A stretch of DNA of 64,000 bases. Source: Crocinitomix algicola. GTDB taxonomy: Bacteria; Bacteroidota; Bacteroidia; Flavobacteriales_D; Crocinitomicaceae. The notes under the pieces are model-generated. The model did no database searches. It was not told the DNA's origin and worked only from the letters and a program-made list of their open reading frames with translations. The DNA is taken from the NCBI RefSeq assembly GCF_001661595.2, contig NZ_LYPF02000010.1:124001-188000 (forward strand). The letters are read 5' to 3'. The position numbers were made by a program, and so were the translations under genes. Shown one piece after another: positions 1-64,000 of this stretch. Position 1 is the stretch's first letter; each line of letters opens with the position of its first letter.

Positions 1-72
1 ATTTTCATCATTGAATAAGGACGAATTTATTTGCTTTCCACCTTCTTGCAATTTTCAGTCAATAAATCCGTA

Positions 73-80
73 TATCTTTA
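73..80 (+). promoter_or_regulatory. Possible -7 box for the first gene
   Basis: The octamer TATCTTTA resembles the Bacteroidota -7 consensus TAnnTTTG with the last base changed. A TTG at 46-48 lies 24 bases upstream, at the long edge of normal spacing. The TTG start codon at 102 follows about 20 bases downstream. Weak assignment. Confidence 0.3.
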
Positions 81-101
81 TACTTTCAGAGATGGACCGA
101 C

Positions 102-3100
102 TTGAAAAACTATTGTCAGAAAATATTATTTATTTATGTTTTATTCCAAAGTGTATATAGCTATACGCAGGAGCAAACAATAAAGACATTTCCTATTACC
201 AATGATACTATACAATTTGATACAGTTTCGGTTTACAGGTCTGGCTTTCAAGTTTTCAACAATAAACGGGAGATTAGGAATTATTATTTAAATGGTATTG
301 ATGCGAAACTGGTCGTAAAAGATAGTTTAGTAGGAGGTGAAATTGAAATAAGATATACCAAAATGCCGTATAATTTCAATCAGCCGTTCGCGCACAAGTC
401 AGATAGTATAATCGTTTCTGACACCATTTCAACTTTCGACCCATTTATATACTCTGTCTCTACATCAAATCCTAATACCGACTTATTTGGTTCTTCCAAA
501 CTCAATAAGCAAGGAAGTATATCAAGAGGAATTACAGTTGGCAATGCCCAAAACTTGAGTGTTCAATCTACTCTAAACCTACAGCTAGATGGACAAATTG
601 CTCCAAATTTATTTTTGAAAGGGTCAATATCCGATGATAATGTACCGTTTCAACCAGAAGGAAACACACAAAAATTACAAGAATTTGATCAAGTGTATCT
701 TCAGATCTACAACAGTGATTTTGCATTGATTGGCGGAGATTTTTGGCTTAAAAAACCAAAAGGCTATTTTCTAAATTACAATAAACGAACCCAAGGGGTC
801 TCTATTGAAGCGAATCATGATTTAGGATGGATTGGGTTCAAAGGCCAAGCTGCACACAAAGTTAGTGGGGCATTTTCGAAAGGTAAATTTTCAAGAAATA
901 TTATACAAGGTGTTGAGGGGAATCAAGGTCCTTATCGTTTAACAGGAGCGGAAAATGAATCCTACATTGTGATTCTTGCTGGAACAGAAAAGGTGTATTT
1001 AGATGGTAAGTTAATGACAAGGGGCCAAGAATTTGATTATACCATTGATTACAATACGGCGGAAGTAACATTTACGGCAAATAACTTAATTACAAAAGAT
1101 GTGAGAATGGTTATTGAGTTCCAGTATTCAGACTTGAACTATGCCCGTTCGTTGTTCGCCTATAACGCAGAGTTTACTGGTGATCGATACCATACTTGGG
1201 TGAATGTTTACTCAGAACAGGATGCAAAAAACCAAACTATTCAACAAACACTTACAAGCGAAAAAAGGCAAATACTCAGCGAAGCTGGAGACAGCCTTTT
1301 CGATGCTTTTTCGTCGAGTATTGATAGTATCGGTTACTCCGAAAACCGTATTCTATATAACTTAACCGATTCTTTGGGTTATGATTCGGTTTTGGTTTTC
1401 AGTGTAAACCCATCTACGGCTAATTTCCAAGCATTTTTTTCAGAAGTTCCTATGGGGCAAGGAGACTATGTTTTTGACCGTTACACTGCTAATGGTAGAG
1501 TCTATAAATGGGTAGCTCCAATTGACGGGGTATCTCAAGGAAATTACGCACCTGTTCAATTGCTCATTGCTCCGCAAAAAAAGCAAATGTTTGTGGTGGG
1601 ATCTTCCTATCGTATCGCTCCTCACATCAATAGTTCTGTTGAACTTGCTTTATCCAATCAAGATCAAAACACATTCTCCGATTTACATGCCGAAGACAAC
1701 CAAGGAATTGGATTAAAATGGAAACTGAATGCAAAACAACCCCTGGGTAAAAAAAGAAAGCTACAACTTATAACCCATGTAAACTTTGAGTACAACGAAG
1801 AAAATTTCAAGCAAATTCAATGGTTCAGGTCAGTTGAATTTGATCGCGACTGGAATGTACGAAATCAGAATTTTAAAGGGAATCAATACTTATCTAATAT
1901 TTCTCTTAAACTTCTCAGTAGAAATTGGGGAGCAATTAATTATAATTTTGAAAATTTCACTTGGGGAGAAGATTATTTTGGGATAAGGAATAATGGAAAT
2001 ATAACCTTTCAAAAATCCGGTTGGAAACTCATTGCAGATGGAAGCTTATTAACTTCAAAGGGAAAAGAAGAAACTTCATTTCTTCGTCATAATATCGACT
2101 TTTCTAAAACTATTGGTAAACTAAAACTTGGATTTCAAGATATTCATGAAACAAATCAAAAAAAACTGTCAAATAACCCAGTACTCGAATTAAGTTCTTA
2201 CCGCTTTTATGATTGGAAAACTTATATCTCAACTTCTGATTCAACAAAAAATCAAATGGAAGTGTACTATCGAGAACGATACGATTGGTTGAGTGATTCG
2301 ACTTTATTAAAAATTGCTGCAAAAGCAAGAAACATTGGACTTACAACAGGTTTAACAAATAACCCAAATCATTCTTTAAGATTAAACGCGAACTATCGAA
2401 GTTTAACCATAACAGATACAAATCTATTTAATAGTGCTCCAGAAAACACATTATTAAACCGAATTGAACATGTCATGAAGTTGTGGAAGGGGGCAGTTAC
2501 TGCCACCAGTTTTTACGAATTGGGATCAGGATTAGAATTAAGACGCGAATTTGTTTATATAGAAGTTAACCCTGGGCAAGGAACATATACTTGGATTGAT
2601 TACAACAATGATGGCGTTAAAGATTTGGGAGAATTTGAAATAGCCATATTTGCCGATCAGGGAAATTTTATCCGCGTTTTTGTTCCAACCAACTCCTACA
2701 TAAGAACTTATTCCAATCAGTTCAATACAAGTCTTATCTTATCCCCCCAACGAATCTGGCGATCAGAAGAAGGAATAAAAAAATTCATCGCACGATTTAG
2801 CAATCAAACAGTTTACAAAATAAATCGTAAAACAAACTACGAAGAAGGTCTACAATTACTTAATCCTTTCTTGTATTCCATTTCGGACACTAACCTTGTA
2901 TCCATTGGATCAACTTTTAGAAATACCCTGTATTTTAATAAAACGAATACGGTGTTTGGAATGAATTATACCTATCAAGAAAACGGCTCTAAAATACTAT
3001 TATCAAATGGCTTTGACACACGATTAAATACCTTTCATGAGTTTCAAATTAGATGGAATTTAAGTAAATATTTCAATTTGCGAATTGACAATACATTAGG

Positions 3101-3548
3101 GCGTAAAAAAAGCGGTTCAGATTATTCAATTAGCAGAAATTATTACATCGAATATTTTGAAACAACCCCCGTTTTTTCTTATCAACCAAATAGTGCTTTT
3201 CGAATTGCATTAAACGGAAAATACAGCGAAAAAGTGAACAATTCTGATCTTGCTGAAAAGGCTGTGATTAGAGATATCGGTGCTGACTTAAGGTATAATC
3301 AGGTTCGAAAAGGCAGTTTTTCAGCTCGTTTCAACTTTATTGTGATCAATTACAACGCTTCAGAAAATTCGTCCATTGCATTTGAAATGCTAGAAGGACT
3401 GAGAACGGGCAATAATTTTACTTGGGGACTATCTTATCAACGAAAAGTCGCTAAAAATCTTCAATTAAACTTTAATTATAACGGAAGAAAATCTGAAGAA
3501 AATAACGCCATTCATTCAGGGGGTATGGAATTGAGGGCATTTTTCTAA
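102..3548 (+). CDS. Hypothetical outer-membrane beta-barrel-type protein
   Basis: An 1148-residue protein of unknown function. The TTG start is chosen because it gives a clean signal peptide (hydrophobic FIYVLF core, Ser/Tyr-rich cleavage area near residue 22); no in-frame ATG precedes the conserved-looking body. After roughly residue 130 the sequence is a long run of alternating polar and hydrophobic residues with many aromatic strand ends and short Asn/Gly/Asp turns, as in large outer-membrane barrels. It ends in Phe-Phe, compatible with a barrel C-terminal strand. A glycine/asparagine-rich segment at about residues 135-235 (LKGSISDDNVPFQPEG region) looks like a conserved Bacteroidota motif, but I cannot name the family. 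No T9SS tail. It stands alone before the sulfur cluster. A TonB-independent barrel or surface-assembly protein is an inference only. Confidence 0.6.
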   Translation: MKNYCQKILFIYVLFQSVYSYTQEQTIKTFPITNDTIQFDTVSVYRSGFQVFNNKREIRNYYLNGIDAKLVVKDSLVGGEIEIRYTKMPYNFNQPFAHKSDSIIVSDTISTFDPFIYSVSTSNPNTDLFGSSKLNKQGSISRGITVGNAQNLSVQSTLNLQLDGQIAPNLFLKGSISDDNVPFQPEGNTQKLQEFDQVYLQIYNSDFALIGGDFWLKKPKGYFLNYNKRTQGVSIEANHDLGWIGFKGQAAHKVSGAFSKGKFSRNIIQGVEGNQGPYRLTGAENESYIVILAGTEKVYLDGKLMTRGQEFDYTIDYNTAEVTFTANNLITKDVRMVIEFQYSDLNYARSLFAYNAEFTGDRYHTWVNVYSEQDAKNQTIQQTLTSEKRQILSEAGDSLFDAFSSSIDSIGYSENRILYNLTDSLGYDSVLVFSVNPSTANFQAFFSEVPMGQGDYVFDRYTANGRVYKWVAPIDGVSQGNYAPVQLLIAPQKKQMFVVGSSYRIAPHINSSVELALSNQDQNTFSDLHAEDNQGIGLKWKLNAKQPLGKKRKLQLITHVNFEYNEENFKQIQWFRSVEFDRDWNVRNQNFKGNQYLSNISLKLLSRNWGAINYNFENFTWGEDYFGIRNNGNITFQKSGWKLIADGSLLTSKGKEETSFLRHNIDFSKTIGKLKLGFQDIHETNQKKLSNNPVLELSSYRFYDWKTYISTSDSTKNQMEVYYRERYDWLSDSTLLKIAAKARNIGLTTGLTNNPNHSLRLNANYRSLTITDTNLFNSAPENTLLNRIEHVMKLWKGAVTATSFYELGSGLELRREFVYIEVNPGQGTYTWIDYNNDGVKDLGEFEIAIFADQGNFIRVFVPTNSYIRTYSNQFNTSLILSPQRIWRSEEGIKKFIARFSNQTVYKINRKTNYEEGLQLLNPFLYSISDTNLVSIGSTFRNTLYFNKTNTVFGMNYTYQENGSKILLSNGFDTRLNTFHEFQIRWNLSKYFNLRIDNTLGRKKSGSDYSISRNYYIEYFETTPVFSYQPNSAFRIALNGKYSEKVNNSDLAEKAVIRDIGADLRYNQVRKGSFSARFNFIVINYNASENSSIAFEMLEGLRTGNNFTWGLSYQRKVAKNLQLNFNYNGRKSEENNAIHSGGMELRAFF

Positions 3549-3636
3549 CAGTGTCCGTAATGATTAAAAATTGGTAAATTAAACGTCAAAAAACACTAAA
3601 ATCACTCCGTTTTAACTAAAAATTGACGAAAAAGAT

Positions 3637-3644
3637 TAATTTTG
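3637..3644 (+). promoter_or_regulatory. Possible -7 box upstream of the sulfur cluster
   Basis: TAATTTTG matches TAnnTTTG exactly and lies 36 bases upstream of the ATG at 3681. No well-spaced TTTG -33 element was seen (a TTG at 3623 is only 11 bases away), so this is a partial match. Confidence 0.35.
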
Positions 3645-3680
3645 TTGAAACCATAGAAAGACGATTTGGAAGAGCAGAAC

Positions 3681-4820
3681 ATGAAATTTGGCACAAAAGC
3701 AATTCATGCTGGTTTAGTACCAGATGAAGCAACCGGAGCCATAATGACACCTATTTACCAAACAAGCACTTACGTTCAAGAAGAAATTGGCAAACATAAA
3801 GGATATGTTTATTCTCGTTCTTCTAATCCGACAAGAGACGCTTTAGAAAAGAATATTGCAGCACTTGAAAATGGGAAGTTTGGAGCATGTTTTGGAAGTG
3901 GTATTGCAGCCATTGATTGTGTGCTAAAAATGCTCAATCCTGGAGATGAAGTGATTACCAGCAATGATTTATATGGCGGAACTTATCGTCTATTCAAAAC
4001 CATCTTTGAGAAGTATGGAATTGTCTTTCATTTTATTGATTTATCTGAAATTGGCAATTTGAATCAAGTGATTAATTCCCGTACAAAATTGATTTGGATT
4101 GAAACGCCTACAAATCCAATGATGAATATTATTGATCTTAAAGGCGCTTCTGAAATAGCTAAAAATCACGAAATCTTATTTGCTGTTGATAATACTTTTG
4201 CCAGTCCTTATTTACAAAATCCATTGGATTTAGGTGCTGATATTGTTATGCACTCAGCAACCAAATATTTGGGTGGTCATTCCGACATCGTGATGGGTGT
4301 TTTGGTTAGTAAAAATAAAGAAATTGCAAACGACATCTATCGCATTCAAAATTCAAGTGGAGCCATTACTGCTCCAATGGATTGTTTCCTGGTTTTACGG
4401 GGAATAAAAACACTTCATCTGCGTATGCAGCGACATTGTGAAAACGGAGCAAAGGTGGCTCAATTTTTAGCCCAACATCCCAAAATTGAAAAAGTCTATT
4501 GGCCTGGATTCGAATCACATCCTAATCATGCAATCGCTAAAAGTCAAATGCGTGATTTCGGAGGAATGATATCCTTTTCATTTAAAGACAATAAAATTGA
4601 AGACGCATTAAATACCGTTAAAAAAGTAAAAATTTTTACTTTAGCTGAATCATTGGGTGGTGTAGAATCTTTAATCGGACATCCTGCAACCATGACACAT
4701 TCAGCCATTCCAAAAAAAGAACGTGAAAAAACAGGAATTGTTGATTCTTTAATTCGACTCAGTGTTGGGATTGAAGATGCTGAAGATTTAATAAACGACT
4801 TAAAACAAGCTTTAAAATAA
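3681..4820 (+). CDS. Cystathionine gamma-synthase/lyase family PLP enzyme
   Basis: A cytosolic pyridoxal-phosphate enzyme of the Cys/Met trans-sulfuration family, about 379 residues, the usual family length. It either joins O-acyl-homoserine and cysteine into cystathionine or cleaves cystathionine; which direction cannot be told by eye. The N-terminus MKFGTKAIHAG followed by YQTSTYVQ and YSRSSNPTR is typical. The PLP lysine is in SATKYLGGHSD, about residue 195. ATG at 3681 is preferred over an in-frame TTG at 3666 because MKFGTKAIHAG is the normal family start. The next gene starts 4 bases after the stop and encodes a rhodanese, supporting a role in sulfur amino-acid metabolism. Confidence 0.9.
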   Translation: MKFGTKAIHAGLVPDEATGAIMTPIYQTSTYVQEEIGKHKGYVYSRSSNPTRDALEKNIAALENGKFGACFGSGIAAIDCVLKMLNPGDEVITSNDLYGGTYRLFKTIFEKYGIVFHFIDLSEIGNLNQVINSRTKLIWIETPTNPMMNIIDLKGASEIAKNHEILFAVDNTFASPYLQNPLDLGADIVMHSATKYLGGHSDIVMGVLVSKNKEIANDIYRIQNSSGAITAPMDCFLVLRGIKTLHLRMQRHCENGAKVAQFLAQHPKIEKVYWPGFESHPNHAIAKSQMRDFGGMISFSFKDNKIEDALNTVKKVKIFTLAESLGGVESLIGHPATMTHSAIPKKEREKTGIVDSLIRLSVGIEDAEDLINDLKQALK

Positions 4821-4824
4821 ATAT

Positions 4825-5139
4825 ATGTCAGTTAACGAAGTAAGTCCTCAAAATGTATTGGACGAAATTGCAGAAGGAACCCTTTTTGTGGACGTAAGAG
4901 AGCCATTTGAAATTGATGAAGTTGCTTACGATATCCCAGGGCAAATTCAAATTCCGCTTGGTGAATTACCAAATAGAATTGGTGAGCTACCAAAAGATAA
5001 ACGTTTAATTATTGGATGCAGAAGTGGAGGAAGAAGCATGAATGCTTGTCAATTTTTAAAAATGCAAGGGTTTGAAGACGTTAATAATCTCCAAGGTGGT
5101 ATAATGAATTGGGTTGATAATGGATTCCCAACAAAATAA
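4825..5139 (+). CDS. Single-domain rhodanese-like protein
   Basis: A 104-residue stand-alone rhodanese domain, predicted cytosolic, likely a sulfur carrier or thiosulfate:acceptor sulfurtransferase. It has FVDVREPFE near residue 21 and the active-site loop CRSGGR with the catalytic Cys at residue 65, followed by the usual GGIMNWVDNGFP ending. It follows the trans-sulfuration enzyme by 4 bases and its last 20 bases overlap the next gene's start, so the three genes are almost certainly one transcript. The physiological sulfur donor cannot be deduced. Confidence 0.9.
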   Translation: MSVNEVSPQNVLDEIAEGTLFVDVREPFEIDEVAYDIPGQIQIPLGELPNRIGELPKDKRLIIGCRSGGRSMNACQFLKMQGFEDVNNLQGGIMNWVDNGFPTK

Positions 5140-5848
5140 AATTGCTTATATAACCGGTACATCTCGTGGAATAGGTCGAGCGATTGCAGAATTACTTTTG
5201 CAAGAAGGGTACATGGTCTATGGTATCGGACGAACTAATGAAATCCAGCACCACCATTTCTTTCCAATAAACCTTGACTTAAGTGACCTAAAAGCAGTTG
5301 AAGCCTTCTTTTTTGACGCGGTTGGACGGGAAGTTATACTAATCAATAACGCAGGAATAATTGGAGAAATTGGTCCTATTGGCGTGATTGCTAACCATAC
5401 CATACAGTCAGTTATGACGGTAAATGCATTAGCGCCCCAAATGTTAATTAATAAATTTATTGACACCTACCGCAAGCAGGATATTATAAAAGGTCAGATT
5501 ATAAATATTAGCTCAGGTGCAGGTAAATATCCTATAGATGGGTGGGCAAATTATTGTGCATCAAAGGCGGCTATAGATATTTACAGCGAAACGATAGACC
5601 TAGAATTTAAGCTTCATCAACTTCATAATTGGCACATTCATTCAATTGCCCCAGGTGTTGTAGACACAGGAATGCAATCAGAAATCAGATCTTCGAATCC
5701 TGAACTATTTAAATCGCATCAAAAATTTATAGATTTAAAAGCAGATAATGAGTTGAACAAACCTGAAAACGTTGCTACTAAACTTTATGAAGTTATTGCT
5801 GACCCAAAGCGATTTGATCAGACAATAATCTCAGTTCGTGATTTTTAA
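5120..5848 (+). CDS. Short-chain dehydrogenase/reductase (SDR)
   Basis: A classical SDR of 242 residues, NAD(P)H-dependent, cytosolic. Visible motifs are the cofactor loop TGTSRGIG (residues 12-19), NNAG, a Ser-bearing NISSGAG strand, and the catalytic YCASK pair Tyr145/Lys149. Overall form resembles the benzil reductase/sepiapterin reductase branch, but the substrate is not recognisable. The ATG at 5120 lies inside the rhodanese gene (20-base overlap, different frame); a TTG two codons upstream is the alternative. The overlap suggests translational coupling in the sulfur cluster, though no direct biochemical link is known. Confidence 0.88.
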   Translation: MDSQQNKIAYITGTSRGIGRAIAELLLQEGYMVYGIGRTNEIQHHHFFPINLDLSDLKAVEAFFFDAVGREVILINNAGIIGEIGPIGVIANHTIQSVMTVNALAPQMLINKFIDTYRKQDIIKGQIINISSGAGKYPIDGWANYCASKAAIDIYSETIDLEFKLHQLHNWHIHSIAPGVVDTGMQSEIRSSNPELFKSHQKFIDLKADNELNKPENVATKLYEVIADPKRFDQTIISVRDF

Positions 5849-5981
5849 ATGCACCATAGATTTCAATCTTGTAATCCCACTGAATAAACATTTGGGACAG
5901 TTTAAGTGTTTTACTTGACACAACTGCGACTTTCTTCGTAACTTGTGGTACTATACGCTAATTAGAATACGAAATTCAACC

Positions 5982-8111
5982 ATGAAAAAAACAACGCTAC
6001 TTGTCGCCTTGGCGAACATGTGCCTATTTGCGGGTGCACAAACAGATTTTCCTACAGCTGAAGAATTAGAACATCCACATTTTTGTGGCACAACTGAAGA
6101 AACACAAAAAGTATACGAACAATTTCCAGAATACGCCATTCAGGATTCACTTGATGATTTAACATTTGAAGTAGATTATCAAAACTTTATCGAATCTTGG
6201 AGTCCTGACGACAGATCGAGCTATATCATCCCTGTAGTTGTACATGTCGTTCATTTGGGAGGACCTGAAAATATTTCCGATGAACAAATCTACAATGCTT
6301 TAGAAAATTTAAATGCTGATTTTAATAAAGAAAATGATGATTTAGGCTTTACAATCCCTGAATTTGCAGGAATAACTGGTAATGCAGATATTGAATTTAG
6401 ACTGGCCACAAAAGACAATAGCGGAAATTGTCACCCCGGTATCACACGAACATTTTCAGAAACCACCTACGACGAAGGAATGGTCGACGGCGGCCATGCC
6501 ATTGTAGAAGCCGTGCAAGAAGCACAAGGAAATTGGCCACAAAACAAATACATGAATGTCTTTGTTTGTATAGACCCAAGTGGAAATGCAGGGTATACAT
6601 ACCGTCCTGGCAACTGGTATCCAGCTGCTGGAATGTATGGTTCAATTTTCATGCGTCACGACTATATGGGAGTAATAGGAACTTCAAATGAAGGACGACG
6701 TCACACTTTAAGTCACGAATGTGGTCACTGGTTAAACCTTGCGCATCCATGGGGAAACACAAACACACCGGGTGATCCTGACAACTGTGGAACCGATGAT
6801 GGTGTAGATGACACGCCAAACACAATAGGATGGACAAATTGCTCTGATTTATACGGTGAAACTTGTGGATCTTTAGACAACGTTCAAAACATCATGGATT
6901 ACTCATATTGTTCTACCATGTTTACTGAATTGCAAGCTGCACGAATTCAAACTGCACTTCTAGGAACACGTGGACAACGTTATAAACTAATAACACCTAC
7001 AAACCTCGCTGCAACCGGTGTAGATAGTGATGGAGACTTATGTGAAGCAGAATTTATTTCTAATCAACGCGTGATTTGCGCTGGGCAATCTATCGATTTC
7101 ACTGATTTGTCTTATCATGATGTGGAAACACGAGCGTGGGTTTTTGATGGAGGTATGCCTGCAACATCAACAAGCGATGCTCCAACGATTACCTATAACA
7201 CACCGGGTAAATATACGGTTACCTTAACTGTTGCTAACGGAATAGACAGTGAAATTGAAACTAAAGAAGAGTACATTATTGTATTACCTAATATTGGAAT
7301 TGGTCCTGCTATTGAAGAAGGTTTTGAAACATTTACTTCATTCCCTGATGATGAAAAATTTATTATCGAAGATGATGGGGAAGATGGTAGTTGGCAACTA
7401 ACTAGCGAATATACTTACGCAGGTGACAAAGCTATTTGGCTAAACAATTATGATAAAAATACTGGAGCTAAAGATGCCGTAATGTCTGGAACAATTGATT
7501 TAAGTGGAGTTGATCCATCAGATGAGATTGTATTCAACTTTAAATATGCTTACAAGCGAAGATATGGCTCAAATGACGAATGGATTCGCTTCTACATTTC
7601 TAAAGACTGTGGTGAAACATGGATCTTGAGAAAAAATTTACACGGTGATGATTTAGGCCCGGAAATACAGGAAGGTGAATATTTCCCAAGTTCTCCTAGT
7701 GAGTGGAGAAGTGTTGATATTACCACAATAAATTCATCTTATTTTGTGTCAAATTTTAGATATAGAATAGAATTCGAAAATGATAATGGAAATAATATTT
7801 TCATCGATAATATCAATCTCTATCCTGCCTCATATGCTTCTCTTAACGAAGAAGAATTGACCTTAGATATTTCGGTATATCCTCATCCTTTGCTGGATAA
7901 TGCAATTATTAAATTAGATTTAAACTCAGCAGATAATTACTCGATTAAGCTGTACAATTCTCTAGGGGCCGAAATATCAAATGTTTACGAAGGCTACCTG
8001 CCTGCAGGTACGCAAACAATAAATTGGTCAAGTGCAGATTTGGCGCCAGGTATGTACTTGTTAAGAGTTGAATCAGAAGGAAAAATTCAAACAGTTAAAT
8101 TAATCAAATAG
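5982..8111 (+). CDS. Secreted M43-family zinc metalloprotease, PKD domain, T9SS tail
   Basis: A secreted pappalysin-type (M43) metalloprotease of about 709 residues. In order: signal peptide ending in AGAQ; propeptide; catalytic domain with HECGHWLNLAH (zinc ligands His245, His249, His255, catalytic Glu246) and a Met-turn in NIMDYSYC; a PKD-like domain at about 360-440 (FTDLSYHD...PGKYTVTLTV); a beta-sandwich domain at about 450-620 with many acidic residues; and a C-terminal T9SS sorting domain ending in LAPGMYLLRV...KLIK. ATG at 5982 is used because it starts the signal peptide. Possible promoter: TTG at 5915 and TAACTTGT at 5939, spaced 21. The next gene is a full-length paralogue 3 bases away, so both are probably co-transcribed and exported by T9SS to the cell surface or medium. 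Confidence 0.88.
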   Translation: MKKTTLLVALANMCLFAGAQTDFPTAEELEHPHFCGTTEETQKVYEQFPEYAIQDSLDDLTFEVDYQNFIESWSPDDRSSYIIPVVVHVVHLGGPENISDEQIYNALENLNADFNKENDDLGFTIPEFAGITGNADIEFRLATKDNSGNCHPGITRTFSETTYDEGMVDGGHAIVEAVQEAQGNWPQNKYMNVFVCIDPSGNAGYTYRPGNWYPAAGMYGSIFMRHDYMGVIGTSNEGRRHTLSHECGHWLNLAHPWGNTNTPGDPDNCGTDDGVDDTPNTIGWTNCSDLYGETCGSLDNVQNIMDYSYCSTMFTELQAARIQTALLGTRGQRYKLITPTNLAATGVDSDGDLCEAEFISNQRVICAGQSIDFTDLSYHDVETRAWVFDGGMPATSTSDAPTITYNTPGKYTVTLTVANGIDSEIETKEEYIIVLPNIGIGPAIEEGFETFTSFPDDEKFIIEDDGEDGSWQLTSEYTYAGDKAIWLNNYDKNTGAKDAVMSGTIDLSGVDPSDEIVFNFKYAYKRRYGSNDEWIRFYISKDCGETWILRKNLHGDDLGPEIQEGEYFPSSPSEWRSVDITTINSSYFVSNFRYRIEFENDNGNNIFIDNINLYPASYASLNEEELTLDISVYPHPLLDNAIIKLDLNSADNYSIKLYNSLGAEISNVYEGYLPAGTQTINWSSADLAPGMYLLRVESEGKIQTVKLIK

Positions 8112-8114
8112 TTT

Positions 8115-10220
8115 ATGAAGCAAATTATAGCAGCTATCGGATTATTAGCTACAACTTATAGTGTTCAAGCCCAAACAGAACATTGGTGTGGTACCGATCA
8201 TTATATGGAAGAATTGTATAAAACGCAACCTGAGTTGGAAACGAGTATGCATGAACACCTTTTACGTTTAAGAACTGAAGGAACAAGTTATAGTGACCGT
8301 GAAGACGACTTCATAATTCCCGTTGTTGTACATATCCTTCATGATAATGGTGAAGGAAATATCTCATACGAGCAAGTTCAAAGTGGCATTGATATGTTAA
8401 ATGAAGATTTCAACAGAGAAAACAGTGATGCCGATGAAACGAGAGATACAGAAGAGGCACCTTTTTTATCTTCAGCTGCTGATATGGGAATAAGATTTGA
8501 ATTAGCAAAAATTGACCCTGATGGTAATTGTACAAATGGAATACAACGTAGAAACGTAGGTTCTTTAAGTTATAATTCCAATAATCGTCAAAAACACTAT
8601 TCGACCGGTGGATTGGATGCTTGGAACAGGAATTACTATATGAACATTTGGATTGTAAACTCTATAGAATCAGAAGGAGGTGTAACACTTGGGTACGCAG
8701 AATTTCCATATTCTGGGGGTTCATCTAATTACGGTGTAATCATTCGGCATGATGCATACGGTGATGTTGGTACGGCATCAGGTGATCGTACATTGACACA
8801 CGAAATAGGTCATTGTCTAGGATTACTTCACACATTTCAAGGAGGATGTCATATGGGTTCTTGTAGCTCAAATGGTGATTATTGCTGCGATACTCCACCA
8901 GTTGTATCTGCACAATGGTCTTGCGATACGGAACAAAACACGTGTGACGAAATACCAAGTGGAGATCCATACGGATTTGATGCAAAAGACCAATTTGAAA
9001 ACTTCATGAGTTACAGCCCGTGCCAGAACATGTATTCAAACGATCAAAAAGATATTGTGATTAATAATTTGAATACAATAGGATTTCTTGAAAACCTTGT
9101 TGATCCCGATCATCATGTTTTAACTGGTGTTGGAACGCCTGCGGTACTTTGTAAAGCCGATTTTTATGCTGATCGCCAATTAATTTGTGCCGGTGATGAG
9201 ATTGAATTTATCGATGCGTCTTTTGATAACGTAACAGGCTATTCTTGGAATTTTGAAGGAGGTAGTCCATCTATTTCCACAGAAGCCAACCCAACTATTA
9301 CATTTGATGCACCGGGAACTTATGACGTTACGTTGGAAGTTACAGATGGTATTGATACAAGAACTGTTACATTTGAAGATTATATCACTGTCATGAATGT
9401 TCCAGGTACAGGATTACCGTATTCTGAAGGTTTTGAAACATTAGCATCCTTCCCTGATTACGATAGGTTTTCTATTATTGATGAAGATTTAGATGAAGCG
9501 TGGGAAATTAATGATGAAGTGGCTTACACTGGAAACCGTTCTATTTGGCTAAAGAATAGAGGGGTTAACAATAATTCATACGATAGTTTCATATCTGGTA
9601 CAATTGACTTAAGCGACGTTGACGAAGAAGATGACATGATTTTTAGCTTTAAATATGCGTATAAAAGAAGAAATGCATCAACAGACGAATGGCTAAGATT
9701 TTACATTTCCAACAACTGTGGTGAATCATGGGTACTGCGTAAAAACATACATGGCGATGACCTAGGACCTGAAATTCAAAATGGCTCTTATACACCAGAG
9801 AGTAATGATGAATGGTTCGAAGTTGTTATAGAAAACATCAGTTCTTCATTTTACACTGAAAACTTCCGTTACAAAATTGAATTCCAAAATGACAACGGAA
9901 ATAACATCTATATTGATGATATTAATTTATATCCCGTAAGTATGTTGTCAATAGAAGAACATAAATCGTATGTCTCTGCAATTTATCCCAACCCTGGAAG
10001 TGATATAGTTAATTTAGCCTTAACAGCAACTGCATACCAAAACCTTCAGGTCGAAGTTTTAAACACTCTAGGTCAACCTGTATTTACGATCTATGAAGGA
10101 GAAATAAATACAGGGAGTTACAACTTTGACTTTAATGTAAGTCATTTGCCTGGGGGAATGTATTATATAAGAATCAAAGACAACTCTGGTTATACGCTGA
10201 AAAAATTCATTAAAGAGTAA
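8115..10220 (+). CDS. Secreted M43-family zinc metalloprotease, paralogue
   Basis: A 701-residue paralogue of the gene just upstream with the same domain order: signal peptide ending VQAQ, catalytic domain with HEIGHCLGLLH (His229, Glu230, His233, His239), PKD-like domain, acidic beta-sandwich, and T9SS tail (LPGGMYYIRI...FIKE). The catalytic domain is extra Cys-rich (GGCHMGSCSSNGDYCC), suggesting disulfides not shared by its neighbour. The two C-terminal halves are strikingly alike (for example FKYAYKRR and NGNNI both occur in each), marking a tandem duplication. A terminator follows at 10242. Confidence 0.88.
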   Translation: MKQIIAAIGLLATTYSVQAQTEHWCGTDHYMEELYKTQPELETSMHEHLLRLRTEGTSYSDREDDFIIPVVVHILHDNGEGNISYEQVQSGIDMLNEDFNRENSDADETRDTEEAPFLSSAADMGIRFELAKIDPDGNCTNGIQRRNVGSLSYNSNNRQKHYSTGGLDAWNRNYYMNIWIVNSIESEGGVTLGYAEFPYSGGSSNYGVIIRHDAYGDVGTASGDRTLTHEIGHCLGLLHTFQGGCHMGSCSSNGDYCCDTPPVVSAQWSCDTEQNTCDEIPSGDPYGFDAKDQFENFMSYSPCQNMYSNDQKDIVINNLNTIGFLENLVDPDHHVLTGVGTPAVLCKADFYADRQLICAGDEIEFIDASFDNVTGYSWNFEGGSPSISTEANPTITFDAPGTYDVTLEVTDGIDTRTVTFEDYITVMNVPGTGLPYSEGFETLASFPDYDRFSIIDEDLDEAWEINDEVAYTGNRSIWLKNRGVNNNSYDSFISGTIDLSDVDEEDDMIFSFKYAYKRRNASTDEWLRFYISNNCGESWVLRKNIHGDDLGPEIQNGSYTPESNDEWFEVVIENISSSFYTENFRYKIEFQNDNGNNIYIDDINLYPVSMLSIEEHKSYVSAIYPNPGSDIVNLALTATAYQNLQVEVLNTLGQPVFTIYEGEINTGSYNFDFNVSHLPGGMYYIRIKDNSGYTLKKFIKE

Positions 10221-10241
10221 GCTATTAATTAAATTAGAATT

Positions 10242-10274
10242 AAAACCGTCTCTTGTCAAAGTGGCGGTTTTTTT
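10242..10274 (+). terminator. Rho-independent terminator of the protease pair
   Basis: Stem AAAACCG (10242-10248) pairs with CGGTTTT (10265-10271), 16-base loop, then T run to 10274. It lies 22 bases past the second protease stop. Confidence 0.75.
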
Positions 10275-10427
10275 ATGAGAAACTTTTAATACCTCAAGGC
10301 AATCGAAACTAATAATAGTGATCAATCCCTGCTCGTCAAACTAGTGGTAAATATATCAAACTTTAATTAAGCCTTTTGATACTTTACATACACTAAAAAT
10401 ATAAGATACACCGTTAAGCTAAAGATA

Positions 10428-10590
10428 GGCATTTTTTATGCCGGCGCGAGGTGCATTGACCAGAACCCCGGACTTTTATCCGTCCGACCGGTATGACACC
10501 CCAGGACTTTGGGCAAGTCATGGGCGAGAAAAAGCGTTGGCCAAAGGTAGGCGTGAGCTTTAGCTACTGTGGTTAGCTTGCGTTTTTTAC
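10428..10590 (+). ncRNA. GC-rich structured island, candidate small RNA or repeat
   Basis: The 376-base gap between the protease pair and the next gene holds a segment much richer in G and C than its AT-rich surroundings and without a convincing ORF. It contains stems GGCAT/ATGCC (10429-10443), CGGAC/GTCCG (about 10469-10486), a CCCA/TGGG stem near 10500-10512, and a last hairpin CGTGAGCT/AGCTTGCG (about 10552-10582, two G-U pairs) followed by TTTTTT, which would end a plus-strand transcript. I do not recognise a known RNA family. It could instead be an interspersed genomic repeat or a relic of transferred DNA. Confidence 0.4.
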
Positions 10591-10596
10591 AATGGG

Positions 10597-11079
10597 TTAT
10601 TTGGTCATTCCTGATTCCGGAATATTAAAAATTGTCAGAACAGACTCTAAAGGACTTGTTAATCCAACAGCGCCGGATGCAAGAAAGAAGATGTTTTTCT
10701 CTAAAAACTCATGATATTTTTCGTTTTTCAAATGAGTTATATAATCATCTGATTTATTTCCCCATTTACTATAGAACGGAAAGTGATATTGTCTGTGAAG
10801 TCTTAATTCGGCATTCTTTCTATAGTAGAAATGGGTGAAATTGAATGTAATATTTGAGGTTAGCAAATCGGTAATTATTACAATTCTCAATGTGTTACTG
10901 TCTGGATCTCTACTTTCTTTGACTTCTCCAGTATCAATATTGTAAAATACGAGTTTGGATTTTGCTTTCCGTCTGAACACTTTACGCGCAATCCAAGGCA
11001 TGTAAAGCGAAACAAAATAACCCAAAAGTATTCCTAGAAATAGAAATACGAAGCTCATTATCCAACTGAATGTGTCCAT
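10597..11079 (-). CDS. Hypothetical protein with one N-terminal membrane segment
   Basis: A 160-residue protein. Residues about 7-30 form one hydrophobic segment (FVFLFLGILLGYFVSLY) followed by a basic stretch (RKVFRRKAKSK), predicting an inner-membrane anchor with the rest in the cytosol. No domain recognised; the C-terminal half is mixed hydrophobic and basic. Its ATG is 15 bases after the stop of a small lipoprotein gene on the same strand, so they are likely one operon. Its stop abuts the GC-rich island. Confidence 0.6.
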   Translation of the reverse strand: MDTFSWIMSFVFLFLGILLGYFVSLYMPWIARKVFRRKAKSKLVFYNIDTGEVKESRDPDSNTLRIVIITDLLTSNITFNFTHFYYRKNAELRLHRQYHFPFYSKWGNKSDDYITHLKNEKYHEFLEKNIFFLASGAVGLTSPLESVLTIFNIPESGMTK

Positions 11080-11094
11080 TCTATAAACTTAAGG

Positions 11095-11280
11095 TTAATT
11101 CAGTTCTGATTCAATTGCTGTATCATTACAAGCGTCTTCCGCTTCTGAACGAGAGTATCCATCTTCAATCATTACAGATACCCATGATTTCTCATAGTTG
11201 GTCGAACAAGAAGGAATTAGTAATGTGATAACTGCAATAAGCATGATGGCTCCAACTAATTTAATTTCAGGTGTTTTCAT
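11095..11280 (-). CDS. Small predicted lipoprotein
   Basis: A 61-residue protein with a hydrophobic stretch (IMLIAVITLLIPSC) ending in a lipobox-like LIPSC, which would lipidate Cys25. The remaining mature chain is about 37 residues and acidic. Family unknown. Placed directly before the membrane protein gene at 10597-11079. Short length keeps confidence moderate, but the signal and the spacing make it a plausible real gene. Confidence 0.55.
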   Translation of the reverse strand: MKTPEIKLVGAIMLIAVITLLIPSCSTNYEKSWVSVMIEDGYSRSEAEDACNDTAIESELN

Positions 11281-11322
11281 TTAATCTAATTTAATGCAAG
11301 CTAACAAGCATATAAAAACAAA

Positions 11323-11346
11323 AAAAGATGTCCTAAGACATCTTTT
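11323..11346 (-). terminator. Terminator after the Asp-rich lipoprotein gene
   Basis: Perfect 10-bp inverted repeat AAAAGATGTC/GACATCTTTT with a four-base loop and a T run on the minus strand, 25 bases past the stop of the gene at 11371. It separates that gene from the small lipoprotein gene downstream. Confidence 0.8.
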
Positions 11347-11370
11347 ACTTAAATATATTTTTTAAGAAGC

Positions 11371-11673
11371 TTAGAAACCTTCGTTGGTTGCTCCTTCAGT
11401 CTCCGCTTGAGCTTTATCGTCGTTATCCTCTTCCATATCATCATCATCTTCGTCCGGGTCTACGATCTGATCATCCTCATCTAAATCATCATCATCATTA
11501 TCCGGATCAATAATCCCTCCAGTATATGGATCATTACCTTGTAAACGAGTATTACCATGACAATCCTCTATCATGTGCTCCTCTTGATTAACAATTTCTA
11601 TCTCTTCTTTTGTACAAGAATCGATCACGAACATTGTCACCAAAACCAACGATATTTGTAATAATTTTCTCAT
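11371..11673 (-). CDS. Asp/Glu-rich small lipoprotein
   Basis: A 100-residue protein with a lipoprotein signal (ISLVLVTMFVIDSC, lipid-bearing Cys about residue 20) followed by an extremely acidic mature part. Two related segments, IIDPDNDDDDLDEDD and IVDPDEDDDDMEEDN, form a direct repeat. Ca2+ or other cation binding at the outer membrane is a reasonable guess from composition only. It lies between the sensor kinase gene and other small envelope genes, with its own terminator. Confidence 0.65.
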   Translation of the reverse strand: MRKLLQISLVLVTMFVIDSCTKEEIEIVNQEEHMIEDCHGNTRLQGNDPYTGGIIDPDNDDDDLDEDDQIVDPDEDDDDMEEDNDDKAQAETEGATNEGF

Positions 11674-11750
11674 TCTCTAACTGCCAATTTTTGCAATCTT
11701 ACTATCAAAGATACAAACTTATGTCAAGTTGCGCAAATTTTTAACATTTA

Positions 11751-14711
11751 TTATTCAAATTTTCTAGTACCCCCTAATTTCAGAATCACCTTAGTACCAA
11801 TACTATTGCCTTCTTCGTCATTCATTTGAAAAGGTCCAACTATCAGCAAATTTTCACCTGTTAGTTTTCGTAAAATTTCGATTCTACGATTAGTAATTTC
11901 CATTCCTTGAGATTCATGATCCCCTTTGTGCTCGTTTGACTTGTGTTTTAGACTATTATCAATTCCTAAACCGTTATCTGTAACTTCAAAAACTACTTCG
12001 CCAAATTCCTGATGAATTTCTACGTTAATTTTCCCCTTTCGTTCCAATGATAAAACACCATGAATAATACTATTTTCTACAAAAGGCTGTAAAATCATTG
12101 AAGGTATTTCAATAGATTCCGTATCTAGTGAAGGAGAAACTGTCACCTCATATTCAAACTTATTAGAAAACCGCATCTTTTCAAGTGATAAATAGAGTTC
12201 AATTCTTTCGATTTCTTCTTGCAATGTGACAATGAAATTGTTTGCTGCTGAACTATCCAAGTTTTTGCGAATTAGCTTAGCAAAGTTGGATAAAAACTTA
12301 TTTGCCGAAAGTTTATCCGAACTATTAATAAAATATTGAATCGAATTCAAGGAATTAAAAATGAAATGCCTGTTCATACTTGCATTTAACGAACGTTGCT
12401 CTAAAAAAAGCAATCTATTCCTCAATGCTAATTTCTCATTATCTTCTTGTTGTTTGATTGTTCGAATTCTTGCCTGAAAGAAATAAGTTAAAATCAAAAT
12501 AACACCAACCGACACTAAAAAAATAAACCACCAAGTTTTCCAAAAAGGCGGGGTAATCACCACCCTCATGGACTGAATTGATGACCAATCTTCATTTTTA
12601 TTCTTCGCTCGCACTTGAAAGGTATACGATCCGGGTTGTAGAAAAGAATATGTCGCATAATTTGTTCGTGACAAAGGTGACCATTGTTCATCTGCACCTA
12701 ATAAGCGATATTCATATAAGACGCTCCTTGGGTCCTTTAAATTAATCCCTATAAAATCAAATGTTAAGTGATTCTTATTGAAGGGTAATTCAATTTCTAA
12801 GGGAACATCGAATGTCGAATCTAATATTGTTTCATAATCTTCATAAACAATTTCTTCCATAAACAATCGCACACCTGTTAGATGCAACATTGGCTCTTTA
12901 CAATTAAAAAGGTCATCACTTAATTTTGGATCAATTCTTACCAAGCCACTTGCCGTTCCAATCCAGATTCTATTGTTCCGGTCTTCGTAAATTGCATTAA
13001 TATTAGACTCTTCATTAAGAATTCCTTCAGGAGTACCGTAATTTAATATACGAATGTTATTCGCCGAACTTTCATCATATTTTACCTGATAAACACCTTT
13101 CATCCCACAAATCCAGATATCACCATCTTGACTTGTAATGAGTCCTAAAATGTTTTTAGAACGGTAATCTCTAGCATCTAAAGGTAAGGCGACAATTTTG
13201 CCGTTACCAAATCGTATAAAAAGTCCATTTTCTGTTCCAATCCACAAATTATTAAACCGATCACTTGTCAGCGAATAAATCTTATTTTCTGGCAAAGAAA
13301 TTCGCTCATAGTTATTGTATCCCTCATTAATCGAAGATGAATAGAGACCTTCCGATGTTGCAAAATAAATTGTGTGATTTATCTGATAAATTTTATTTAG
13401 GTTTAAATCTTCAGCAGCAGTAAAAACAGTATCTCCCTCAACAACCACTAGGCCTTCATCTCCTCCCATTAAGATGGTGCCATTTTCCAATTCTAGAATG
13501 GTTCGAATTTTTTTTTGAAAACCTTTATAAATATCATCAACTAACTCGTAATCTTGATTTAAAACTGTTAATCCTTGAGAAGTGCCGAGCCAAATCTCGC
13601 CCTCATCTTCGTCTGTACGTATGGCCCATATTGTATTTTCTACCAACGATTTATTTTTTGCATTATACACAGTTGATTTCCCATTATCAAACCGCGTTAA
13701 ACCCGCATCATAAGTCCCAAAAATAAATTCGCCATTTTTGTCTTCCGCAATTGCTAAAACCAAATTACTTCCTAAACCATCGTTTACGGTATACGAAACA
13801 ACCGCTGTACCTGAAAACTTTAATAAACCTCTACCATCCGTTCCTATCCAAAGATTCCCTTCGCTATCAATATAGACACATGACAACCCGCTGTTCATCA
13901 AGCCATTACGGCTGTCAAAATACGTAACCTGCTCATCTTCCAATAAAAAAGCCCCCGAATTCGTAGAAATACCATAAACCTTATCTTCGTAAAAACCAAC
14001 AGTAGACACGGTTGTATAATTTAAGTCAACTTTTTCAACTTCATTTTTTTCAAGATTATAAATGATTAAACCAACCTTACGCGCCGAGATGTACAACTTA
14101 TTATTTTGAATGGATAACCCTCTGACATTTAACTCGTCATAATTCGGTATTTCAACATCGACAAAACTGTTTCCATTCCAAACATAAACACCTTCTTTAC
14201 CTCCGCAAAACAATAAAGAATCTTGGTAGTTTACAATCGATCTTAAAAATAGATTTCGCTCAAAATCATTGGACCCAACTTTTTTGAATTGTTTGTTCTC
14301 AAGAGTTATCAACCCAGTATTTGTAGCAAAATAAACTTCATTTTTAAAGGTGGAAATTTGCTTAATTCGATAAGGATCTTCGAAATTAAAAGTCTCTACT
14401 TTTTGGTCTTTAAATAGCGCAACACCTCCTGCAGTAGAAACCCATAAACTGCCATTATCTTCGACAAATAAGTCACTAATATTATTATCTGGCAAGCCAT
14501 CATCAATCGAATAATTTACAAATTCGATTCCATCAAAACGGCTGAGACCTGACGCCGTTCCAATCCATAAATAACCGTGTTGGTCTTGGCAAATATCTCT
14601 TACTTGAGATTGGGCTAAACCATCTGATACAGTAAACGCCTTAAAATTATAATGCTGGCAAAATCCACCCGAACTAAAAACAAGTAAAATTATCCAAAGA
14701 AGACGATACAC
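11751..14711 (-). CDS. Hybrid-type periplasmic propeller/Y_Y_Y sensor histidine kinase (LytS-like)
   Basis: A membrane sensor kinase of about 986 residues. After a signal peptide (LLWIILLVFSSGGFCQ) come many two-component propeller repeats (W-I/V-G-T-x-x-G-L motifs, for example GYLWIGTASGLSRFDG), a Y_Y_Y domain, one transmembrane segment about residue 725, a His_kinase domain (PF06580 type) with NRHFIFNSLNSI carrying the phospho-acceptor His, and an HATPase domain (LQPFVENSIIHG, DNGLGI). There is no in-frame ATG at the start: GTG at 14711 is chosen because it begins 4 bases past the response-regulator stop and exposes the signal peptide; TTG at 14741 or 14771 would overlap that gene. The ligand is unknown. 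The partner is the LytTR regulator upstream. Confidence 0.88.
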   Translation of the reverse strand: MYRLLWIILLVFSSGGFCQHYNFKAFTVSDGLAQSQVRDICQDQHGYLWIGTASGLSRFDGIEFVNYSIDDGLPDNNISDLFVEDNGSLWVSTAGGVALFKDQKVETFNFEDPYRIKQISTFKNEVYFATNTGLITLENKQFKKVGSNDFERNLFLRSIVNYQDSLLFCGGKEGVYVWNGNSFVDVEIPNYDELNVRGLSIQNNKLYISARKVGLIIYNLEKNEVEKVDLNYTTVSTVGFYEDKVYGISTNSGAFLLEDEQVTYFDSRNGLMNSGLSCVYIDSEGNLWIGTDGRGLLKFSGTAVVSYTVNDGLGSNLVLAIAEDKNGEFIFGTYDAGLTRFDNGKSTVYNAKNKSLVENTIWAIRTDEDEGEIWLGTSQGLTVLNQDYELVDDIYKGFQKKIRTILELENGTILMGGDEGLVVVEGDTVFTAAEDLNLNKIYQINHTIYFATSEGLYSSSINEGYNNYERISLPENKIYSLTSDRFNNLWIGTENGLFIRFGNGKIVALPLDARDYRSKNILGLITSQDGDIWICGMKGVYQVKYDESSANNIRILNYGTPEGILNEESNINAIYEDRNNRIWIGTASGLVRIDPKLSDDLFNCKEPMLHLTGVRLFMEEIVYEDYETILDSTFDVPLEIELPFNKNHLTFDFIGINLKDPRSVLYEYRLLGADEQWSPLSRTNYATYSFLQPGSYTFQVRAKNKNEDWSSIQSMRVVITPPFWKTWWFIFLVSVGVILILTYFFQARIRTIKQQEDNEKLALRNRLLFLEQRSLNASMNRHFIFNSLNSIQYFINSSDKLSANKFLSNFAKLIRKNLDSSAANNFIVTLQEEIERIELYLSLEKMRFSNKFEYEVTVSPSLDTESIEIPSMILQPFVENSIIHGVLSLERKGKINVEIHQEFGEVVFEVTDNGLGIDNSLKHKSNEHKGDHESQGMEITNRRIEILRKLTGENLLIVGPFQMNDEEGNSIGTKVILKLGGTRKFE

Positions 14712-14715
14712 GATT

Positions 14716-15492
14716 TTAAAGTGATTTAAGCGTTTTAACAAAATTAGAAACCCTATTACGCGCCACGGCAAGTAGTTTTCCGTTTTTTAATATTGCAAAA
14801 TGACCATCTTCATTCAAATATTCCTTTAGATACTCCATATTCACAATATGCGATTTATGAATTCTATAAAAGATAGAAGGATCTAAAATTCCTTCATAAA
14901 TTTTAAGGGTCCGGGTATCCAAATAACGAGTACCATCTTTGAAGTAAAGCACAGTACAATTACCAGAAGCCTCTAAATACATTATGTCGTGTATATCAAT
15001 TAATTTTATTCCTTTAGTATGGCTTATGGCTACTTTATTTCCAAAGCCTTTAGATTCCATTGAATTCGATAGATTTTTAATTGATTCAAAATAGGTCTCA
15101 AAATTTTCTGGATTTGAAGAGAAAGATGTCTTCGCTTCTTTTACCTTTTCCACTGCCCTTACCAAATCATCAATATCAACTGGTTTTAAAACGTAATGAA
15201 TTGCGTTAGCATTAAACGCACGTAGTGCATAATCCTTAAATGCTGTTACGAAAACAACTAGAAAATTTCTATTTTCGATTGACTCAAGTAAATCGAACCC
15301 CTCTGAACCACTCGGCATTCTAATATCTAAAAAAACGACATCGGGATTTGTTGATTCAATAACATCCTTGGCATCTGTAATATTGCCAGCATCACCAATC
15401 ACTTCAACATCCTCGCAAAACTCATTAAGCAACATAGTCAAGTTTTTTCTTGCTAAATCTTCATCATCAACGACAATCGCCTTTAATTTCAT
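14716..15492 (-). CDS. LytTR-family response regulator
   Basis: A 258-residue cytosolic response regulator: receiver domain at 1-120 with acidic pocket DDED and phospho-acceptor Asp56 in DVVFLDIRMP, conserved Lys in LKPVD, then a LytTR DNA-binding domain from about 155 (IMYLEASGNCTVLYF, RIHKSHIVN). It is the first gene of a two-gene unit with the sensor kinase, which begins 4 bases past its stop. The giant repeat-protein gene lies just upstream on the same strand, making it the most obvious candidate target, though this is inference. Confidence 0.93.
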   Translation of the reverse strand: MKLKAIVVDDEDLARKNLTMLLNEFCEDVEVIGDAGNITDAKDVIESTNPDVVFLDIRMPSGSEGFDLLESIENRNFLVVFVTAFKDYALRAFNANAIHYVLKPVDIDDLVRAVEKVKEAKTSFSSNPENFETYFESIKNLSNSMESKGFGNKVAISHTKGIKLIDIHDIMYLEASGNCTVLYFKDGTRYLDTRTLKIYEGILDPSIFYRIHKSHIVNMEYLKEYLNEDGHFAILKNGKLLAVARNRVSNFVKTLKSL

Positions 15493-15557
15493 ACACCTTA
15501 TGTTTTAATTTATACTAATCTAATTCAACAATACAAGGGATAATATCAATGTATCAC

Positions 15558-15569
15558 CTTTGGTACCAA
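15558..15569. promoter_or_regulatory. Palindrome TTGGTACCAA upstream of the response regulator
   Basis: A perfect 10-bp palindrome (15560-15569), about 70 bases upstream of the response-regulator ATG. Its CTTTGGTAC half (15558-15566) recurs twice upstream of the giant surface-protein gene. A shared operator is possible. The remainder of the gap 15493-15874 shows only AT-rich sequence and the terminator at 15819. Confidence 0.3.
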
Positions 15570-15818
15570 GAGTATTAAATAGATTCTAAACCTAAAAATA
15601 CAAATTAGTATGGAATACCATTAAATCTTAAATCGATACATTTCACTAAAAAGATACAACTCTACGCCTATTTTCATTGATAAATTTTGAATCTATCTCG
15701 TAACTTGTTCTTGAAACATGAAATTTTACGCTTATGATTAATATGTTACACTTGGCTGAATTACACCGTATTTGGATTTTTAATGACAATGGTAATTAAG
15801 AAAAAAATAAGTAATTCA

Positions 15819-15856
15819 AAAAAAGAGGAGCACATCAAAAATGGCTCCTCTTTTTT
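15819..15856 (-). terminator. Strong bidirectional terminator after the giant protein gene
   Basis: Stem AAAAAAGAGGAGC / GCTCCTCTTTTTT (15819-15831 with 15844-15856), 12-base loop, with T runs on both strands. It lies 18 bases past the giant gene's stop. Confidence 0.9.
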
Positions 15857-15874
15857 ATTTTTATGCAATTGAAA

Positions 15875-18800
15875 CTAATTCCTTCTAAATCCTCCAACTT
15901 GCTGACCACTTCCTTGTTTATTCTGTTGAATGCCTCCACCAACCGGTTTTGCGACTTGCGCCAATTCATAGGTTATTTTATAGCTTGTTGTTGCGGATAA
16001 ATTACCATTTTTAGCACTAATTCTAACCGAGTTCGCCCCTGCTTTTAAGTCAACCGTGGCAATAAACTCTCCAGTTTGAGCATTATATGTAAATGCTGTC
16101 GATTTTGTTCCATTGACAGTAAAAGTGATATCATTTTTTGCGTTAACGTTGGTCAATTTGGCTTTCACAACATATGTATTCTTTTTTACAGTGGTTGAAG
16201 AACTAGACGGTGCAACTTTTGTTATTACTGGACGTTTTACCGTTTGCTTTACCACCTTATTCTCGGAGCCACCTCCTTTATTACCTTGAGGTAAAGTTAC
16301 CTTCTGCACAACTTTTTTATAAGTAATGGAGTAAGTTAAAGCTGCCTTTTTATCTCCGTTAACAGCATTCACTCGAATCGTATTCTTACCTTCTTTTAAT
16401 CGTAATACAGCAGACATTATTTTTGTTGAAGAACTAAAGGTAAAATTTGTAACATTTACCCCATTCACATTCAATGTCAAACCACTCTTAGAGGCCACAT
16501 TTAGCGCTTTTAGTTTCAGCAAGTAACTCGAATTGTCAGTTGAAGCAACACTTGAACTAGGAGTTATACGTTGTAATTTTGGGGTCAAAGACTGCTGTTT
16601 AATTTGCTGATTTGTACCACCCGGATTACCTACATTTTGCACTTTATTTTGAACAGAAGCTTGATAGGTTATATAATACGTATAATCCACTTTATTACCA
16701 TTATTAGCTTCAATTTTAACTAGGTTTACACCATTTTTTAGTTTTAAGATCGCTGAAAGTTGATTGGTATTTGAACTGTATACAAACGACGCATACTTAC
16801 TGCCGTTTACATACATTGTAATATTAGATTTACTTGAGACATTTTCCACCTTAGCTTTCAAATTGAAGGTTTCTGTTTTCACTGTTGATTTATTACTTGA
16901 AGGCGAAATTGGAGTAATTACCGGAGCAGGTTGAGCTTGAAACATTTTATTGTCACCTGGATCATTCTCATTGTTTTGTTGATTTACCTTATTGCCAACA
17001 GTCCCGCCATTAGGACCTCCAGGCATAATTGGTTGAGAATAAGTGATCATATAAGTTAGTGTTTCAGAGCTACAATCATTGGTTAAGACAAATTGCAAAC
17101 TGTTCATCCCTTTGATGAGTGTTAATCCGCTCAATGTAATTTGATCTCCTGCAAAATCAACATCCACAACCTTCCCATTAAATACAGCCTTAATATTCTC
17201 TTTATCTTTTACATTACTTGTATTCAATACGATATTATATGGACTTACTGCCGTTGAAACACTCAACCTAGCTGGTGTAATTAATGTGTAAGTAATTGGA
17301 AGACAAGGGTTAGTTTCGCCGCAAATTCCATCCCATTTAGGATTTGGAAAATACTCCCCGTAAGGTTCTCCAGCCGCACCTACATTACATCCAGATCTTA
17401 CCCAGACACCGACTATGCAAGCTCCTAAACTCGTCCCAATTGGTTCAAACGAACCTGTAAATTCATCAATATCTTCAACAACCATAGTGGTTCCATTATT
17501 CAAATTAAGAATTACATTGGTAATTTCTTTATTCGATGTTACATCAACATTCTTATGATCATCTGCAAACGATACTGAAATCTCAGGATTACAATCTTCT
17601 TCTTTAACCACATAGGTGATTAAAAAGTCGACCTCAGCAGAACCACAATCATTCGTCAGTACTACTTCAACAGCATTAGTTGGTACAGAAATATATGGAA
17701 CTTCTACAAAAACAGTTCCTGCTGAATAAGTAAAATCAGTTGTTCCACCGTTCACTTTTACTGTAATTTGGTCCTCACTCACATTTCCAACAGCAACCGA
17801 TACAGTGTAGCTATCTCCTTCAACCTCAACACTAGATTCCGTCGGCGCTATAAGAGAATATGTTGGTGCCAAGCATGGTGGATTTAGAATTAATTCAAGT
17901 TCTTCCGAAACGATTTCACAACCGTTTACAGCAATTTGAATTTCATTAGACCCTTCATTTAAAGTCATCGCTGCTTGTAACAGATGTGTTTCACTATTAA
18001 ACTCAAATGGCACAGAAAGACCGTTTAACTTTAACGTTATATCACCGGCATCAGCAACATTAAACAAACTTGCAAAGAATACTAAACTTTCTTCAGTTAA
18101 CTCTGCACCATCCGTTAACCCATTAATAACTATACTTGGTGATTCGCATGGATTATGGTTAATGGAGAAAATTATAGACTCTTTACTACAATCATTTGCA
18201 AAATTAATCATCACATTATTCGACCCTTCAATTAAAGAAAACTCAGGGACATCAATCACTCCTTCACTAAAAATAGCCGAAACTTCTTCGCCGTTAACAA
18301 AGGCCTTTACAGTCTCAGGGTTTACATGACCTGTATTAATTCGAACGGCTGTTGTAGCTTCATCAATATCGCTTGTTAGATTTGTTGGCGAAACCAATGA
18401 ATAAGTTACTGGAACACATGGTTTAGCATAATTCACCTTCAATTTCTTAACTGCTTTTTCACATCCGTTTGCCACCACTTCAATTGTGTTAACACCTTCT
18501 ATTAAAGTGAATGTTGCAGTTAAATTTCTTGTAACGGCATTGAAAGAAAATGGTTTTGAAACCCCATTTACAAAAACTTCGATTTTAGCCGCATTCTCAA
18601 CTTCAGCTACATTAGCCGTAAAGTTATATGTCGAAACTTCAGAACTTATCGGGTTGGCACTCAAATTAATTTTCGGTGCGGTACAATCATCATGTTTGAT
18701 TGTATATTTAATCGTTTCTGAACTGCAATCGTTTGCCAATTCAACCGTGATTATATTTGCTCCATCAACAAGATTAATTCCGTTGATTGATAACAAATTA

Positions 18801-21800
18801 TCAGTGAGTGAAAAATCAATTAAATCACCATCTTTTCGTACTGCAATTCCTTCTTCCGAAACATGTTGAACAAGAAGGCTAATATTATATATTGCTTCTG
18901 CCGAAGAAGTCGAAAGTCCTTCAGGATTAGTCAACGTATAAACAAGAGGCTCGCAAGGAACAGTGTATGTTAGTTCTGTTGACACTTTTACTAATTCACA
19001 ACTATTTGCGATTATTTCTATACTATTTTCTCCTTCCGACAACGTTAATTCAGCATCTATAGCGCCAGTCGATGGATCATATACAAAATCCGCTGGCACC
19101 CCGTTGAATAAAACTTGTATTTGATCAGCACTAACATGTTGAACATTGGCTTCCAAATTAAAATTTGGTGTTGTAATAACAGATGGCATAACGCCCAATG
19201 TAATAACTGGTTCAACACAACCGTCATAGTTAATAGTATAGTTGATTATATCAGAACTACACTCATTTGTAAGTTTCACAACCAATGCATTTACTCCGTC
19301 CACTAAGGCGATGCCTTCAATAGAAATAATTTGAGACTCACTATTATAGACAAACGGATGTATTACTCCATTCAATTTCACTTCAATTTCCTCAGTATTC
19401 TCTATTCCAACCACACTTAACGAAACTGAATAACTTTCTTCCACCGCAGTGATATTTGTACTTGCAGGGATTAATAAACTATGCGAAATAACAGTACAAG
19501 GCACTTCGTAAGTGAGGGAGGCAGATTGATTTATTGTTTCACAACCGTTTGCCGTTACTTCAATCGAATTTGCACCTTCTATTAAAGAAAGATTGGCTGA
19601 TAATAGATGAGAAGCAGGGTTAAAATCAAAATCAATTGCCTCTCCGTTCAGTTTTACAACAATATCATCACCGCTAGAAATATTAGTTACCACGACATTT
19701 AATGCAAAAATATCTTCTGACACTACCTTTCCAGGCCAAATTTCATTGATAATAATTACAGGTGGTTCACATCCATTATAAGTGATATCATATGTTACGA
19801 GAGATTTACTACAATCATTTGTGAGGTGAACTTGAATAGCATTTGCACCATCAACCAAAGTCAAATCATTAATTGTAATATTTCCAGTAATTGGGTCAAA
19901 AGTTACAGGAACAGTAACACCATTATTGGTCACAGAAATTTGTTCAACAGAAGTTAATCCAGTAGCGTTTAAGCTAATATTAATATTTTCTTCTGTAGCC
20001 GTGAAAACATTTAATGAAGGCGTCAATAAATTAGTCACGATAGGTTCACATGGTATTTCTCGTGTAATGTTAATAATACGCTCAGCGCCTCCACATGCAT
20101 TTTCAGCCCTTACTATAATACTATTTAATCCTGTATTAATTGATGCTCCTAAAGTTAAAACACCTGTCGCTTCATTATAGGTAAAAGCTTGAGAAACTCC
20201 ATTTAACAGAACTGATATCTCTTCGGAACTAACCTCTGATACATTTGCAGAGAAAATGATCGATTCTTCATCAACCACAGAACCCGAAACTGGTGACACA
20301 GAAGATATTACTGGTATATCACACACCTCCCTTTGAATGGTAAATATTTTAATTGCCGAGCCACATTCCGTTGTAGCAGTAACAACTACAGAGTTTGACC
20401 CTAAAGAAAGCGGTAATTCATTTAAAATTACAGAACCTGTGCCTGCATCAAAAGCAAAATCTACAATCACACCATTTAATTGTACTACAACTTCATCTTT
20501 TGCTGCTATGTGATTAGAACTTAATGATAAGTTAATTAACTCTTCTTCAGTCGTTATTATTGAAGGTCCAGCGGCTGTCAATGAAGGTTCGTAACATGGA
20601 GCATCTGGAGCATCATAATTCAATGTAAAGGTAGCTTGATTAGTACCACAATCATTCGTAACTATAACTGTAATGGCATTTGAACCTTCTAAAAGCGTAA
20701 CACCTTTTGAAGCAATTGAAGTAGCCGGATTATAACTCATATATCCCTTACTTACACCATTCAATTTAAGTTCGACAATAGTTTCAGCAGAATGATTATT
20801 AATTTGTGCATCAATTGTCACGTTTGGCTCGTCAACTGTTGAATATGGAACTGGAGAAATATACCCTACTGTTGGAATAACACAAGGATTTTCATTCACT
20901 ACGTAATTGATTACTGCAAGATCTTCATCAGCACCATCTCCGTTTTCCACGCTAACCTCAAAAATATTACTTCCTGCAATTAACGATGCATTATAAACAA
21001 TCTGATGTCCGCCTACAAAACTATAAGCAGCATCTGGAATAAGTTCACCATTTTGCTTAAATACTATTTGACTTTTGGCGTCAATATTTGTGGTATTAGC
21101 TGTTACTGTATATGTCGCAGTAGCTGCTAAATAAGGTGAAGTTGATGGGTTTATAAACGCTACGGTTGGTGGTGTAGGATTGACAGGTTTTTCGTATATA
21201 ATGAAACGCGTTTTTGTATCAGATCCAACTGCATTTGTTCCTGTAATTGACACGCTATTCGAACCTTCGTTTAAAACAAGAGGAAGATTTAAAATTTTTG
21301 TGTAAGAATTGTACGTAAAAGAAAGGGTTGGAACACCATTAACATTCACTGTAATATTTGATTCATCCGTGACATTAAGTACTGACGCAACAAGGTTAAC
21401 ATTTGGTGTACCAAACACCATATTATCAATTCCCGGATAGGTGATATTTACAATTGGCGGTGCCTGAGGAATTGTTCTTTTATATATTATTGTGGTAGTC
21501 GCAATATCCGAACCATATCCATTCACACCTTTTACCTCAATAACATTAGATCCCTCTACCAAACTCGTGGTAAAATTCATCAAGTCGGACGATGTACTAT
21601 ACGTAAACAATTCCGTTTCAACCCCATTGATTTTTAATGTTATGTCTTCAGCACTATTCACATATTCTACCTTTGCCGAAACATTATACGATGAAGTATA
21701 AACTGTAATAGGGTTTTCAATTGGATCAGTGAAGTTTACAATAGGAGGACGAGGTGTTTCAGGTTTTGTGTAAATTATGGTTGTTGACGCATAATCAGAA

Positions 21801-23548
21801 CCTGCTGCATTTACTCCTGTAATTTCAACAAAATTAGCTCCCTCAATTAGACTAATATTAAAATAAATTTCTTTTGTAGATGTATTAAATGTATAGGATG
21901 TAACGTCATTTCCATTTAATTTTATTGTCAAATCTTCTTTAGTTGCAACGTGCAAAGCATTTGCTCTAACTCCTAATAACGAAACCGTGGTGTAATGAGG
22001 GTTTTCGCTTGGATTGGTAAATGACACAATAGGCGGTTGAATTTGTGCTGGTTTCTCATAAATAATGTGAACCGTTTTACTGTCACTTCCAGCTTCATTT
22101 GTTGCTGAAACCGTTACAGTATTCGTACCTTCAATAAGATTTAAAGACGCGTTTAATACTTTTGTACTTAAATTATAATTAAACACATTTAGGTTTACCC
22201 CATTTAAATAAATGTCAATTTGGGCTTTAGATTCTACATTAAGCACCGTTGATACCAACCCAAACACATTTGAATTAGTTACATAAGGTGTTGAAGGAGG
22301 ATTAGTAATTGTTACAATTGGAGGATTAATTGGCTCCTCTTCTTCTTTATAAACGATGATTACAGCTTCATAATCTGACCCCGCTTCGTTTGTTCCTGTA
22401 ATTTCAAACAAATTTTGTCCTGGGTGTAATACAACAACACTCTCAAATTTATCGGTAGATGCGTTATAGGAAAAATTGGTATTTAAATTACCATCTTGCT
22501 TAAATGTAATGTTCGACTTATTTTCGACATAATGAACATTTGCTTTTAACCTAAATGTATTTTCAGTCGTTGTATATGGACTAGAACTTGGGTCAAAAAT
22601 ATCTACTATTGGTTTTTTCCTGGTTACAGGTTCATTAACAATGGGATCTTCCTTTTGATCAAAATCATCAATATTCACCGGTTCTTCTACCTCTTCGTCA
22701 TCATAAACACGAGACTTTGGATTGAATAAATGAAATTTTAAAGTAAGTCCAGTATAATGATAGCGATCATTTAAATCAGCTGCAACACCAGCATTGGTAT
22801 TCGGCATTCCATCAAACAAATTTGTTCTTGTCCAAGTTGTTTTATGCTCTATACCTATAGCAACTGCCGGATGAATTTGTTTACTCAGACCCACACCAAA
22901 ACTTGGCATCCAATCAATTTCATACTCTGCAAAATTTCCAACTAAATCTGTTTCATAATCTCCATCTTGAAAATTTAGGACACCATTTTGAGATGCCGAA
23001 CCAAGTGTTTCATAGTTATAAATACCACCTGTCTCTTCATTTAGCATATCGCTAGCTGTATGGTAACCAGTAATTCCAATTCCACCAAAAGCATAAAGAT
23101 TCCAACCTGTTCTTTGTCTCCATCGGTTTGTATTTAATACAAGTTCAATTGATCCTTTTAACAAGTTAGTTTGATAATTTGGAATGAAATAACCGAGTGA
23201 ATCTTGATAAGTTTTCAAAGGAGAATCTTCATAATTCTCCAATCCAACAGTAGAAGTACTATCCAGATTATATCGATTTGTTGCCTGGCCCATGATTTGT
23301 GCATGCAAAAAGCGGGCACGAATATCCCACGAAAACATTTTATTTGGCTCCATGCCATATGATTTTCCAAAAGTTAAACCATACCCTCCTCGAATTCGAT
23401 AGGGGACCTCAGTCTGACTTGTCCATGTTGCTCCTGCATTTAATCCAATGAACCATCTCGAATCACGCTGATAATTGACATTATCTTGAGATGTCCCTTG
23501 AAAAACTGTTAAAAATAGAATTGCAAATAGTGTAAAATATTTTCTCAT
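15875..23548 (-). CDS. Giant surface protein: N-terminal barrel-like domain plus about 23 Ig-like modules
   Basis: A 2557-residue protein. Signal peptide (FTLFAILFLTVFQGTSQ), then about residues 25-285 of aromatic-rich, alternating sequence like a small outer-membrane beta-barrel (WFIGLNAGATW ... YHYTGLTLKFHLF). An acidic linker (DDEEVEEP) follows, then about 23 modules of 80-90 residues. Each has a Pro-rich start, a central NGV/NG turn before an F-x-Y/F strand, and an L-x-EG-x-N strand ending N-x-x-G or N-x-C. The fold is probably Ig-like/bacterial big domain. Three zones exist: modules 1-6 lack Cys, modules 7-20 carry paired Cys, modules 21-23 are Lys-rich and separated by Gly/Gln/Asn linkers. 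No T9SS tail; the end is GGFRRN. Anchoring by the N-terminal barrel with the repeats outside is inferred. Adhesion or cell-surface structure is the likeliest role. Confidence 0.85.
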   Translation of the reverse strand: MRKYFTLFAILFLTVFQGTSQDNVNYQRDSRWFIGLNAGATWTSQTEVPYRIRGGYGLTFGKSYGMEPNKMFSWDIRARFLHAQIMGQATNRYNLDSTSTVGLENYEDSPLKTYQDSLGYFIPNYQTNLLKGSIELVLNTNRWRQRTGWNLYAFGGIGITGYHTASDMLNEETGGIYNYETLGSASQNGVLNFQDGDYETDLVGNFAEYEIDWMPSFGVGLSKQIHPAVAIGIEHKTTWTRTNLFDGMPNTNAGVAADLNDRYHYTGLTLKFHLFNPKSRVYDDEEVEEPVNIDDFDQKEDPIVNEPVTRKKPIVDIFDPSSSPYTTTENTFRLKANVHYVENKSNITFKQDGNLNTNFSYNASTDKFESVVVLHPGQNLFEITGTNEAGSDYEAVIIVYKEEEEPINPPIVTITNPPSTPYVTNSNVFGLVSTVLNVESKAQIDIYLNGVNLNVFNYNLSTKVLNASLNLIEGTNTVTVSATNEAGSDSKTVHIIYEKPAQIQPPIVSFTNPSENPHYTTVSLLGVRANALHVATKEDLTIKLNGNDVTSYTFNTSTKEIYFNISLIEGANFVEITGVNAAGSDYASTTIIYTKPETPRPPIVNFTDPIENPITVYTSSYNVSAKVEYVNSAEDITLKINGVETELFTYSTSSDLMNFTTSLVEGSNVIEVKGVNGYGSDIATTTIIYKRTIPQAPPIVNITYPGIDNMVFGTPNVNLVASVLNVTDESNITVNVNGVPTLSFTYNSYTKILNLPLVLNEGSNSVSITGTNAVGSDTKTRFIIYEKPVNPTPPTVAFINPSTSPYLAATATYTVTANTTNIDAKSQIVFKQNGELIPDAAYSFVGGHQIVYNASLIAGSNIFEVSVENGDGADEDLAVINYVVNENPCVIPTVGYISPVPYSTVDEPNVTIDAQINNHSAETIVELKLNGVSKGYMSYNPATSIASKGVTLLEGSNAITVIVTNDCGTNQATFTLNYDAPDAPCYEPSLTAAGPSIITTEEELINLSLSSNHIAAKDEVVVQLNGVIVDFAFDAGTGSVILNELPLSLGSNSVVVTATTECGSAIKIFTIQREVCDIPVISSVSPVSGSVVDEESIIFSANVSEVSSEEISVLLNGVSQAFTYNEATGVLTLGASINTGLNSIIVRAENACGGAERIINITREIPCEPIVTNLLTPSLNVFTATEENINISLNATGLTSVEQISVTNNGVTVPVTFDPITGNITINDLTLVDGANAIQVHLTNDCSKSLVTYDITYNGCEPPVIIINEIWPGKVVSEDIFALNVVVTNISSGDDIVVKLNGEAIDFDFNPASHLLSANLSLIEGANSIEVTANGCETINQSASLTYEVPCTVISHSLLIPASTNITAVEESYSVSLSVVGIENTEEIEVKLNGVIHPFVYNSESQIISIEGIALVDGVNALVVKLTNECSSDIINYTINYDGCVEPVITLGVMPSVITTPNFNLEANVQHVSADQIQVLFNGVPADFVYDPSTGAIDAELTLSEGENSIEIIANSCELVKVSTELTYTVPCEPLVYTLTNPEGLSTSSAEAIYNISLLVQHVSEEGIAVRKDGDLIDFSLTDNLLSINGINLVDGANIITVELANDCSSETIKYTIKHDDCTAPKINLSANPISSEVSTYNFTANVAEVENAAKIEVFVNGVSKPFSFNAVTRNLTATFTLIEGVNTIEVVANGCEKAVKKLKVNYAKPCVPVTYSLVSPTNLTSDIDEATTAVRINTGHVNPETVKAFVNGEEVSAIFSEGVIDVPEFSLIEGSNNVMINFANDCSKESIIFSINHNPCESPSIVINGLTDGAELTEESLVFFASLFNVADAGDITLKLNGLSVPFEFNSETHLLQAAMTLNEGSNEIQIAVNGCEIVSEELELILNPPCLAPTYSLIAPTESSVEVEGDSYTVSVAVGNVSEDQITVKVNGGTTDFTYSAGTVFVEVPYISVPTNAVEVVLTNDCGSAEVDFLITYVVKEEDCNPEISVSFADDHKNVDVTSNKEITNVILNLNNGTTMVVEDIDEFTGSFEPIGTSLGACIVGVWVRSGCNVGAAGEPYGEYFPNPKWDGICGETNPCLPITYTLITPARLSVSTAVSPYNIVLNTSNVKDKENIKAVFNGKVVDVDFAGDQITLSGLTLIKGMNSLQFVLTNDCSSETLTYMITYSQPIMPGGPNGGTVGNKVNQQNNENDPGDNKMFQAQPAPVITPISPSSNKSTVKTETFNLKAKVENVSSKSNITMYVNGSKYASFVYSSNTNQLSAILKLKNGVNLVKIEANNGNKVDYTYYITYQASVQNKVQNVGNPGGTNQQIKQQSLTPKLQRITPSSSVASTDNSSYLLKLKALNVASKSGLTLNVNGVNVTNFTFSSSTKIMSAVLRLKEGKNTIRVNAVNGDKKAALTYSITYKKVVQKVTLPQGNKGGGSENKVVKQTVKRPVITKVAPSSSSTTVKKNTYVVKAKLTNVNAKNDITFTVNGTKSTAFTYNAQTGEFIATVDLKAGANSVRISAKNGNLSATTSYKITYELAQVAKPVGGGIQQNKQGSGQQVGGFRRN
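15945..16930 (-). repeat. Zone 3 of the giant protein: three basic Ig-like modules
   Basis: Modules 21-23 (about residues 2205-2535) share the starts PVITPISPSS, PKLQRITPSS and PVITKVAPSS, have no cysteines and many Lys, and are separated by Gly/Gln/Asn/Val-rich linkers such as GGTNQQIKQQ. Their end motif is NGN/NGD instead of N-x-C. The zone differs in charge from zones 1 and 2. Confidence 0.75.
17040..20890 (-). repeat. Zone 2 of the giant protein: alternating Cys-bearing module pairs
   Basis: Modules 7-20 (about residues 886-2170). From module 10 onward two types alternate. Type A starts C-x-P and ends TNDCS/ANDCS plus a Y-x-I-x-Y strand. Type B ends ANGCE/ANSCE plus a Leu-rich strand. 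Each module has one Cys at its start and one near its end, well placed for an intra- or inter-module disulfide. The pairwise order A-B-A-B indicates duplication of two-module units. Module 19 (about 17330-17560 on the plus scale) is divergent, longer and has extra Cys (GVWVRSGC). Confidence 0.75.
20890..22620 (-). repeat. Zone 1 of the giant protein: six Cys-free Ig-like modules
   Basis: Modules 1-6 (about residues 310-885) begin PPIV or similar (PPIVTITNP, PPIVSFTNP, PPIVNFTDP) and end with N-x-x-GSD, where zone 2 has N-x-C. This GSD turn resembles a carbohydrate-associated Ig module or an Asp-x-Asp-type Ca site, but no cation site can be proved by eye. Confidence 0.75.
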
Positions 23549-23631
23549 ACGCCTTTATTAAATGTTCGACCTTTGAATGAAATTCTGTGATTTAAAAAAA
23601 AGATAACTTTTGAAGGTCTATTACATTTTTC

Positions 23632-23643
23632 GTACCAAAGATA
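23632..23643 (-). promoter_or_regulatory. Possible -7 box and shared motif upstream of the giant gene
   Basis: On the minus strand TATCTTTG (23636-23643) fits TAnnTTTG, about 85 bases before the giant gene's ATG, and overlaps CTTTGGTAC (plus GTACCAAAG at 23632-23640). The same 9-mer occurs again at 23744-23752. No good -33 element was found. Confidence 0.35.
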
Positions 23644-23825
23644 AAAAATTGGACATTAAGGGGTTAAAAATAAGGAATGAAATGACCAAATTTACATTAA
23701 CATAAAGTTTAGATTAATTTACTCTCAACATGAAACATCAATTGTACCAAAGCCCTTATTTATAACTTATTAAAATACGCTAGGGATTGTAATGACAGCT
23801 TGCTGAACAATTTATATTCTTGAAG

Positions 23826-23865
23826 TTCAATAGGAGGGGTGACCATGGAACCCCCTACTATTGAA
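23826..23865. repeat. Strong hairpin in the 23549-23892 gap
   Basis: TTCAATAG (23826-23833) pairs with CTATTGAA (23858-23865), then one mismatch and a further 5 bp (AGGGG with CCCCT), 12-base loop. No T run, so it is not a normal terminator. It borders the broken GIY-YIG copy and resembles the other palindromes of this locus. The rest of the gap is AT-rich with two copies of a GTACCAAAG motif and no gene. Confidence 0.5.
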
Positions 23866-23892
23866 TACTGAAAGCTATAGAATTGAAAGCAA

Positions 23893-24078
23893 CTACAATG
23901 GAAAGCCCGTTAAAGCGGCCAAAAAAACGGCTGCTATTGTCCAAGGACGATGCTTTGAAGTATACGTATTTCGTTTGGAAGTATTATGTGAGTTAAACCG
24001 AGATTTCCAATCATTTGTACTACCGACATAGTACTTATCCCGCTTTGATGAATATAATATGTAAACAAAATATGGCAT
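23893..24078 (-). pseudogene. Truncated GIY-YIG nuclease copy
   Basis: Residues 1-52 match the intact copy at 24191-24499 almost exactly (MPYFVYILYSSK, YYVGSTNDWKSR), then the frame departs into LAALTGFPL and stops. The part lost contains the acidic KAEQIEKF segment expected to hold the catalytic Glu, so it should be inactive. At DNA level 23923-24126 and 24344-24548 differ at only about eight positions, so the duplication is recent. Loss of similarity is abrupt, after GCAGCCGTTTTT on the minus strand, which points to a deletion or recombination endpoint and not a frameshift. Confidence 0.75.
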
Positions 24079-24086
24079 ACTAAAAA

Positions 24087-24115
24087 ACCCCAATAGTCAA
24101 CGACTAATGGGGTTT
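24087..24115 (-). terminator. Duplicate copy of the tRNA-Asn terminator
   Basis: Same hairpin as at 24508-24537 (ACCCCAATAGTC / GACTAATGGGGT with one mismatch), in the second copy of the duplicated cassette, just before the broken nuclease gene. Confidence 0.7.
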
Positions 24116-24126
24116 ATTTTGCTCCT

Positions 24127-24225
24127 TTCCGAAGGCAATTTAAATCGTAAACGATAAAATTTGTCGGAACTCGAACCAAGGACCCTCTGATTAATCCCGT
24201 AGGTACGAGACTCTAACCAATTCGG
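24127..24225 (-). pseudogene. Disrupted tRNA-Asn-like sequence with two palindromic inserts
   Basis: Read on the minus strand, D-arm remnant AATTGGTTAGAG is followed by a 16-nt palindrome (24195-24210, one mismatch), then TTAATCAGAGGGTC and the T-arm CTTGGTTCGAG, then a 43-nt hairpin (24127-24169: TTCCGA...TCGGAA arms with an inner ATCGT/ACGAT stem), then GGAGCAAAATAAACCCC as after the real tRNA. The anticodon stem and loop are replaced by the palindrome. It cannot be a functional tRNA. The intact GIY-YIG gene ends inside it. Confidence 0.75.
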
Positions 24226-24499
24226 ATAAATAACCCGTTGGACAAAATTCAACATCTATTAACCGTTCAATTAACTTTCGACTCTTTTGTTTTTTAATAA
24301 ATTTTTCAATTTGCTCGGCTTTGGATCGTGTGTCACCTGCCTTAAAAACGGCTGCTATTGTCCAAGGACGATGCTTTGAAGTATACGTATTTCGTTTGGA
24401 GGTATTATGCGAGTGTAACCGAGATTTCCAATCATTTGTACTACCCACATAGTACTTATCCGACTTTGATGAATATAATATGTAAACAAAATATGGCAT
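24191..24499 (-). CDS. GIY-YIG nuclease family protein with tRNA-derived C-terminus
   Basis: A 102-residue single-domain GIY-YIG nuclease. The two-strand motif appears as VYIL ... YYVGST, followed by the conserved Arg (WKSRLHSH) and the Glu-bearing helix KAEQIEKFIKKQ. Such small proteins act on DNA or are of unknown target in Bacteroidota. The last 13 or so residues (YLSELVRVSYLRD) are translated from the tRNA-like unit: the LVRVSYLRD codons are the tRNA D-arm plus the palindrome, and the TAA is the tRNA's own TTAATC. It lies directly downstream of the tRNA-Asn terminator. A role in mobilising or duplicating this cassette is inference. Confidence 0.85.
   Translation of the reverse strand: MPYFVYILYSSKSDKYYVGSTNDWKSRLHSHNTSKRNTYTSKHRPWTIAAVFKAGDTRSKAEQIEKFIKKQKSRKLIERLIDVEFCPTGYLSELVRVSYLRD
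24195..24210. repeat. 16-nt palindrome copy 1 (one mismatch)
   Basis: TCCCGTAGGTACGAGA, a variant of the perfect TCCCGTAGGTACGGGA found in the tandem array. It replaces the anticodon arm of the tRNA-Asn-like pseudo-copy. Confidence 0.8.
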
Positions 24500-24507
24500 A
24501 CTAAAAA

Positions 24508-24537
24508 AACCCCAATAGTCAACGACTAATGGGGTTT
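24508..24537 (-). terminator. Terminator of tRNA-Asn
   Basis: On the minus strand AACCCCATTAGTC-GTT-GACTATTGGGGTT has an 11-bp CCCC-anchored stem with one mismatch, followed by a T run, starting 7 bases past the tRNA 3' end. Confidence 0.85.
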
Positions 24538-24543
24538 ATTTTG

Positions 24544-24617
24544 CTCCTCCTCTTGGGCTCGAACCAAGGACCCTCTGATTAACAGTCAGATGCTCTAACC
24601 AACTGAGCTAAGGAGGA
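24544..24617 (-). tRNA. tRNA-Asn (anticodon GTT)
   Basis: A complete 74-nt cloverleaf on the minus strand: acceptor TCCTCCT/AGGAGGA with discriminator G, D-arm GCTC/GAGC with AGTTGGTTA loop, anticodon arm TCTGA-CTGTTAA-TCAGA giving GTT, short variable loop, T-arm CTTGG-TTCGAGC-CCAAG. CCA is not encoded. It is followed by a terminator and the GIY-YIG gene and preceded by three truncated copies of its own 5' half. Confidence 0.96.
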
Positions 24618-24860
24618 ATTTATTTCCTGTATTTAAACCTCTTTTGACCCTCTGATTAATCCCGTAGGTACGGGACTCTAACCAACTGAGCTAAGGAGGA
24701 ATTTATTTCCTGTATTTAAACCTCTTTTGACCCTCTGATTAATCCCGTAGGTACGGGACTCTAACCAACTGAGCTAAGGAGGAATTTATTTCCTGTATTT
24801 AAACCTCTTTTTGACCCTCTGATTAATCCCGTAGGTACGGGGCTCTAACCAACAGGGAAT
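24618..24860 (-). repeat. Tandem array of three truncated tRNA-Asn units carrying the 16-nt palindrome
   Basis: Upstream of the intact tRNA on the minus strand are three units about 83-84 bases apart. Two hold the leader AAAGAGGTTTAAATACAGG... and the tRNA 5' half (TCCTCCTTAGCTCAGTTGG); in all three the palindrome TCCCGTACCTACGGGA and the 3' anticodon-arm remnant TTAATCAGAGGGTC follow, and the T-arm is missing. Palindromes are at 24660-24675, 24743-24758 and 24827-24842 (the last with one changed base). The outermost unit has a damaged D-arm (CCCTGTTGGTTAGAG). No spacer-like variation, so not CRISPR. Function unknown. Confidence 0.85.
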
Positions 24861-24993
24861 TGGTTTATTTTTTTGCTAATATTCTTTCTAAGCGTAGAAA
24901 AATTTTTAACAAGAAGTTTTCAATACTGCTATAAAAAAACCGTTGTTTTTCCTTAAGCGAGGGCAAATATAAACAAATTAAATCTAAGCAAAC

Positions 24994-25026
24994 AAAAAAA
25001 AGGAGAAAAAAATTCTCCTTTTTTTT
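24994..25026 (-). terminator. Terminator of the SSB gene
   Basis: AAAAAAAAGGAGAA / TTCTCCTTTTTTTT with a short A-rich loop, 16 bases past the SSB stop; T run on the minus strand (and A/T runs on both). The stretch 24861-24993 is AT-rich with no gene seen. Confidence 0.85.
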
Positions 25027-25041
25027 AATTTGTTTTTTTCA

Positions 25042-25494
25042 TTAATATGATTCGTGGGCTAAAGCGACTGATTCATTGTCACTTTCATCATTTTCATCTT
25101 CTTCTTCATCTTCGTAATAATCCTCATAATTTTTATAAAGATTAGTCGATTCGCTGCTTGCTTTGAGAATATTTGTTTTAGAAACATTCAGTCGTATCTC
25201 TGATTTCACTGTTTGATCATCTTGAAGATAACCCTTAGCAAATGGTGTTCCGACTACTTCAACTAAGCAACCTTTTTTGAGAAAGTCTAAAATTCTTAGG
25301 TTTGTTCCATCCTTTTTCCAAATTGTACAATTCACCCAAGTTGTTTTTGTTTTCTGTTCACCAGTTCTTTTATCTCGCCAATTTTTATTGTGAGCAACTG
25401 GAAAATTAAGAGCAAGCACACCTTTATCCATTTTTCGAACAACGGCGTCTTTACCGATATTACCGATTAATCTTGTTTCAAATACTGTAGCCAT
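25042..25494 (-). CDS. ssb: Single-stranded DNA-binding protein
   Basis: A 150-residue SSB: OB-fold at 1-110 (RLIGNIGKDAVVRKM, NFPVAHNKNW, TTWVNCTIW, LKKGCLVEVVG), then an acidic Tyr/Glu/Asp-rich tail. It binds single-stranded DNA in replication, repair and recombination. The extreme C-terminus reads VALAHESY, not the canonical DDDLPF-like tip that recruits partner proteins in most bacteria; it is the notable oddity. Its start ATG at 25494 is clear. It may be the main or an accessory SSB; only one window was seen. Confidence 0.9.
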   Translation of the reverse strand: MATVFETRLIGNIGKDAVVRKMDKGVLALNFPVAHNKNWRDKRTGEQKTKTTWVNCTIWKKDGTNLRILDFLKKGCLVEVVGTPFAKGYLQDDQTVKSEIRLNVSKTNILKASSESTNLYKNYEDYYEDEEEDENDESDNESVALAHESY

Positions 25495-25579
25495 ATGTGT
25501 ATTGTTTCGAGTAGTTCGAGCAATTTAAACTAAAAATACGGGAATTCAAAACGATTAATAGCTAATTTTAATAGACCAA

Positions 25580-26485
25580 CTATTCGAAATACACGACAAA
25601 AGCATCGTTAAAGCCATTTGATTGCACAGATTTCTGGGCTTTTTTTGCGTCTTTTTTATTCGAAAATGGCCCTACGTAATATTTATACTTGTACATGCTT
25701 GTACTTTCAACAAAAACGCGTTCAACTGAATAATCTAATTTTTTAAACTCTTTAATTTCAGTATCAATTTTATCAATAGAAGCCATTATTTGCACCTTAT
25801 AATGTGGTTCATCTGGTTGGTTGGTTTGATCTTGAGGTGGGCTAAAGTCAATTTTAGGATGTTTTGCCTTTAGAAACTCGCGCGTTGCCCGGAATATAGC
25901 TGAAGCAATAATTTCTTGACCATAAACAGAATTTAAGTATTTGCCTTCGCTCGTATTTGTAATAAACCCGCACTCCACTAATACTGTTGGCATTTTAGTG
26001 TGTTTTAAGACTTGTATTGAGTGTCCTATATCTGCGGCCGTTTTAACTCCCCTACTTTTTCTACCTGCACGGGTTTTAAACTGCTCTTCAATTAGCCGAG
26101 CCCATTTATAAGAAGTTTTAGCATCAAAATTATGTATATGCGTTTCTGTTCCGTAAATATTTGAATTAGGACTACCATTCACATGCACACTTAACATGTA
26201 ATCTACTTTATTATTATTGGCTTGATCTACTCGCTCATCAAGTGTTGGATATATATCTGTCGTTCGTGTATATAGCACCTCAACATTAGACAAATTATAA
26301 GTCAAATAATTCCCCACTTTAAGCGCAATTTCAAGAGCAATATCTTTCTCGTTCATCAAAGTATCTTTCAATGGCAGGTGACCAGGATCTTTACCGCCAT
26401 GACCGGGATCTATAAGAATTGTAATTTTATTACATAAGGCATTAAGCACAAAGAAGTTGAGTAGGATAGTAAAAACCAATTTCAT
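25580..26485 (-). CDS. N-acetylmuramoyl-L-alanine amidase with SPOR domain
   Basis: A 301-residue secreted zinc amidase (Amidase_3) that cleaves the bond between muramic acid and the peptide stem in the periplasm. N-terminal hydrophobic signal, DPGHGGKDPGH zinc motif near residue 26, Glu in NEKDIALEIA, HVNGSPN and VLVECGFITN motifs with further zinc and catalytic residues, then a C-terminal SPOR domain (HYKVQIMASIDK ... YKYYVGPFSNKKDA) that binds denuded septal glycan. A role in cell separation is expected. Confidence 0.92.
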   Translation of the reverse strand: MKLVFTILLNFFVLNALCNKITILIDPGHGGKDPGHLPLKDTLMNEKDIALEIALKVGNYLTYNLSNVEVLYTRTTDIYPTLDERVDQANNNKVDYMLSVHVNGSPNSNIYGTETHIHNFDAKTSYKWARLIEEQFKTRAGRKSRGVKTAADIGHSIQVLKHTKMPTVLVECGFITNTSEGKYLNSVYGQEIIASAIFRATREFLKAKHPKIDFSPPQDQTNQPDEPHYKVQIMASIDKIDTEIKEFKKLDYSVERVFVESTSMYKYKYYVGPFSNKKDAKKAQKSVQSNGFNDAFVVYFE

Positions 26486-26592
26486 AGTGTAGCGTAAAAA
26501 AGGGAATAAACGGCAAAATTAAACTTTGTTTTATTCGATATAATCTTGACCTTTATGAATAATTCAAAGCAGAATGTTTATAACCAAAATGG

Positions 26593-26997
26593 ATGAGAGT
26601 TGTTAGGTATCAAATTATTTGGGGAAATACTTACATGTTGTTTGGCGTATTATTTAATCTATTGTTCATTATATCATCCATAATCCTCAAGGATTTAAAT
26701 ATTTTAATTAATGTTATCGGAGGAGTTATTATTTTTTCGATTGGTTGGGGGATGCGCAAATTTCCTTATTTGAAATATTCAAAAAACGAAATACAAGTGA
26801 TCAATTATTTTGGCTCAATTCGTAAACACTATACATTCAATAAGAAATCCGAAATTGTCATTGTTCAAAACAATATCTACTTAAGAACAAAAAAACTAAA
26901 AATAAACAAGTGGATGACCAACAAGGGGGACTGGAATCGTTTTCTATCCTTCTACGATACAGAGGCAGATTTTATGTGCGAACTTCTTGATTCGTAG
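26593..26997 (+). CDS. Small membrane protein of unknown function
   Basis: A 134-residue protein with two adjacent transmembrane segments (YMLFGVLFNLLFIISSII and INVIGGVIIFSIGWG) and a basic C-terminal part of about 75 residues resembling a bacterial PH-like fold (LKYSKNEIQVINYFGS). No family named. It converges with the O-antigen ligase-like gene, with a 26-base 3' overlap. Confidence 0.6.
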   Translation: MRVVRYQIIWGNTYMLFGVLFNLLFIISSIILKDLNILINVIGGVIIFSIGWGMRKFPYLKYSKNEIQVINYFGSIRKHYTFNKKSEIVIVQNNIYLRTKKLKINKWMTNKGDWNRFLSFYDTEADFMCELLDS

Positions 26998-28537
26998 AAT
27001 CTCTATACAAAGCAAGGGCATAAAACAATGCGAAAATTGTTACTCCCGCTTGCGTTTCAATCAAATCCTGAAAGAGACATGATACAAAAAGACCGATTAA
27101 CACGAAAAGAACAAAAAAGTCGAACGCTACCTCGAACCAAGGCGTTATAAATAACAAAAAGAATAGGGTAAATCCTACCACTCCTAAACTAACCCAAATG
27201 GTTAAAAACTGATTATGGGAACGGTGCTGATTCTGGAGCGATAAACGCGTATTCATTTCTTCATATACTTCATAAAACTGATTTTGGACATCCCCATTAC
27301 CAACTCCAAATAACCAACTATTTTTTAAAATATTAACGGCAGCTTTAAAATGCTCTGCACGTTGTAAAATCGAATTCCCATTTGGATCACCTCCATTTTG
27401 ATAGATACGGTATTCCATAAAGAAACTTGCCAAACGAGATTCAAATCCTTTATTTAAAGCAATACTCGTTTGACCATTTTCAATATTTAAAATTTCATCG
27501 GGCGTAAGTTGATAAACTCCAGCAGAATCTTTTCTATACCCTTTAGATGTTAAAAACCTCATTAATGTTCCAAACATTGGTTGACCTTTGCGATCTAACG
27601 AATCGTATGGGATTGTTGCTCTACTATTCCAGGCATTTTCCATTTCCTCTTGTTGAACATATTGCCATACATAATTACCGTTTTCCATTTGATGGTTGGA
27701 GGTGTCGTGAAAATAAGGGTTATTATTCTCTGTGTATAAATCGAGCTGATGAATTGCAATTTCTTCATTCTCTATGACTTTAGTTTGCCGTATAGAATTA
27801 TAGCTTGCGACAATTACGAATAAGAGCGCAACGAACCATGATACTTGACTTACTTTACGAAATTTAGGGTTACTGATTTGATTGAGCAGATAGAAACTCG
27901 AAACGATAAAAAGTAAACCGAAAATTAGGTATCCATTTATAATCTGAGATTTGTATAAATAAAACAAGAACCAAACCATTAAAGGCCATGCAATCCAAGA
28001 CATTATCCGTTTCTTTAACAACAAGTAAAGTGACGTAAAAAAAGCGAAGTTAACAAGTAGTGAAAACCTAACATGCGAAATAAAAAATGACATCTCTCGA
28101 ATATCATTTTGTTGTTCCAAGTAGAGGTTATACCTTAAAAAATTAAACCCTGATGTGAAGAATACGACACCTAAAAAAACGTAAAGCAGAAAATGAAAAT
28201 GTATTTTAGAAAGGGGTTTTGATGTTGCTAGGACAAGTGGAATTACAATAAAAGGCAGTTTAATTCGCAAATCTTTAAAACCATAAGAGAGATCATCACT
28301 CCAAAAAAGTGAGATTGCCAAAAAAGCATAAAGCAAAATAATCCACCAAAGTGATCTTTTTGTCCGCAACTTTGCCCAGTACGACTTATACTCAGCTTGA
28401 ATTAGCCAATTGGAGAAAATCCATATTGTTCCGATACTCATTAGGACGTTAGATAGAGCAACTCCAACAACCAAAATGGTTAAAGCGGTAATTCTAAGGT
28501 ATAAATGGGCTGGTAGATTTAGCCATTTATCAAACAT
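26972..28537 (-). CDS. O-antigen ligase-like (Wzy_C) membrane protein
   Basis: A 521-residue inner-membrane protein with many hydrophobic helices and one large loop between about residues 240-420 (IHQLDLYTENNNP ... QNQHRSHNQFLTIW). The GVGNGD and HNQFL motifs in the loop and last helices are characteristic of the O-antigen ligase/polymerase (WaaL/Wzy_C) superfamily. It would ligate or polymerise surface polysaccharide, or modify another carbohydrate. Starts 2 bases past the S41 protease stop, so these two genes may be one transcript. Confidence 0.8.
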   Translation of the reverse strand: MFDKWLNLPAHLYLRITALTILVVGVALSNVLMSIGTIWIFSNWLIQAEYKSYWAKLRTKRSLWWIILLYAFLAISLFWSDDLSYGFKDLRIKLPFIVIPLVLATSKPLSKIHFHFLLYVFLGVVFFTSGFNFLRYNLYLEQQNDIREMSFFISHVRFSLLVNFAFFTSLYLLLKKRIMSWIAWPLMVWFLFYLYKSQIINGYLIFGLLFIVSSFYLLNQISNPKFRKVSQVSWFVALLFVIVASYNSIRQTKVIENEEIAIHQLDLYTENNNPYFHDTSNHQMENGNYVWQYVQQEEMENAWNSRATIPYDSLDRKGQPMFGTLMRFLTSKGYRKDSAGVYQLTPDEILNIENGQTSIALNKGFESRLASFFMEYRIYQNGGDPNGNSILQRAEHFKAAVNILKNSWLFGVGNGDVQNQFYEVYEEMNTRLSLQNQHRSHNQFLTIWVSLGVVGFTLFFLLFITPWFEVAFDFFVLFVLIGLFVSCLFQDLIETQAGVTIFALFYALALYRDSTNQEVRT

Positions 28538-28539
28538 GA

Positions 28540-30207
28540 TTAATTTTCTATTTTCAAGATGCTATTATAACGACTTAAATCGTTTAATATTTCAATTGAT
28601 TCAAGAATAAATTCATCTTTGACTAGACTATGTTGAATTCTTCCTTTTTGATAATAATAGCGACCAATAATTTCATCCGACAAAAGGGGAATAATTTCGG
28701 TTTTATATTTTTGAAGATCTTCAGATTTGGAAGGTTTTAATTTATCCATCAGTGCTTGATATTCCTCCTTTACTTTCTCAAATGAAGCTTCATCTTGCGC
28801 GGCTTCCTCCACTTTTTTTAGCAACTCCAAAGATACCGTTTGATATTCGAAATCTTGTTGCAGCACAAAATTGGAAAAATCGGAATATATTTCATCCGTT
28901 ATTTCAAAATTACGAGGATCATTTATTGCTTCATTCTCTTTTTCAAACTTGGTTGCATAATCAAAAATGATATTATTCAGAACAAGATTAGCGGTTAATG
29001 CTGCAAATTCTTTTTCATTAATATGCACATCTGGTTCAACTCCTCTACCATCTATGACTTCTCGTCCGTTTTTAGTTTTGAATTTATGAAGTAAAGAATC
29101 AGAAATTTCGCCCGCACTAGAACCTGTTTTACGGTGTGTATAATCCAGTTTTTGAATACATCTACCACTAGGTGTATAGTATTTAGCTATGGTAACTTTT
29201 ACCTTTGCATTGTACTTTAAATCCAGCGGTCGCTGAACCAACCCTTTACCAAAAGAAGTTTGACCCAAAACCACTGCACGATCCAGATCTTGCAAAGCTC
29301 CAGAAACAATTTCACTTGCCGATGCTGAACCTCCGTCAACTAAAACCACTATAGGCATCTTTGTATCTTCAGGTTTTAATACAGCTTTATAAGTTTGATT
29401 AACGGAAGGATCCCTACCTTTAATGGAAACAACATCAGTTCCTTTATCGATAAACATATTCACTATTTTAACAGCTTCAATCAATAATCCACCTCCATTT
29501 CCGCGCAAATCAAAAATTAGCTGTTCCATTCCTTGATTTCCTTTTAAATCTTTAAAGGCTTCCAAAACATCAGCTCCTGCCGTTTGGGTGAACGAACCAA
29601 GTTTAATATAGCCCACTTTTTCGTTGACCATTCCGTAATAAGGTACAGGACTAAATTTTATTTCTTCACGGGTTAATGTCTTGACAAGTTCACCACCATC
29701 CCGCTCAACTTTTACCTCCAAAGAGGTACCGGGTTTACCCTTTAATTTTTCAGAAACTTCACTTGTCGATAACCCTTCAACGCTTTTCCCATTAATTTCC
29801 AGGAAAATGTCTCCTGCTTTTAAACCCGCCTTTTGCGCTGGAAATCCTTCATGAGGATCGACCACCATGACTTGGTTATCGTTTTGACGAATGATAGCAC
29901 CAATCCCACCGTATTGACCGGTTGACATCAACTTAAAATCTTCAATCTTAGATTCTGGAATATAAGTTGTGTAGGGATCTAGTTCATATAACATTGCATC
30001 AATAGCCGCTTTCATTAATGCACCAGGGTTTGGCTCATCAACATAATTTAAATCAACATTTTTATAAACTAATTCAAAAAGTTCTAGATTTTTTAACAAT
30101 TCAAAATCAGCATTTTCTTGCGCCTCTATCTCAGGCTGAGCATTTAAACCGAAAACCAAAAAAGTTAATACGGTTGTTAATAGAAGCTTTATTCGTTTCA
30201 TGATCAT
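28540..30207 (-). CDS. S41 C-terminal processing protease (CtpA/Prc-like)
   Basis: A secreted periplasmic protease of about 555 residues: signal peptide (LLLTTVLTFLVFGLNAQ), PDZ domain at about 90-170 (GGIGAIIRQNDNQVMVVDP), and S41 core with catalytic Ser in GGSASASEIVSG and Lys in TSFGKGLVQ. It degrades or trims C-termini of envelope proteins. ATG at 30207 is used; ATG at 30201 is equally possible and a TTG at 30219 would overlap rnpA. Gene order rnpA then this protease is common in Bacteroidota. Confidence 0.93.
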   Translation of the reverse strand: MIMKRIKLLLTTVLTFLVFGLNAQPEIEAQENADFELLKNLELFELVYKNVDLNYVDEPNPGALMKAAIDAMLYELDPYTTYIPESKIEDFKLMSTGQYGGIGAIIRQNDNQVMVVDPHEGFPAQKAGLKAGDIFLEINGKSVEGLSTSEVSEKLKGKPGTSLEVKVERDGGELVKTLTREEIKFSPVPYYGMVNEKVGYIKLGSFTQTAGADVLEAFKDLKGNQGMEQLIFDLRGNGGGLLIEAVKIVNMFIDKGTDVVSIKGRDPSVNQTYKAVLKPEDTKMPIVVLVDGGSASASEIVSGALQDLDRAVVLGQTSFGKGLVQRPLDLKYNAKVKVTIAKYYTPSGRCIQKLDYTHRKTGSSAGEISDSLLHKFKTKNGREVIDGRGVEPDVHINEKEFAALTANLVLNNIIFDYATKFEKENEAINDPRNFEITDEIYSDFSNFVLQQDFEYQTVSLELLKKVEEAAQDEASFEKVKEEYQALMDKLKPSKSEDLQKYKTEIIPLLSDEIIGRYYYQKGRIQHSLVKDEFILESIEILNDLSRYNSILKIEN

Positions 30208-30215
30208 AAATTCGT

Positions 30216-30611
30216 TCAATTCTCTTTATCGTTCGTTATTTGCTTTCGAAGATCTTTTAAAATTACTTTTATTTTTGCTTCGATTTCTGAATAATCGACA
30301 TTTTCTTTACCTGTATAAATAAAAAACAATGCCAAAGATGTTTTATTGGCCGTTAATTCTTCTTTTAGCATCCATTTATTAAGTCGATAAGCCTCTTTTA
30401 TTTGTCTTCTAATTCTATTTCGATGAACCGCTTTTCGAATTCTTTTTTTCGGCACTGCAACCCCCATTTTCAACACTTCATTATCATTAAAAATGTATGG
30501 GGTAAATTTTGCTAGAATTGGGTACTTTTTTAAAGTTTTACCTTTGGTATAGACTTCTCCAATCGCTAACCTACTTTTAAGTCGTTCTGATTTTTTGAGT
30601 GTATGTTTCAC
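30216..30611 (-). CDS. rnpA: Ribonuclease P protein component
   Basis: A 131-residue basic RNase P protein that aids the RNA subunit in tRNA 5' processing. Conserved HRNRIRRQIKEAYR motif and N-terminal LKKSERLKSRLAIGE are diagnostic. Start is a GTG at 30611, one base after the DUF3109 stop. It is not next to rpmH here; the downstream neighbour is the S41 protease. Confidence 0.95.
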   Translation of the reverse strand: MKHTLKKSERLKSRLAIGEVYTKGKTLKKYPILAKFTPYIFNDNEVLKMGVAVPKKRIRKAVHRNRIRRQIKEAYRLNKWMLKEELTANKTSLALFFIYTGKENVDYSEIEAKIKVILKDLRKQITNDKEN

Positions 30612-30612
30612 C

Positions 30613-31197
30613 CTATTTATTCTTATTTGCTATCAGTTCTTCAGCTACTTTTTCAAGATCTTTATAAAAGGGCGCTCCGTATGCTCTTATTAAAGGTTCT
30701 TTTAAAAAACGATAAACTGGTACACCTAACTCTTCACCCAACGAACACGCATCTTTGCAAATTGGCCAACGGTCATAATTTAAAGCTGTGAATGATCGAT
30801 ATTTTTGTACTCTGATTGGATAAAGATGGCAGGATAAAGGTTTATTAAAATCAATTTTACCATCTCTATACGCTTGCTCAACAGAGCATTTGGTTATACC
30901 TTCCTCATCTAAAAAAACAAAAGCACATTCTGCTCCGTTAACAAGAGATGTTACCGGTTCATTTTCCTGATCCATATAAAAAACTCCATTCTTCTCAACT
31001 GCTGCAATTCCCTCAGGCCTCATATAAGGTTTAATTTCATCAAGATGATCCTCCAATAGGTTAACCTCCTCCATTTTTAATGGTGCTCCATCATCCCCTT
31101 CAATACAACATGCCCCTTTACAAGCATTTAAATTGCAGACGAATTCCTTTTCAAAAATTTCATCTGACACCAATTTATCTCCAATTTCAATAATCAT
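30613..31197 (-). CDS. DUF3109-family cysteine-rich protein
   Basis: A 194-residue protein with four Cys clusters (CNLNACKGACC, AECAF...KCSVEQ, LSCHLYP, ICKDACSLG), as in the DUF3109 and zinc/iron cluster YkgJ-like families. The clusters suggest a bound metal or Fe-S group; function is not established. It is directly upstream of rnpA on the same strand, presumably co-transcribed. Confidence 0.85.
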   Translation of the reverse strand: MIIEIGDKLVSDEIFEKEFVCNLNACKGACCIEGDDGAPLKMEEVNLLEDHLDEIKPYMRPEGIAAVEKNGVFYMDQENEPVTSLVNGAECAFVFLDEEGITKCSVEQAYRDGKIDFNKPLSCHLYPIRVQKYRSFTALNYDRWPICKDACSLGEELGVPVYRFLKEPLIRAYGAPFYKDLEKVAEELIANKNK

Positions 31198-31382
31198 AAC
31201 CTAACTTCTAGAACTACAAAGATGAGAAGAAAGTTTTTCTAAACCATAACTCCTTCGATATTACTGCCTACTCGATGTCAAGTTTGGAGCAAATCTCCAA
31301 TACTGCCCACTTGGTTGAACGTATTTTTACACTGTGCATCATTAAAGTAATAGCACTGTTTGGCCTTAAACAACATCATTTA

Positions 31383-34055
31383 TTACTTTAAATCAAACCA
31401 CTCCACCTTTTCAAAAATCTCATGCTCCTCACCCCAACCCAAATAATAATCGGCATCAGGCGCGTATCTCAGGGCTTTAAGACGACCATCAGGATGAACT
31501 TCGAATACATCCCACTCAGGATTGGTAACTACTTGTCCTTTATTATCAATAAAAAAGCACCCTTGTGCAGTACAAAGACTTAGCCCCAATTCAAAGACTT
31601 CTGCTTTTTCAAAATCGAAATAGTCAAAAAAACCCATGGCTTTTAGTTCATTATTCAGCAAAATGAATTTCCCAGGTTCTATTAAAAACTCGTTTTCTAG
31701 AAGATCAACAACTCTTTTATTCATACCAGTTTTAACAAGGTAGCCAAATGGCAATTCTTCAATCATAGCATATTCAGTTGTTTTCTTTTCCCAAACGTCA
31801 TTTTCTTTTCTCCAGATCGTCGATGTTTCAATATCAAAATTCTGTAAATCTTCATAATCAAACCCATCAATTGAATACTCTAATTCGTATAAACTACCAT
31901 CCATATTAGAATAATTATCATACGTTTGAGGCTCATTAATTATGAGTTCATTTTCTTTCATTTTTAAAACCACATATTCTGATTTCAAGTGCTGATCATA
32001 ATCCTCCGACCTATGCACGACTTCCCCGTCTTCACTTCTAATTATTAACTCATATTGCAAATTATTCTTTGATTCTAAATTGGTTTGAACATTTAAAGTA
32101 ATTAAAGACTCAAAAGTATCAACGTTAAACACCTTTCCGTTTACTTCGATAAAAAGTGCATCGTTTTCCAACCAAAAAACATAACCATAACTTGGGTTGT
32201 AGTGGATAAAATCAACAGCTCTAGTTAAAGCGTAAGGATTAATATTCATTTCAATATCAAACGGTTTATAAAGCCGCCATTTTTTTAATGAATCTCTAAG
32301 AAAATAATACTGTCCATTGAATTGCTGAGGATAATATGTCGTGGGATATAAATAAGCCAATTCAACTCCATGATACTGTGTCTTTAAGGGATATTCCACA
32401 ATCGTATCTATTTCATCTCCCATATCCATTGACATGACTTGTTTCGCCAAAACATCTGGATCTAATTCGTTGGTTAAAAATTTAAATTTAATCGAATCTT
32501 CAGGATTATAAAAATGATAATTTAATCCCTCATTTAAAGTATCAAAACCCACAGCAATTACTCCATATTTTGTAGGATAAACACTCTTGTATCGGTTTGC
32601 AATTTGCCAAGCGTTTTTCTTTAGATTATATATTCCAGCTCTTGTATATTGATCATGTTTAGGATATACAACCTCGAGTAAAACACCATCTTCATCAATT
32701 AACACAGAATCTTCGTACGGAAAAACACTGCTCATAATTGGCACCTTAAACGGATTATAGGGCTCAAAATAAGAGTTATGAATTAGCACTTTATTCTCAC
32801 CGATAAATTCAATGCCAACCTCAATGTTGGGTTCATTTAATAATCTTTGCTTTTGATTCCTCCAAATCGACAAATTCTGTCCAACTAAAATTTCTTCATC
32901 TCTTACATCATCTTCTATATAAACTAAACACGAGTCTTTACTTTCAAATTCTTCGATCGACAAATATTTTGAATAGTACAAAGCTTTATTACTCGTATAC
33001 TCGAGATTTGCCTGACTTCTATCTATTTCGACACTCCATAGATCAATTCGCTCCGCGTTAAAACCGATGAGTTGTTCGCACCTATTCACCGAAAAACCGT
33101 AATGATATTTGCATGGCACCAATTCTTTATAATTAAATGAAAAATTAAAGGGTCGGTTTTTCACCGTTTGAAAGTCAATTTGTGCAAAGCCCATTTTTCC
33201 GTCTTTATAAACCTTATAAATATGTGATTTCGCTTTATATCGTATACTATCATAATCTAAAACTTTAGCAAACACCTGAGAATTTATTGAATCAATATCT
33301 GCAAAAACTAAATCATATTTTTTATTCGATTTTTGATAGATATCATAAGTTAATGAATCACTAAACCAACCAAAAAAATCATTCAAACTATCGTGTTCGC
33401 TGGTTCGTTTATATTTTGTAGCAATTATATAGTCCCCCTGAGGAATAATATTTGAATATTTAGGCTCAATAATCCACTCTTTCTTTTTAAAATCATAGAC
33501 TCCACTACGATTTAAATCCCGGTTTAAGGAAATTTCCAATGTACGATCAAAATTCAACGGGGCTAAATAAGCATGCTGAATTAAGGCTGTTGACTTATCG
33601 TGTAATAAAAAATCAAAATTACCAGTAGTGTAAAAACTATCGTAAAAATAGGGGTCAATAGTATCCCGTTCATGCCCATGAATTAATCGCTCACCATTTA
33701 TTTCAATTATTTGAGTTGAATCACTTTCAGATTCAAGCAAAGACACGAAAACGCCTTTTCGAAATGAATAAATTCCTAACAAATCGAGTTGCGAACCATT
33801 AATTTTAGATAATAAAATAGCATTTCTATTTAGTTGTGCTAATAAATTCCCTCGTTGAAAATGAACAAGTTTATCCTTTGTAAAGTCGAGTAAAAACTGC
33901 TTACTATTCAAATCATAAAAACCAGTTTTTCCATTTTTATAAATCAGTAAATGTTGATTGTCAACTGTTCTTATAGAATCGAACTGTGCCTCATCCACTT
34001 GACCATATGCAGAAGATAGGCTTAAAAAAAGTATTAAAATCTTAAATATATCCAT
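31383..34055 (-). CDS. Secreted WG-repeat-like protein, unknown function
   Basis: An 890-residue protein with signal peptide (FKILILFLSLSSAYGQ). Scattered motifs such as KNGKTGFYDLNSK and KDGKMGFAQID resemble WG repeats (KxGxxGxxD), which form beta-solenoid or propeller surfaces. No catalytic domain recognised, no T9SS tail. ATG at 34055 is chosen because it begins the signal peptide; ATG at 34073 adds six residues. The 31198-31382 gap contains nothing recognised. Confidence 0.65.
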   Translation of the reverse strand: MDIFKILILFLSLSSAYGQVDEAQFDSIRTVDNQHLLIYKNGKTGFYDLNSKQFLLDFTKDKLVHFQRGNLLAQLNRNAILLSKINGSQLDLLGIYSFRKGVFVSLLESESDSTQIIEINGERLIHGHERDTIDPYFYDSFYTTGNFDFLLHDKSTALIQHAYLAPLNFDRTLEISLNRDLNRSGVYDFKKKEWIIEPKYSNIIPQGDYIIATKYKRTSEHDSLNDFFGWFSDSLTYDIYQKSNKKYDLVFADIDSINSQVFAKVLDYDSIRYKAKSHIYKVYKDGKMGFAQIDFQTVKNRPFNFSFNYKELVPCKYHYGFSVNRCEQLIGFNAERIDLWSVEIDRSQANLEYTSNKALYYSKYLSIEEFESKDSCLVYIEDDVRDEEILVGQNLSIWRNQKQRLLNEPNIEVGIEFIGENKVLIHNSYFEPYNPFKVPIMSSVFPYEDSVLIDEDGVLLEVVYPKHDQYTRAGIYNLKKNAWQIANRYKSVYPTKYGVIAVGFDTLNEGLNYHFYNPEDSIKFKFLTNELDPDVLAKQVMSMDMGDEIDTIVEYPLKTQYHGVELAYLYPTTYYPQQFNGQYYFLRDSLKKWRLYKPFDIEMNINPYALTRAVDFIHYNPSYGYVFWLENDALFIEVNGKVFNVDTFESLITLNVQTNLESKNNLQYELIIRSEDGEVVHRSEDYDQHLKSEYVVLKMKENELIINEPQTYDNYSNMDGSLYELEYSIDGFDYEDLQNFDIETSTIWRKENDVWEKKTTEYAMIEELPFGYLVKTGMNKRVVDLLENEFLIEPGKFILLNNELKAMGFFDYFDFEKAEVFELGLSLCTAQGCFFIDNKGQVVTNPEWDVFEVHPDGRLKALRYAPDADYYLGWGEEHEIFEKVEWFDLK

Positions 34056-34148
34056 ATAACGAAAAACAGTCATCAGAAATTAAAAAACAAATTAGCAGAA
34101 AATTACGAAGCACTTCAAATAATCCTGTGAAAAACTTTAGCACGACTC

Positions 34149-34181
34149 TTGCCTTATTAATAATTAAAGACTCTAAATTTG
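34149..34181 (+). promoter_or_regulatory. Promoter of the OmpA-fusion gene, leaderless or nearly so
   Basis: TTG at 34149-34151 and TAAATTTG at 34174-34181, spaced 22 bases, match the Bacteroidota TTG-N-TAnnTTTG pattern. The ATG at 34189 is only 7 bases past the -7 box, so the transcript would begin at or just before the start codon. Confidence 0.55.
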
Positions 34182-34188
34182 TTGTAAT

Positions 34189-35907
34189 ATGTTTAAGAAA
34201 ATCCTAACGATACCATTATTTCTAGCTGTAATTCAAAGTTTTTCTCAAACCCGTAATGTACAACAAGATACATTACATATTGGTTTAGAAACAACTATAA
34301 TTCTTGAAGACAGCACTCAATTCAACTTAGATTCATTGTTAGCCGTACCCGGAAAAGTAAATCTAGATTCAGAATTCTACAAAAAACGGTATCAAGAAAA
34401 GGATTTAATGTTCAAAATAACGAACAATAGAGGTGATGGGTTTGATAGTTTATACGGCACAAGAAATATGCGTCCTATACTTCACGGAGTGGCGTATCGT
34501 GGGGGAGGAAACAACTATTATCACAAAACAAATAAACGACACAATCATAATCCTTTGCCTTTGGATGGAATGCATGGTTTGTGTCAAGAAGGGTTTTCAA
34601 AAGGAATCTATTTATACCGAGAAAATTTTGAAAATTCGCCCTTAGGCGATACCTGCAATTGCATAGATGAAACGCTTAACAAATTAACCTATGAGCAACG
34701 CGATTATTATGACTCATTGCATGTATATGACATGCTAAAATCCACTTATGCTGCAGCCACACAACCTGAAGTTGGTCCTGTCTACATGCACTGTTGGAAT
34801 GGTTGGCATGCTTCAGGTTTTATCGCTGCCGTAATTCTTAAGCAATTCTGCGATTACTCTGACTGGGATGCAGTAAATTATTGGGATTTAGGTACCGATG
34901 GCGCTAACACAAGTCCGCGGTATCAAACACAACGGGAGCGAATCAAAAATTTTGAACCATATCCTGAATTTGAAATATCTGATTCATTACAGAAGTGTTT
35001 ATGTCCTCCATTACCTGAGAACATAGACAGCACTCAATTGCACATCGAAATAGAACATTTGGTAGTTGTTCCTGAAGCCATTCCTAAGGGTTTTCAAATT
35101 GTGCTTTATAACGTTAAATTTGGATCTGGAAAAACGAGTTTTCCTAACATATCAGAAAATCCGGATATCGTCTATTTAAAAACCGCTCTAGACAATGATC
35201 CCGCATTAAAAATTGAGGTTGGAGGGTTCACTGACAATTCTGGAAGTTATTCCAAAAATGTTCAAATTTCAAAACAGAGAGCAGCTTTTGTGTACAATCA
35301 CTTAATCGAATCAGGTTATCCAAAAGAACGAATCGCTTATAAAGGTTATGGTCCAGAAAAACCTATTTACAGTAATCGTTACAAATCAACGCGTGAAGGA
35401 AATAGAAGAATAGAAATTAAAATACTTGATAAAACCACCCATAGTTCCGATAAATTAGTTGATGAAAAAGGTTATGATCAATCTGTGAAAACCATAGAGG
35501 AAATAAAGGCCATGTATTTATCGACATTTCTAAACGCCGATACGTTAGCGAAAAACAAAAGTAATTACATACTGGATTCTTTAAATTTTGCTTCAGGCAG
35601 TTATGATTTACCAACAGCTGGCGCTGGCCTAAAAAATTTAGAAAAATTAGCAATCTATCTTCGACAAAATCCAACCTTAAAAATGGTCATTAATGGTTAT
35701 ACAGACGCTTCAGGAATTGAGGACAATAATAAAATTCTATCCGAAAATAGAGCGAGGACTGTTTTTGATTATTTAGTTGAACAAAACATTTCTGAAACAC
35801 GCCTAACGTATAAAGGAAACGGCTCTGCGAATCCTGTTGCTCCAAATAGGTATCTATGGGGAAGAGATTTGAACCGTAGAATTGAAGTTATTTTCCATCA
35901 AGAATAA
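34189..35907 (+). CDS. Phosphatase-like domain fused to two OmpA C-terminal domains
   Basis: A 572-residue envelope protein. Signal peptide (LTIPLFLAVIQSFSQ), then at about residues 85-240 a region resembling a cysteine-phosphatase fold, with VYMHCWNGWHASG matching the C(X)5R(S/T) loop except that the required Arg is Ala208 (Cys202 and Ser209 are kept). This predicts no normal phosphatase activity. Two OmpA peptidoglycan-binding domains follow (RAAFVYNHLIESGYP...NRRIEIKIL, about 300-430; RARTVFDYLVEQNIS...NRRIEVIF, about 470-570). Likely an outer-membrane or periplasmic protein bound to peptidoglycan. The next gene starts 3 bases downstream, so the two may be co-transcribed. Confidence 0.8.
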   Translation: MFKKILTIPLFLAVIQSFSQTRNVQQDTLHIGLETTIILEDSTQFNLDSLLAVPGKVNLDSEFYKKRYQEKDLMFKITNNRGDGFDSLYGTRNMRPILHGVAYRGGGNNYYHKTNKRHNHNPLPLDGMHGLCQEGFSKGIYLYRENFENSPLGDTCNCIDETLNKLTYEQRDYYDSLHVYDMLKSTYAAATQPEVGPVYMHCWNGWHASGFIAAVILKQFCDYSDWDAVNYWDLGTDGANTSPRYQTQRERIKNFEPYPEFEISDSLQKCLCPPLPENIDSTQLHIEIEHLVVVPEAIPKGFQIVLYNVKFGSGKTSFPNISENPDIVYLKTALDNDPALKIEVGGFTDNSGSYSKNVQISKQRAAFVYNHLIESGYPKERIAYKGYGPEKPIYSNRYKSTREGNRRIEIKILDKTTHSSDKLVDEKGYDQSVKTIEEIKAMYLSTFLNADTLAKNKSNYILDSLNFASGSYDLPTAGAGLKNLEKLAIYLRQNPTLKMVINGYTDASGIEDNNKILSENRARTVFDYLVEQNISETRLTYKGNGSANPVAPNRYLWGRDLNRRIEVIFHQE

Positions 35908-35910
35908 AAC

Positions 35911-36951
35911 GTGTCGGAAGCAAACAAAATACCTGCTCTACTCAATAAGAAACGTATTTACCTAGCCATTCTTTTTGGTTTAATCCTAGTTGGAATACTA
36001 TATTGGCGAGAGATGAGTGAGAACACTGCATCATTTGATAGTTTAACTTGGAGTGGACTCAGTTTTCTTTTTTTAGTTGGAGGATTGGTAATGATGGCAT
36101 TTCGTGATTTGGCATATATGGTTCGAATTCGGCTATTAACAGAAAATCAATTATCTTGGAAACAATCTTTTCATACCATAATGCTCTGGGAATTTGCTTC
36201 AGCATTGTCACCTGGAGTTGTTGGCGGGTCTGCGGTTGCGATATTCATTCTTCAAAAAGAAAAAATCACACTTGGTCAATCCACCGCATTGGTATTAATT
36301 ACACTTATTTTTGACAATCTATTTTACATTCTTTTTATCCCGCTTGTCTTTCTTTTCACCCCACTTTCAACTTTATTTCCCGATGAATTAATCTACTTTT
36401 CATCATTTGGTCTTCAAGCTTTTTGGATCGGTTATGGGGTAATACTATTAATAACCATTATACTCCTTTATAGTGTATTTATTAATGCAAGGTTTATTAC
36501 TTGGGTGATTAAAATGATTTATAAATTACCTTTTTTAAGATCTAAAAAGAAGAAGGGATTACACTTCATCAAAGAGATTGAATTGGCAAGAGTCAATTAT
36601 CGTAAAAAATCTTTTCGTTTTTGGACATCTGTTTTGGCAACTACCATTTGGTCTTGGATTTCAAGGTTTCTAGTTATTAATTTTGTATTAGCCGCTTTTT
36701 TAACTTTAAATTTTCCAGAACATTTAACGGTTTTAGCTCGTCAATTAATCATGTGGTTGGCCATGCTTGTTACACCAACTCCAGGCGGTTCTGGAATGGC
36801 TGAATTAGCGTTTTCGGCGATGTTAGGTGATTATATAGCCTTAGCAGGAATCTCCACAATTGCATTGGCATTAATTTGGCGCACATTATCTTATTATCCT
36901 TATTTAATTATTGGATCTTTATTACTGCCCCGTTGGTTAAAGAAGAAATAA
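35911..36951 (+). CDS. UPF0104/lysylphosphatidylglycerol synthase transmembrane-domain protein
   Basis: A 346-residue inner-membrane protein with about eight hydrophobic helices and the family's conserved internal motif near TPTPGGSGMAELAFSA and ALSPGVVGGSAVAIF. Related flippase-like domains occur without the soluble transferase part. Start is a GTG at 35911. Substrate unknown; an envelope lipid or glycolipid role is expected from the family. Confidence 0.85.
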   Translation: MSEANKIPALLNKKRIYLAILFGLILVGILYWREMSENTASFDSLTWSGLSFLFLVGGLVMMAFRDLAYMVRIRLLTENQLSWKQSFHTIMLWEFASALSPGVVGGSAVAIFILQKEKITLGQSTALVLITLIFDNLFYILFIPLVFLFTPLSTLFPDELIYFSSFGLQAFWIGYGVILLITIILLYSVFINARFITWVIKMIYKLPFLRSKKKKGLHFIKEIELARVNYRKKSFRFWTSVLATTIWSWISRFLVINFVLAAFLTLNFPEHLTVLARQLIMWLAMLVTPTPGGSGMAELAFSAMLGDYIALAGISTIALALIWRTLSYYPYLIIGSLLLPRWLKKK

Positions 36952-37005
36952 TCAAAGACCTGTAACGAAATTTAGTTGGATTAGTTATGTAATAAACTAA
37001 CCGCC

Positions 37006-37752
37006 ATGATAAAACTATTTTTCCTCAGCTGCATAGCCATAGTTGGGCTAAATGCTCAAACTCAAGACCTACTTTTAGAGTGTGGTCAAAATTCAGGTCA
37101 AAACTTTAACGGTTGGTATTTCTTAAACCATCAAGTCTTTGATGATATTGAATTTGATAATATACAAACGGCTTGTTATTCAATAAACGGAGGTGATTAT
37201 GGAATGACCATTACCAAGGAAGTTCCAGCAATGAAAAATTATAAACGTTTTAACCTCCTCTTTAATTTTGACGTTATTAATCATGCTGAAATAAATGATG
37301 TTACATATTACACTTCAATCGACGGTAAAAATTGGAACCCAATTAGTTCAAGCGGAAATAACAAGGTAGTATCTATTATAAATGATGATTTGTCTATACG
37401 ATTTATTAGAGCCACAGCAAATGCACGTTTTGAGAAAGATGGAAAAATTGCCTGCAACTATGTAAAAGTAGAAGGCGAAAGAACTGCTAAAAACCTTACC
37501 ATACTGCCTACTGAGCAGCTAGCAGAAACACCTGAATATTTAATTTTTAATTATGCCCATCAATTAAATATAGAAACTACGAAAGATGAACTATATGAGG
37601 TTATGATTACCGCTATAAAAGGTCAAATAATCTACCGCGAACAGTATTCAGGAAGTAATAGAATTGAACTTCCTGCGGATTTATCGGGTTTTTATATAGT
37701 TACTATAATTGCTGACCAACAGTTTAAAGCCTCTAAGCGCATTGTCTTATAA
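37006..37752 (+). CDS. T9SS-exported hypothetical protein
   Basis: A 248-residue secreted protein: signal peptide (FFLSCIAIVGLNAQ), a beta-rich domain with Trp/Phe/Asn at about 25-150, and a C-terminal Por-type sorting domain (YEVMITAIKGQIIY ... LSGFYIVTIIADQ ... SKRIVL). Export by T9SS is the only firm inference; no catalytic motif seen. A terminator is at 37837. Confidence 0.75.
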   Translation: MIKLFFLSCIAIVGLNAQTQDLLLECGQNSGQNFNGWYFLNHQVFDDIEFDNIQTACYSINGGDYGMTITKEVPAMKNYKRFNLLFNFDVINHAEINDVTYYTSIDGKNWNPISSSGNNKVVSIINDDLSIRFIRATANARFEKDGKIACNYVKVEGERTAKNLTILPTEQLAETPEYLIFNYAHQLNIETTKDELYEVMITAIKGQIIYREQYSGSNRIELPADLSGFYIVTIIADQQFKASKRIVL

Positions 37753-37836
37753 AATGCTCCTCTCCTGGTCGAGATGCAAGATTATATTACAATGTTCAAA
37801 TGCCCTAGGTTATTGCTTTTTCAAAGGGCAGAAATA

Positions 37837-37873
37837 AAAAAGCCTGTGACCAGATATTTGATCACAGGCTTTT
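37837..37873. terminator. Bidirectional terminator between convergent genes
   Basis: AAAAGCCTGTGA / TCACAGGCTTTT stem with about 12-base loop, T-rich on both strands, between the T9SS protein and the M48 protease, which converge here. A short second hairpin TGCCCT/AGGGCA lies at 37801-37830. Confidence 0.9.
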
Positions 37874-37888
37874 AATTTGTTATAATTT

Positions 37889-38695
37889 TTAGAATAGTCT
37901 TTGAAATTCTTTGAACGACATTTCACCATTATCGTTCCCAGAACACCCTTTTTCTTTTGCCCAAGAATGATAATTTTCAATTCGGTTTGCTGGACTAGGA
38001 TGCGTACTTAAAAACTCAGGAGAACGTCCGCCACCTTGTGCTTCAATTTTCTCAAAAAAACCAGCACCACCGTCAGCAGGCCATTTTGTTCCACATAAAT
38101 AATGTACTGACATTTCATCCGCCTCAGTTTCATGCGATCGGCTAAATTTTAAACCAATCAGTCCTGATGTAATTTGTCTTAGCATTTCCCTATCTTGGCC
38201 AAGTGCAACACTCAACAACACTTCTACACCAAAACTTTTCGTCATTTGTTTTGTAGAATGACGCATATCAGCATGGGCAATTTCATGACCCATTACCCCT
38301 GCCAATTCAGCTTCATTGGTTAAATATTTGATAATTCCAGTATAAAAATAGATATATCCTCCAGGTGTACAAAAGGCATTCAAGGTTGAATCGTTATCAA
38401 TAATTCTTACTTGCCAAGCAAAATCATCTTTATGAATGACGTTACCAGTTTCTAGAATTGCATCTCGGATACCGTAAATATAACGATAAGCTGCCACATT
38501 AGAAGCTGAATCTAAAATAGGATATGTTGCCGGATCAGAGGCGATTTCATTCGAAACTTGCACCCCAAGTTCTTTGTCCTTTTCAATTGAAAAAAGATTA
38601 AACCCTGTTGACTTTTCACCATTTTTTCCAAGTCCGCAAGCAAATAAAAATCCGCTTATTCCAAATACAAACGCTGTATATTTTAATTTCATCAT
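37889..38695 (-). CDS. M48-family metalloprotease lipoprotein
   Basis: A 268-residue lipoprotein (lipobox GFLFAC, Cys20) with an M48 peptidase domain: HEIAHADMRH (zinc ligands and catalytic Glu) and the third ligand region ETEADEMSVHYLC, then a conserved LSTHPSPANRI loop. Such proteins (LoiP/YggG/BepA type) maintain outer-membrane proteins. Convergent with the T9SS gene and separated from it by the terminator. The gap 38696-38811 is AT-rich with nothing seen. Confidence 0.9.
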   Translation of the reverse strand: MMKLKYTAFVFGISGFLFACGLGKNGEKSTGFNLFSIEKDKELGVQVSNEIASDPATYPILDSASNVAAYRYIYGIRDAILETGNVIHKDDFAWQVRIIDNDSTLNAFCTPGGYIYFYTGIIKYLTNEAELAGVMGHEIAHADMRHSTKQMTKSFGVEVLLSVALGQDREMLRQITSGLIGLKFSRSHETEADEMSVHYLCGTKWPADGGAGFFEKIEAQGGGRSPEFLSTHPSPANRIENYHSWAKEKGCSGNDNGEMSFKEFQRLF

Positions 38696-38811
38696 TTATT
38701 AATTATCGGTTAGCAAACAAAATTAGACAGATCCATTCGATTATCGTTAAGAATCAAGCAATTTTACGAAATAATTCTGTGAACTTACCTTTTTAGCAGA
38801 TAATTGACTCT

Positions 38812-39492
38812 CTATAAATAAATTCCAAACTTTACACAAACAAAACAGACACCCAATCCAACCAAGGCTCCCAAAAATAATTCCAGCAGGTTATGCGCCT
38901 TTAAATAAGCTCTAGCTCCAATAACAATGGCTGCAACACCAAGTAAATAAAGAATCATATATAAATTAGTAGGTGACTCGGAAAATACAGGTGAAATTTG
39001 CGTTTGACTATACCCAATTAAGGCGCCACAAACACCATAAATTGCAACAGCATGCAGACTTATTTTAGTAAAAAAGTTAATCACAAACGCAATTAAAACT
39101 ACCGTAAATAAACCAAATAAAAAACCCATTAAAGCCGGATGCTGGTAATCCAATGGTAATTGCCGTCGCACAAAAAAATACGCTAAGAAATAATAAAATA
39201 AAATGAGGATGTAAGGATAAAATCGTTGTTTACGATCTATCATATAATAATCCCCAATAATTCTATTCCGTTTCATGATAAACAAACTGAGTACCGGAGC
39301 TAACAAGGTTAAAATTCCCAAAACTATAAACAAATATTGCTTTACCATTTCAGGGTACAAATAGAGCGTATCCAGAGGGTTTAACGAAACTGGTAAGGTA
39401 GGAATCATCAATAAAAGATAAATTCCTAATAACGGCATTAACAAAGGGTGAAAAATATAAGAAATAGCAGAAAAAAACTGTTTCAAAATCAT
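38812..39492 (-). CDS. Multi-helix membrane protein, unknown
   Basis: A 226-residue integral membrane protein with about seven helices and motifs YFHPLLMP near the start, YYMIDRKQR after the third helix, and AHNLLELFLGALVG near the end. It recalls the phosphatase-like/PAP2-related membrane proteins near rpoN in this phylum, but the PAP2 catalytic motifs are not complete, so no enzyme is claimed. It starts at an ATGA overlap with the rpoN stop, so it is translationally coupled to rpoN. Confidence 0.65.
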   Translation of the reverse strand: MILKQFFSAISYIFHPLLMPLLGIYLLLMIPTLPVSLNPLDTLYLYPEMVKQYLFIVLGILTLLAPVLSLFIMKRNRIIGDYYMIDRKQRFYPYILILFYYFLAYFFVRRQLPLDYQHPALMGFLFGLFTVVLIAFVINFFTKISLHAVAIYGVCGALIGYSQTQISPVFSESPTNLYMILYLLGVAAIVIGARAYLKAHNLLELFLGALVGLGVCFVCVKFGIYL

Positions 39493-40937
39493 AGTTCTTT
39501 TCTTAATCGTGCAACAGGAATATCTAATTGCTCTCGGTATTTAGCCACCGTTCTTCGTGCGATATTATACCCTTTTTCCTTTAATAAATCAGTTAATTTT
39601 TGATCGGTTAATGGTTTTTTCTTCGATTCATTGTCCACTGCATCACTTAAAATCTTTTTCACTTCTCTGGTAGACACCTCTTCACCAGAAGAAGTAGATA
39701 GAGATTCAGAAAAGAAATATTTCAATGACATGATCCCGTAAGGCGTTTGAATGTATTTAGAGTTAGCAACCCGCGAAATTGTCGAAATATCCATTTCCAC
39801 GATATCAGCAATATCCTTTAGAATCATTGGTTTTAAATCTGTATCGTCACCTGACAAAAAATATTCCTTTTGGTAATCAAGAATTGCTTTCATCGTATAC
39901 ATTAAAGTATGTTGTCTTTGTTGTATAGCGTCAATGAACCACTTTGCCGAATCAAGTTTCTGCTTTACGAATTGCACAGCTTCTTTATCAGATTTCGTAT
40001 TTTTTGCACCTTCGGAATAACTTCTCAGCATATTTTCGTATGCTTTACTTACCTTCAACTGAGGTGCATTCCTGCCATTTAATGACAAACTTAGCTCTCC
40101 CTCATCTTCCGTCAGGATAAAATCTGGGATGATTTGTTGTATATTTTTAGAGTTTGTAGACTCTTTTAAAGAATTTCCCGGTTTTGGGTTTAACCGAACA
40201 ATAACATCCACGGCGTCTTTAAGATCCTCATCTTCAATTTCAAATTTCGCTTTTATTTTGTCATAATGCTTTTTTGTAAACTCATCAAATGCTTTTTCAA
40301 TGATCTTTTTGGCCGTATAAACCGCGATATCTCCATGATGCTTACGCTCCAGCTGCAACAATAAACACTCCCTTAAATCACGCGCACCAACGCCCGCAGG
40401 TTCAAAATCCTGAATAACAAATAAAACATCCTCAACGTCTTCTTCTGTTGTTTGAACGTTTGCACTAAAGGCCAAATCATCAACTATTGCCTCAATTTCT
40501 CTTCTTAAATAACCATCATCATCTATATTTCCAATGATATTTTCCGCTATTTTCTTTTCATCAGCAGTCAATTTACGAAGCATCAGCTGGTTTTCCAGTA
40601 TTTCATGAAAGGACTTTCCTCCCGAAATTGGAACAGCTTTTTCATCTTGATCCTTTCCTGCATTTGAAACAGATGTCTTATACTGAGGTAAATCGTCATC
40701 CAAATAATCATTGATATCAAACTCTTCATTATCTGAAGCGCTGTCATCATAATCATCCTCATGACTATCCAAGTCATCAACTTCTTCTTTCCCTTCTTCC
40801 AAAGCTGGGTTCTCTTCAATCTCTTCTTTTATTCGTTGTTCCAATTCCATAGTAGGAACCTGCAACAATTTCATGAGTTGAATTTGCTGCGGAGACAACT
40901 TTTGAAGTAATTTTTGACTTAGTGTTTGCTTTAGCAT
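39489..40937 (-). CDS. rpoN: RNA polymerase sigma-54 factor
   Basis: A sigma factor of about 482 residues for sigma-54-dependent promoters, which need an AAA+ enhancer-binding activator. N-terminal activator-binding region (QTLSQKLLQKLSPQQIQLMKLLQVP), an acidic region II at about 55-95, core-binding domain, and the C-terminal RpoN box ARRTVAKYRE. ATG at 40937 is chosen over the in-frame TTG at 40943. The downstream membrane gene overlaps its stop. No activator gene is in view. Confidence 0.96.
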   Translation of the reverse strand: MLKQTLSQKLLQKLSPQQIQLMKLLQVPTMELEQRIKEEIEENPALEEGKEEVDDLDSHEDDYDDSASDNEEFDINDYLDDDLPQYKTSVSNAGKDQDEKAVPISGGKSFHEILENQLMLRKLTADEKKIAENIIGNIDDDGYLRREIEAIVDDLAFSANVQTTEEDVEDVLFVIQDFEPAGVGARDLRECLLLQLERKHHGDIAVYTAKKIIEKAFDEFTKKHYDKIKAKFEIEDEDLKDAVDVIVRLNPKPGNSLKESTNSKNIQQIIPDFILTEDEGELSLSLNGRNAPQLKVSKAYENMLRSYSEGAKNTKSDKEAVQFVKQKLDSAKWFIDAIQQRQHTLMYTMKAILDYQKEYFLSGDDTDLKPMILKDIADIVEMDISTISRVANSKYIQTPYGIMSLKYFFSESLSTSSGEEVSTREVKKILSDAVDNESKKKPLTDQKLTDLLKEKGYNIARRTVAKYREQLDIPVARLRKEL

Positions 40938-41422
40938 GTACAAGTTTTCATTTTCGAGATTAAACGAAATCTAATTTTTAACCTCAATCAAAATTACTAA
41001 AATTCCCGCAAAAAATCATGCCAATACTACAATTCCCTCAATTTTCATTTTAGCTTGAGTCGGATTACTACAATAAAAAACGAATCTAACTCACCTTCAA
41101 TTGAATAGATCAATATCATCAAGAATGTTTACGACTCAGCTTCGTTACATTATGTGAGAATTTCTTGTCCTCTCCTTTTTTGAATAAAAGCAGCTCTAGT
41201 TGATTTCCATGTTGTATTTGCACTTTTTTTAGTCTCCATGGTACATCAAATATGATGATATGCCGGAACAATCAGTTATAAAGATGCCTGTTACTGAAAT
41301 CTAAATCGAATTTTCAAAATAGATTAGATTTTAGTTGTCATGCCCAAACAAACCCCATAATGGTAGCGTCGTTTTTTTGTGTATGTCGATTATGATTATT
41401 TTATCATCTATTTTTTAAAGTG

Positions 41423-41457
41423 TTTTGACTATTATTTAATCATTTTTAGTATTTTTG
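41423..41457 (+). promoter_or_regulatory. Promoter of dprA, leaderless or nearly so
   Basis: TTTTG at 41423-41427 and TATTTTTG at 41450-41457, spaced 22 bases. The GTG start at 41462 is only 4 bases past the -7 box. The 524-base divergent gap 40938-41461 otherwise shows no gene or structured element to me. Confidence 0.55.
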
Positions 41458-41461
41458 AGAG

Positions 41462-42556
41462 GTGGATGAAAGAGTTTATAAGATAGCATTGAGCTTGTTA
41501 CAAGCAATCGGTATAGTTAAAACCAAAACTTTAGTTGCTTATTTAGGAGGAGCAAAAGCATTTTTCGATGCCAGTGAAAAGAAGATTGCTTCATTTGGAA
41601 TTATTGGGTTATCGAAGGTTAAAAAACTAAACCGTAAAGCTGCCTTAGCACGTGCCGAACAAGAGGTTGATTTTATGGAACAAAATCAGGTTCAACTTCA
41701 TTATTATTTAGATTTAAATTATCCGCCGGCATTAAAGTTTTGCGACGACGCTCCAATTGTACTATATTCTAAAGGCGCTATTAATTTCAATCAAGAAAAT
41801 GTTGCTATTGTTGGCACACGAAAAGCCACACCTTATGGAAAACGATTAACCGCCGATTTAGTAAAAGATTTAGCAAAAAGAAATGTTCAAATTATTAGTG
41901 GCTTAGCGCATGGGATAGACAAAGAAGCCCATCAAGCTGCTATTCAAAATAATTTATCGACCATTGCAGTATTAGGACATGGGCTTGAACTGATTTATCC
42001 TGCAGCCCATAAATCATTGGCCAAAAAAATGATGGAAAACGGAGGACTAGTCACCGAGTTTATGAGTTATTATCCTGGTGACCCTTCAAATTTTCCTAAA
42101 CGAAATCGAATTGTTGCAGGGCTTTGTCAAGCCACGGTTGTCGTTGAAAGTGCTGAATCTGGCGGATCTTTAATTACAGCGAACTTAGCAAATGACTACA
42201 ATAGAGATGTTTTTGCTTTTCCTGGAGATGTTAATCGACCTTATTCGGCAGGTTGCAATAATTTAATCAGAAGAGACAAGGCCCATTTAATTACATGTGC
42301 AGAAGACATGTATGAGATAATGGGCTGGGAAATTGATGATCGGAGCGAGCCTATTCAAGGCGACTTATTTGACGCCATGACTAATGATGAAGAAAAAGTA
42401 TGTAAGGCACTTAAAACAGCAAATGGACAATTACATATTGATGATTTATCCGAAGCCGTCGCGATGACAATGAGTGAATTATCGTTACACCTATTCAACC
42501 TTGAACTAAAGGGAAATATTGATGCTTTACCAGGCAAAATTTATCGTTTGAAATAG
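41462..42556 (+). CDS. dprA: DNA processing protein DprA
   Basis: A 364-residue DprA/Smf protein that loads RecA on single-stranded DNA during transformation. Rossmann-fold motifs GTRKATPYGKRLTADL, SGLAHGIDKEAH, GHGLELIYP, and SGSLITA-like GGSLITANLA; a winged-helix-like C-terminal region (about 290-364) follows. GTG start; the nearby ATG is out of frame. It is convergent with the DUF2752 gene, 7 bases apart. Confidence 0.95.
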   Translation: MDERVYKIALSLLQAIGIVKTKTLVAYLGGAKAFFDASEKKIASFGIIGLSKVKKLNRKAALARAEQEVDFMEQNQVQLHYYLDLNYPPALKFCDDAPIVLYSKGAINFNQENVAIVGTRKATPYGKRLTADLVKDLAKRNVQIISGLAHGIDKEAHQAAIQNNLSTIAVLGHGLELIYPAAHKSLAKKMMENGGLVTEFMSYYPGDPSNFPKRNRIVAGLCQATVVVESAESGGSLITANLANDYNRDVFAFPGDVNRPYSAGCNNLIRRDKAHLITCAEDMYEIMGWEIDDRSEPIQGDLFDAMTNDEEKVCKALKTANGQLHIDDLSEAVAMTMSELSLHLFNLELKGNIDALPGKIYRLK

Positions 42557-42563
42557 TTTTTCC

Positions 42564-42887
42564 TTACTTCTTAATTACAAATGATTTACAAACGCCATAC
42601 AAGTTGTAATCGTAGACAACCCAAAGAAATAAATGAAGCCAATAAAAAATTAGAATAGGTAATATTATAAATGTTAGTTTATTATATTCCCATGCTAGAT
42701 TAAATTCAAAATGAATTGCATGCTGGACACCTCTTGTTAATCCGCACCCCAGACATTCCATATTCAAAAACTGCTTAGAAGGGCATAAACTTACGCCACT
42801 ATCAAAAAAATTAGCCGGTAATAAAAATAGGGTCATTGGCAAAGCCAACAGCCCTATTATTATTAATATCCTAAGAATTTTTTTCAA
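42564..42887 (-). CDS. DUF2752-family membrane protein
   Basis: A 107-residue protein with the DUF2752 signature CLGCGLTRG after an N-terminal helix, two further helices, and a basic end. TTG start at 42887. It starts 6 bases past the YqaE-domain lipoprotein stop, so they form an operon. Function of the family is not known. Confidence 0.85.
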   Translation of the reverse strand: MKKILRILIIIGLLALPMTLFLLPANFFDSGVSLCPSKQFLNMECLGCGLTRGVQHAIHFEFNLAWEYNKLTFIILPILIFYWLHLFLWVVYDYNLYGVCKSFVIKK

Positions 42888-42893
42888 TTCAAT

Positions 42894-43550
42894 TTATACA
42901 TTTTTGCTAACTACAATGAGTGCGTGAATTATTCCTGGTAAACCACACAAGCAACAAAGTAAAATATTTATTATAACCTGACTAATATCCCAATCAGTCA
43001 CTAAACCAACAGCAAGAAACGGTATAACAATAGCCAGAATATAATACAATATCTCGTCATCGCTGGTATCACTGCTTTGAGCAACAACTTTTTTATGTCT
43101 AAATTGCTTCTTTTTTGACTTTAAATCCTTCTTTATTTCTTTTAAATCTTCCTTAAGAATTGAAGCTTTTTGAAAATTATTTTTTTCATTTTCATCTGAA
43201 AAACTTGAATTTAAATTCTCAACAGCAGCAGTATTTGTTGCGTATTCTGGAGTAAGATTATTAACTGACACAACCTCTTCCACCTTGTCTAACACCTGGT
43301 CATTTAATGTTTGTGATTCAATAAATCCCTGAATCTCTTCAATAGAAGTTTCACGGAGCTTTCTTGTGTCTGCCAAGTCGTCTTCTGATGTTGAATTGCC
43401 GTAGTTTTTCTTGAAATCAAAAAAGTAGCCTTTTGTATACTTTCTTTTTTGAATTCCTCTTTTTCCAGCAACCTCGTTCGAAGTAGAACATGAAAGCATT
43501 GTTACAACACTCAATAGCGCAATAGCGCCTTTAAGAAAAAATTTTTTCAT
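42894..43550 (-). CDS. Lipoprotein with C-terminal YqaE/Pmp3 membrane domain
   Basis: A 218-residue protein. N-terminal lipobox (VVTMLSC, Cys21), a basic/acidic linker of about 120 residues, then a Pmp3/YqaE-type two-helix hydrophobic domain (YYILAIVIPFLAVGLVTDWD ... LLCCLCGLPGIIHAL). YqaE proteins are normally small stand-alone inner-membrane proteins, so lipid-anchored fusion is unusual. Topology is unresolved: a lipobox with two C-terminal helices implies double anchoring. Upstream of the DUF2752 gene. Confidence 0.8.
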   Translation of the reverse strand: MKKFFLKGAIALLSVVTMLSCSTSNEVAGKRGIQKRKYTKGYFFDFKKNYGNSTSEDDLADTRKLRETSIEEIQGFIESQTLNDQVLDKVEEVVSVNNLTPEYATNTAAVENLNSSFSDENEKNNFQKASILKEDLKEIKKDLKSKKKQFRHKKVVAQSSDTSDDEILYYILAIVIPFLAVGLVTDWDISQVIINILLCCLCGLPGIIHALIVVSKNV

Positions 43551-43619
43551 ACGAATTTAGATTATTGTTTAACACGAATATACGTGAAAAAACGAATTAT
43601 CAAAAATCAAACCAAATTC

Positions 43620-44879
43620 CTACAATCCTAAAAGAACTTCTAATGGATCTTTACCTCCAAAAATCATTCTTTCTGGGTTTTCAAGCATTTCTTTTACCTT
43701 AACAAGGAAACTTACAGACTCTTTTCCATCAATAATTCTATGATCATAAGAAAGCGCGACATACATTATTGGTCTTACAACAATCTCTCCATCAACAACC
43801 ACCGCACGTTCAACGATATTATGCATTCCTAAAATAGCAGATTGAGGAGGATTAATAATAGGTGTTGACAACATTGATCCAAAGACACCTCCATTAGTTA
43901 TTGTAAAAGTTCCTCCCGTCATTTCGTCTGGCGCAATTTTTCCATCTCTTGCGCGAATTGCCAAACGTTTTATTTCCCTTTCAATTTCAGCCAAACTCAT
44001 CTGCTCAGCATTTCTTACTACAGGCACCATCAATCCTTTTGGCGACGAAACAGCAATACCGATATCTGCATAGTTATGCATAATCATTTCTTTCCCTTCA
44101 ATTTGAGCATTAACAGCTGGGTAAAGATTCAGTGCCTCGGTTACAGCCTTTGTAAAGAACGACATAAACCCAAGGTTGACGTCATGATGTTCTTTAAAGT
44201 TCATTTTATACTTCGCCCTAAGATCCATGATTGGCTTCATGTCAACCTCATTAAATGTAGTTAACATTGCCGTTTCATTTTTAACAGCTACCAATCGTTC
44301 CGCTACTTTACGACGAAGCATTGACATTTTTTTAGGTTCCGTCTCTCTTGTTCCGCCCCAACCTTGTGCGTCATTTGCAGAAAATCCAGCAGCCATTGCG
44401 CTTACGACATCCTGCTTAGTGATTCGACCATCTTTGCCTGTACCATTGATTTGATTCGCAGAAATTCCATTTTCATCCATCACTTTTTTTGCAGCAATAG
44501 AAGGATGACCTGCAGCATAAGAATCAGATTTTGGCGCTGATTTTTCTGCTACGGGTGCTGGATTGGGAACAGGATCATCCTTTTTGGGCTCCTCCGCAGG
44601 AGCAGCAGTTTCCTTATTCTCACTTCCAGCTGGAGGTTCAGCCGAAGTATCAATATGACATACCACAGCACCAACAGCTACGGCATCACCCTCTTCCGCT
44701 TTCAAAGTAATGATACCTGAAGCTTCTGCAGGCAATTCTAATGTTGCTTTATCTGAATCTACTTCCGCTATTGCTTGATCCTTTTCAACATAATCTCCAT
44801 CTTCAACTAGCCATGTTGCAATTTCAACTTCTGATATTGATTCCCCCGGAGAGGGAACTTTCATTTCTAATACAGACAT
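43620..44879 (-). CDS. sucB: 2-oxoglutarate dehydrogenase E2, dihydrolipoamide succinyltransferase
   Basis: A 419-residue E2 of the 2-oxoglutarate dehydrogenase complex, moving succinyl from lipoate to CoA in the TCA cycle. Lipoyl domain with Lys44 in VDSDKATLE, Ala/Pro-rich linker, peripheral subunit-binding domain (SYAAGHPSIAAKKVMDE), and catalytic domain ending DHRIIDGKESVSF with the catalytic His. The E1 gene lies directly upstream (43 bases between). Confidence 0.95.
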   Translation of the reverse strand: MSVLEMKVPSPGESISEVEIATWLVEDGDYVEKDQAIAEVDSDKATLELPAEASGIITLKAEEGDAVAVGAVVCHIDTSAEPPAGSENKETAAPAEEPKKDDPVPNPAPVAEKSAPKSDSYAAGHPSIAAKKVMDENGISANQINGTGKDGRITKQDVVSAMAAGFSANDAQGWGGTRETEPKKMSMLRRKVAERLVAVKNETAMLTTFNEVDMKPIMDLRAKYKMNFKEHHDVNLGFMSFFTKAVTEALNLYPAVNAQIEGKEMIMHNYADIGIAVSSPKGLMVPVVRNAEQMSLAEIEREIKRLAIRARDGKIAPDEMTGGTFTITNGGVFGSMLSTPIINPPQSAILGMHNIVERAVVVDGEIVVRPIMYVALSYDHRIIDGKESVSFLVKVKEMLENPERMIFGGKDPLEVLLGL

Positions 44880-44921
44880 TCTGTTATTCTTTAGTTTAAA
44901 GTATTATAATTCTAATTGTAC

Positions 44922-47648
44922 CTATTTCGAAATTTGCGCAAACAATCGATCGAATAAATCTTTCAATCTTCTCTTATGTAAAGCGCTTGACCCTGCAGCT
45001 GGTGCAGCCGAAGAACGACGTGAAATATTTATCAAATCGTATTTTCTTAGGCTAAGTGCGATATAATGCCAAGCCCCCATATTTTCAGGCTCTTCTTGCG
45101 CCCAAATCATTTGCTTTACATTTTTATACTTGCTTACCACATCATCCAATTGTTTTTCAGGAAGTGGGTACAATTGCTCCATTCGAATAAAAGCGGCATT
45201 TTTAACCCCTTGTTCTTCGGCTTTCTCTATCATTTCATAGTAAAACTTCCCCGAACATAAAACGAGCGTATCGACATTTGCATGATCAGCATTCGGATCG
45301 TCTATTACTTCTTGGAATGTTCCTGAAGCTAGCTCCTCTACTGTTGAAACAGCTTTTGGATACCTTAGTAACATCTTTGGTGAAAAACAAACTAATGGCT
45401 TTCTAAAATCTCGATGAATTTGTCTTCGCAATAAGTGGAAATGGTTAGCTGGTGTTGTCGCATTACAAATTTGCCAGTTTAAATCGGCAGAAGATTGTAA
45501 GAAACGCTCTAGTCTGGCACTTGAATGCTCTCCACCCATCCCTTCATATCCATGAGGAAGCAACATCACTAAACCACTATGGACATACCATTTATCTTCA
45601 CCTGATGAAATAAACTGGTCTACCATTATTTGTGCTCCATTATAAAAATCACCAAATTGAGCTTCCCAAATTGTTAAACCATTTGGGTTTGCTAACGAGT
45701 AACCGTATTCAAATCCTAAAACACCATATTCCGACAATAATGAATTGTAAATAGAAAATTCAGCTTGTTTATCAGAAAGGTTGTTTAGTGTAATTATCTC
45801 TTGTTCATCATCCTCTGTCTTCACAACTGCATGACGGTGAGAGAATGTACCTCTTTCCACATCTTGACCAGAAATACGCACTTGATGGCCTTCATCTAGT
45901 AATGTTGCATAAGCCAGCATTTCCGCAGTCCCCCAATCTAATTCGTTTCGATTAATTTGGTCTGCACGATCATTAATTAGTTTTTTTATTTTCCTAAAAA
46001 ATTTGAGATCTTCTGGAAGGGTTGTCATTTTCTTTCCAAGATCAACAACTTTATTTTTATCAACTGCAGTTATAGGAGAAGCATTGAAATCTTCAGATTT
46101 AGCATGTCGAAATCCAGACCAAGCATCTTCTAAAAAATTTAAAACTTCAGCTGTTTTATCATTCTTTGATCGATCGTAAGCTTTGTCTATTAAGTCTGAA
46201 TGTTCTGTTTCGAATTTCTTACCATCTTCAGCGGTTAAAACCCCTTCTTTTATCAGTTGTGACAAATAAATTTCTCGAACACTTGGATGTTTTGAGATGG
46301 CTTTATAAAGGGTTGGCTGAGTAAACTTAGGTTCATCTCCCTCATTGTGTCCGTATTTACGGTAACCTAATAGATCTATAAATACATCTTTGTGAAATTT
46401 TTGTCGGTATTCAGTTGCAATTTGAATCGTCTGAATAACCGCTTCAATATCGTCTCCATTGACATGGAATACAGGCGATAGAGTAACCTTTGCAACATCC
46501 GTACAATAGGTTGACGATCGTCCATCAAGATAATTAGTTGTAAACCCAACTTGGTTATTCACTACAATATGAATCGATCCGCCGGTGCGATATCCGTCCA
46601 ACAATGCCATTTGCGTTACCTCATAAGCAATTCCTTGACCAGCTATTGCGGCATCACCATGAATAATAATAGGAACTACAGCATCCTCACTTTTATAATC
46701 GTGATCAATTCGCGCACGCACAATACCTTGTACCACTGGCGCAACAGCTTCGAGATGTGAAGGATTTGGTGCTAGTGTTAAACGAACGTCATGCCCTTTG
46801 GTAGTTTTAATGTTGTTAGAGTATCCTAGGTGATATTTGACGTCACCGTCAAAAGAGTCATCGGTATCAAATTCTTTACCGTCAAATTCATTAAAAATTG
46901 ACTCGTAATTTTTACCCATGATATTCACCAACGTATTTAATCTACCTCGGTGTGCCATTCCCAAAACAAATTCTTTTGCACCAAGATCTGCCCCTTTTTG
47001 AATAAGCGCATCTAAACAAGGGATTAACGCTTCACCTCCTTCTAAAGAAAATCGTTTTTGACCAACATACTTCTTGTGTAAAAATTGCTCAAATATTGTA
47101 GCGTTATTTAATTTTGTGAAGATTTCTTTTTTATTGTCTGCGGAGTAGGTTGGACGATTGTCTAATTCAATTTTATCTCTCAACCATTTTAATCGTTTTG
47201 AACTTCTAATGTAAGCATACTCAATACCTATAGATTGACAATAAGTATCTTCCAAATGTTTGATGATATCTTTTAATGTCGCAGGTCCCATTCCAGTTTC
47301 AATACCTGCTTGAAAAACAGTATTAAGATCTGCCTCTGTTAATCCATAATTCTCAATACCCAATGAAGGAGCGTATTTTCTTCTTTCTCGAACTGGATTT
47401 GTTCGTGTAAATAGATGTCCTCTGAATCGATAATCATCTATTAGCGCAAGTACGCTTAACTCTTTTTGAAAATTTTCTGGAATTATTCCACCCTCTCCAT
47501 TTTCACTGAAGTCCGTTTTTGCAAAATCGACACCTTCAAAAAATCGTGCCCATTCAATATCAACTGATTCTGGATTATTTTTGTACCTCTCGTAAAGATC
47601 GTCAATGGCATTTACGTCACCATTTCCGACAAATGTAAATTTGTCCAT
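44922..47648 (-). CDS. sucA: 2-oxoglutarate dehydrogenase E1
   Basis: A 908-residue thiamine-diphosphate E1 that decarboxylates 2-oxoglutarate and passes succinyl to E2. The N-terminal motif DLYERYKNNP is the E1-specific signal; GDAAIAGQG ... VVNNQVGFTT is the ThDP site. ATG at 47648 is used instead of the TTG at 47660. It leads the sucA-sucB pair. E3 is not adjacent, as is common. Confidence 0.95.
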   Translation of the reverse strand: MDKFTFVGNGDVNAIDDLYERYKNNPESVDIEWARFFEGVDFAKTDFSENGEGGIIPENFQKELSVLALIDDYRFRGHLFTRTNPVRERRKYAPSLGIENYGLTEADLNTVFQAGIETGMGPATLKDIIKHLEDTYCQSIGIEYAYIRSSKRLKWLRDKIELDNRPTYSADNKKEIFTKLNNATIFEQFLHKKYVGQKRFSLEGGEALIPCLDALIQKGADLGAKEFVLGMAHRGRLNTLVNIMGKNYESIFNEFDGKEFDTDDSFDGDVKYHLGYSNNIKTTKGHDVRLTLAPNPSHLEAVAPVVQGIVRARIDHDYKSEDAVVPIIIHGDAAIAGQGIAYEVTQMALLDGYRTGGSIHIVVNNQVGFTTNYLDGRSSTYCTDVAKVTLSPVFHVNGDDIEAVIQTIQIATEYRQKFHKDVFIDLLGYRKYGHNEGDEPKFTQPTLYKAISKHPSVREIYLSQLIKEGVLTAEDGKKFETEHSDLIDKAYDRSKNDKTAEVLNFLEDAWSGFRHAKSEDFNASPITAVDKNKVVDLGKKMTTLPEDLKFFRKIKKLINDRADQINRNELDWGTAEMLAYATLLDEGHQVRISGQDVERGTFSHRHAVVKTEDDEQEIITLNNLSDKQAEFSIYNSLLSEYGVLGFEYGYSLANPNGLTIWEAQFGDFYNGAQIMVDQFISSGEDKWYVHSGLVMLLPHGYEGMGGEHSSARLERFLQSSADLNWQICNATTPANHFHLLRRQIHRDFRKPLVCFSPKMLLRYPKAVSTVEELASGTFQEVIDDPNADHANVDTLVLCSGKFYYEMIEKAEEQGVKNAAFIRMEQLYPLPEKQLDDVVSKYKNVKQMIWAQEEPENMGAWHYIALSLRKYDLINISRRSSAAPAAGSSALHKRRLKDLFDRLFAQISK

Positions 47649-47785
47649 TATTTTGTTCAATTTCCGCTTATATTACAAATTTATAAATTATATGAACATG
47701 TAATTTTATTTGCGCGATAATCTTGTGTAAAAATGAATCTTTACGGCCAATCTAGTTAAAATTATTGTCTATGTTTTGCTTCGTA

Positions 47786-48130
47786 CTAAAAAAAGTGATT
47801 ACGCATATAAACTTTTTGGGCTTCTCTCCGAATGACTAAGAAAGCTAATTCCGTCCAATTTTGTGAGATGAGATTTTCTTTATAATCATCTTCTCGCAAA
47901 TCAACCCGGTAAATAAATTGCGACAATTTTTCAGATGCTGCTAAACGAGCGATATAAATACTCAACTCATTTATCAAATTATCGAGCACTAAATCACTTT
48001 TATCAATTTCAATAAATAGACTTCCCGTCTCATTCAAGTCTTTATTTATTTGAGCCACTGTATCACGCCTAAACTTTTCTTTATTCAGCGCTCTTTGGAT
48101 TTCTAAGCGAGTTTGAATTAATCCACTCAT
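47786..48130 (-). CDS. Small hypothetical protein coupled to the CHU_C gene
   Basis: A 114-residue acidic/basic soluble protein, no signal peptide, probably helical. Not recognised. Its ATG is inside the upstream stop as TAATG (one shared base), giving strong translational coupling to the 1412-residue secreted protein. The role may be in folding, export or regulation of that protein, which is inference only. Confidence 0.6.
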   Translation of the reverse strand: MSGLIQTRLEIQRALNKEKFRRDTVAQINKDLNETGSLFIEIDKSDLVLDNLINELSIYIARLAASEKLSQFIYRVDLREDDYKENLISQNWTELAFLVIRREAQKVYMRNHFF

Positions 48131-51100
48131 TATTCTTTTCGAACTAAAGTTATTGTGCCTTGACCTTCAAATTTCTCCCCATTGTCCGCTACTCCAGAAT
48201 AAGAATAAAAATAAGTTCCATCTTTACTTGGGGACCCATTTTTATTGGTACCATCCCAACCTTCCTCAACATTGTCAAATTCTCGAATGACATTCCCCCA
48301 ACGATTTACCACTACGCAATTAAACAGGTCTACTGCTTGCGATCGATGCACAAAAGTAAACACATCATTAATACCGTCACCATCTGGACTAAACACGTTT
48401 ACGGGCTCAAATAACAAGGGGTCAAACACTGTTATTTCTTTACAAGTAGTATCTGTACATCCATTCTTATTAGTGGCTACAAGACAGACATTATAAATAT
48501 CTCCAATTCCATAAGTCGTATCAAATGTTTCAAAATAATCATGAGAAATCACCCAATCAATATTATCATAATCCAAGTTCCAAAAGAAGGTGGTATCTGC
48601 AAGTGGGTTAAAAGGATTAGCAAAATATTGAGATTGATTAACAAATTCAACATCAACCACTGCAGTTCCTTTTAAGTCTGCATTTAGTTGATCGGAAATT
48701 ACATCAAAATCTGCAATTGGTGATACCGAATCAAGGACTATATCTTCAATCAAAACACAACCATTTTTATCAACCGCAGTTATGCGATAATTCCCCGGAT
48801 TTCTTCCTCCCCAAGTTGTATTGATCGTTGATGTTTCATCATCAATATTATCCCATTGATAATGATAGTCCGGTGTTCCTCCAGAAACTGCTGCTTCGAG
48901 CACTCCATTACCTGATTGATATTCATGCAAACGGCAATAAGCTGGATAAGTATTTAACTCAGACCAATACATGGAGTCAGGCTGCGTAATAGTAAAGTCA
49001 AAAGATTTTGAACACCCATTTTCATCATTGACCGTTAATACATAATCTCCTGCTGGTAAATTCGTTGATTCATTCGCTCCTATACCGTTAATACCTGTAG
49101 GATTTGGCGCCCAGAAATAAGAAACCTGATCGAAGTCACCAGTATAATTATAAACGGTATCTACTCTCATAATTCCTGTTTCAAACCCATAACACAATGG
49201 ATTAATTCGTGTCGTGTCAATTTCCAGTTGATCAGGGTGAATTAGCTCTACTACACCCGATGCTGTACAACCGTTTTCATCCGTTACGGTTACCGTATAA
49301 GTCCCTTGAGGTAGCGTGTTAGCGGTATTCGAATTCTCCTCGTTTAACAATTCACTCTCACTGTTTCTAATTTCATATATTTTTCCGTCGTTACCTCCTT
49401 CAGCATTCACCGTTACCGAACCATCAGAAAACTGAAAACAAGAAGGGTTATTGAACGTAATTTCAATTGTCAATTCATCCGGTTCAAAAATATCGAACAC
49501 ATGCGACCAAGCACAACCTTCTTCATCAAGTACGGTCACTGTCCAGGTATCACCATAGAGGTTATCAATTTCGTCACCGCCTCCAACAGGAACACCCGTC
49601 TCTATGTCGTAGGGACCACCTAAATTGGACCAAATAACATTATAAGGAGGCGTAATTCCACCTTCGATGTTTGTAATATATGCACCGCCATCACCGGCCT
49701 CAAAACAAGAAACATCACGAAGACTATCCATCACAAAGTCTGCGGTGACTTCATTATCTCCTAAACCAACATAAATGGTGGTATCCAAGAAACATCCTTC
49801 TCCATCAACAATATTCAAAAGGTAATAAACACCACCTGTCAAGTCCGAAAAATAAGGATCCCCAGTTGGACCATAGACATCACCTCCTCCAGAGAGCGTA
49901 TAAGTCCAATCAGGATTATCAGGAATAATGGTAATATCTCCTAAAACACCAGGCACACCTGGACAAGTCTCCGCTTCTGTTATGTCAATTTCAGAAACAT
50001 CCACAGTTCCAATCTCAATTTTCACAGAATCTTTCACGGTATGACACTCATCAGTTACCGTTAAATAATACCAAGTTGTCACTTCAGGAGAAACGGTTGT
50101 TTCGCTCTCATCTCCACCCTCTGGTGACCATTCGTAGTTGAGGTCACCAAAAGTGCCATCAGTTTCGGAAGTGATTGTGACTTCATCGGTAGGGCAGATT
50201 ATAAAAAGATCTTCATTAAAAGTTATTGTTGGTTCTGGAGGCAGTGTCAATTCATAATCTGATGTAATAATATTGAAATTATACTCACATTCAAGAACCG
50301 GGCTATCTTGATCTCCCAAATCCTCTGGATCAAAGGTTGTAGGAATAACTTCTCCAGGTGCACCAGCAAAACTGCCATCATCGTTTAATACAATTGTAAT
50401 ATCACCCGTTAAAGCTCCTCCCAAACTGCTGATATCAATAGCAAAAGTAAATGTCTCACATTGACCTTGATCGATATCTAAATCATAAATTTCGGTTTGT
50501 AAATAAATTGCTGTGGGATCCGTAGTAGGGTCTGCGGTATAGAACGAGACCGGAACAGGAAGTGTTAGATCTGTTCCTCCTGAATTACAAATTTCCATAT
50601 CAAAATGCACACTATCACAACCAGTTGTTAATTCATCATTATGTTCAAAAGTACTGTAAACTAAATTGACTTTTGACCCCATAAAAGTCATGTTCAAGAT
50701 ACGCTCATAGGCAATTTTGTCATTTTCCATATGAACACGAAAGGTATTTGGTTCGATTATTTCAAAATTCAATCGTTCGTCATTATTTGGGAGCTGCCCA
50801 TAAATATCCAAGTCGGTTATATCAACAAAAGGATCTATCGGCACTTCTTGCCAAGCATATAACTGTTGTTCAGTAGAAGTTGTAATGGTGACAAAATATC
50901 CTGTTGTTTCTTCAAGGTCAAAATTAACTTCCGTAAAAGCATACATTTGATTCCCATTTGTTCGCGTTGTATTTGAAGGTGCTGGACCTTCAAAAGAAGC
51001 TAATGAATAAGGGCTATATAATCCATTTGCACGAATTTCAAGATAACCTCTTTTACTTCCTTGAGGAATTGTAAAATCAACATACCCATCTACGCTGACA

Positions 51101-52368
51101 CCATCATTGGTAGGACCCGGATCGAAACTGATGTCTTCGGGACCACTATAGGCATTTTGGGTCAAATAGAAACTTGATGTGTAAGGTTGGTCAGAATATC
51201 TTAAAAACTCAACATAATAAATCTCGTTAAAATCGGCACCATGCTCATCACTCCTTGTCATTGTCAATACATCACCTGTTACTTCCAGCGTCATATCACA
51301 AACTGCTATCTGGTCTGGTGGTGTTGTATTTCCGTCCGAATCTCCGAGCAATGTAGCATCATCCACAATTGACAAACCACTTGTTACATCATAATCACTA
51401 AAAGTAAAGGTAGAATTCATGGCTGGAATATTTCCGTTATTGACAGTCATATTCCCTGAAGCAGTCATTGTGGCTAAATCGATAATAATATATTTAATTG
51501 ACATCGCTTCTTCTCTTGTATCCTGAACCAAAACTCCACTATTACCTCGTCGATTTTGATTAATACCAATTGCACGAATTTGAATATAATCGGGCGCATC
51601 TGCTCCGGACAACATATCTACATCAGCCGTAAGGTTAATTGGATCGGGACCAGCATCGTAATACACTGGATATTGCGTTGGATCAGCACCAGGAATACTG
51701 GTTAAACTTTGAGAGTCAAAATTTCCATAAAAAATAGTATAGTACGAAATATCTATGTCCTCTTCATCACAACCTAATACGATATTACCGCCATCCACGT
51801 CAAATACGAATTCAAAATCTAGTAATTCATCAAAATCATGACCAACGCGAGTATAGGTATCAGTTGATGCTGGGCTAAGCGGTTGATCAACCCATGAATA
51901 ACGTTTCGACTCATGATTGTTAACTGCATATTCAACCCAACCTGAGGACTCTTCTTTATCCAAATCAAACTCAACCCTGCCCCAAACAATTCTTTCCTGC
52001 GCATGATTTAAGTCATTTACCCCTGTCATTGCATCAACTGGCGCTTGCTGATAAACACCTTGTATAATAATTGAGGCTCTATTCGTAGCAGCGGGAATTG
52101 CTATTTCAACATCATCAACAGACCCACCAGGTTTATACCCTCCCTCAGTACCTGTAATATCAGGAATATAGCCAATAGGCAGACAACTTCCTGGAAATGA
52201 AAACGCCGGGCAAGCATCCTCATCACCAATACAATCAGGGTCGAGACAGTCGATTAATCCATCTCCATCATCATCAATCCCATTATCACAATCTTCTTGA
52301 CTGAGGCCAATCGAACATAAAAAAAACAGAAAAAGAAACAAATACGGTTTAGGGGTATAAAAATTCAT
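48130..52368 (-). CDS. Secreted multi-domain protein with gliding-motility CHU_C tail
   Basis: A 1412-residue T9SS cargo. Signal peptide (PYLFLFLFFLCSIGLSQ), an Asp-rich D-x-D-x-DG segment (residues about 25-55) like thrombospondin-type Ca sites, long beta-rich regions, then several SprB-like repeats (each with SCF/LCY/YCR and GG near its end: DVSCFEAGDGGAYITNIEGG, NPSCFQFSDG, NPLCYGFETG) and a CHU_C type-B sorting domain (VFSPDGDGINDVFTF ... WNGTN-like WDGTNKNG). It should be exported and surface-linked. Adhesin or gliding-associated role fits, but is not proven. Confidence 0.88.
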   Translation of the reverse strand: MNFYTPKPYLFLFLFFLCSIGLSQEDCDNGIDDDGDGLIDCLDPDCIGDEDACPAFSFPGSCLPIGYIPDITGTEGGYKPGGSVDDVEIAIPAATNRASIIIQGVYQQAPVDAMTGVNDLNHAQERIVWGRVEFDLDKEESSGWVEYAVNNHESKRYSWVDQPLSPASTDTYTRVGHDFDELLDFEFVFDVDGGNIVLGCDEEDIDISYYTIFYGNFDSQSLTSIPGADPTQYPVYYDAGPDPINLTADVDMLSGADAPDYIQIRAIGINQNRRGNSGVLVQDTREEAMSIKYIIIDLATMTASGNMTVNNGNIPAMNSTFTFSDYDVTSGLSIVDDATLLGDSDGNTTPPDQIAVCDMTLEVTGDVLTMTRSDEHGADFNEIYYVEFLRYSDQPYTSSFYLTQNAYSGPEDISFDPGPTNDGVSVDGYVDFTIPQGSKRGYLEIRANGLYSPYSLASFEGPAPSNTTRTNGNQMYAFTEVNFDLEETTGYFVTITTSTEQQLYAWQEVPIDPFVDITDLDIYGQLPNNDERLNFEIIEPNTFRVHMENDKIAYERILNMTFMGSKVNLVYSTFEHNDELTTGCDSVHFDMEICNSGGTDLTLPVPVSFYTADPTTDPTAIYLQTEIYDLDIDQGQCETFTFAIDISSLGGALTGDITIVLNDDGSFAGAPGEVIPTTFDPEDLGDQDSPVLECEYNFNIITSDYELTLPPEPTITFNEDLFIICPTDEVTITSETDGTFGDLNYEWSPEGGDESETTVSPEVTTWYYLTVTDECHTVKDSVKIEIGTVDVSEIDITEAETCPGVPGVLGDITIIPDNPDWTYTLSGGGDVYGPTGDPYFSDLTGGVYYLLNIVDGEGCFLDTTIYVGLGDNEVTADFVMDSLRDVSCFEAGDGGAYITNIEGGITPPYNVIWSNLGGPYDIETGVPVGGGDEIDNLYGDTWTVTVLDEEGCAWSHVFDIFEPDELTIEITFNNPSCFQFSDGSVTVNAEGGNDGKIYEIRNSESELLNEENSNTANTLPQGTYTVTVTDENGCTASGVVELIHPDQLEIDTTRINPLCYGFETGIMRVDTVYNYTGDFDQVSYFWAPNPTGINGIGANESTNLPAGDYVLTVNDENGCSKSFDFTITQPDSMYWSELNTYPAYCRLHEYQSGNGVLEAAVSGGTPDYHYQWDNIDDETSTINTTWGGRNPGNYRITAVDKNGCVLIEDIVLDSVSPIADFDVISDQLNADLKGTAVVDVEFVNQSQYFANPFNPLADTTFFWNLDYDNIDWVISHDYFETFDTTYGIGDIYNVCLVATNKNGCTDTTCKEITVFDPLLFEPVNVFSPDGDGINDVFTFVHRSQAVDLFNCVVVNRWGNVIREFDNVEEGWDGTNKNGSPSKDGTYFYSYSGVADNGEKFEGQGTITLVRKE

Positions 52369-52515
52369 AGCGTAATTATTAGGTTGTGTTTGTTTATGTA
52401 GGATAAACGATTTTCAATCTGTAAAGTGACAAATCAAATAAAATAATGCCCACTCTGCTAAACAATTCACGTTGATGTAAATATAATTAAATCAGTTTAA
52501 AACAAGGCATTGAAT

Positions 52516-52523
52516 AGATTTGA
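52516..52523 (+). promoter_or_regulatory. Possible -7 box upstream of lysC
   Basis: TAGATTTG, an exact TAnnTTTG match, about 110 bases before the ATG at 52632. No convincing -33 was found. Nothing else was recognised in the gap 52369-52631. Confidence 0.3.
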
Positions 52524-52631
52524 GTATTCGATATCTCACAAATTAACTCGGAGTTGTGATAAAACTTGAATTTTTATTCGTTTTTAACCATCCTAATAAG
52601 AAAGAACTTAAATTCGCAAAAAAATTCTGTG

Positions 52632-53900
52632 ATGAGAGTATTTAAATTTGGAGGCGCCTCAGTTAAGGATGCGGAATCGGTTAAAAATGTTGGTGAAATT
52701 ATTCGGGAATATAGTCAAGACGATTTAATTGTTGTAGTTAGTGCAATGGGCAAAACTACCAACGCGCTTGAACAAATTATGCAACTATATGCAAAGCAAG
52801 ACAAAAGTGCTCTTGAAAACCAAATTTTTGATTTAAAGAATTTTCATTTCACCATCATTAATGAGCTCTTTGAAAAACAAAACCTTCCTGTTTTTGACAA
52901 AGTAAACAACCTCTTTCAAACCTTATCAAATTATTGCTCAACGAACTTTGTTGGAGATTATGATTTTCACTATGACCAAATCATTTCTTTGGGAGAAATT
53001 TTGTCCACAACTATAATCGCTGAATACCTGAAGTCGCAATCGTTTAATGCTACATGGTTGGATGCTCGTAAAACAGTACGGACTGATAATCGTTGGAGAG
53101 AAGGCAGGGTAAACTGGGAAGTCACTGAAGTTTTAATTCAAACTGCTGTGGAAAAGGCAATAAAAAATGAAACGAACATTATTATAACACAAGGTTTTCT
53201 GGGGCACACCCCTAAAGGAGAAACAACAACATTAGGACGTGAAGGCTCAGATTTTACAGCTTCAATTTTTGCGTACTGTTTGGATGCCAACGACGTTACC
53301 ATCTGGAAAGATGTTCCCGGCATGCTAAATGCTGACCCAAAATACTTCGATAACACAGAGTTACTTGAAAAAATATCATTCCGAGAAGCAATTGAACTCG
53401 CGTATTTTGGTGCTTCTGTCATTCATCCAAAAACAATCCAACCTTTAAAACGGAAAAGAATTCCGCTGCATATTAAGTCATTCATCCACCCATCTGAACA
53501 AGGCTCGGTCATTCAAGAATCAATTGAATATGATGATCATATACCATCGTTTATTTTTAAGCTAGATCAAGTTTTAGTTTCACTTACACCGAAAGATTTT
53601 TCGTTCATTGTAGAAGAAAATCTCGAGCATATTTTCGCTTACTTAAATCAACAAAAAATTAGAATAAACTTAATGCAAAACTCTGCGGTAAGTTTTTCTT
53701 TTATAGTTGATCAATCTCGAATTAATTTAGAAGCTTTAGTAGCGTATTTTCAGGATGACTACGCCGTTAAATACAATCAAGGGCTCGAATTAGTCACTAT
53801 TCGTCATTATGATGAACCAACAATAAACCGCGTTACAGTTGGCAAAAAAATTATTCTTGAACAGCGGAGTAGACAGACAGCGCGCTTAGTTATCGGATAA
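52632..53900 (+). CDS. lysC: Aspartate kinase
   Basis: A 422-residue monofunctional aspartate kinase opening the lysine/threonine/methionine pathway from aspartate. N-terminal kinase motif KFGGASVKD, then TLGREGSDFTA and ACT-like C-terminal region (SLTPKDFSFIV, INLMQNSAVSFSFIV). No homoserine dehydrogenase is fused. ATG at 52632 is chosen over an in-frame TTG upstream because MRVFKFGG is the normal start. Confidence 0.9.
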   Translation: MRVFKFGGASVKDAESVKNVGEIIREYSQDDLIVVVSAMGKTTNALEQIMQLYAKQDKSALENQIFDLKNFHFTIINELFEKQNLPVFDKVNNLFQTLSNYCSTNFVGDYDFHYDQIISLGEILSTTIIAEYLKSQSFNATWLDARKTVRTDNRWREGRVNWEVTEVLIQTAVEKAIKNETNIIITQGFLGHTPKGETTTLGREGSDFTASIFAYCLDANDVTIWKDVPGMLNADPKYFDNTELLEKISFREAIELAYFGASVIHPKTIQPLKRKRIPLHIKSFIHPSEQGSVIQESIEYDDHIPSFIFKLDQVLVSLTPKDFSFIVEENLEHIFAYLNQQKIRINLMQNSAVSFSFIVDQSRINLEALVAYFQDDYAVKYNQGLELVTIRHYDEPTINRVTVGKKIILEQRSRQTARLVIG

Positions 53901-53961
53901 TATCCATAAATATTTACACTTAATAACCAGTATTTTATACTGTAATTAAAAACGTCTGCTG

Positions 53962-53990
53962 TTGATTTTGATTAATTTTTAATAGTTTTG
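53962..53990 (+). promoter_or_regulatory. Promoter of the dnaE-like gene
   Basis: TTG at 53962 and TAGTTTTG at 53983-53990 with 18-base spacing. The ATG at 54019 is 28 bases past the -7 box. Confidence 0.5.
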
Positions 53991-54018
53991 CGATTAATTT
54001 TTAATCATTTTAAGTGCG

Positions 54019-57000
54019 ATGTACATCAATTCTCATAGCTATTATAGTTTAAGGTATGGAACGTTTTCACCCGACCAATTACTTGATTTAGCGAGATCCA
54101 ACGGCATTCAACACATTGCTTTAACGGATATAAATACTACATCTGCCTGTTTAGATTTCTTAAGGTTAGCTTCAAAATATGGTATTCACCCAACAATTGG
54201 TGTAGATTTTAGAGAGGGCATTGATCAAAAATATATTGCGCTGGCTCAAAATAACGACGGTTTTCAAGCCATCAACCAACACCTAAGCGAAATCTTACAA
54301 AAAACTACAGTATTAAATGATACAGCACCCAATTTAACGGACTCATTTGTCATCTACCCGTTTAAAAAAGAACACAAACGCCACCTCAAAAAGAATGAGT
54401 TTATCGGTGTAAAACCGCAAGATTTAATTCATTTAAAACTCCATAAAATTGACACCGAAAAGTATGTCATACTGCAAACAATAACCTTTAGAAACAAAAG
54501 AGACTTTAACGCACACCGCTTACTTAGAGCAATCGACAACAACACTTTATTAAGCAAGCTTCCAACAACTGAACAAGGTTCGTATTCAGATCAAATTTTA
54601 CCGCTTACTGAACTACTTGAAAAATATAGAGCGTTTCCTGAGATTATTGAAAACACAAAAATGATTCTTCAATCCTGTGCAGTTGAATTTGACTTTTCTG
54701 AACGTGCGATGCCTCAAAACCAAAACACTTATACAGGCGATGAAGAAGAAGACTTGTTACTCTTAAAAAACCTTTGTGCATCCGGCCTTGAATATCGTTA
54801 TCCAAATGCGAATCAACAGGTACTAGAACGCGTTGAAAAAGAATTACAAACCATTCAGGAAATGGGTTTTGTTTCGTATTTTCTAATTAATTGGGATATC
54901 GTGACCTATGCGCAATCGAAAGGATATTTTTATGTTGGAAGGGGAAGCGGAGCAAATAGTGTTATTGCTTATTTATTGAAGATTACAAATGTTGACCCCA
55001 TCGAATTAGACCTATATTTCGAGCGTTTTATTAATCTTTATCGTAAAAATCCGCCTGATTTTGATATTGATTTTTCTTGGATGGATCGCGACGACGTAAC
55101 GGCATACATTTTTAAACGATTTAAACATACTGCACTCGTTGCAACCTACAATACTTTTCAATACCGTGCTGTTATTCGGGAACTAGGCAAAGTATTTGGC
55201 TTACCCAAAAGCGAAATTGATAAATTAAGTAGGGGTTATACCAGTACGTTTGATAGTAATCATTTAGCCCAACTTGTTTTAAAATATGGTAAATACATTC
55301 ACGGATTCCCAAGTCATTTAAGCATTCATGCAAGCGGCATAATCATAACAGAGCATCCAATTCATTATTATTCTGCCACATTTTTACCACCAAAAGGATA
55401 TCCAACCATACAATTTGACATGCATGTTTGCGAAGATGTAGGTCTATATAAATTTGACATTCTTAGTCAACGAGGTTTAGGAAAGATAAAAGATGCGATT
55501 ACTATTATTCGCCAAAATCAACCTGGTGCTATAACATTTGACATTAATGATATACAACGTTTCAAACTGGATAAGAAAATCAGTTATATATTACAAAACG
55601 CCGATGCTATTGGCTGTTTTTATGTTGAATCACCAGCCATGCGGATGCTTTTACGCAAACTGCAAGTTCGTGACTACTTAGGTTTGGTAGCAGCAAGTTC
55701 GGTTATACGACCGGGAGTTGCCAAATCAGGTATGATGCAGGCCTATATCCAAAGGTATCGTCACCCTGAGAAACGAAAAGAAGCCCACCCTGTTTTATTA
55801 GAACTTATGCCAGAAACATATGGGGTAATGGTTTACCAGGAGGATGTAATAAAAGTGGCACACTGTTTTGCTGGATTAACATTAGGAGAAGCAGATAAGA
55901 TGCGCCGAGGCATGTCAGGTAAGTATCGATCTAGAGATGAATTTCAAAGCATTAAGTCAATATTTTTTTCCAATTGTGCCGAAAAAGGGCATAGCTATGA
56001 ACTTACTGCTGAAGTTTGGCGGCAGACTGAAAGTTTTGCAGGCTATGCATTTGCCAAAGGTCATTCCGCCTCTTACGCTGTGGAAAGTTATCAAAGTCTT
56101 TTTTTAAAAGCTTATTTCCCTTTAGAATATATGGTTGCTACGATTAACAACTATGGTGGATTTTACAGTACAGAACTTTACATTTATGAAGCCCGAAAAT
56201 TTGGTGGAAAAATTTTACCACCATGTGTCAATAATAGTTGTTATTTAACGACAATATATGGTTCAAATATATTTATAGGCTATCACCTTCTACATGGCTT
56301 TAACTTTGAAATAGCCAAAAAAATAGAAGAAAACAGAAAAAATGAAGGTGTTTTTAAAGATTTTGATGATTTTATTGATCGAATTTCAATCAGCTTAGAG
56401 CAACTGTCTATTCTGATCAGGATTGATGCTTTTCGATTTACAAAAAAAAGTAAACGTTCTTTAATGTGGGAAGCTCACCTTAAAATATCTAAAAATAAAA
56501 AGGCAACGCACTCGACCGTCGATCTGTTTAACATTAAAAAAGTGGATTATCAAATCCCAGACATTAGCACTCCCTGGCAAGAAGATGCTTTCGATCAAAT
56601 TGAATTACTCGGTTTCCCATTATACAGCCCATTTAGTATTGCCAACGAAGATGAAACCGATGTAGTTTTAGCGAATGATTTAATTCATCATAAAAACCTA
56701 ACCGTCTGGGTAAAAGGCTATCTCATTCACACTAAAAGGACAACCACAAGTAAAAATGAAAAAATGTTTTTTGGAACGTTTTTAGACACTGAAGGAAACT
56801 GGCTGGACACTGTTCATTTTCCACAGGTAGCAGCAAAATTTCCGTTTAGAGGAAAAGGCTTATACAAAGTAAAAGGCAAGGTAATTGTGGAGTACGATTG
56901 CATTACGATTGAAACAAGTTATATGGAGAAATTAGGTGTAATTGAAGATCCGAGGTACTCTAATTTAAGAACGGGGGAACTATCAAAAATCCCAGACAAC

Positions 57001-57060
57001 AACATAAAACCAATTAATCATGAACAACTTGGCCTGCCAAAAGGAAAGTCTTATTATTAA
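54019..57060 (+). CDS. Short DnaE-family DNA polymerase III alpha subunit
   Basis: A 1013-residue C-family replicative polymerase. PHP domain at start (NSHSYYSLRYGTFS, where the usual H-x-H pair appears as N-x-H, so one metal ligand is missing), palm with PPDFDIDFSWMDRDD active-site Asp residues, fingers, then tandem helix-hairpin-helix, and an OB-fold near the C-terminus (LTVWVKGYLIHTKRT). Much shorter than the main replicative alpha subunit (often about 1400 residues in this phylum), so it is probably a second, error-prone or repair-type alpha subunit. The usual Y-family/imuB partner is not adjacent. It converges with the helical-repeat gene with a 4-base overlap. Confidence 0.88.
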   Translation: MYINSHSYYSLRYGTFSPDQLLDLARSNGIQHIALTDINTTSACLDFLRLASKYGIHPTIGVDFREGIDQKYIALAQNNDGFQAINQHLSEILQKTTVLNDTAPNLTDSFVIYPFKKEHKRHLKKNEFIGVKPQDLIHLKLHKIDTEKYVILQTITFRNKRDFNAHRLLRAIDNNTLLSKLPTTEQGSYSDQILPLTELLEKYRAFPEIIENTKMILQSCAVEFDFSERAMPQNQNTYTGDEEEDLLLLKNLCASGLEYRYPNANQQVLERVEKELQTIQEMGFVSYFLINWDIVTYAQSKGYFYVGRGSGANSVIAYLLKITNVDPIELDLYFERFINLYRKNPPDFDIDFSWMDRDDVTAYIFKRFKHTALVATYNTFQYRAVIRELGKVFGLPKSEIDKLSRGYTSTFDSNHLAQLVLKYGKYIHGFPSHLSIHASGIIITEHPIHYYSATFLPPKGYPTIQFDMHVCEDVGLYKFDILSQRGLGKIKDAITIIRQNQPGAITFDINDIQRFKLDKKISYILQNADAIGCFYVESPAMRMLLRKLQVRDYLGLVAASSVIRPGVAKSGMMQAYIQRYRHPEKRKEAHPVLLELMPETYGVMVYQEDVIKVAHCFAGLTLGEADKMRRGMSGKYRSRDEFQSIKSIFFSNCAEKGHSYELTAEVWRQTESFAGYAFAKGHSASYAVESYQSLFLKAYFPLEYMVATINNYGGFYSTELYIYEARKFGGKILPPCVNNSCYLTTIYGSNIFIGYHLLHGFNFEIAKKIEENRKNEGVFKDFDDFIDRISISLEQLSILIRIDAFRFTKKSKRSLMWEAHLKISKNKKATHSTVDLFNIKKVDYQIPDISTPWQEDAFDQIELLGFPLYSPFSIANEDETDVVLANDLIHHKNLTVWVKGYLIHTKRTTTSKNEKMFFGTFLDTEGNWLDTVHFPQVAAKFPFRGKGLYKVKGKVIVEYDCITIETSYMEKLGVIEDPRYSNLRTGELSKIPDNNIKPINHEQLGLPKGKSYY

Positions 57061-58601
57061 AACGTTCCTTTCCGCTTAAGCTCCTTAATCTCTAAAAATG
57101 TTTTTCGCCGTAATTTACTTTGAACCCAGGATAAAAAATCGAAATATTCAAACACAACTTGTTCATTTGGGTCTTCTTGTAATTCTTTCAATTCTTTCTC
57201 AAAAGGTAAAAGAACATCTTCTAATTCGAAAAAGCCGTCTGATTTCGCCATTTTAGAAATTAACTTTAGAAAAATTTCTTCAAAAGCATAAATTCGGTTT
57301 CTCTTTTTTAAAAATCTTTTCGTTGAATTTATAGCATAAGGTAAAAAGCGATCATTCTCCAGTTCAAAATGAAGTATCAGGTTAATCAGTTGAGCAAAAC
57401 AAAAAATATCTTGTTTTGGGTCAATTGTACTTTCATTTAAAATTTTATTTATCCAATGGAGCGCTTTTGTATAATGTCCCATAGACAAATAGACAATTCC
57501 AACTTTAAAATCAATATAAGCCTTTCTCAGACTCGAAATACTATCTCCATATAGTCGATATCCTTCTTCAATTTCAGGCACTAACTCTACCGCTTTCTCA
57601 AAATCGCCCCTCTCTATTAATAAAACGAGTTCCAAGCTATACGAACTCGAAAAGTATTTGATATCTAAATTTTTAGATTTTGACATTTTTGACCCTAATT
57701 CTTTTAACTGAAGAAGGTACTTATTTGCCTCGTCAAATTTTTCTAGTCGTGTTGCTGTATAAACTACATTGGTCAATAAAGAAAAAAACAAGTTCGGCCG
57801 ATTGCTAAAACTATTTTTATCGGTCTCTAAAACCTTTAAATTGGCAATTAAATGGTTATAAGATTTAGCCCAATCATGAATTGAGAAGTAGTATGCACTA
57901 TGAATGTGATGAAATAGGTAATTAACTCTAGCTCCAAAATTCTCCGGTTTTATATGCTCGATTTTAAGAAATAACTCTTTTAACCGTGTCGAATCTTCTT
58001 CATTTCTAACGTTACCCTGAACGTTAATTTCATGGAAGACCAAACTCTTCACATTCCAGAGTTCATGATAAGCTTTAATTTCTTTGATGATTCGCTCCTC
58101 CTCAACAAACATTTTTTGAATCTGACCCTGTTTAACTTCAGTATACAATTCATTTTCTATTAGTTTTTTCCGCTTTTGTTTGATTTCGAGCAGCAGATTG
58201 AATTTCTCAAATTTTAACGCTTGTTTTTCTGCACTTTTTAAAACTTTCTCACTTTGCTTGTAAAGTCCCTTATCATATAAAATATCGGCGCTATGCAGAG
58301 CGCGATATAACTGAGCATCTTGCGACGAATTTGCATTAAAAGAATCTAAACTTCTCAAAATATTATTATACAATCGCGCTTTAGTGATTGAAAACTTATT
58401 GAGTAAAGCTTGTCCCTTAAAATGCATATAGATCAAATCTTCCTGATAAGTATCCATCCGATCAATAAAGTCGAACAACTTTAAATAGCTATTCTCTTCA
58501 CCAATTGTGTGCCGAGATGAGAACAGTTTAAAATAGCGTTTCTCGGATTTATTTAAACTTTTAATTAATTCAAAAAGATGATTAGAAACCTTATTAGACA
58601 T
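57057..58601 (-). CDS. Hypothetical TPR-like helical-repeat protein
   Basis: A 514-residue cytosolic protein without signal peptide, rich in Leu/Lys/Glu and helical, with paired helices like tetratricopeptide units (for example RALHSADILYDKGLYKQSEKVL, TKALHWINKIL). The basic N-terminus begins with a short amphipathic segment. No enzyme domain. It recalls regulatory scaffold proteins of Bacteroidota but the function is unknown. Confidence 0.7.
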   Translation of the reverse strand: MSNKVSNHLFELIKSLNKSEKRYFKLFSSRHTIGEENSYLKLFDFIDRMDTYQEDLIYMHFKGQALLNKFSITKARLYNNILRSLDSFNANSSQDAQLYRALHSADILYDKGLYKQSEKVLKSAEKQALKFEKFNLLLEIKQKRKKLIENELYTEVKQGQIQKMFVEEERIIKEIKAYHELWNVKSLVFHEINVQGNVRNEEDSTRLKELFLKIEHIKPENFGARVNYLFHHIHSAYYFSIHDWAKSYNHLIANLKVLETDKNSFSNRPNLFFSLLTNVVYTATRLEKFDEANKYLLQLKELGSKMSKSKNLDIKYFSSSYSLELVLLIERGDFEKAVELVPEIEEGYRLYGDSISSLRKAYIDFKVGIVYLSMGHYTKALHWINKILNESTIDPKQDIFCFAQLINLILHFELENDRFLPYAINSTKRFLKKRNRIYAFEEIFLKLISKMAKSDGFFELEDVLLPFEKELKELQEDPNEQVVFEYFDFLSWVQSKLRRKTFLEIKELKRKGTF

Positions 58602-58738
58602 ATAAAAAATTGGGGGTTTATTCTACTTATTTCAATCAATCTACGCTAAAAAATAAGGATAAACGGTTGTAAATGGGTTTAATGCCAAATTCATGTAGTA
58701 ATTAAACCTGTTTATTTATTTAACGGAATTTTGCTAAA

Positions 58739-58746
58739 TAGATTTG
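58739..58746 (+). promoter_or_regulatory. Possible -7 box of the hem operon
   Basis: TAGATTTG, an exact TAnnTTTG match, 70 bases before the hemA ATG at 58816 in the divergent gap 58602-58815. No clear -33. Confidence 0.4.
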
Positions 58747-58815
58747 TAAAAAAAAAGATTGATTAGCTGGAACCGTGATAAAAGTCATCTAAAAAACTTT
58801 TTTAATGACACTATC

Positions 58816-60090
58816 ATGACAATTAAAGCTATTGAAATAAGGAATTTTGTAGCTCAAAAAAAAGGATTGGAGAAATTTGGTGTCATAGCTTTTACCCATG
58901 CAGGGATTGGACTAGAAAATTTAGGTCAATTCCATGTGGAGACTGAAGGAATTCCTGAATTGATGAATCGCTTAAAAAGCGAATTAAACTTAAAGGAAAT
59001 CATGTATTTGTCAACTTGCAATCGAGTTGAATTAATATTTACATCTAGTCATCCGATAACCGAAAGATTAGTCGAAAATCTAATTCAAACCATCCATCCA
59101 AACTGGTCAAAAGACAAAGTAAACTTTATAGCCAGTAAAACGAGGCATTGGACTGGTATTAATGCTGTTAACCACCTCATCGAAGTAGCGTCGTCACTTG
59201 ACTCCATGGTATTGGGAGAACGCGAAATAATCACCCAAGTTAGAAATGCTTATAATTTCGCAAAAGAAAATAAACTATCCGGTGATACAATCCGCATAGT
59301 AATACGGCAAACTATTGAGACTGCCAAGAAAGTCTACACAGAAACAAGTATATCAGAAAAGTCTGTTTCCGTTGTTTCTCTCGGTTTTCAGTCCTTAATG
59401 GAGTTAAACCCGAAAAAAGATGCTAAAATTTTGATAATTGGCTCTGGGGTTACCAATCAGAATATGGCTAAATTTTTGCGCAAACACGGTTTTTCAAACT
59501 TCACAACATTCAATAGAACCCTTGAAAATGCTAAAAATTTTTCTGTTGAATTTGGAGGTGAAGCCTTTTCGTTAAGTCAACTATCCCGCTATCGTGAGAA
59601 CTTTGATATAATAATAACCTGCACCGGAGCGAATCAAGCAATAATTACGCCTGCAATTTACGCCCAGCTAAACCCGAAAAGCGAAAAGAAAATAATTGTT
59701 GATTTGGCCATCCCTAATGATTTGGACACCTCACTATTAAACGATTACCCAATAGACTATATCTCTGTCGAATCAATAAAAAGAATATCTGACAAAAACC
59801 TTCTCTTGCGAAAACAAGAGCTGTTGAAGGCGCGTCAAATCATTTACGAATCGATTGAAGAATTTAAAAAGATTTATTACATGCGACAAGTGGAATTAAA
59901 GATGCGCGTAATTCCGGAACATGTGAAAAAAATCAGATCAAAAGCAGAGCAAGAAGTTTTTTCAAAAGAATTAGAAAATTTAGATGAGGATGCTAAAGAA
60001 GTTTTAGATAAAATTCTCAACTATATGGAAAAAAAATACGTGAGTGTACCCATGATTATGGCAAAAGAAATGCTCACTAAAAATCAATGA
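58816..60090 (+). CDS. hemA: Glutamyl-tRNA reductase
   Basis: A 424-residue enzyme reducing glutamyl-tRNA to glutamate-1-semialdehyde, first committed step of the C5 porphyrin route. Active-site Cys in LSTCNRVELIF, AEREI-equivalent LGEREIITQV, and an NADPH loop ILIIGSGVTNQ. ATG at 58816 is chosen over the in-frame TTG upstream. Heads hemA-hemC-hemD with overlapping ends. Confidence 0.95.
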   Translation: MTIKAIEIRNFVAQKKGLEKFGVIAFTHAGIGLENLGQFHVETEGIPELMNRLKSELNLKEIMYLSTCNRVELIFTSSHPITERLVENLIQTIHPNWSKDKVNFIASKTRHWTGINAVNHLIEVASSLDSMVLGEREIITQVRNAYNFAKENKLSGDTIRIVIRQTIETAKKVYTETSISEKSVSVVSLGFQSLMELNPKKDAKILIIGSGVTNQNMAKFLRKHGFSNFTTFNRTLENAKNFSVEFGGEAFSLSQLSRYRENFDIIITCTGANQAIITPAIYAQLNPKSEKKIIVDLAIPNDLDTSLLNDYPIDYISVESIKRISDKNLLLRKQELLKARQIIYESIEEFKKIYYMRQVELKMRVIPEHVKKIRSKAEQEVFSKELENLDEDAKEVLDKILNYMEKKYVSVPMIMAKEMLTKNQ

Positions 60091-60986
60091 TAATGAACAT
60101 CAGAATTGGATCAAGAGGAAGCGATTTAGCCTTATGGCAAGCTCATTTTGTAGAGAAAGAACTTAAAAAACTTGGTCATCAGGTTAGCATTAAAATAATT
60201 GAAACTAAAGGCGATAGAATTCAGGATTTGAGTTTTGATAAAATTGAAGGAAAAGGTTTCTTTACAAAAGAAATTGAAAATGCTCTGCTCGACAACTCAA
60301 TTGATTTAGCCGTCCATTCTCATAAGGATTTAGAAACCGAACAACCAAAAGGTTTAAAAATTGCAGCTGTTTCTTATCGTGAGAATCCAACTGACCAACT
60401 TCTTATCCGTAAAAGTTCTGCCGACAAAAGTGAATTGTTAGAGATTATTAAGAACGGAATTGTGGGGACGTCGTCCGCCAGAAGAAAATCACAACTTTTA
60501 AGATTAAGACCTGATGTTGTCATCAAAGATTTAAGAGGCAATGTTCCCACTAGAATAAACAAATTGCGTGAAGGTCAATATGATGCTATCGTCTTAGCAA
60601 CAGCAGGAATAAAGCGCTTAGATCTAGATTTAAGTGATTTAGTTTGTGTAGAATTAGCACCAACCCAATTTGTTCCAGCTCCTGCCCAAGGTGTTTTAGG
60701 ATTGCAAATTAGAGCTAACGACAATGCGCTAGAATCAGCATTAGAGCCAATGCATCACAAAGATGTTGCCGCTGCCATAGCCATTGAAAGAGGAGTTTTA
60801 AAATTGCTCAATGGTGGGTGCCAATTACCATTAGGGGTTTTTGCTGTAAAAGAATCAGATAAATGGCAAGTAGAAGTAAGTCACTCCCACGCTGCAACCA
60901 GTCCTTCCAATTTAAAAACATATTCTTTTAAGGAAGAAGAAGGCATTGCAGAACATATTGTAGCTGACATCCAAGGGCGTGGTTAA
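60087..60986 (+). CDS. hemC: Hydroxymethylbilane synthase (porphobilinogen deaminase)
   Basis: A 299-residue enzyme that links four porphobilinogens. Start MNIRIGSRGSDLALWQ, cofactor-binding Cys in LNGGCQLPLG, SHKDLETEQP, and APAQGVLGLQIR motifs. The ATG overlaps the hemA stop as ATGA, so the genes are coupled; an ATG six bases later is an alternative. Confidence 0.96.
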   Translation: MIMNIRIGSRGSDLALWQAHFVEKELKKLGHQVSIKIIETKGDRIQDLSFDKIEGKGFFTKEIENALLDNSIDLAVHSHKDLETEQPKGLKIAAVSYRENPTDQLLIRKSSADKSELLEIIKNGIVGTSSARRKSQLLRLRPDVVIKDLRGNVPTRINKLREGQYDAIVLATAGIKRLDLDLSDLVCVELAPTQFVPAPAQGVLGLQIRANDNALESALEPMHHKDVAAAIAIERGVLKLLNGGCQLPLGVFAVKESDKWQVEVSHSHAATSPSNLKTYSFKEEEGIAEHIVADIQGRG

Positions 60987-61647
60987 TCCCACTAGAGGCA
61001 TACTAATTACTAATGAGAGAAACTCGTATTCTGCAATAAAGGATTGGTGTTCAAAACGAGGCATACCCTTTTCACAAAAATCATTTATAAAAACAGTAGG
61101 AGTTCCTCATTTAAACATCCCTTCGAGTGATTGGATTTTTTTCAGTTCACCTAACAGTATATCTACTTATTTAGCACATTATTCTATAAATGCAAAAAAG
61201 ATAGCCGTATATGGGGAAGGAAGCGAACGTGAAGCACTTAAACACGGCTTAAACATTGACTTCGTTGGACCAATAGAGAACAACCCTAAGACAATAGCCC
61301 AATTTTTTGACAATGATCCTGGATCCACTATTTTTTTTCCCCTCAGTCAACGATCTAAACGGAGTATTATTAAAGAAATTGGAAAGGCAACAGTATTTGA
61401 GCTTGAAACATATAAAACAATAATCCAACCTTCTTTAGTTCAATCCCACGAAGTATTGATATTTACAAGTCCATCTAACCTTGAGGGATTTTTGGTTCTA
61501 AATAAAATATCAGACAATCAAACTTTAATAGCTTATGGCAGAACAACTGAAGCAGCACTGTTGAGTTTAAACTTGAGCAATACAATAATTACACTTAAGA
61601 CAAGTACTGAGTTAGAACTAGAAAAAGTAATTAGGAAATTATTCTGA
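60979..61647 (+). CDS. hemD: Uroporphyrinogen-III synthase
   Basis: A 222-residue enzyme that cyclises hydroxymethylbilane to uroporphyrinogen III. Divergent family, recognised by size, two-lobe pattern (DWIFFSSPNSISTY, IFTSPSNLEGFL) and position after hemC with an 8-base overlap. GTG start at 60979. It converges with lspA with a 9-base overlap. Confidence 0.85.
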   Translation: MVNPTRGILITNERNSYSAIKDWCSKRGIPFSQKSFIKTVGVPHLNIPSSDWIFFSSPNSISTYLAHYSINAKKIAVYGEGSEREALKHGLNIDFVGPIENNPKTIAQFFDNDPGSTIFFPLSQRSKRSIIKEIGKATVFELETYKTIIQPSLVQSHEVLIFTSPSNLEGFLVLNKISDNQTLIAYGRTTEAALLSLNLSNTIITLKTSTELELEKVIRKLF

Positions 61648-62334
61648 TTCATCAGTTGCAACACCTTCAGAAACAAGTGTTTTTTCCTCTTTATTGAAGA
61701 ATTTACGGTAATTTAAAATAATCAATCCGACACCTACAGAAATAGACAAGTCAGCAAAATTCCAAATTGCGCCAAAAATTTCATTTCCTGGACGAATACC
61801 TAAAAAATCAATTTCAGGAGTCCATGAAGGCCAAGTAGTCGTAAATTGAAACATATCAACAACACTGCCTAAGAGGAAACCATTCGGTCGAATCAACGGT
61901 TCCATCGTTTCTGGATCAAATTCAAACATACCATCAGAACCTATGGCTAAATTCCACGGTAGATTTGGATCCACAGACCAAATTAAATCGTAACAAAGAC
62001 TATCAATCAGATTACCCGCAGCTCCAGCAAAAATTAAACTTAAAGCTATCAATAATCCTCGTGGTGCTTGATTTTCTTTTAATAATTTACGCATGTATAT
62101 TGCAATACCTATGATTGCTACAATACGGAATATTGAAAGTGTATATTTTGCCCAGGCACCACCTCCTAGAGTAGCTCCAAAAGCCATTCCCCTATTCTCT
62201 ATATAATAAAGTTGAAAAAAACCATCTATTACGGGAATAGACTCGAAAGCTCCCATACTAGTTTTCACCCAAACCTTTATGATTTGATCGACGAGCAAAA
62301 TTGCTCCAATAATAATTACGATTTTTTTTCCCAA
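61639..62334 (-). CDS. lspA: Lipoprotein signal peptidase
   Basis: A 231-residue inner-membrane aspartyl protease removing lipoprotein signal peptides, needed for the lipoproteins seen in this window. Helices plus conserved NRGMAFG, GNLIDSL (catalytic Asp) and NFADLSISVG (second Asp). It is longer than the E. coli enzyme because of a periplasmic insert of about 50 residues, usual for the phylum. TTG start at 62334. It is followed on the minus strand by hemD's 3' end. Confidence 0.93.
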   Translation of the reverse strand: MGKKIVIIIGAILLVDQIIKVWVKTSMGAFESIPVIDGFFQLYYIENRGMAFGATLGGGAWAKYTLSIFRIVAIIGIAIYMRKLLKENQAPRGLLIALSLIFAGAAGNLIDSLCYDLIWSVDPNLPWNLAIGSDGMFEFDPETMEPLIRPNGFLLGSVVDMFQFTTTWPSWTPEIDFLGIRPGNEIFGAIWNFADLSISVGVGLIILNYRKFFNKEEKTLVSEGVATDESE

Positions 62335-62343
62335 ACCTTAAAT

Positions 62344-62730
62344 TTAACCTTGTGCGCGTTTGGCCTCTATACTCAATGTAGCATGTGGAACTAACATTAA
62401 TCGTTGCTTTTGGATTAACTTACCTGTAACACGGCAAATTCCATAGGTTTTATTTTCAATTCGGATTAACGCATTTTTCAAATTCTGGATAAACTTCTCT
62501 TGTCTAACGGCTAATTGCGCCATTTCTTCACGAGACATCGTTTCAGAACCATCTTCCATCATGTTAAAAGATCGTCCAGTATCATCTGTTCCATGATCAT
62601 CACTATGGTCTAATTGGCCCCGCAATAAATCTAAATCTAACTGCGCTTCTGCTAATTTAGCATCAATTAAATCTTTAAACTCTTTCAAATCTTTATCTGA
62701 ATATCTTACCAAATCTGCCATGGTGTTCAT
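62344..62730 (-). CDS. TraR/DksA-family regulator
   Basis: A 128-residue protein with coiled-coil (about 10-75) and a C-terminal TraR/DksA-type zinc-finger-like region (YGICRVTGKLIQKQRLMLVPHATLS), which keeps only one of the four usual Cys, as frequent in this phylum. Such proteins bind the RNA polymerase secondary channel. It lies 9 bases upstream of lspA, probably co-transcribed. ATG at 62730 or 62721. Confidence 0.88.
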   Translation of the reverse strand: MNTMADLVRYSDKDLKEFKDLIDAKLAEAQLDLDLLRGQLDHSDDHGTDDTGRSFNMMEDGSETMSREEMAQLAVRQEKFIQNLKNALIRIENKTYGICRVTGKLIQKQRLMLVPHATLSIEAKRAQG

Positions 62731-62907
62731 TTAAAATTAATAACGGCAAATATAAGTTATTTCTCATAAGTATTTGCCTTAGTTTTCGCTTAAAAATACT
62801 AAAATATTTTTCTTTACAAACCTTATACAATTAAGAACAGGGTTTCCCTTATCAATTGCATGAATTATTGAAACTTAGCCAAGATTTAAAACGGTAAAAT
62901 TTGTATA

Positions 62908-62946
62908 AAAAAAGCCCTATACTAAATTAAAATAGCATAAGGCTTT
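62908..62946 (-). terminator. Terminator of the third M43 protease
   Basis: AAAGCCCTATAC pairs with GCATAAGGCTTT (two mismatches) and a T run follows on the minus strand, 29 bases past the gene stop. The rest of the 62731-62974 gap is AT-rich, nothing seen. Confidence 0.75.
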
Positions 62947-62974
62947 AGGTACTGCGTACAATGTTTTAAACTGT

Positions 62975-64000
62975 TTAGTGCACGATTAATTTTTCAATTC
63001 GAACCCCAACTTCATTGGATACATTGACAAAATATAATCCAGGTGCTAAATCACCAACAACAAGTTCATTTGAACCTCCATTGACTGTTAAAGCTTTAAT
63101 TAACTGGCCAGTTTCCGAGAAAACCATAACATCGGAGTGAACATCAATAGCAGAAATAGAAATAGTCACTTGACCGTTTGAACTTGGATTTGGAAAAAGT
63201 TCAATTTCAAATGGAGCATCTTGTTGTTCCTTAATCCCTAATCCAACAGCTGGGTTATCGTCAATAAGGCCTTCTCTAAAGTTTTCTATTACTGAGCGCA
63301 TAAGATTTCCCTGGCCAATTGTAAAAGAATTTTGACAAGTTTCTGCAGAATAATCCATATAATTTTCTACCATATCAGGTAAATCACCCAAGTCACCAAT
63401 ATCATCCACACAAGTATTCTTAACTAAATCGCAATCCTGTGGAGATTCAGACGACATATTAGGTGTATCATCAATTCCATCTTGTTCTCCACATCCACCA
63501 TCACCCCAGATATGTCTCAGGCCGAGGTAATGACCAACTTCATGCGTTAAAGTTCTTCCATAAACATCTCTTGCCACCCCTCCTATCATCAAAGTATTCG
63601 GATTATTACTCCCAAAACAATGGTACTGTACTACTACACCATCATCCATTCCGTCTATTGCACCTGGCGGCCAATGATCAAGTCCATCAGGTGGTGTCGC
63701 ATAACCCAATAAGAATACATCACCAAAATAACTCATATCACACACCCATATGTTTAAATACCTTGATTTATCCCAGGCATCCACACCACCGTCAGCGGTA
63801 TGTTTAACCCCTTCTGCTAAGGGAGCAAAATCTAAAAACGAAGTAACTGCGGTATTTGTACGTGTAATTCCCGTTGTTGGATTACCTTCAGGATCAACCG
63901 TAGCTAACCTAAAATCGATATAAGTATCCCCAACAATTGAATTGAACGTATCGCGCACGTTTACGGCATCCTCATTGGTCCTTCTAAAATCTGCATTTAA
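62975..64000 (-). CDS. Secreted M43-family metalloprotease with T9SS tail, 5' part missing
   Basis: The reading frame runs through the right edge of the window, so the N-terminus, signal peptide and start are outside. The edge residues LNADFRRTNEDA match the LNADFNKEN segment of the first protease. About 341 residues are seen, including HEVGHYLGLRH (zinc ligands plus Glu), CGEQDGIDDTP and a Met-turn (NYMDYSAETC), then a T9SS sorting domain (FEIELFPNPSS ... DLAPGLYFVNVSN ... KLIVH). It lacks the PKD and beta-sandwich domains of its two paralogues between catalytic domain and tail. Confidence 0.88.
   Translation of the reverse strand, partial: LNADFRRTNEDAVNVRDTFNSIVGDTYIDFRLATVDPEGNPTTGITRTNTAVTSFLDFAPLAEGVKHTADGGVDAWDKSRYLNIWVCDMSYFGDVFLLGYATPPDGLDHWPPGAIDGMDDGVVVQYHCFGSNNPNTLMIGGVARDVYGRTLTHEVGHYLGLRHIWGDGGCGEQDGIDDTPNMSSESPQDCDLVKNTCVDDIGDLGDLPDMVENYMDYSAETCQNSFTIGQGNLMRSVIENFREGLIDDNPAVGLGIKEQQDAPFEIELFPNPSSNGQVTISISAIDVHSDVMVFSETGQLIKALTVNGGSNELVVGDLAPGLYFVNVSNEVGVRIEKLIVH

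Follow-up and report, generated by a model that had tools for sequence, protein, structure and literature searches.

Palindrome-marked remnants of tRNA genes around a GIY-YIG nuclease gene in Crocinitomix algicola and their recurrence in Bacteroidota

Why should a bacterial chromosome carry, directly in front of an intact tRNA-Asn gene, three broken copies of that gene, each with a palindrome at the place of one strand of the anticodon arm? The question is raised by a 64,000-nucleotide stretch of the Crocinitomix algicola genome (3.72 Mb in 44 contigs), G000:C2:124001-188000, which is referred to here as the window. The features of the locus are listed below in the order in which the minus strand is read.

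24964-24992, minus strand: putative tRNA promoter, TTG-N18-TATATTTG, read from the sequence, upstream of the entire array
24784-24860, minus strand: unit 1, partial tRNA-Asn 5' part, CCCCGTACCTACGGGA (24827-24842), nt 36-49, leader-like tail
24701-24783, minus strand: unit 2, tRNA nt 1-25, palindrome (24743-24758), nt 36-49, leader-like tail
24618-24700, minus strand: unit 3, tRNA nt 1-25, palindrome (24660-24675), nt 36-49, leader-like tail
24543-24617, minus strand: intact tRNA-Asn(GTT)
24503-24536, minus strand: terminator-like hairpin and T run, read from the sequence, between the tRNA and the nuclease ORF
24191-24499, minus strand: GIY-YIG nuclease ORF of 102 aa (Pfam PF01541, E=1.1e-16), whose last codons are a tRNA remnant
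24170-24220, minus strand: downstream tRNA-Asn remnant, nt 16-25, palindrome TCTCGTACCTACGGGA (24195-24210), nt 36-60
23911-24078, minus strand: second GIY-YIG ORF copy, truncated, with 89% identity over 56 aa

Tandem Repeats Finder places a repeat of period 83, with 3.1 copies and 98% matches, at 24593-24853, and the three units of 83-84 bp stand directly upstream of the tRNA-Asn gene, so that the coordinates and anatomy given by the earlier sequence-only reading were correct. Two units, as it had claimed, keep the tRNA 5' part: units 2 and 3 hold tRNA nt 1-25 and next the palindrome, which replaces nt 26-35 (CATCTGACTG) and thus the 5' anticodon strand, then nt 36-49 (TTAATCAGAGGGTC) and a leader-like tail, without a T arm. 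The 5' part of unit 1 is shorter and differs from that of the other two, and its palindrome has one mismatch. Read on the minus strand, TCCCGTACCTACGGGA occurs exactly at 24660-24675 and 24743-24758 and with one mismatch at 24827-24842 and 24195-24210; with up to three mismatches allowed, its 16-mers give eight matches in the window (four places, both strands) against 0.04 expected in shuffles. Three items were added to that reading: the truncated GIY-YIG copy, the tRNA-Gly units described below, and the fourth palindrome, TCTCGTACCTACGGGA, which lies inside the tRNA-Asn remnant that encodes the end of the GIY-YIG ORF and replaces the same ten bases as in the array units. After this downstream remnant a second copy of the terminator can be read in the window sequence.

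The array sits between tRNA-Asn and the TTG-N18-TATATTTG element, which we take to be promoter-like by its consensus, and thus inside the presumed transcript. Interpretation of the units as terminators or attenuators was rejected, as the palindrome is followed by TTAATCAGAGGG with no T run; a CRISPR or integron array was rejected as well, since the units repeat whole, with 98% matches and nothing variable between them. Beside the locus, at 15875-23548 of the window on the minus strand, lies a gene for a repetitive protein of 2557 aa with only a sub-threshold Pfam match.

The genome of C. algicola contains a further array. On another contig, which gave no GIY-YIG match, two tandem 97-bp units stand upstream of tRNA-Gly, and in them TCCCGTACATACGGGA replaces the D loop; where the 5' anticodon strand should be, the same units have GCCATATAAATGGC, a palindrome with a different sequence. 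A further GIY-YIG gene of C. algicola is located about 70 nt after tRNA-Met, without a visible tRNA remnant. A tRNA-Leu 3'-end remnant was also seen at about 1998-2045 of L005 (G000:C7), some 130-175 nt downstream of tRNA-Leu, with its T arm replaced by a longer CGGGA..TCCCG inverted repeat.

The nuclease neighbourhood proved to recur. Assignment of the window ORF to the GIY-YIG family is based on the domain match and on residues conserved in 59 relatives, Y4 (54/59), Y15 (56/59), G17 (56/59), R25 (57/59) and E63 (58/59), which we presume to be catalytic; we take the ORF to be of URI type. Relatives were taken from the best 80 of 114 matches in a named-species collection, mostly Bacteroidota, and from further genomes, which gave 145 distinct domains, 17 of them with fewer than 300 nt available upstream. 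For 86 of the 145 an intact tRNA stands on the same strand no more than 400 nt ahead of the domain (68 Asn, 6 Asp, 5 Ala, 2 Leu and 5 others), and an antisense tRNA is near none of the 145. In 84 pairs of tRNA and nuclease the sequence was long enough to look for a colinear repeat of that tRNA where the nuclease gene ends or beyond (two more were too short); the search succeeded in 71 (71 rows, 67 loci) and failed in 13, against 1/84 with the reversed tRNA as control. A TCCCG..CGGGA-type palindrome was found in or just after the downstream copy in 64 of the 71 rows (60 loci), the remaining seven being without one of standard form, although the window (L149) and L051 show a decayed one by eye. 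The nuclease gene is thus flanked by an intact tRNA upstream and a palindrome-marked copy downstream, and many protein tails such as ..LAQLVRVPHVRD (L042-L118) are translated tRNA-Asn remnant and palindrome, which gene annotations may retain as if they were protein.

Palindromic 5' copies were found also upstream of 28 of 105 tRNAs (Asn, Asp, Gly, Ala, Arg), two or more of them at 13 of the 105, with none in the reversed upstream control; the tRNA-Gly array of the window genome falls outside the 28 because the scan keys on the D-loop stretch that is replaced there. Downstream copies mostly share the tRNA 3' half and upstream copies the 5' half. The commonest replacement at tRNA-Asn loci covers exactly nt 26-35 (35 rows, a few loci being counted twice); at Ala, Asp, Phe, Pro and Gly loci the palindrome has taken the place of the anticodon arm or of a portion of the D or T arm. 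Altogether 70 palindromic replacements represent 29 classes of tRNA and position (Asn, Ala, Asp, Gly, Phe, Pro). As most loci were fetched via the nuclease and three (L315, L327, L328) via palindromes, these fractions describe recurrence and are not population frequencies.

When 392 Bacteroidota genomes were searched for the Asn site with up to two mismatches, ten contained it (reversed control 0), including all five genomes with the strongest nuclease matches (above 80 bits). The other five of the ten, G490, G492, G578, G494 and G243, are without a strong match to the window nuclease: G490 and G492 have a weaker copy near the Asn site, the copy of G578 is located on another contig, a frame-broken copy detected by HMM is all that G494 has, and in G243 none was found. 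A tRNA-Arg array in G289 likewise has no nuclease nearby, and because of this array and the tRNA-Gly array of the window genome, the nuclease cannot be required in cis. The locus is therefore neither unique nor lacking counterparts beside tRNA genes of relatives, two of the findings which the sequence-only reading had set as speaking against itself. An origin from phage was rejected, as viral_contigs gave no match to the exact Asn site; 32 viral relatives of the nuclease were found.

The history of the array was examined in congeners. The tRNA-Asn locus was readable in six of eight, in each case after the same SSB-like gene and TATATTTG element. At this syntenic tRNA-Asn the array is absent in G097, G060, G031, G011 and G047; no nuclease follows in the four array-free congeners with downstream sequence (the G011 contig stops there with the tRNA), a truncated nuclease without an array is present in G081, and none of the six readable loci holds a TCCCG..CGGGA palindrome. 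Hence, because the readable congener loci lack the array, it would have been gained, or lost elsewhere, within the genus. Of the 28 rows with upstream copies, 20 have a strict TTG..TAnn(n)TTG element no more than 220 nt before the first copy and one has it within the copies, both counts being without a shuffled control. In the nuclease tree, which is built on few columns and has many open forks, host families are mixed: a Flavihumibacter row belongs to a 98/87 clade with three Sphingobacteriaceae rows, and a Flavobacteriaceae row lies inside a 98/84 clade of nine, mostly Sphingobacteriaceae.

Such a distribution could be expected of a homing cassette, in which the nuclease would cut tRNA genes in cassette-free genomes, the marked tRNA copies would serve as homology arms, repair against the donor would copy the nuclease between two tRNA copies, and the conserved tRNA sequence would let the cassette cross species. 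The mixed host families and the patchy presence of the locus within one genus agree with this, as do the position of the neighbouring tRNA, always upstream and on the same strand (86/145, none antisense), and the prevailing 3' half in downstream and 5' half in upstream copies. However, homing across species should often leave two versions of the tRNA, and the downstream 3' half mostly equals the local intact tRNA when compared by eye. Moreover, there is no tRNA region common to the replaced segments, and the palindrome therefore does not simply mark a target site that was destroyed; its role as protection of a homing target was rejected on the same ground. We regard homing as an unlikely account of these loci.

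The palindrome itself shows what has been maintained. In 44 distinct 16-mers from Asn sites the outer five bases, TCCCG/CGGGA, hardly vary; the bases are complementary at pair 6/11 in 40 of 44, against 14.7 expected under independent columns, at pair 7/10 in 39 of 44 against 22.6 expected, and at the centre pair 8/9 in 11 of 44 against 11.8 expected. Single-step intermediates occur, C/A at 6/11 in two and T/G at 7/10 in three of these 16-mers. A DNA palindrome or a symmetric protein site suits an arm of seven bases around a free centre of two; as RNA, a hairpin would leave positions 7-10 unpaired, and both folding models give the 16-mer six pairs closed by a loop of four bases. In L330 (G492) and L337 (G578) the Asn site reads TCCGGC..GCCGGA in place of TCCCG..CGGGA, so the outer bases are changeable too.

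These pairings bear on the proposal that the units act as RNA, i.e. that they are transcribed in the tRNA leader and yield hairpin-bearing truncated tRNAs serving as decoys or as regulators of tRNA-Asn. Location of the arrays between a promoter-like element and the tRNA is consistent with it, only 8 of 200 shuffles fold as well as the unit (z -2.1), and the 5' part of the upstream copies is nearly identical to the intact tRNA. Nevertheless, a loop of 2 nt cannot be closed in an RNA hairpin and yet pair 7/10 is conserved, the copies vary in the arms and halves retained, and the array is missing in six congeners. The free centre and the pairing at 7/10 thus favour a role of DNA rather than RNA, and the tRNA-half decoys suggested from the sequence alone find little support, because the surviving tRNA half adjoins shared flanking sequence, as copying would give. 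A functional RNA is in our opinion very improbable.

The palindrome is by no means limited to tRNA genes. The window genome has only 13 matches to TCCCGN4-12CGGGA (reversed control 3), but G556 contains 64 copies of TCCCGANNNNTCGGGA (reversed control 0). The number of palindrome matches per genome has a median of 31 in 129 genomes with a close nuclease (reversed control 2) and of 15 in 212 genomes without one (control 5), and the excess persists within families (0/2000 permutations; 341 of 392 genomes counted), to which ancestry shared below family level could contribute. The inner class of the palindrome (A versus C/T at position 6) requires seven changes on the nuclease tree for the 46 of 67 rows that were labelled, and none of 500 shuffles had as few (mean 14.4, minimum 10). 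In Sphingobacteriaceae alone the class follows the nuclease clade (5/5 versus 1/5, Fisher p 0.048). A strict rule by which one nuclease fixes one palindrome sequence is refuted by L044, L050 and L061, in which upstream and downstream palindromes differ within one locus; in G490 and G494 most of the dispersed palindromes listed differ in class from the tRNA-Asn one.

An alternative is that the arrays are passive debris, in which an unrelated route of REP type, e.g. a Y1/RAYT transposase, moves palindromes into duplicated tRNAs and the nuclease is a bystander which also likes tRNA flanks. Arrays without a nuclease (tRNA-Gly here, tRNA-Arg in G289) agree with this; the window genome has two Y1_Tnp genes, and Bacteroidetes own a TnpA-REP subclass, 2.6, with atypical flanking structures according to PMC6006769. 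Against it, no TCCCG..CGGGA palindrome lies within about 1.5 kb of either Y1_Tnp gene, i.e. in either 3.2-kb locus of the window genome, the only genome to which this comparison applies, and RAYT was rejected as the mobiliser for that reason. Palindrome class furthermore tracks the nuclease tree and palindrome number tracks nuclease presence within families, although shared ancestry could explain both. Passive debris appears to us to be just as unlikely as homing.

A preference for hairpins as sites is suggested by the surroundings of the palindromes. In genus g11, which belongs to the family of the window and has its dispersed palindromes mostly in terminator loops, 14 of 19 fetched palindrome loci lie between the arms of a strong outer stem, with duplex energies of -9.8 or lower that are each among the best 5% of 200 random placements at the same locus; those without are L024, L027, L041 and the tRNA-Cys unit (L021 and L028, the same unit sequence). 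One orthologous terminator of this genus is particularly instructive. Its loop is TCCCGTACATACGGGA in G111 and G096, and TCCCGAAAATTCGGGA inside CACTT..CTCAGTG in G010; G104 reads CACTT-CGACTACG-CTCAGTG without a palindrome, G059, G046 and G132 also have none there, and four further matching genomes were unreadable. Because these orthologous terminators differ, the palindrome replaces the tip of a hairpin and is present or absent at one and the same site. Inside tRNAs the nesting test, performed on the 29 classes, is weak but points the same way (mean percentile 0.38, p=0.04), with 12 classes at or under 0.25 and five, at or above 0.83, as clear exceptions. In 40 stretches from G556, G464 and G398 the palindrome could be lengthened with perfect pairing by 0 or 1 bp at 44 of 44 places, and the outer stem went beyond the 5% null at 8 of 44 dispersed palindromes. 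With these 8 of 44 and the modest support in tRNAs, hairpin-loop insertion as a universal rule was rejected. Nesting in G464 was read by eye only, as CGTCATTCTGA-palindrome-GAAGAATCTC. In L309, L310 and L311 of this genome the palindrome TCCCGAGCATTCGGGA, or a near form, stands between GTCATTCTGA and GAAGAATCT, flanks which presumably represent a known dispersed repeat with its loop replaced.

The explanation that we prefer, with confidence slightly below even, is that a REP-like, hairpin-nesting palindrome settled in spare copies of the tRNA which a SegB-like, tRNA-linked nuclease had probably produced. The units would then be dead tandem copies of the tRNA-Asn gene, and the 16-bp palindrome, TCCCG-NN-nn-NN-CGGGA, a dispersed element of Bacteroidota that tends to sit inside tRNA arms and terminator loops. 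Local duplication around the free-standing, tRNA-linked GIY-YIG gene would supply the spare copies, since two tRNA copies flank that gene and a nearby break can therefore duplicate or delete the segment by recombination; the palindrome would occupy them, selection would protect one intact tRNA, and unequal exchange would keep the surviving half of the dead copies identical to the intact gene. That the nuclease drives the duplication is what we infer from this arrangement, and it may also be the nuclease, rather than another enzyme, that moves or cuts the palindrome. Counting against this explanation are the arrays with no nuclease nearby, the Asn sites in genomes without a strong nuclease match, the palindromes in genomes that have no close nuclease, the class differences in G490 and G494, the modest nesting within tRNAs and in the three other genomes, and the seven downstream copies lacking a palindrome of standard form. 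Of the three possibilities raised by the sequence-only reading, a mobile palindrome aimed at tRNAs fits best, with the amendment that its targets are wider than tRNA, as the same palindromes occur in terminator loops, elsewhere between genes or inside other repeats; debris of repeated insertion and recombination holds in part, because the units look like homogenised duplicates.

The closest parallel for the duplicating part comes from phages. SegB of T4 and T6 is a free-standing GIY-YIG homing endonuclease encoded beside phage tRNA genes, and in T6 it drives tandem amplification of tRNA-Tyr (PMC13096335). Judged by anatomy alone, the window locus has the same layout: a GIY-YIG gene adjoins a tRNA gene, the 3' end of the nuclease gene is tRNA-like, and a tRNA segment is repeated in tandem. 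The SegB locus differs in being of phage and in having a full-length tRNA in its amplified segment, whereas the present one is chromosomal, and palindromes are not mentioned in the main text of that paper. The locus might thus work like a SegB-type cassette joined with a REP-type palindrome, the likeness to SegB being one of gene arrangement.

As to the palindrome, REP/RAYT elements and the CGTC-tagged REPs of Bacteroidetes, which are said to lack a dedicated transposase (Di Nocera 2013, PMC3733652), are likewise short dispersed palindromes, for which the available part of that paper gives no tRNA or GIY-YIG association. Unlike the CGTC REPs, palindromes of the window type have a 2-nt centre and no CGTC tag at tRNA-Asn sites; neither GTAG nor CGTC is found there, the sites reading GGTTAGAG-palindrome-TTAATC. 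A literature search gave no description of a palindrome-marked tRNA/GIY-YIG locus. Palindromic selfish elements in or next to genes are represented by the RPE of Rickettsia and by mitochondrial palindromes near tRNA genes, which are longer elements or belong to other genomes, and we know of no arrays of broken tRNA copies among them. The rtT repeats of E. coli tyrT are tandem repeats with a tRNA fragment next to a tRNA gene; to our knowledge, they have no palindrome that replaces tRNA arms and no nuclease.

The locus joins dispersed palindromes without a known transposase, free-standing GIY-YIG nucleases and duplicated tRNA genes, subjects treated apart in the literature available to us, and its recurrence across Bacteroidota points to overlooked selfish or recombination-driven DNA around tRNA genes. 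Pedobacter and other culturable bacteria make it open to experiment. Action of the nuclease on the palindrome, if true, would provide orphan palindromic repeats with an enzyme; if the nuclease drives tRNA duplication, the idea of SegB amplification would extend from phages to bacterial chromosomes. A bolder proposal, which we hold to be rather doubtful, is that the mobilisers missing so far for orphan Bacteroidota palindromes are the tRNA-linked GIY-YIG nucleases; in this class of mobile elements a hairpin would replace the loop of another hairpin, duplicated tRNAs would be the nursery and the inner dinucleotide would co-evolve with the nuclease clade. For annotators there is a warning that the C-terminal tails of many small GIY-YIG proteins are translated tRNA remnants.

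Some minor observations should be added. Relatives of the nuclease appear in records named Thioalkalivibrio, Desulfobacterales, Desulfobacteraceae and Chlorobiota (L056, L105, L106, L055, L087), which may reflect transfer or misbinned MAG contigs. GIY-YIG genes stand in tandem, about 315-370 bp apart, in L331 (G492:C1:2944800-2948000), G251:C34 and G434:C1, and G492 has five identical TCCCGACTAGTCGGGA palindromes after tRNA-Asp in 315-bp steps. In L075, L083 and L095 three to five intact tandem tRNA-Asn genes precede the nuclease gene, as amplification would leave.
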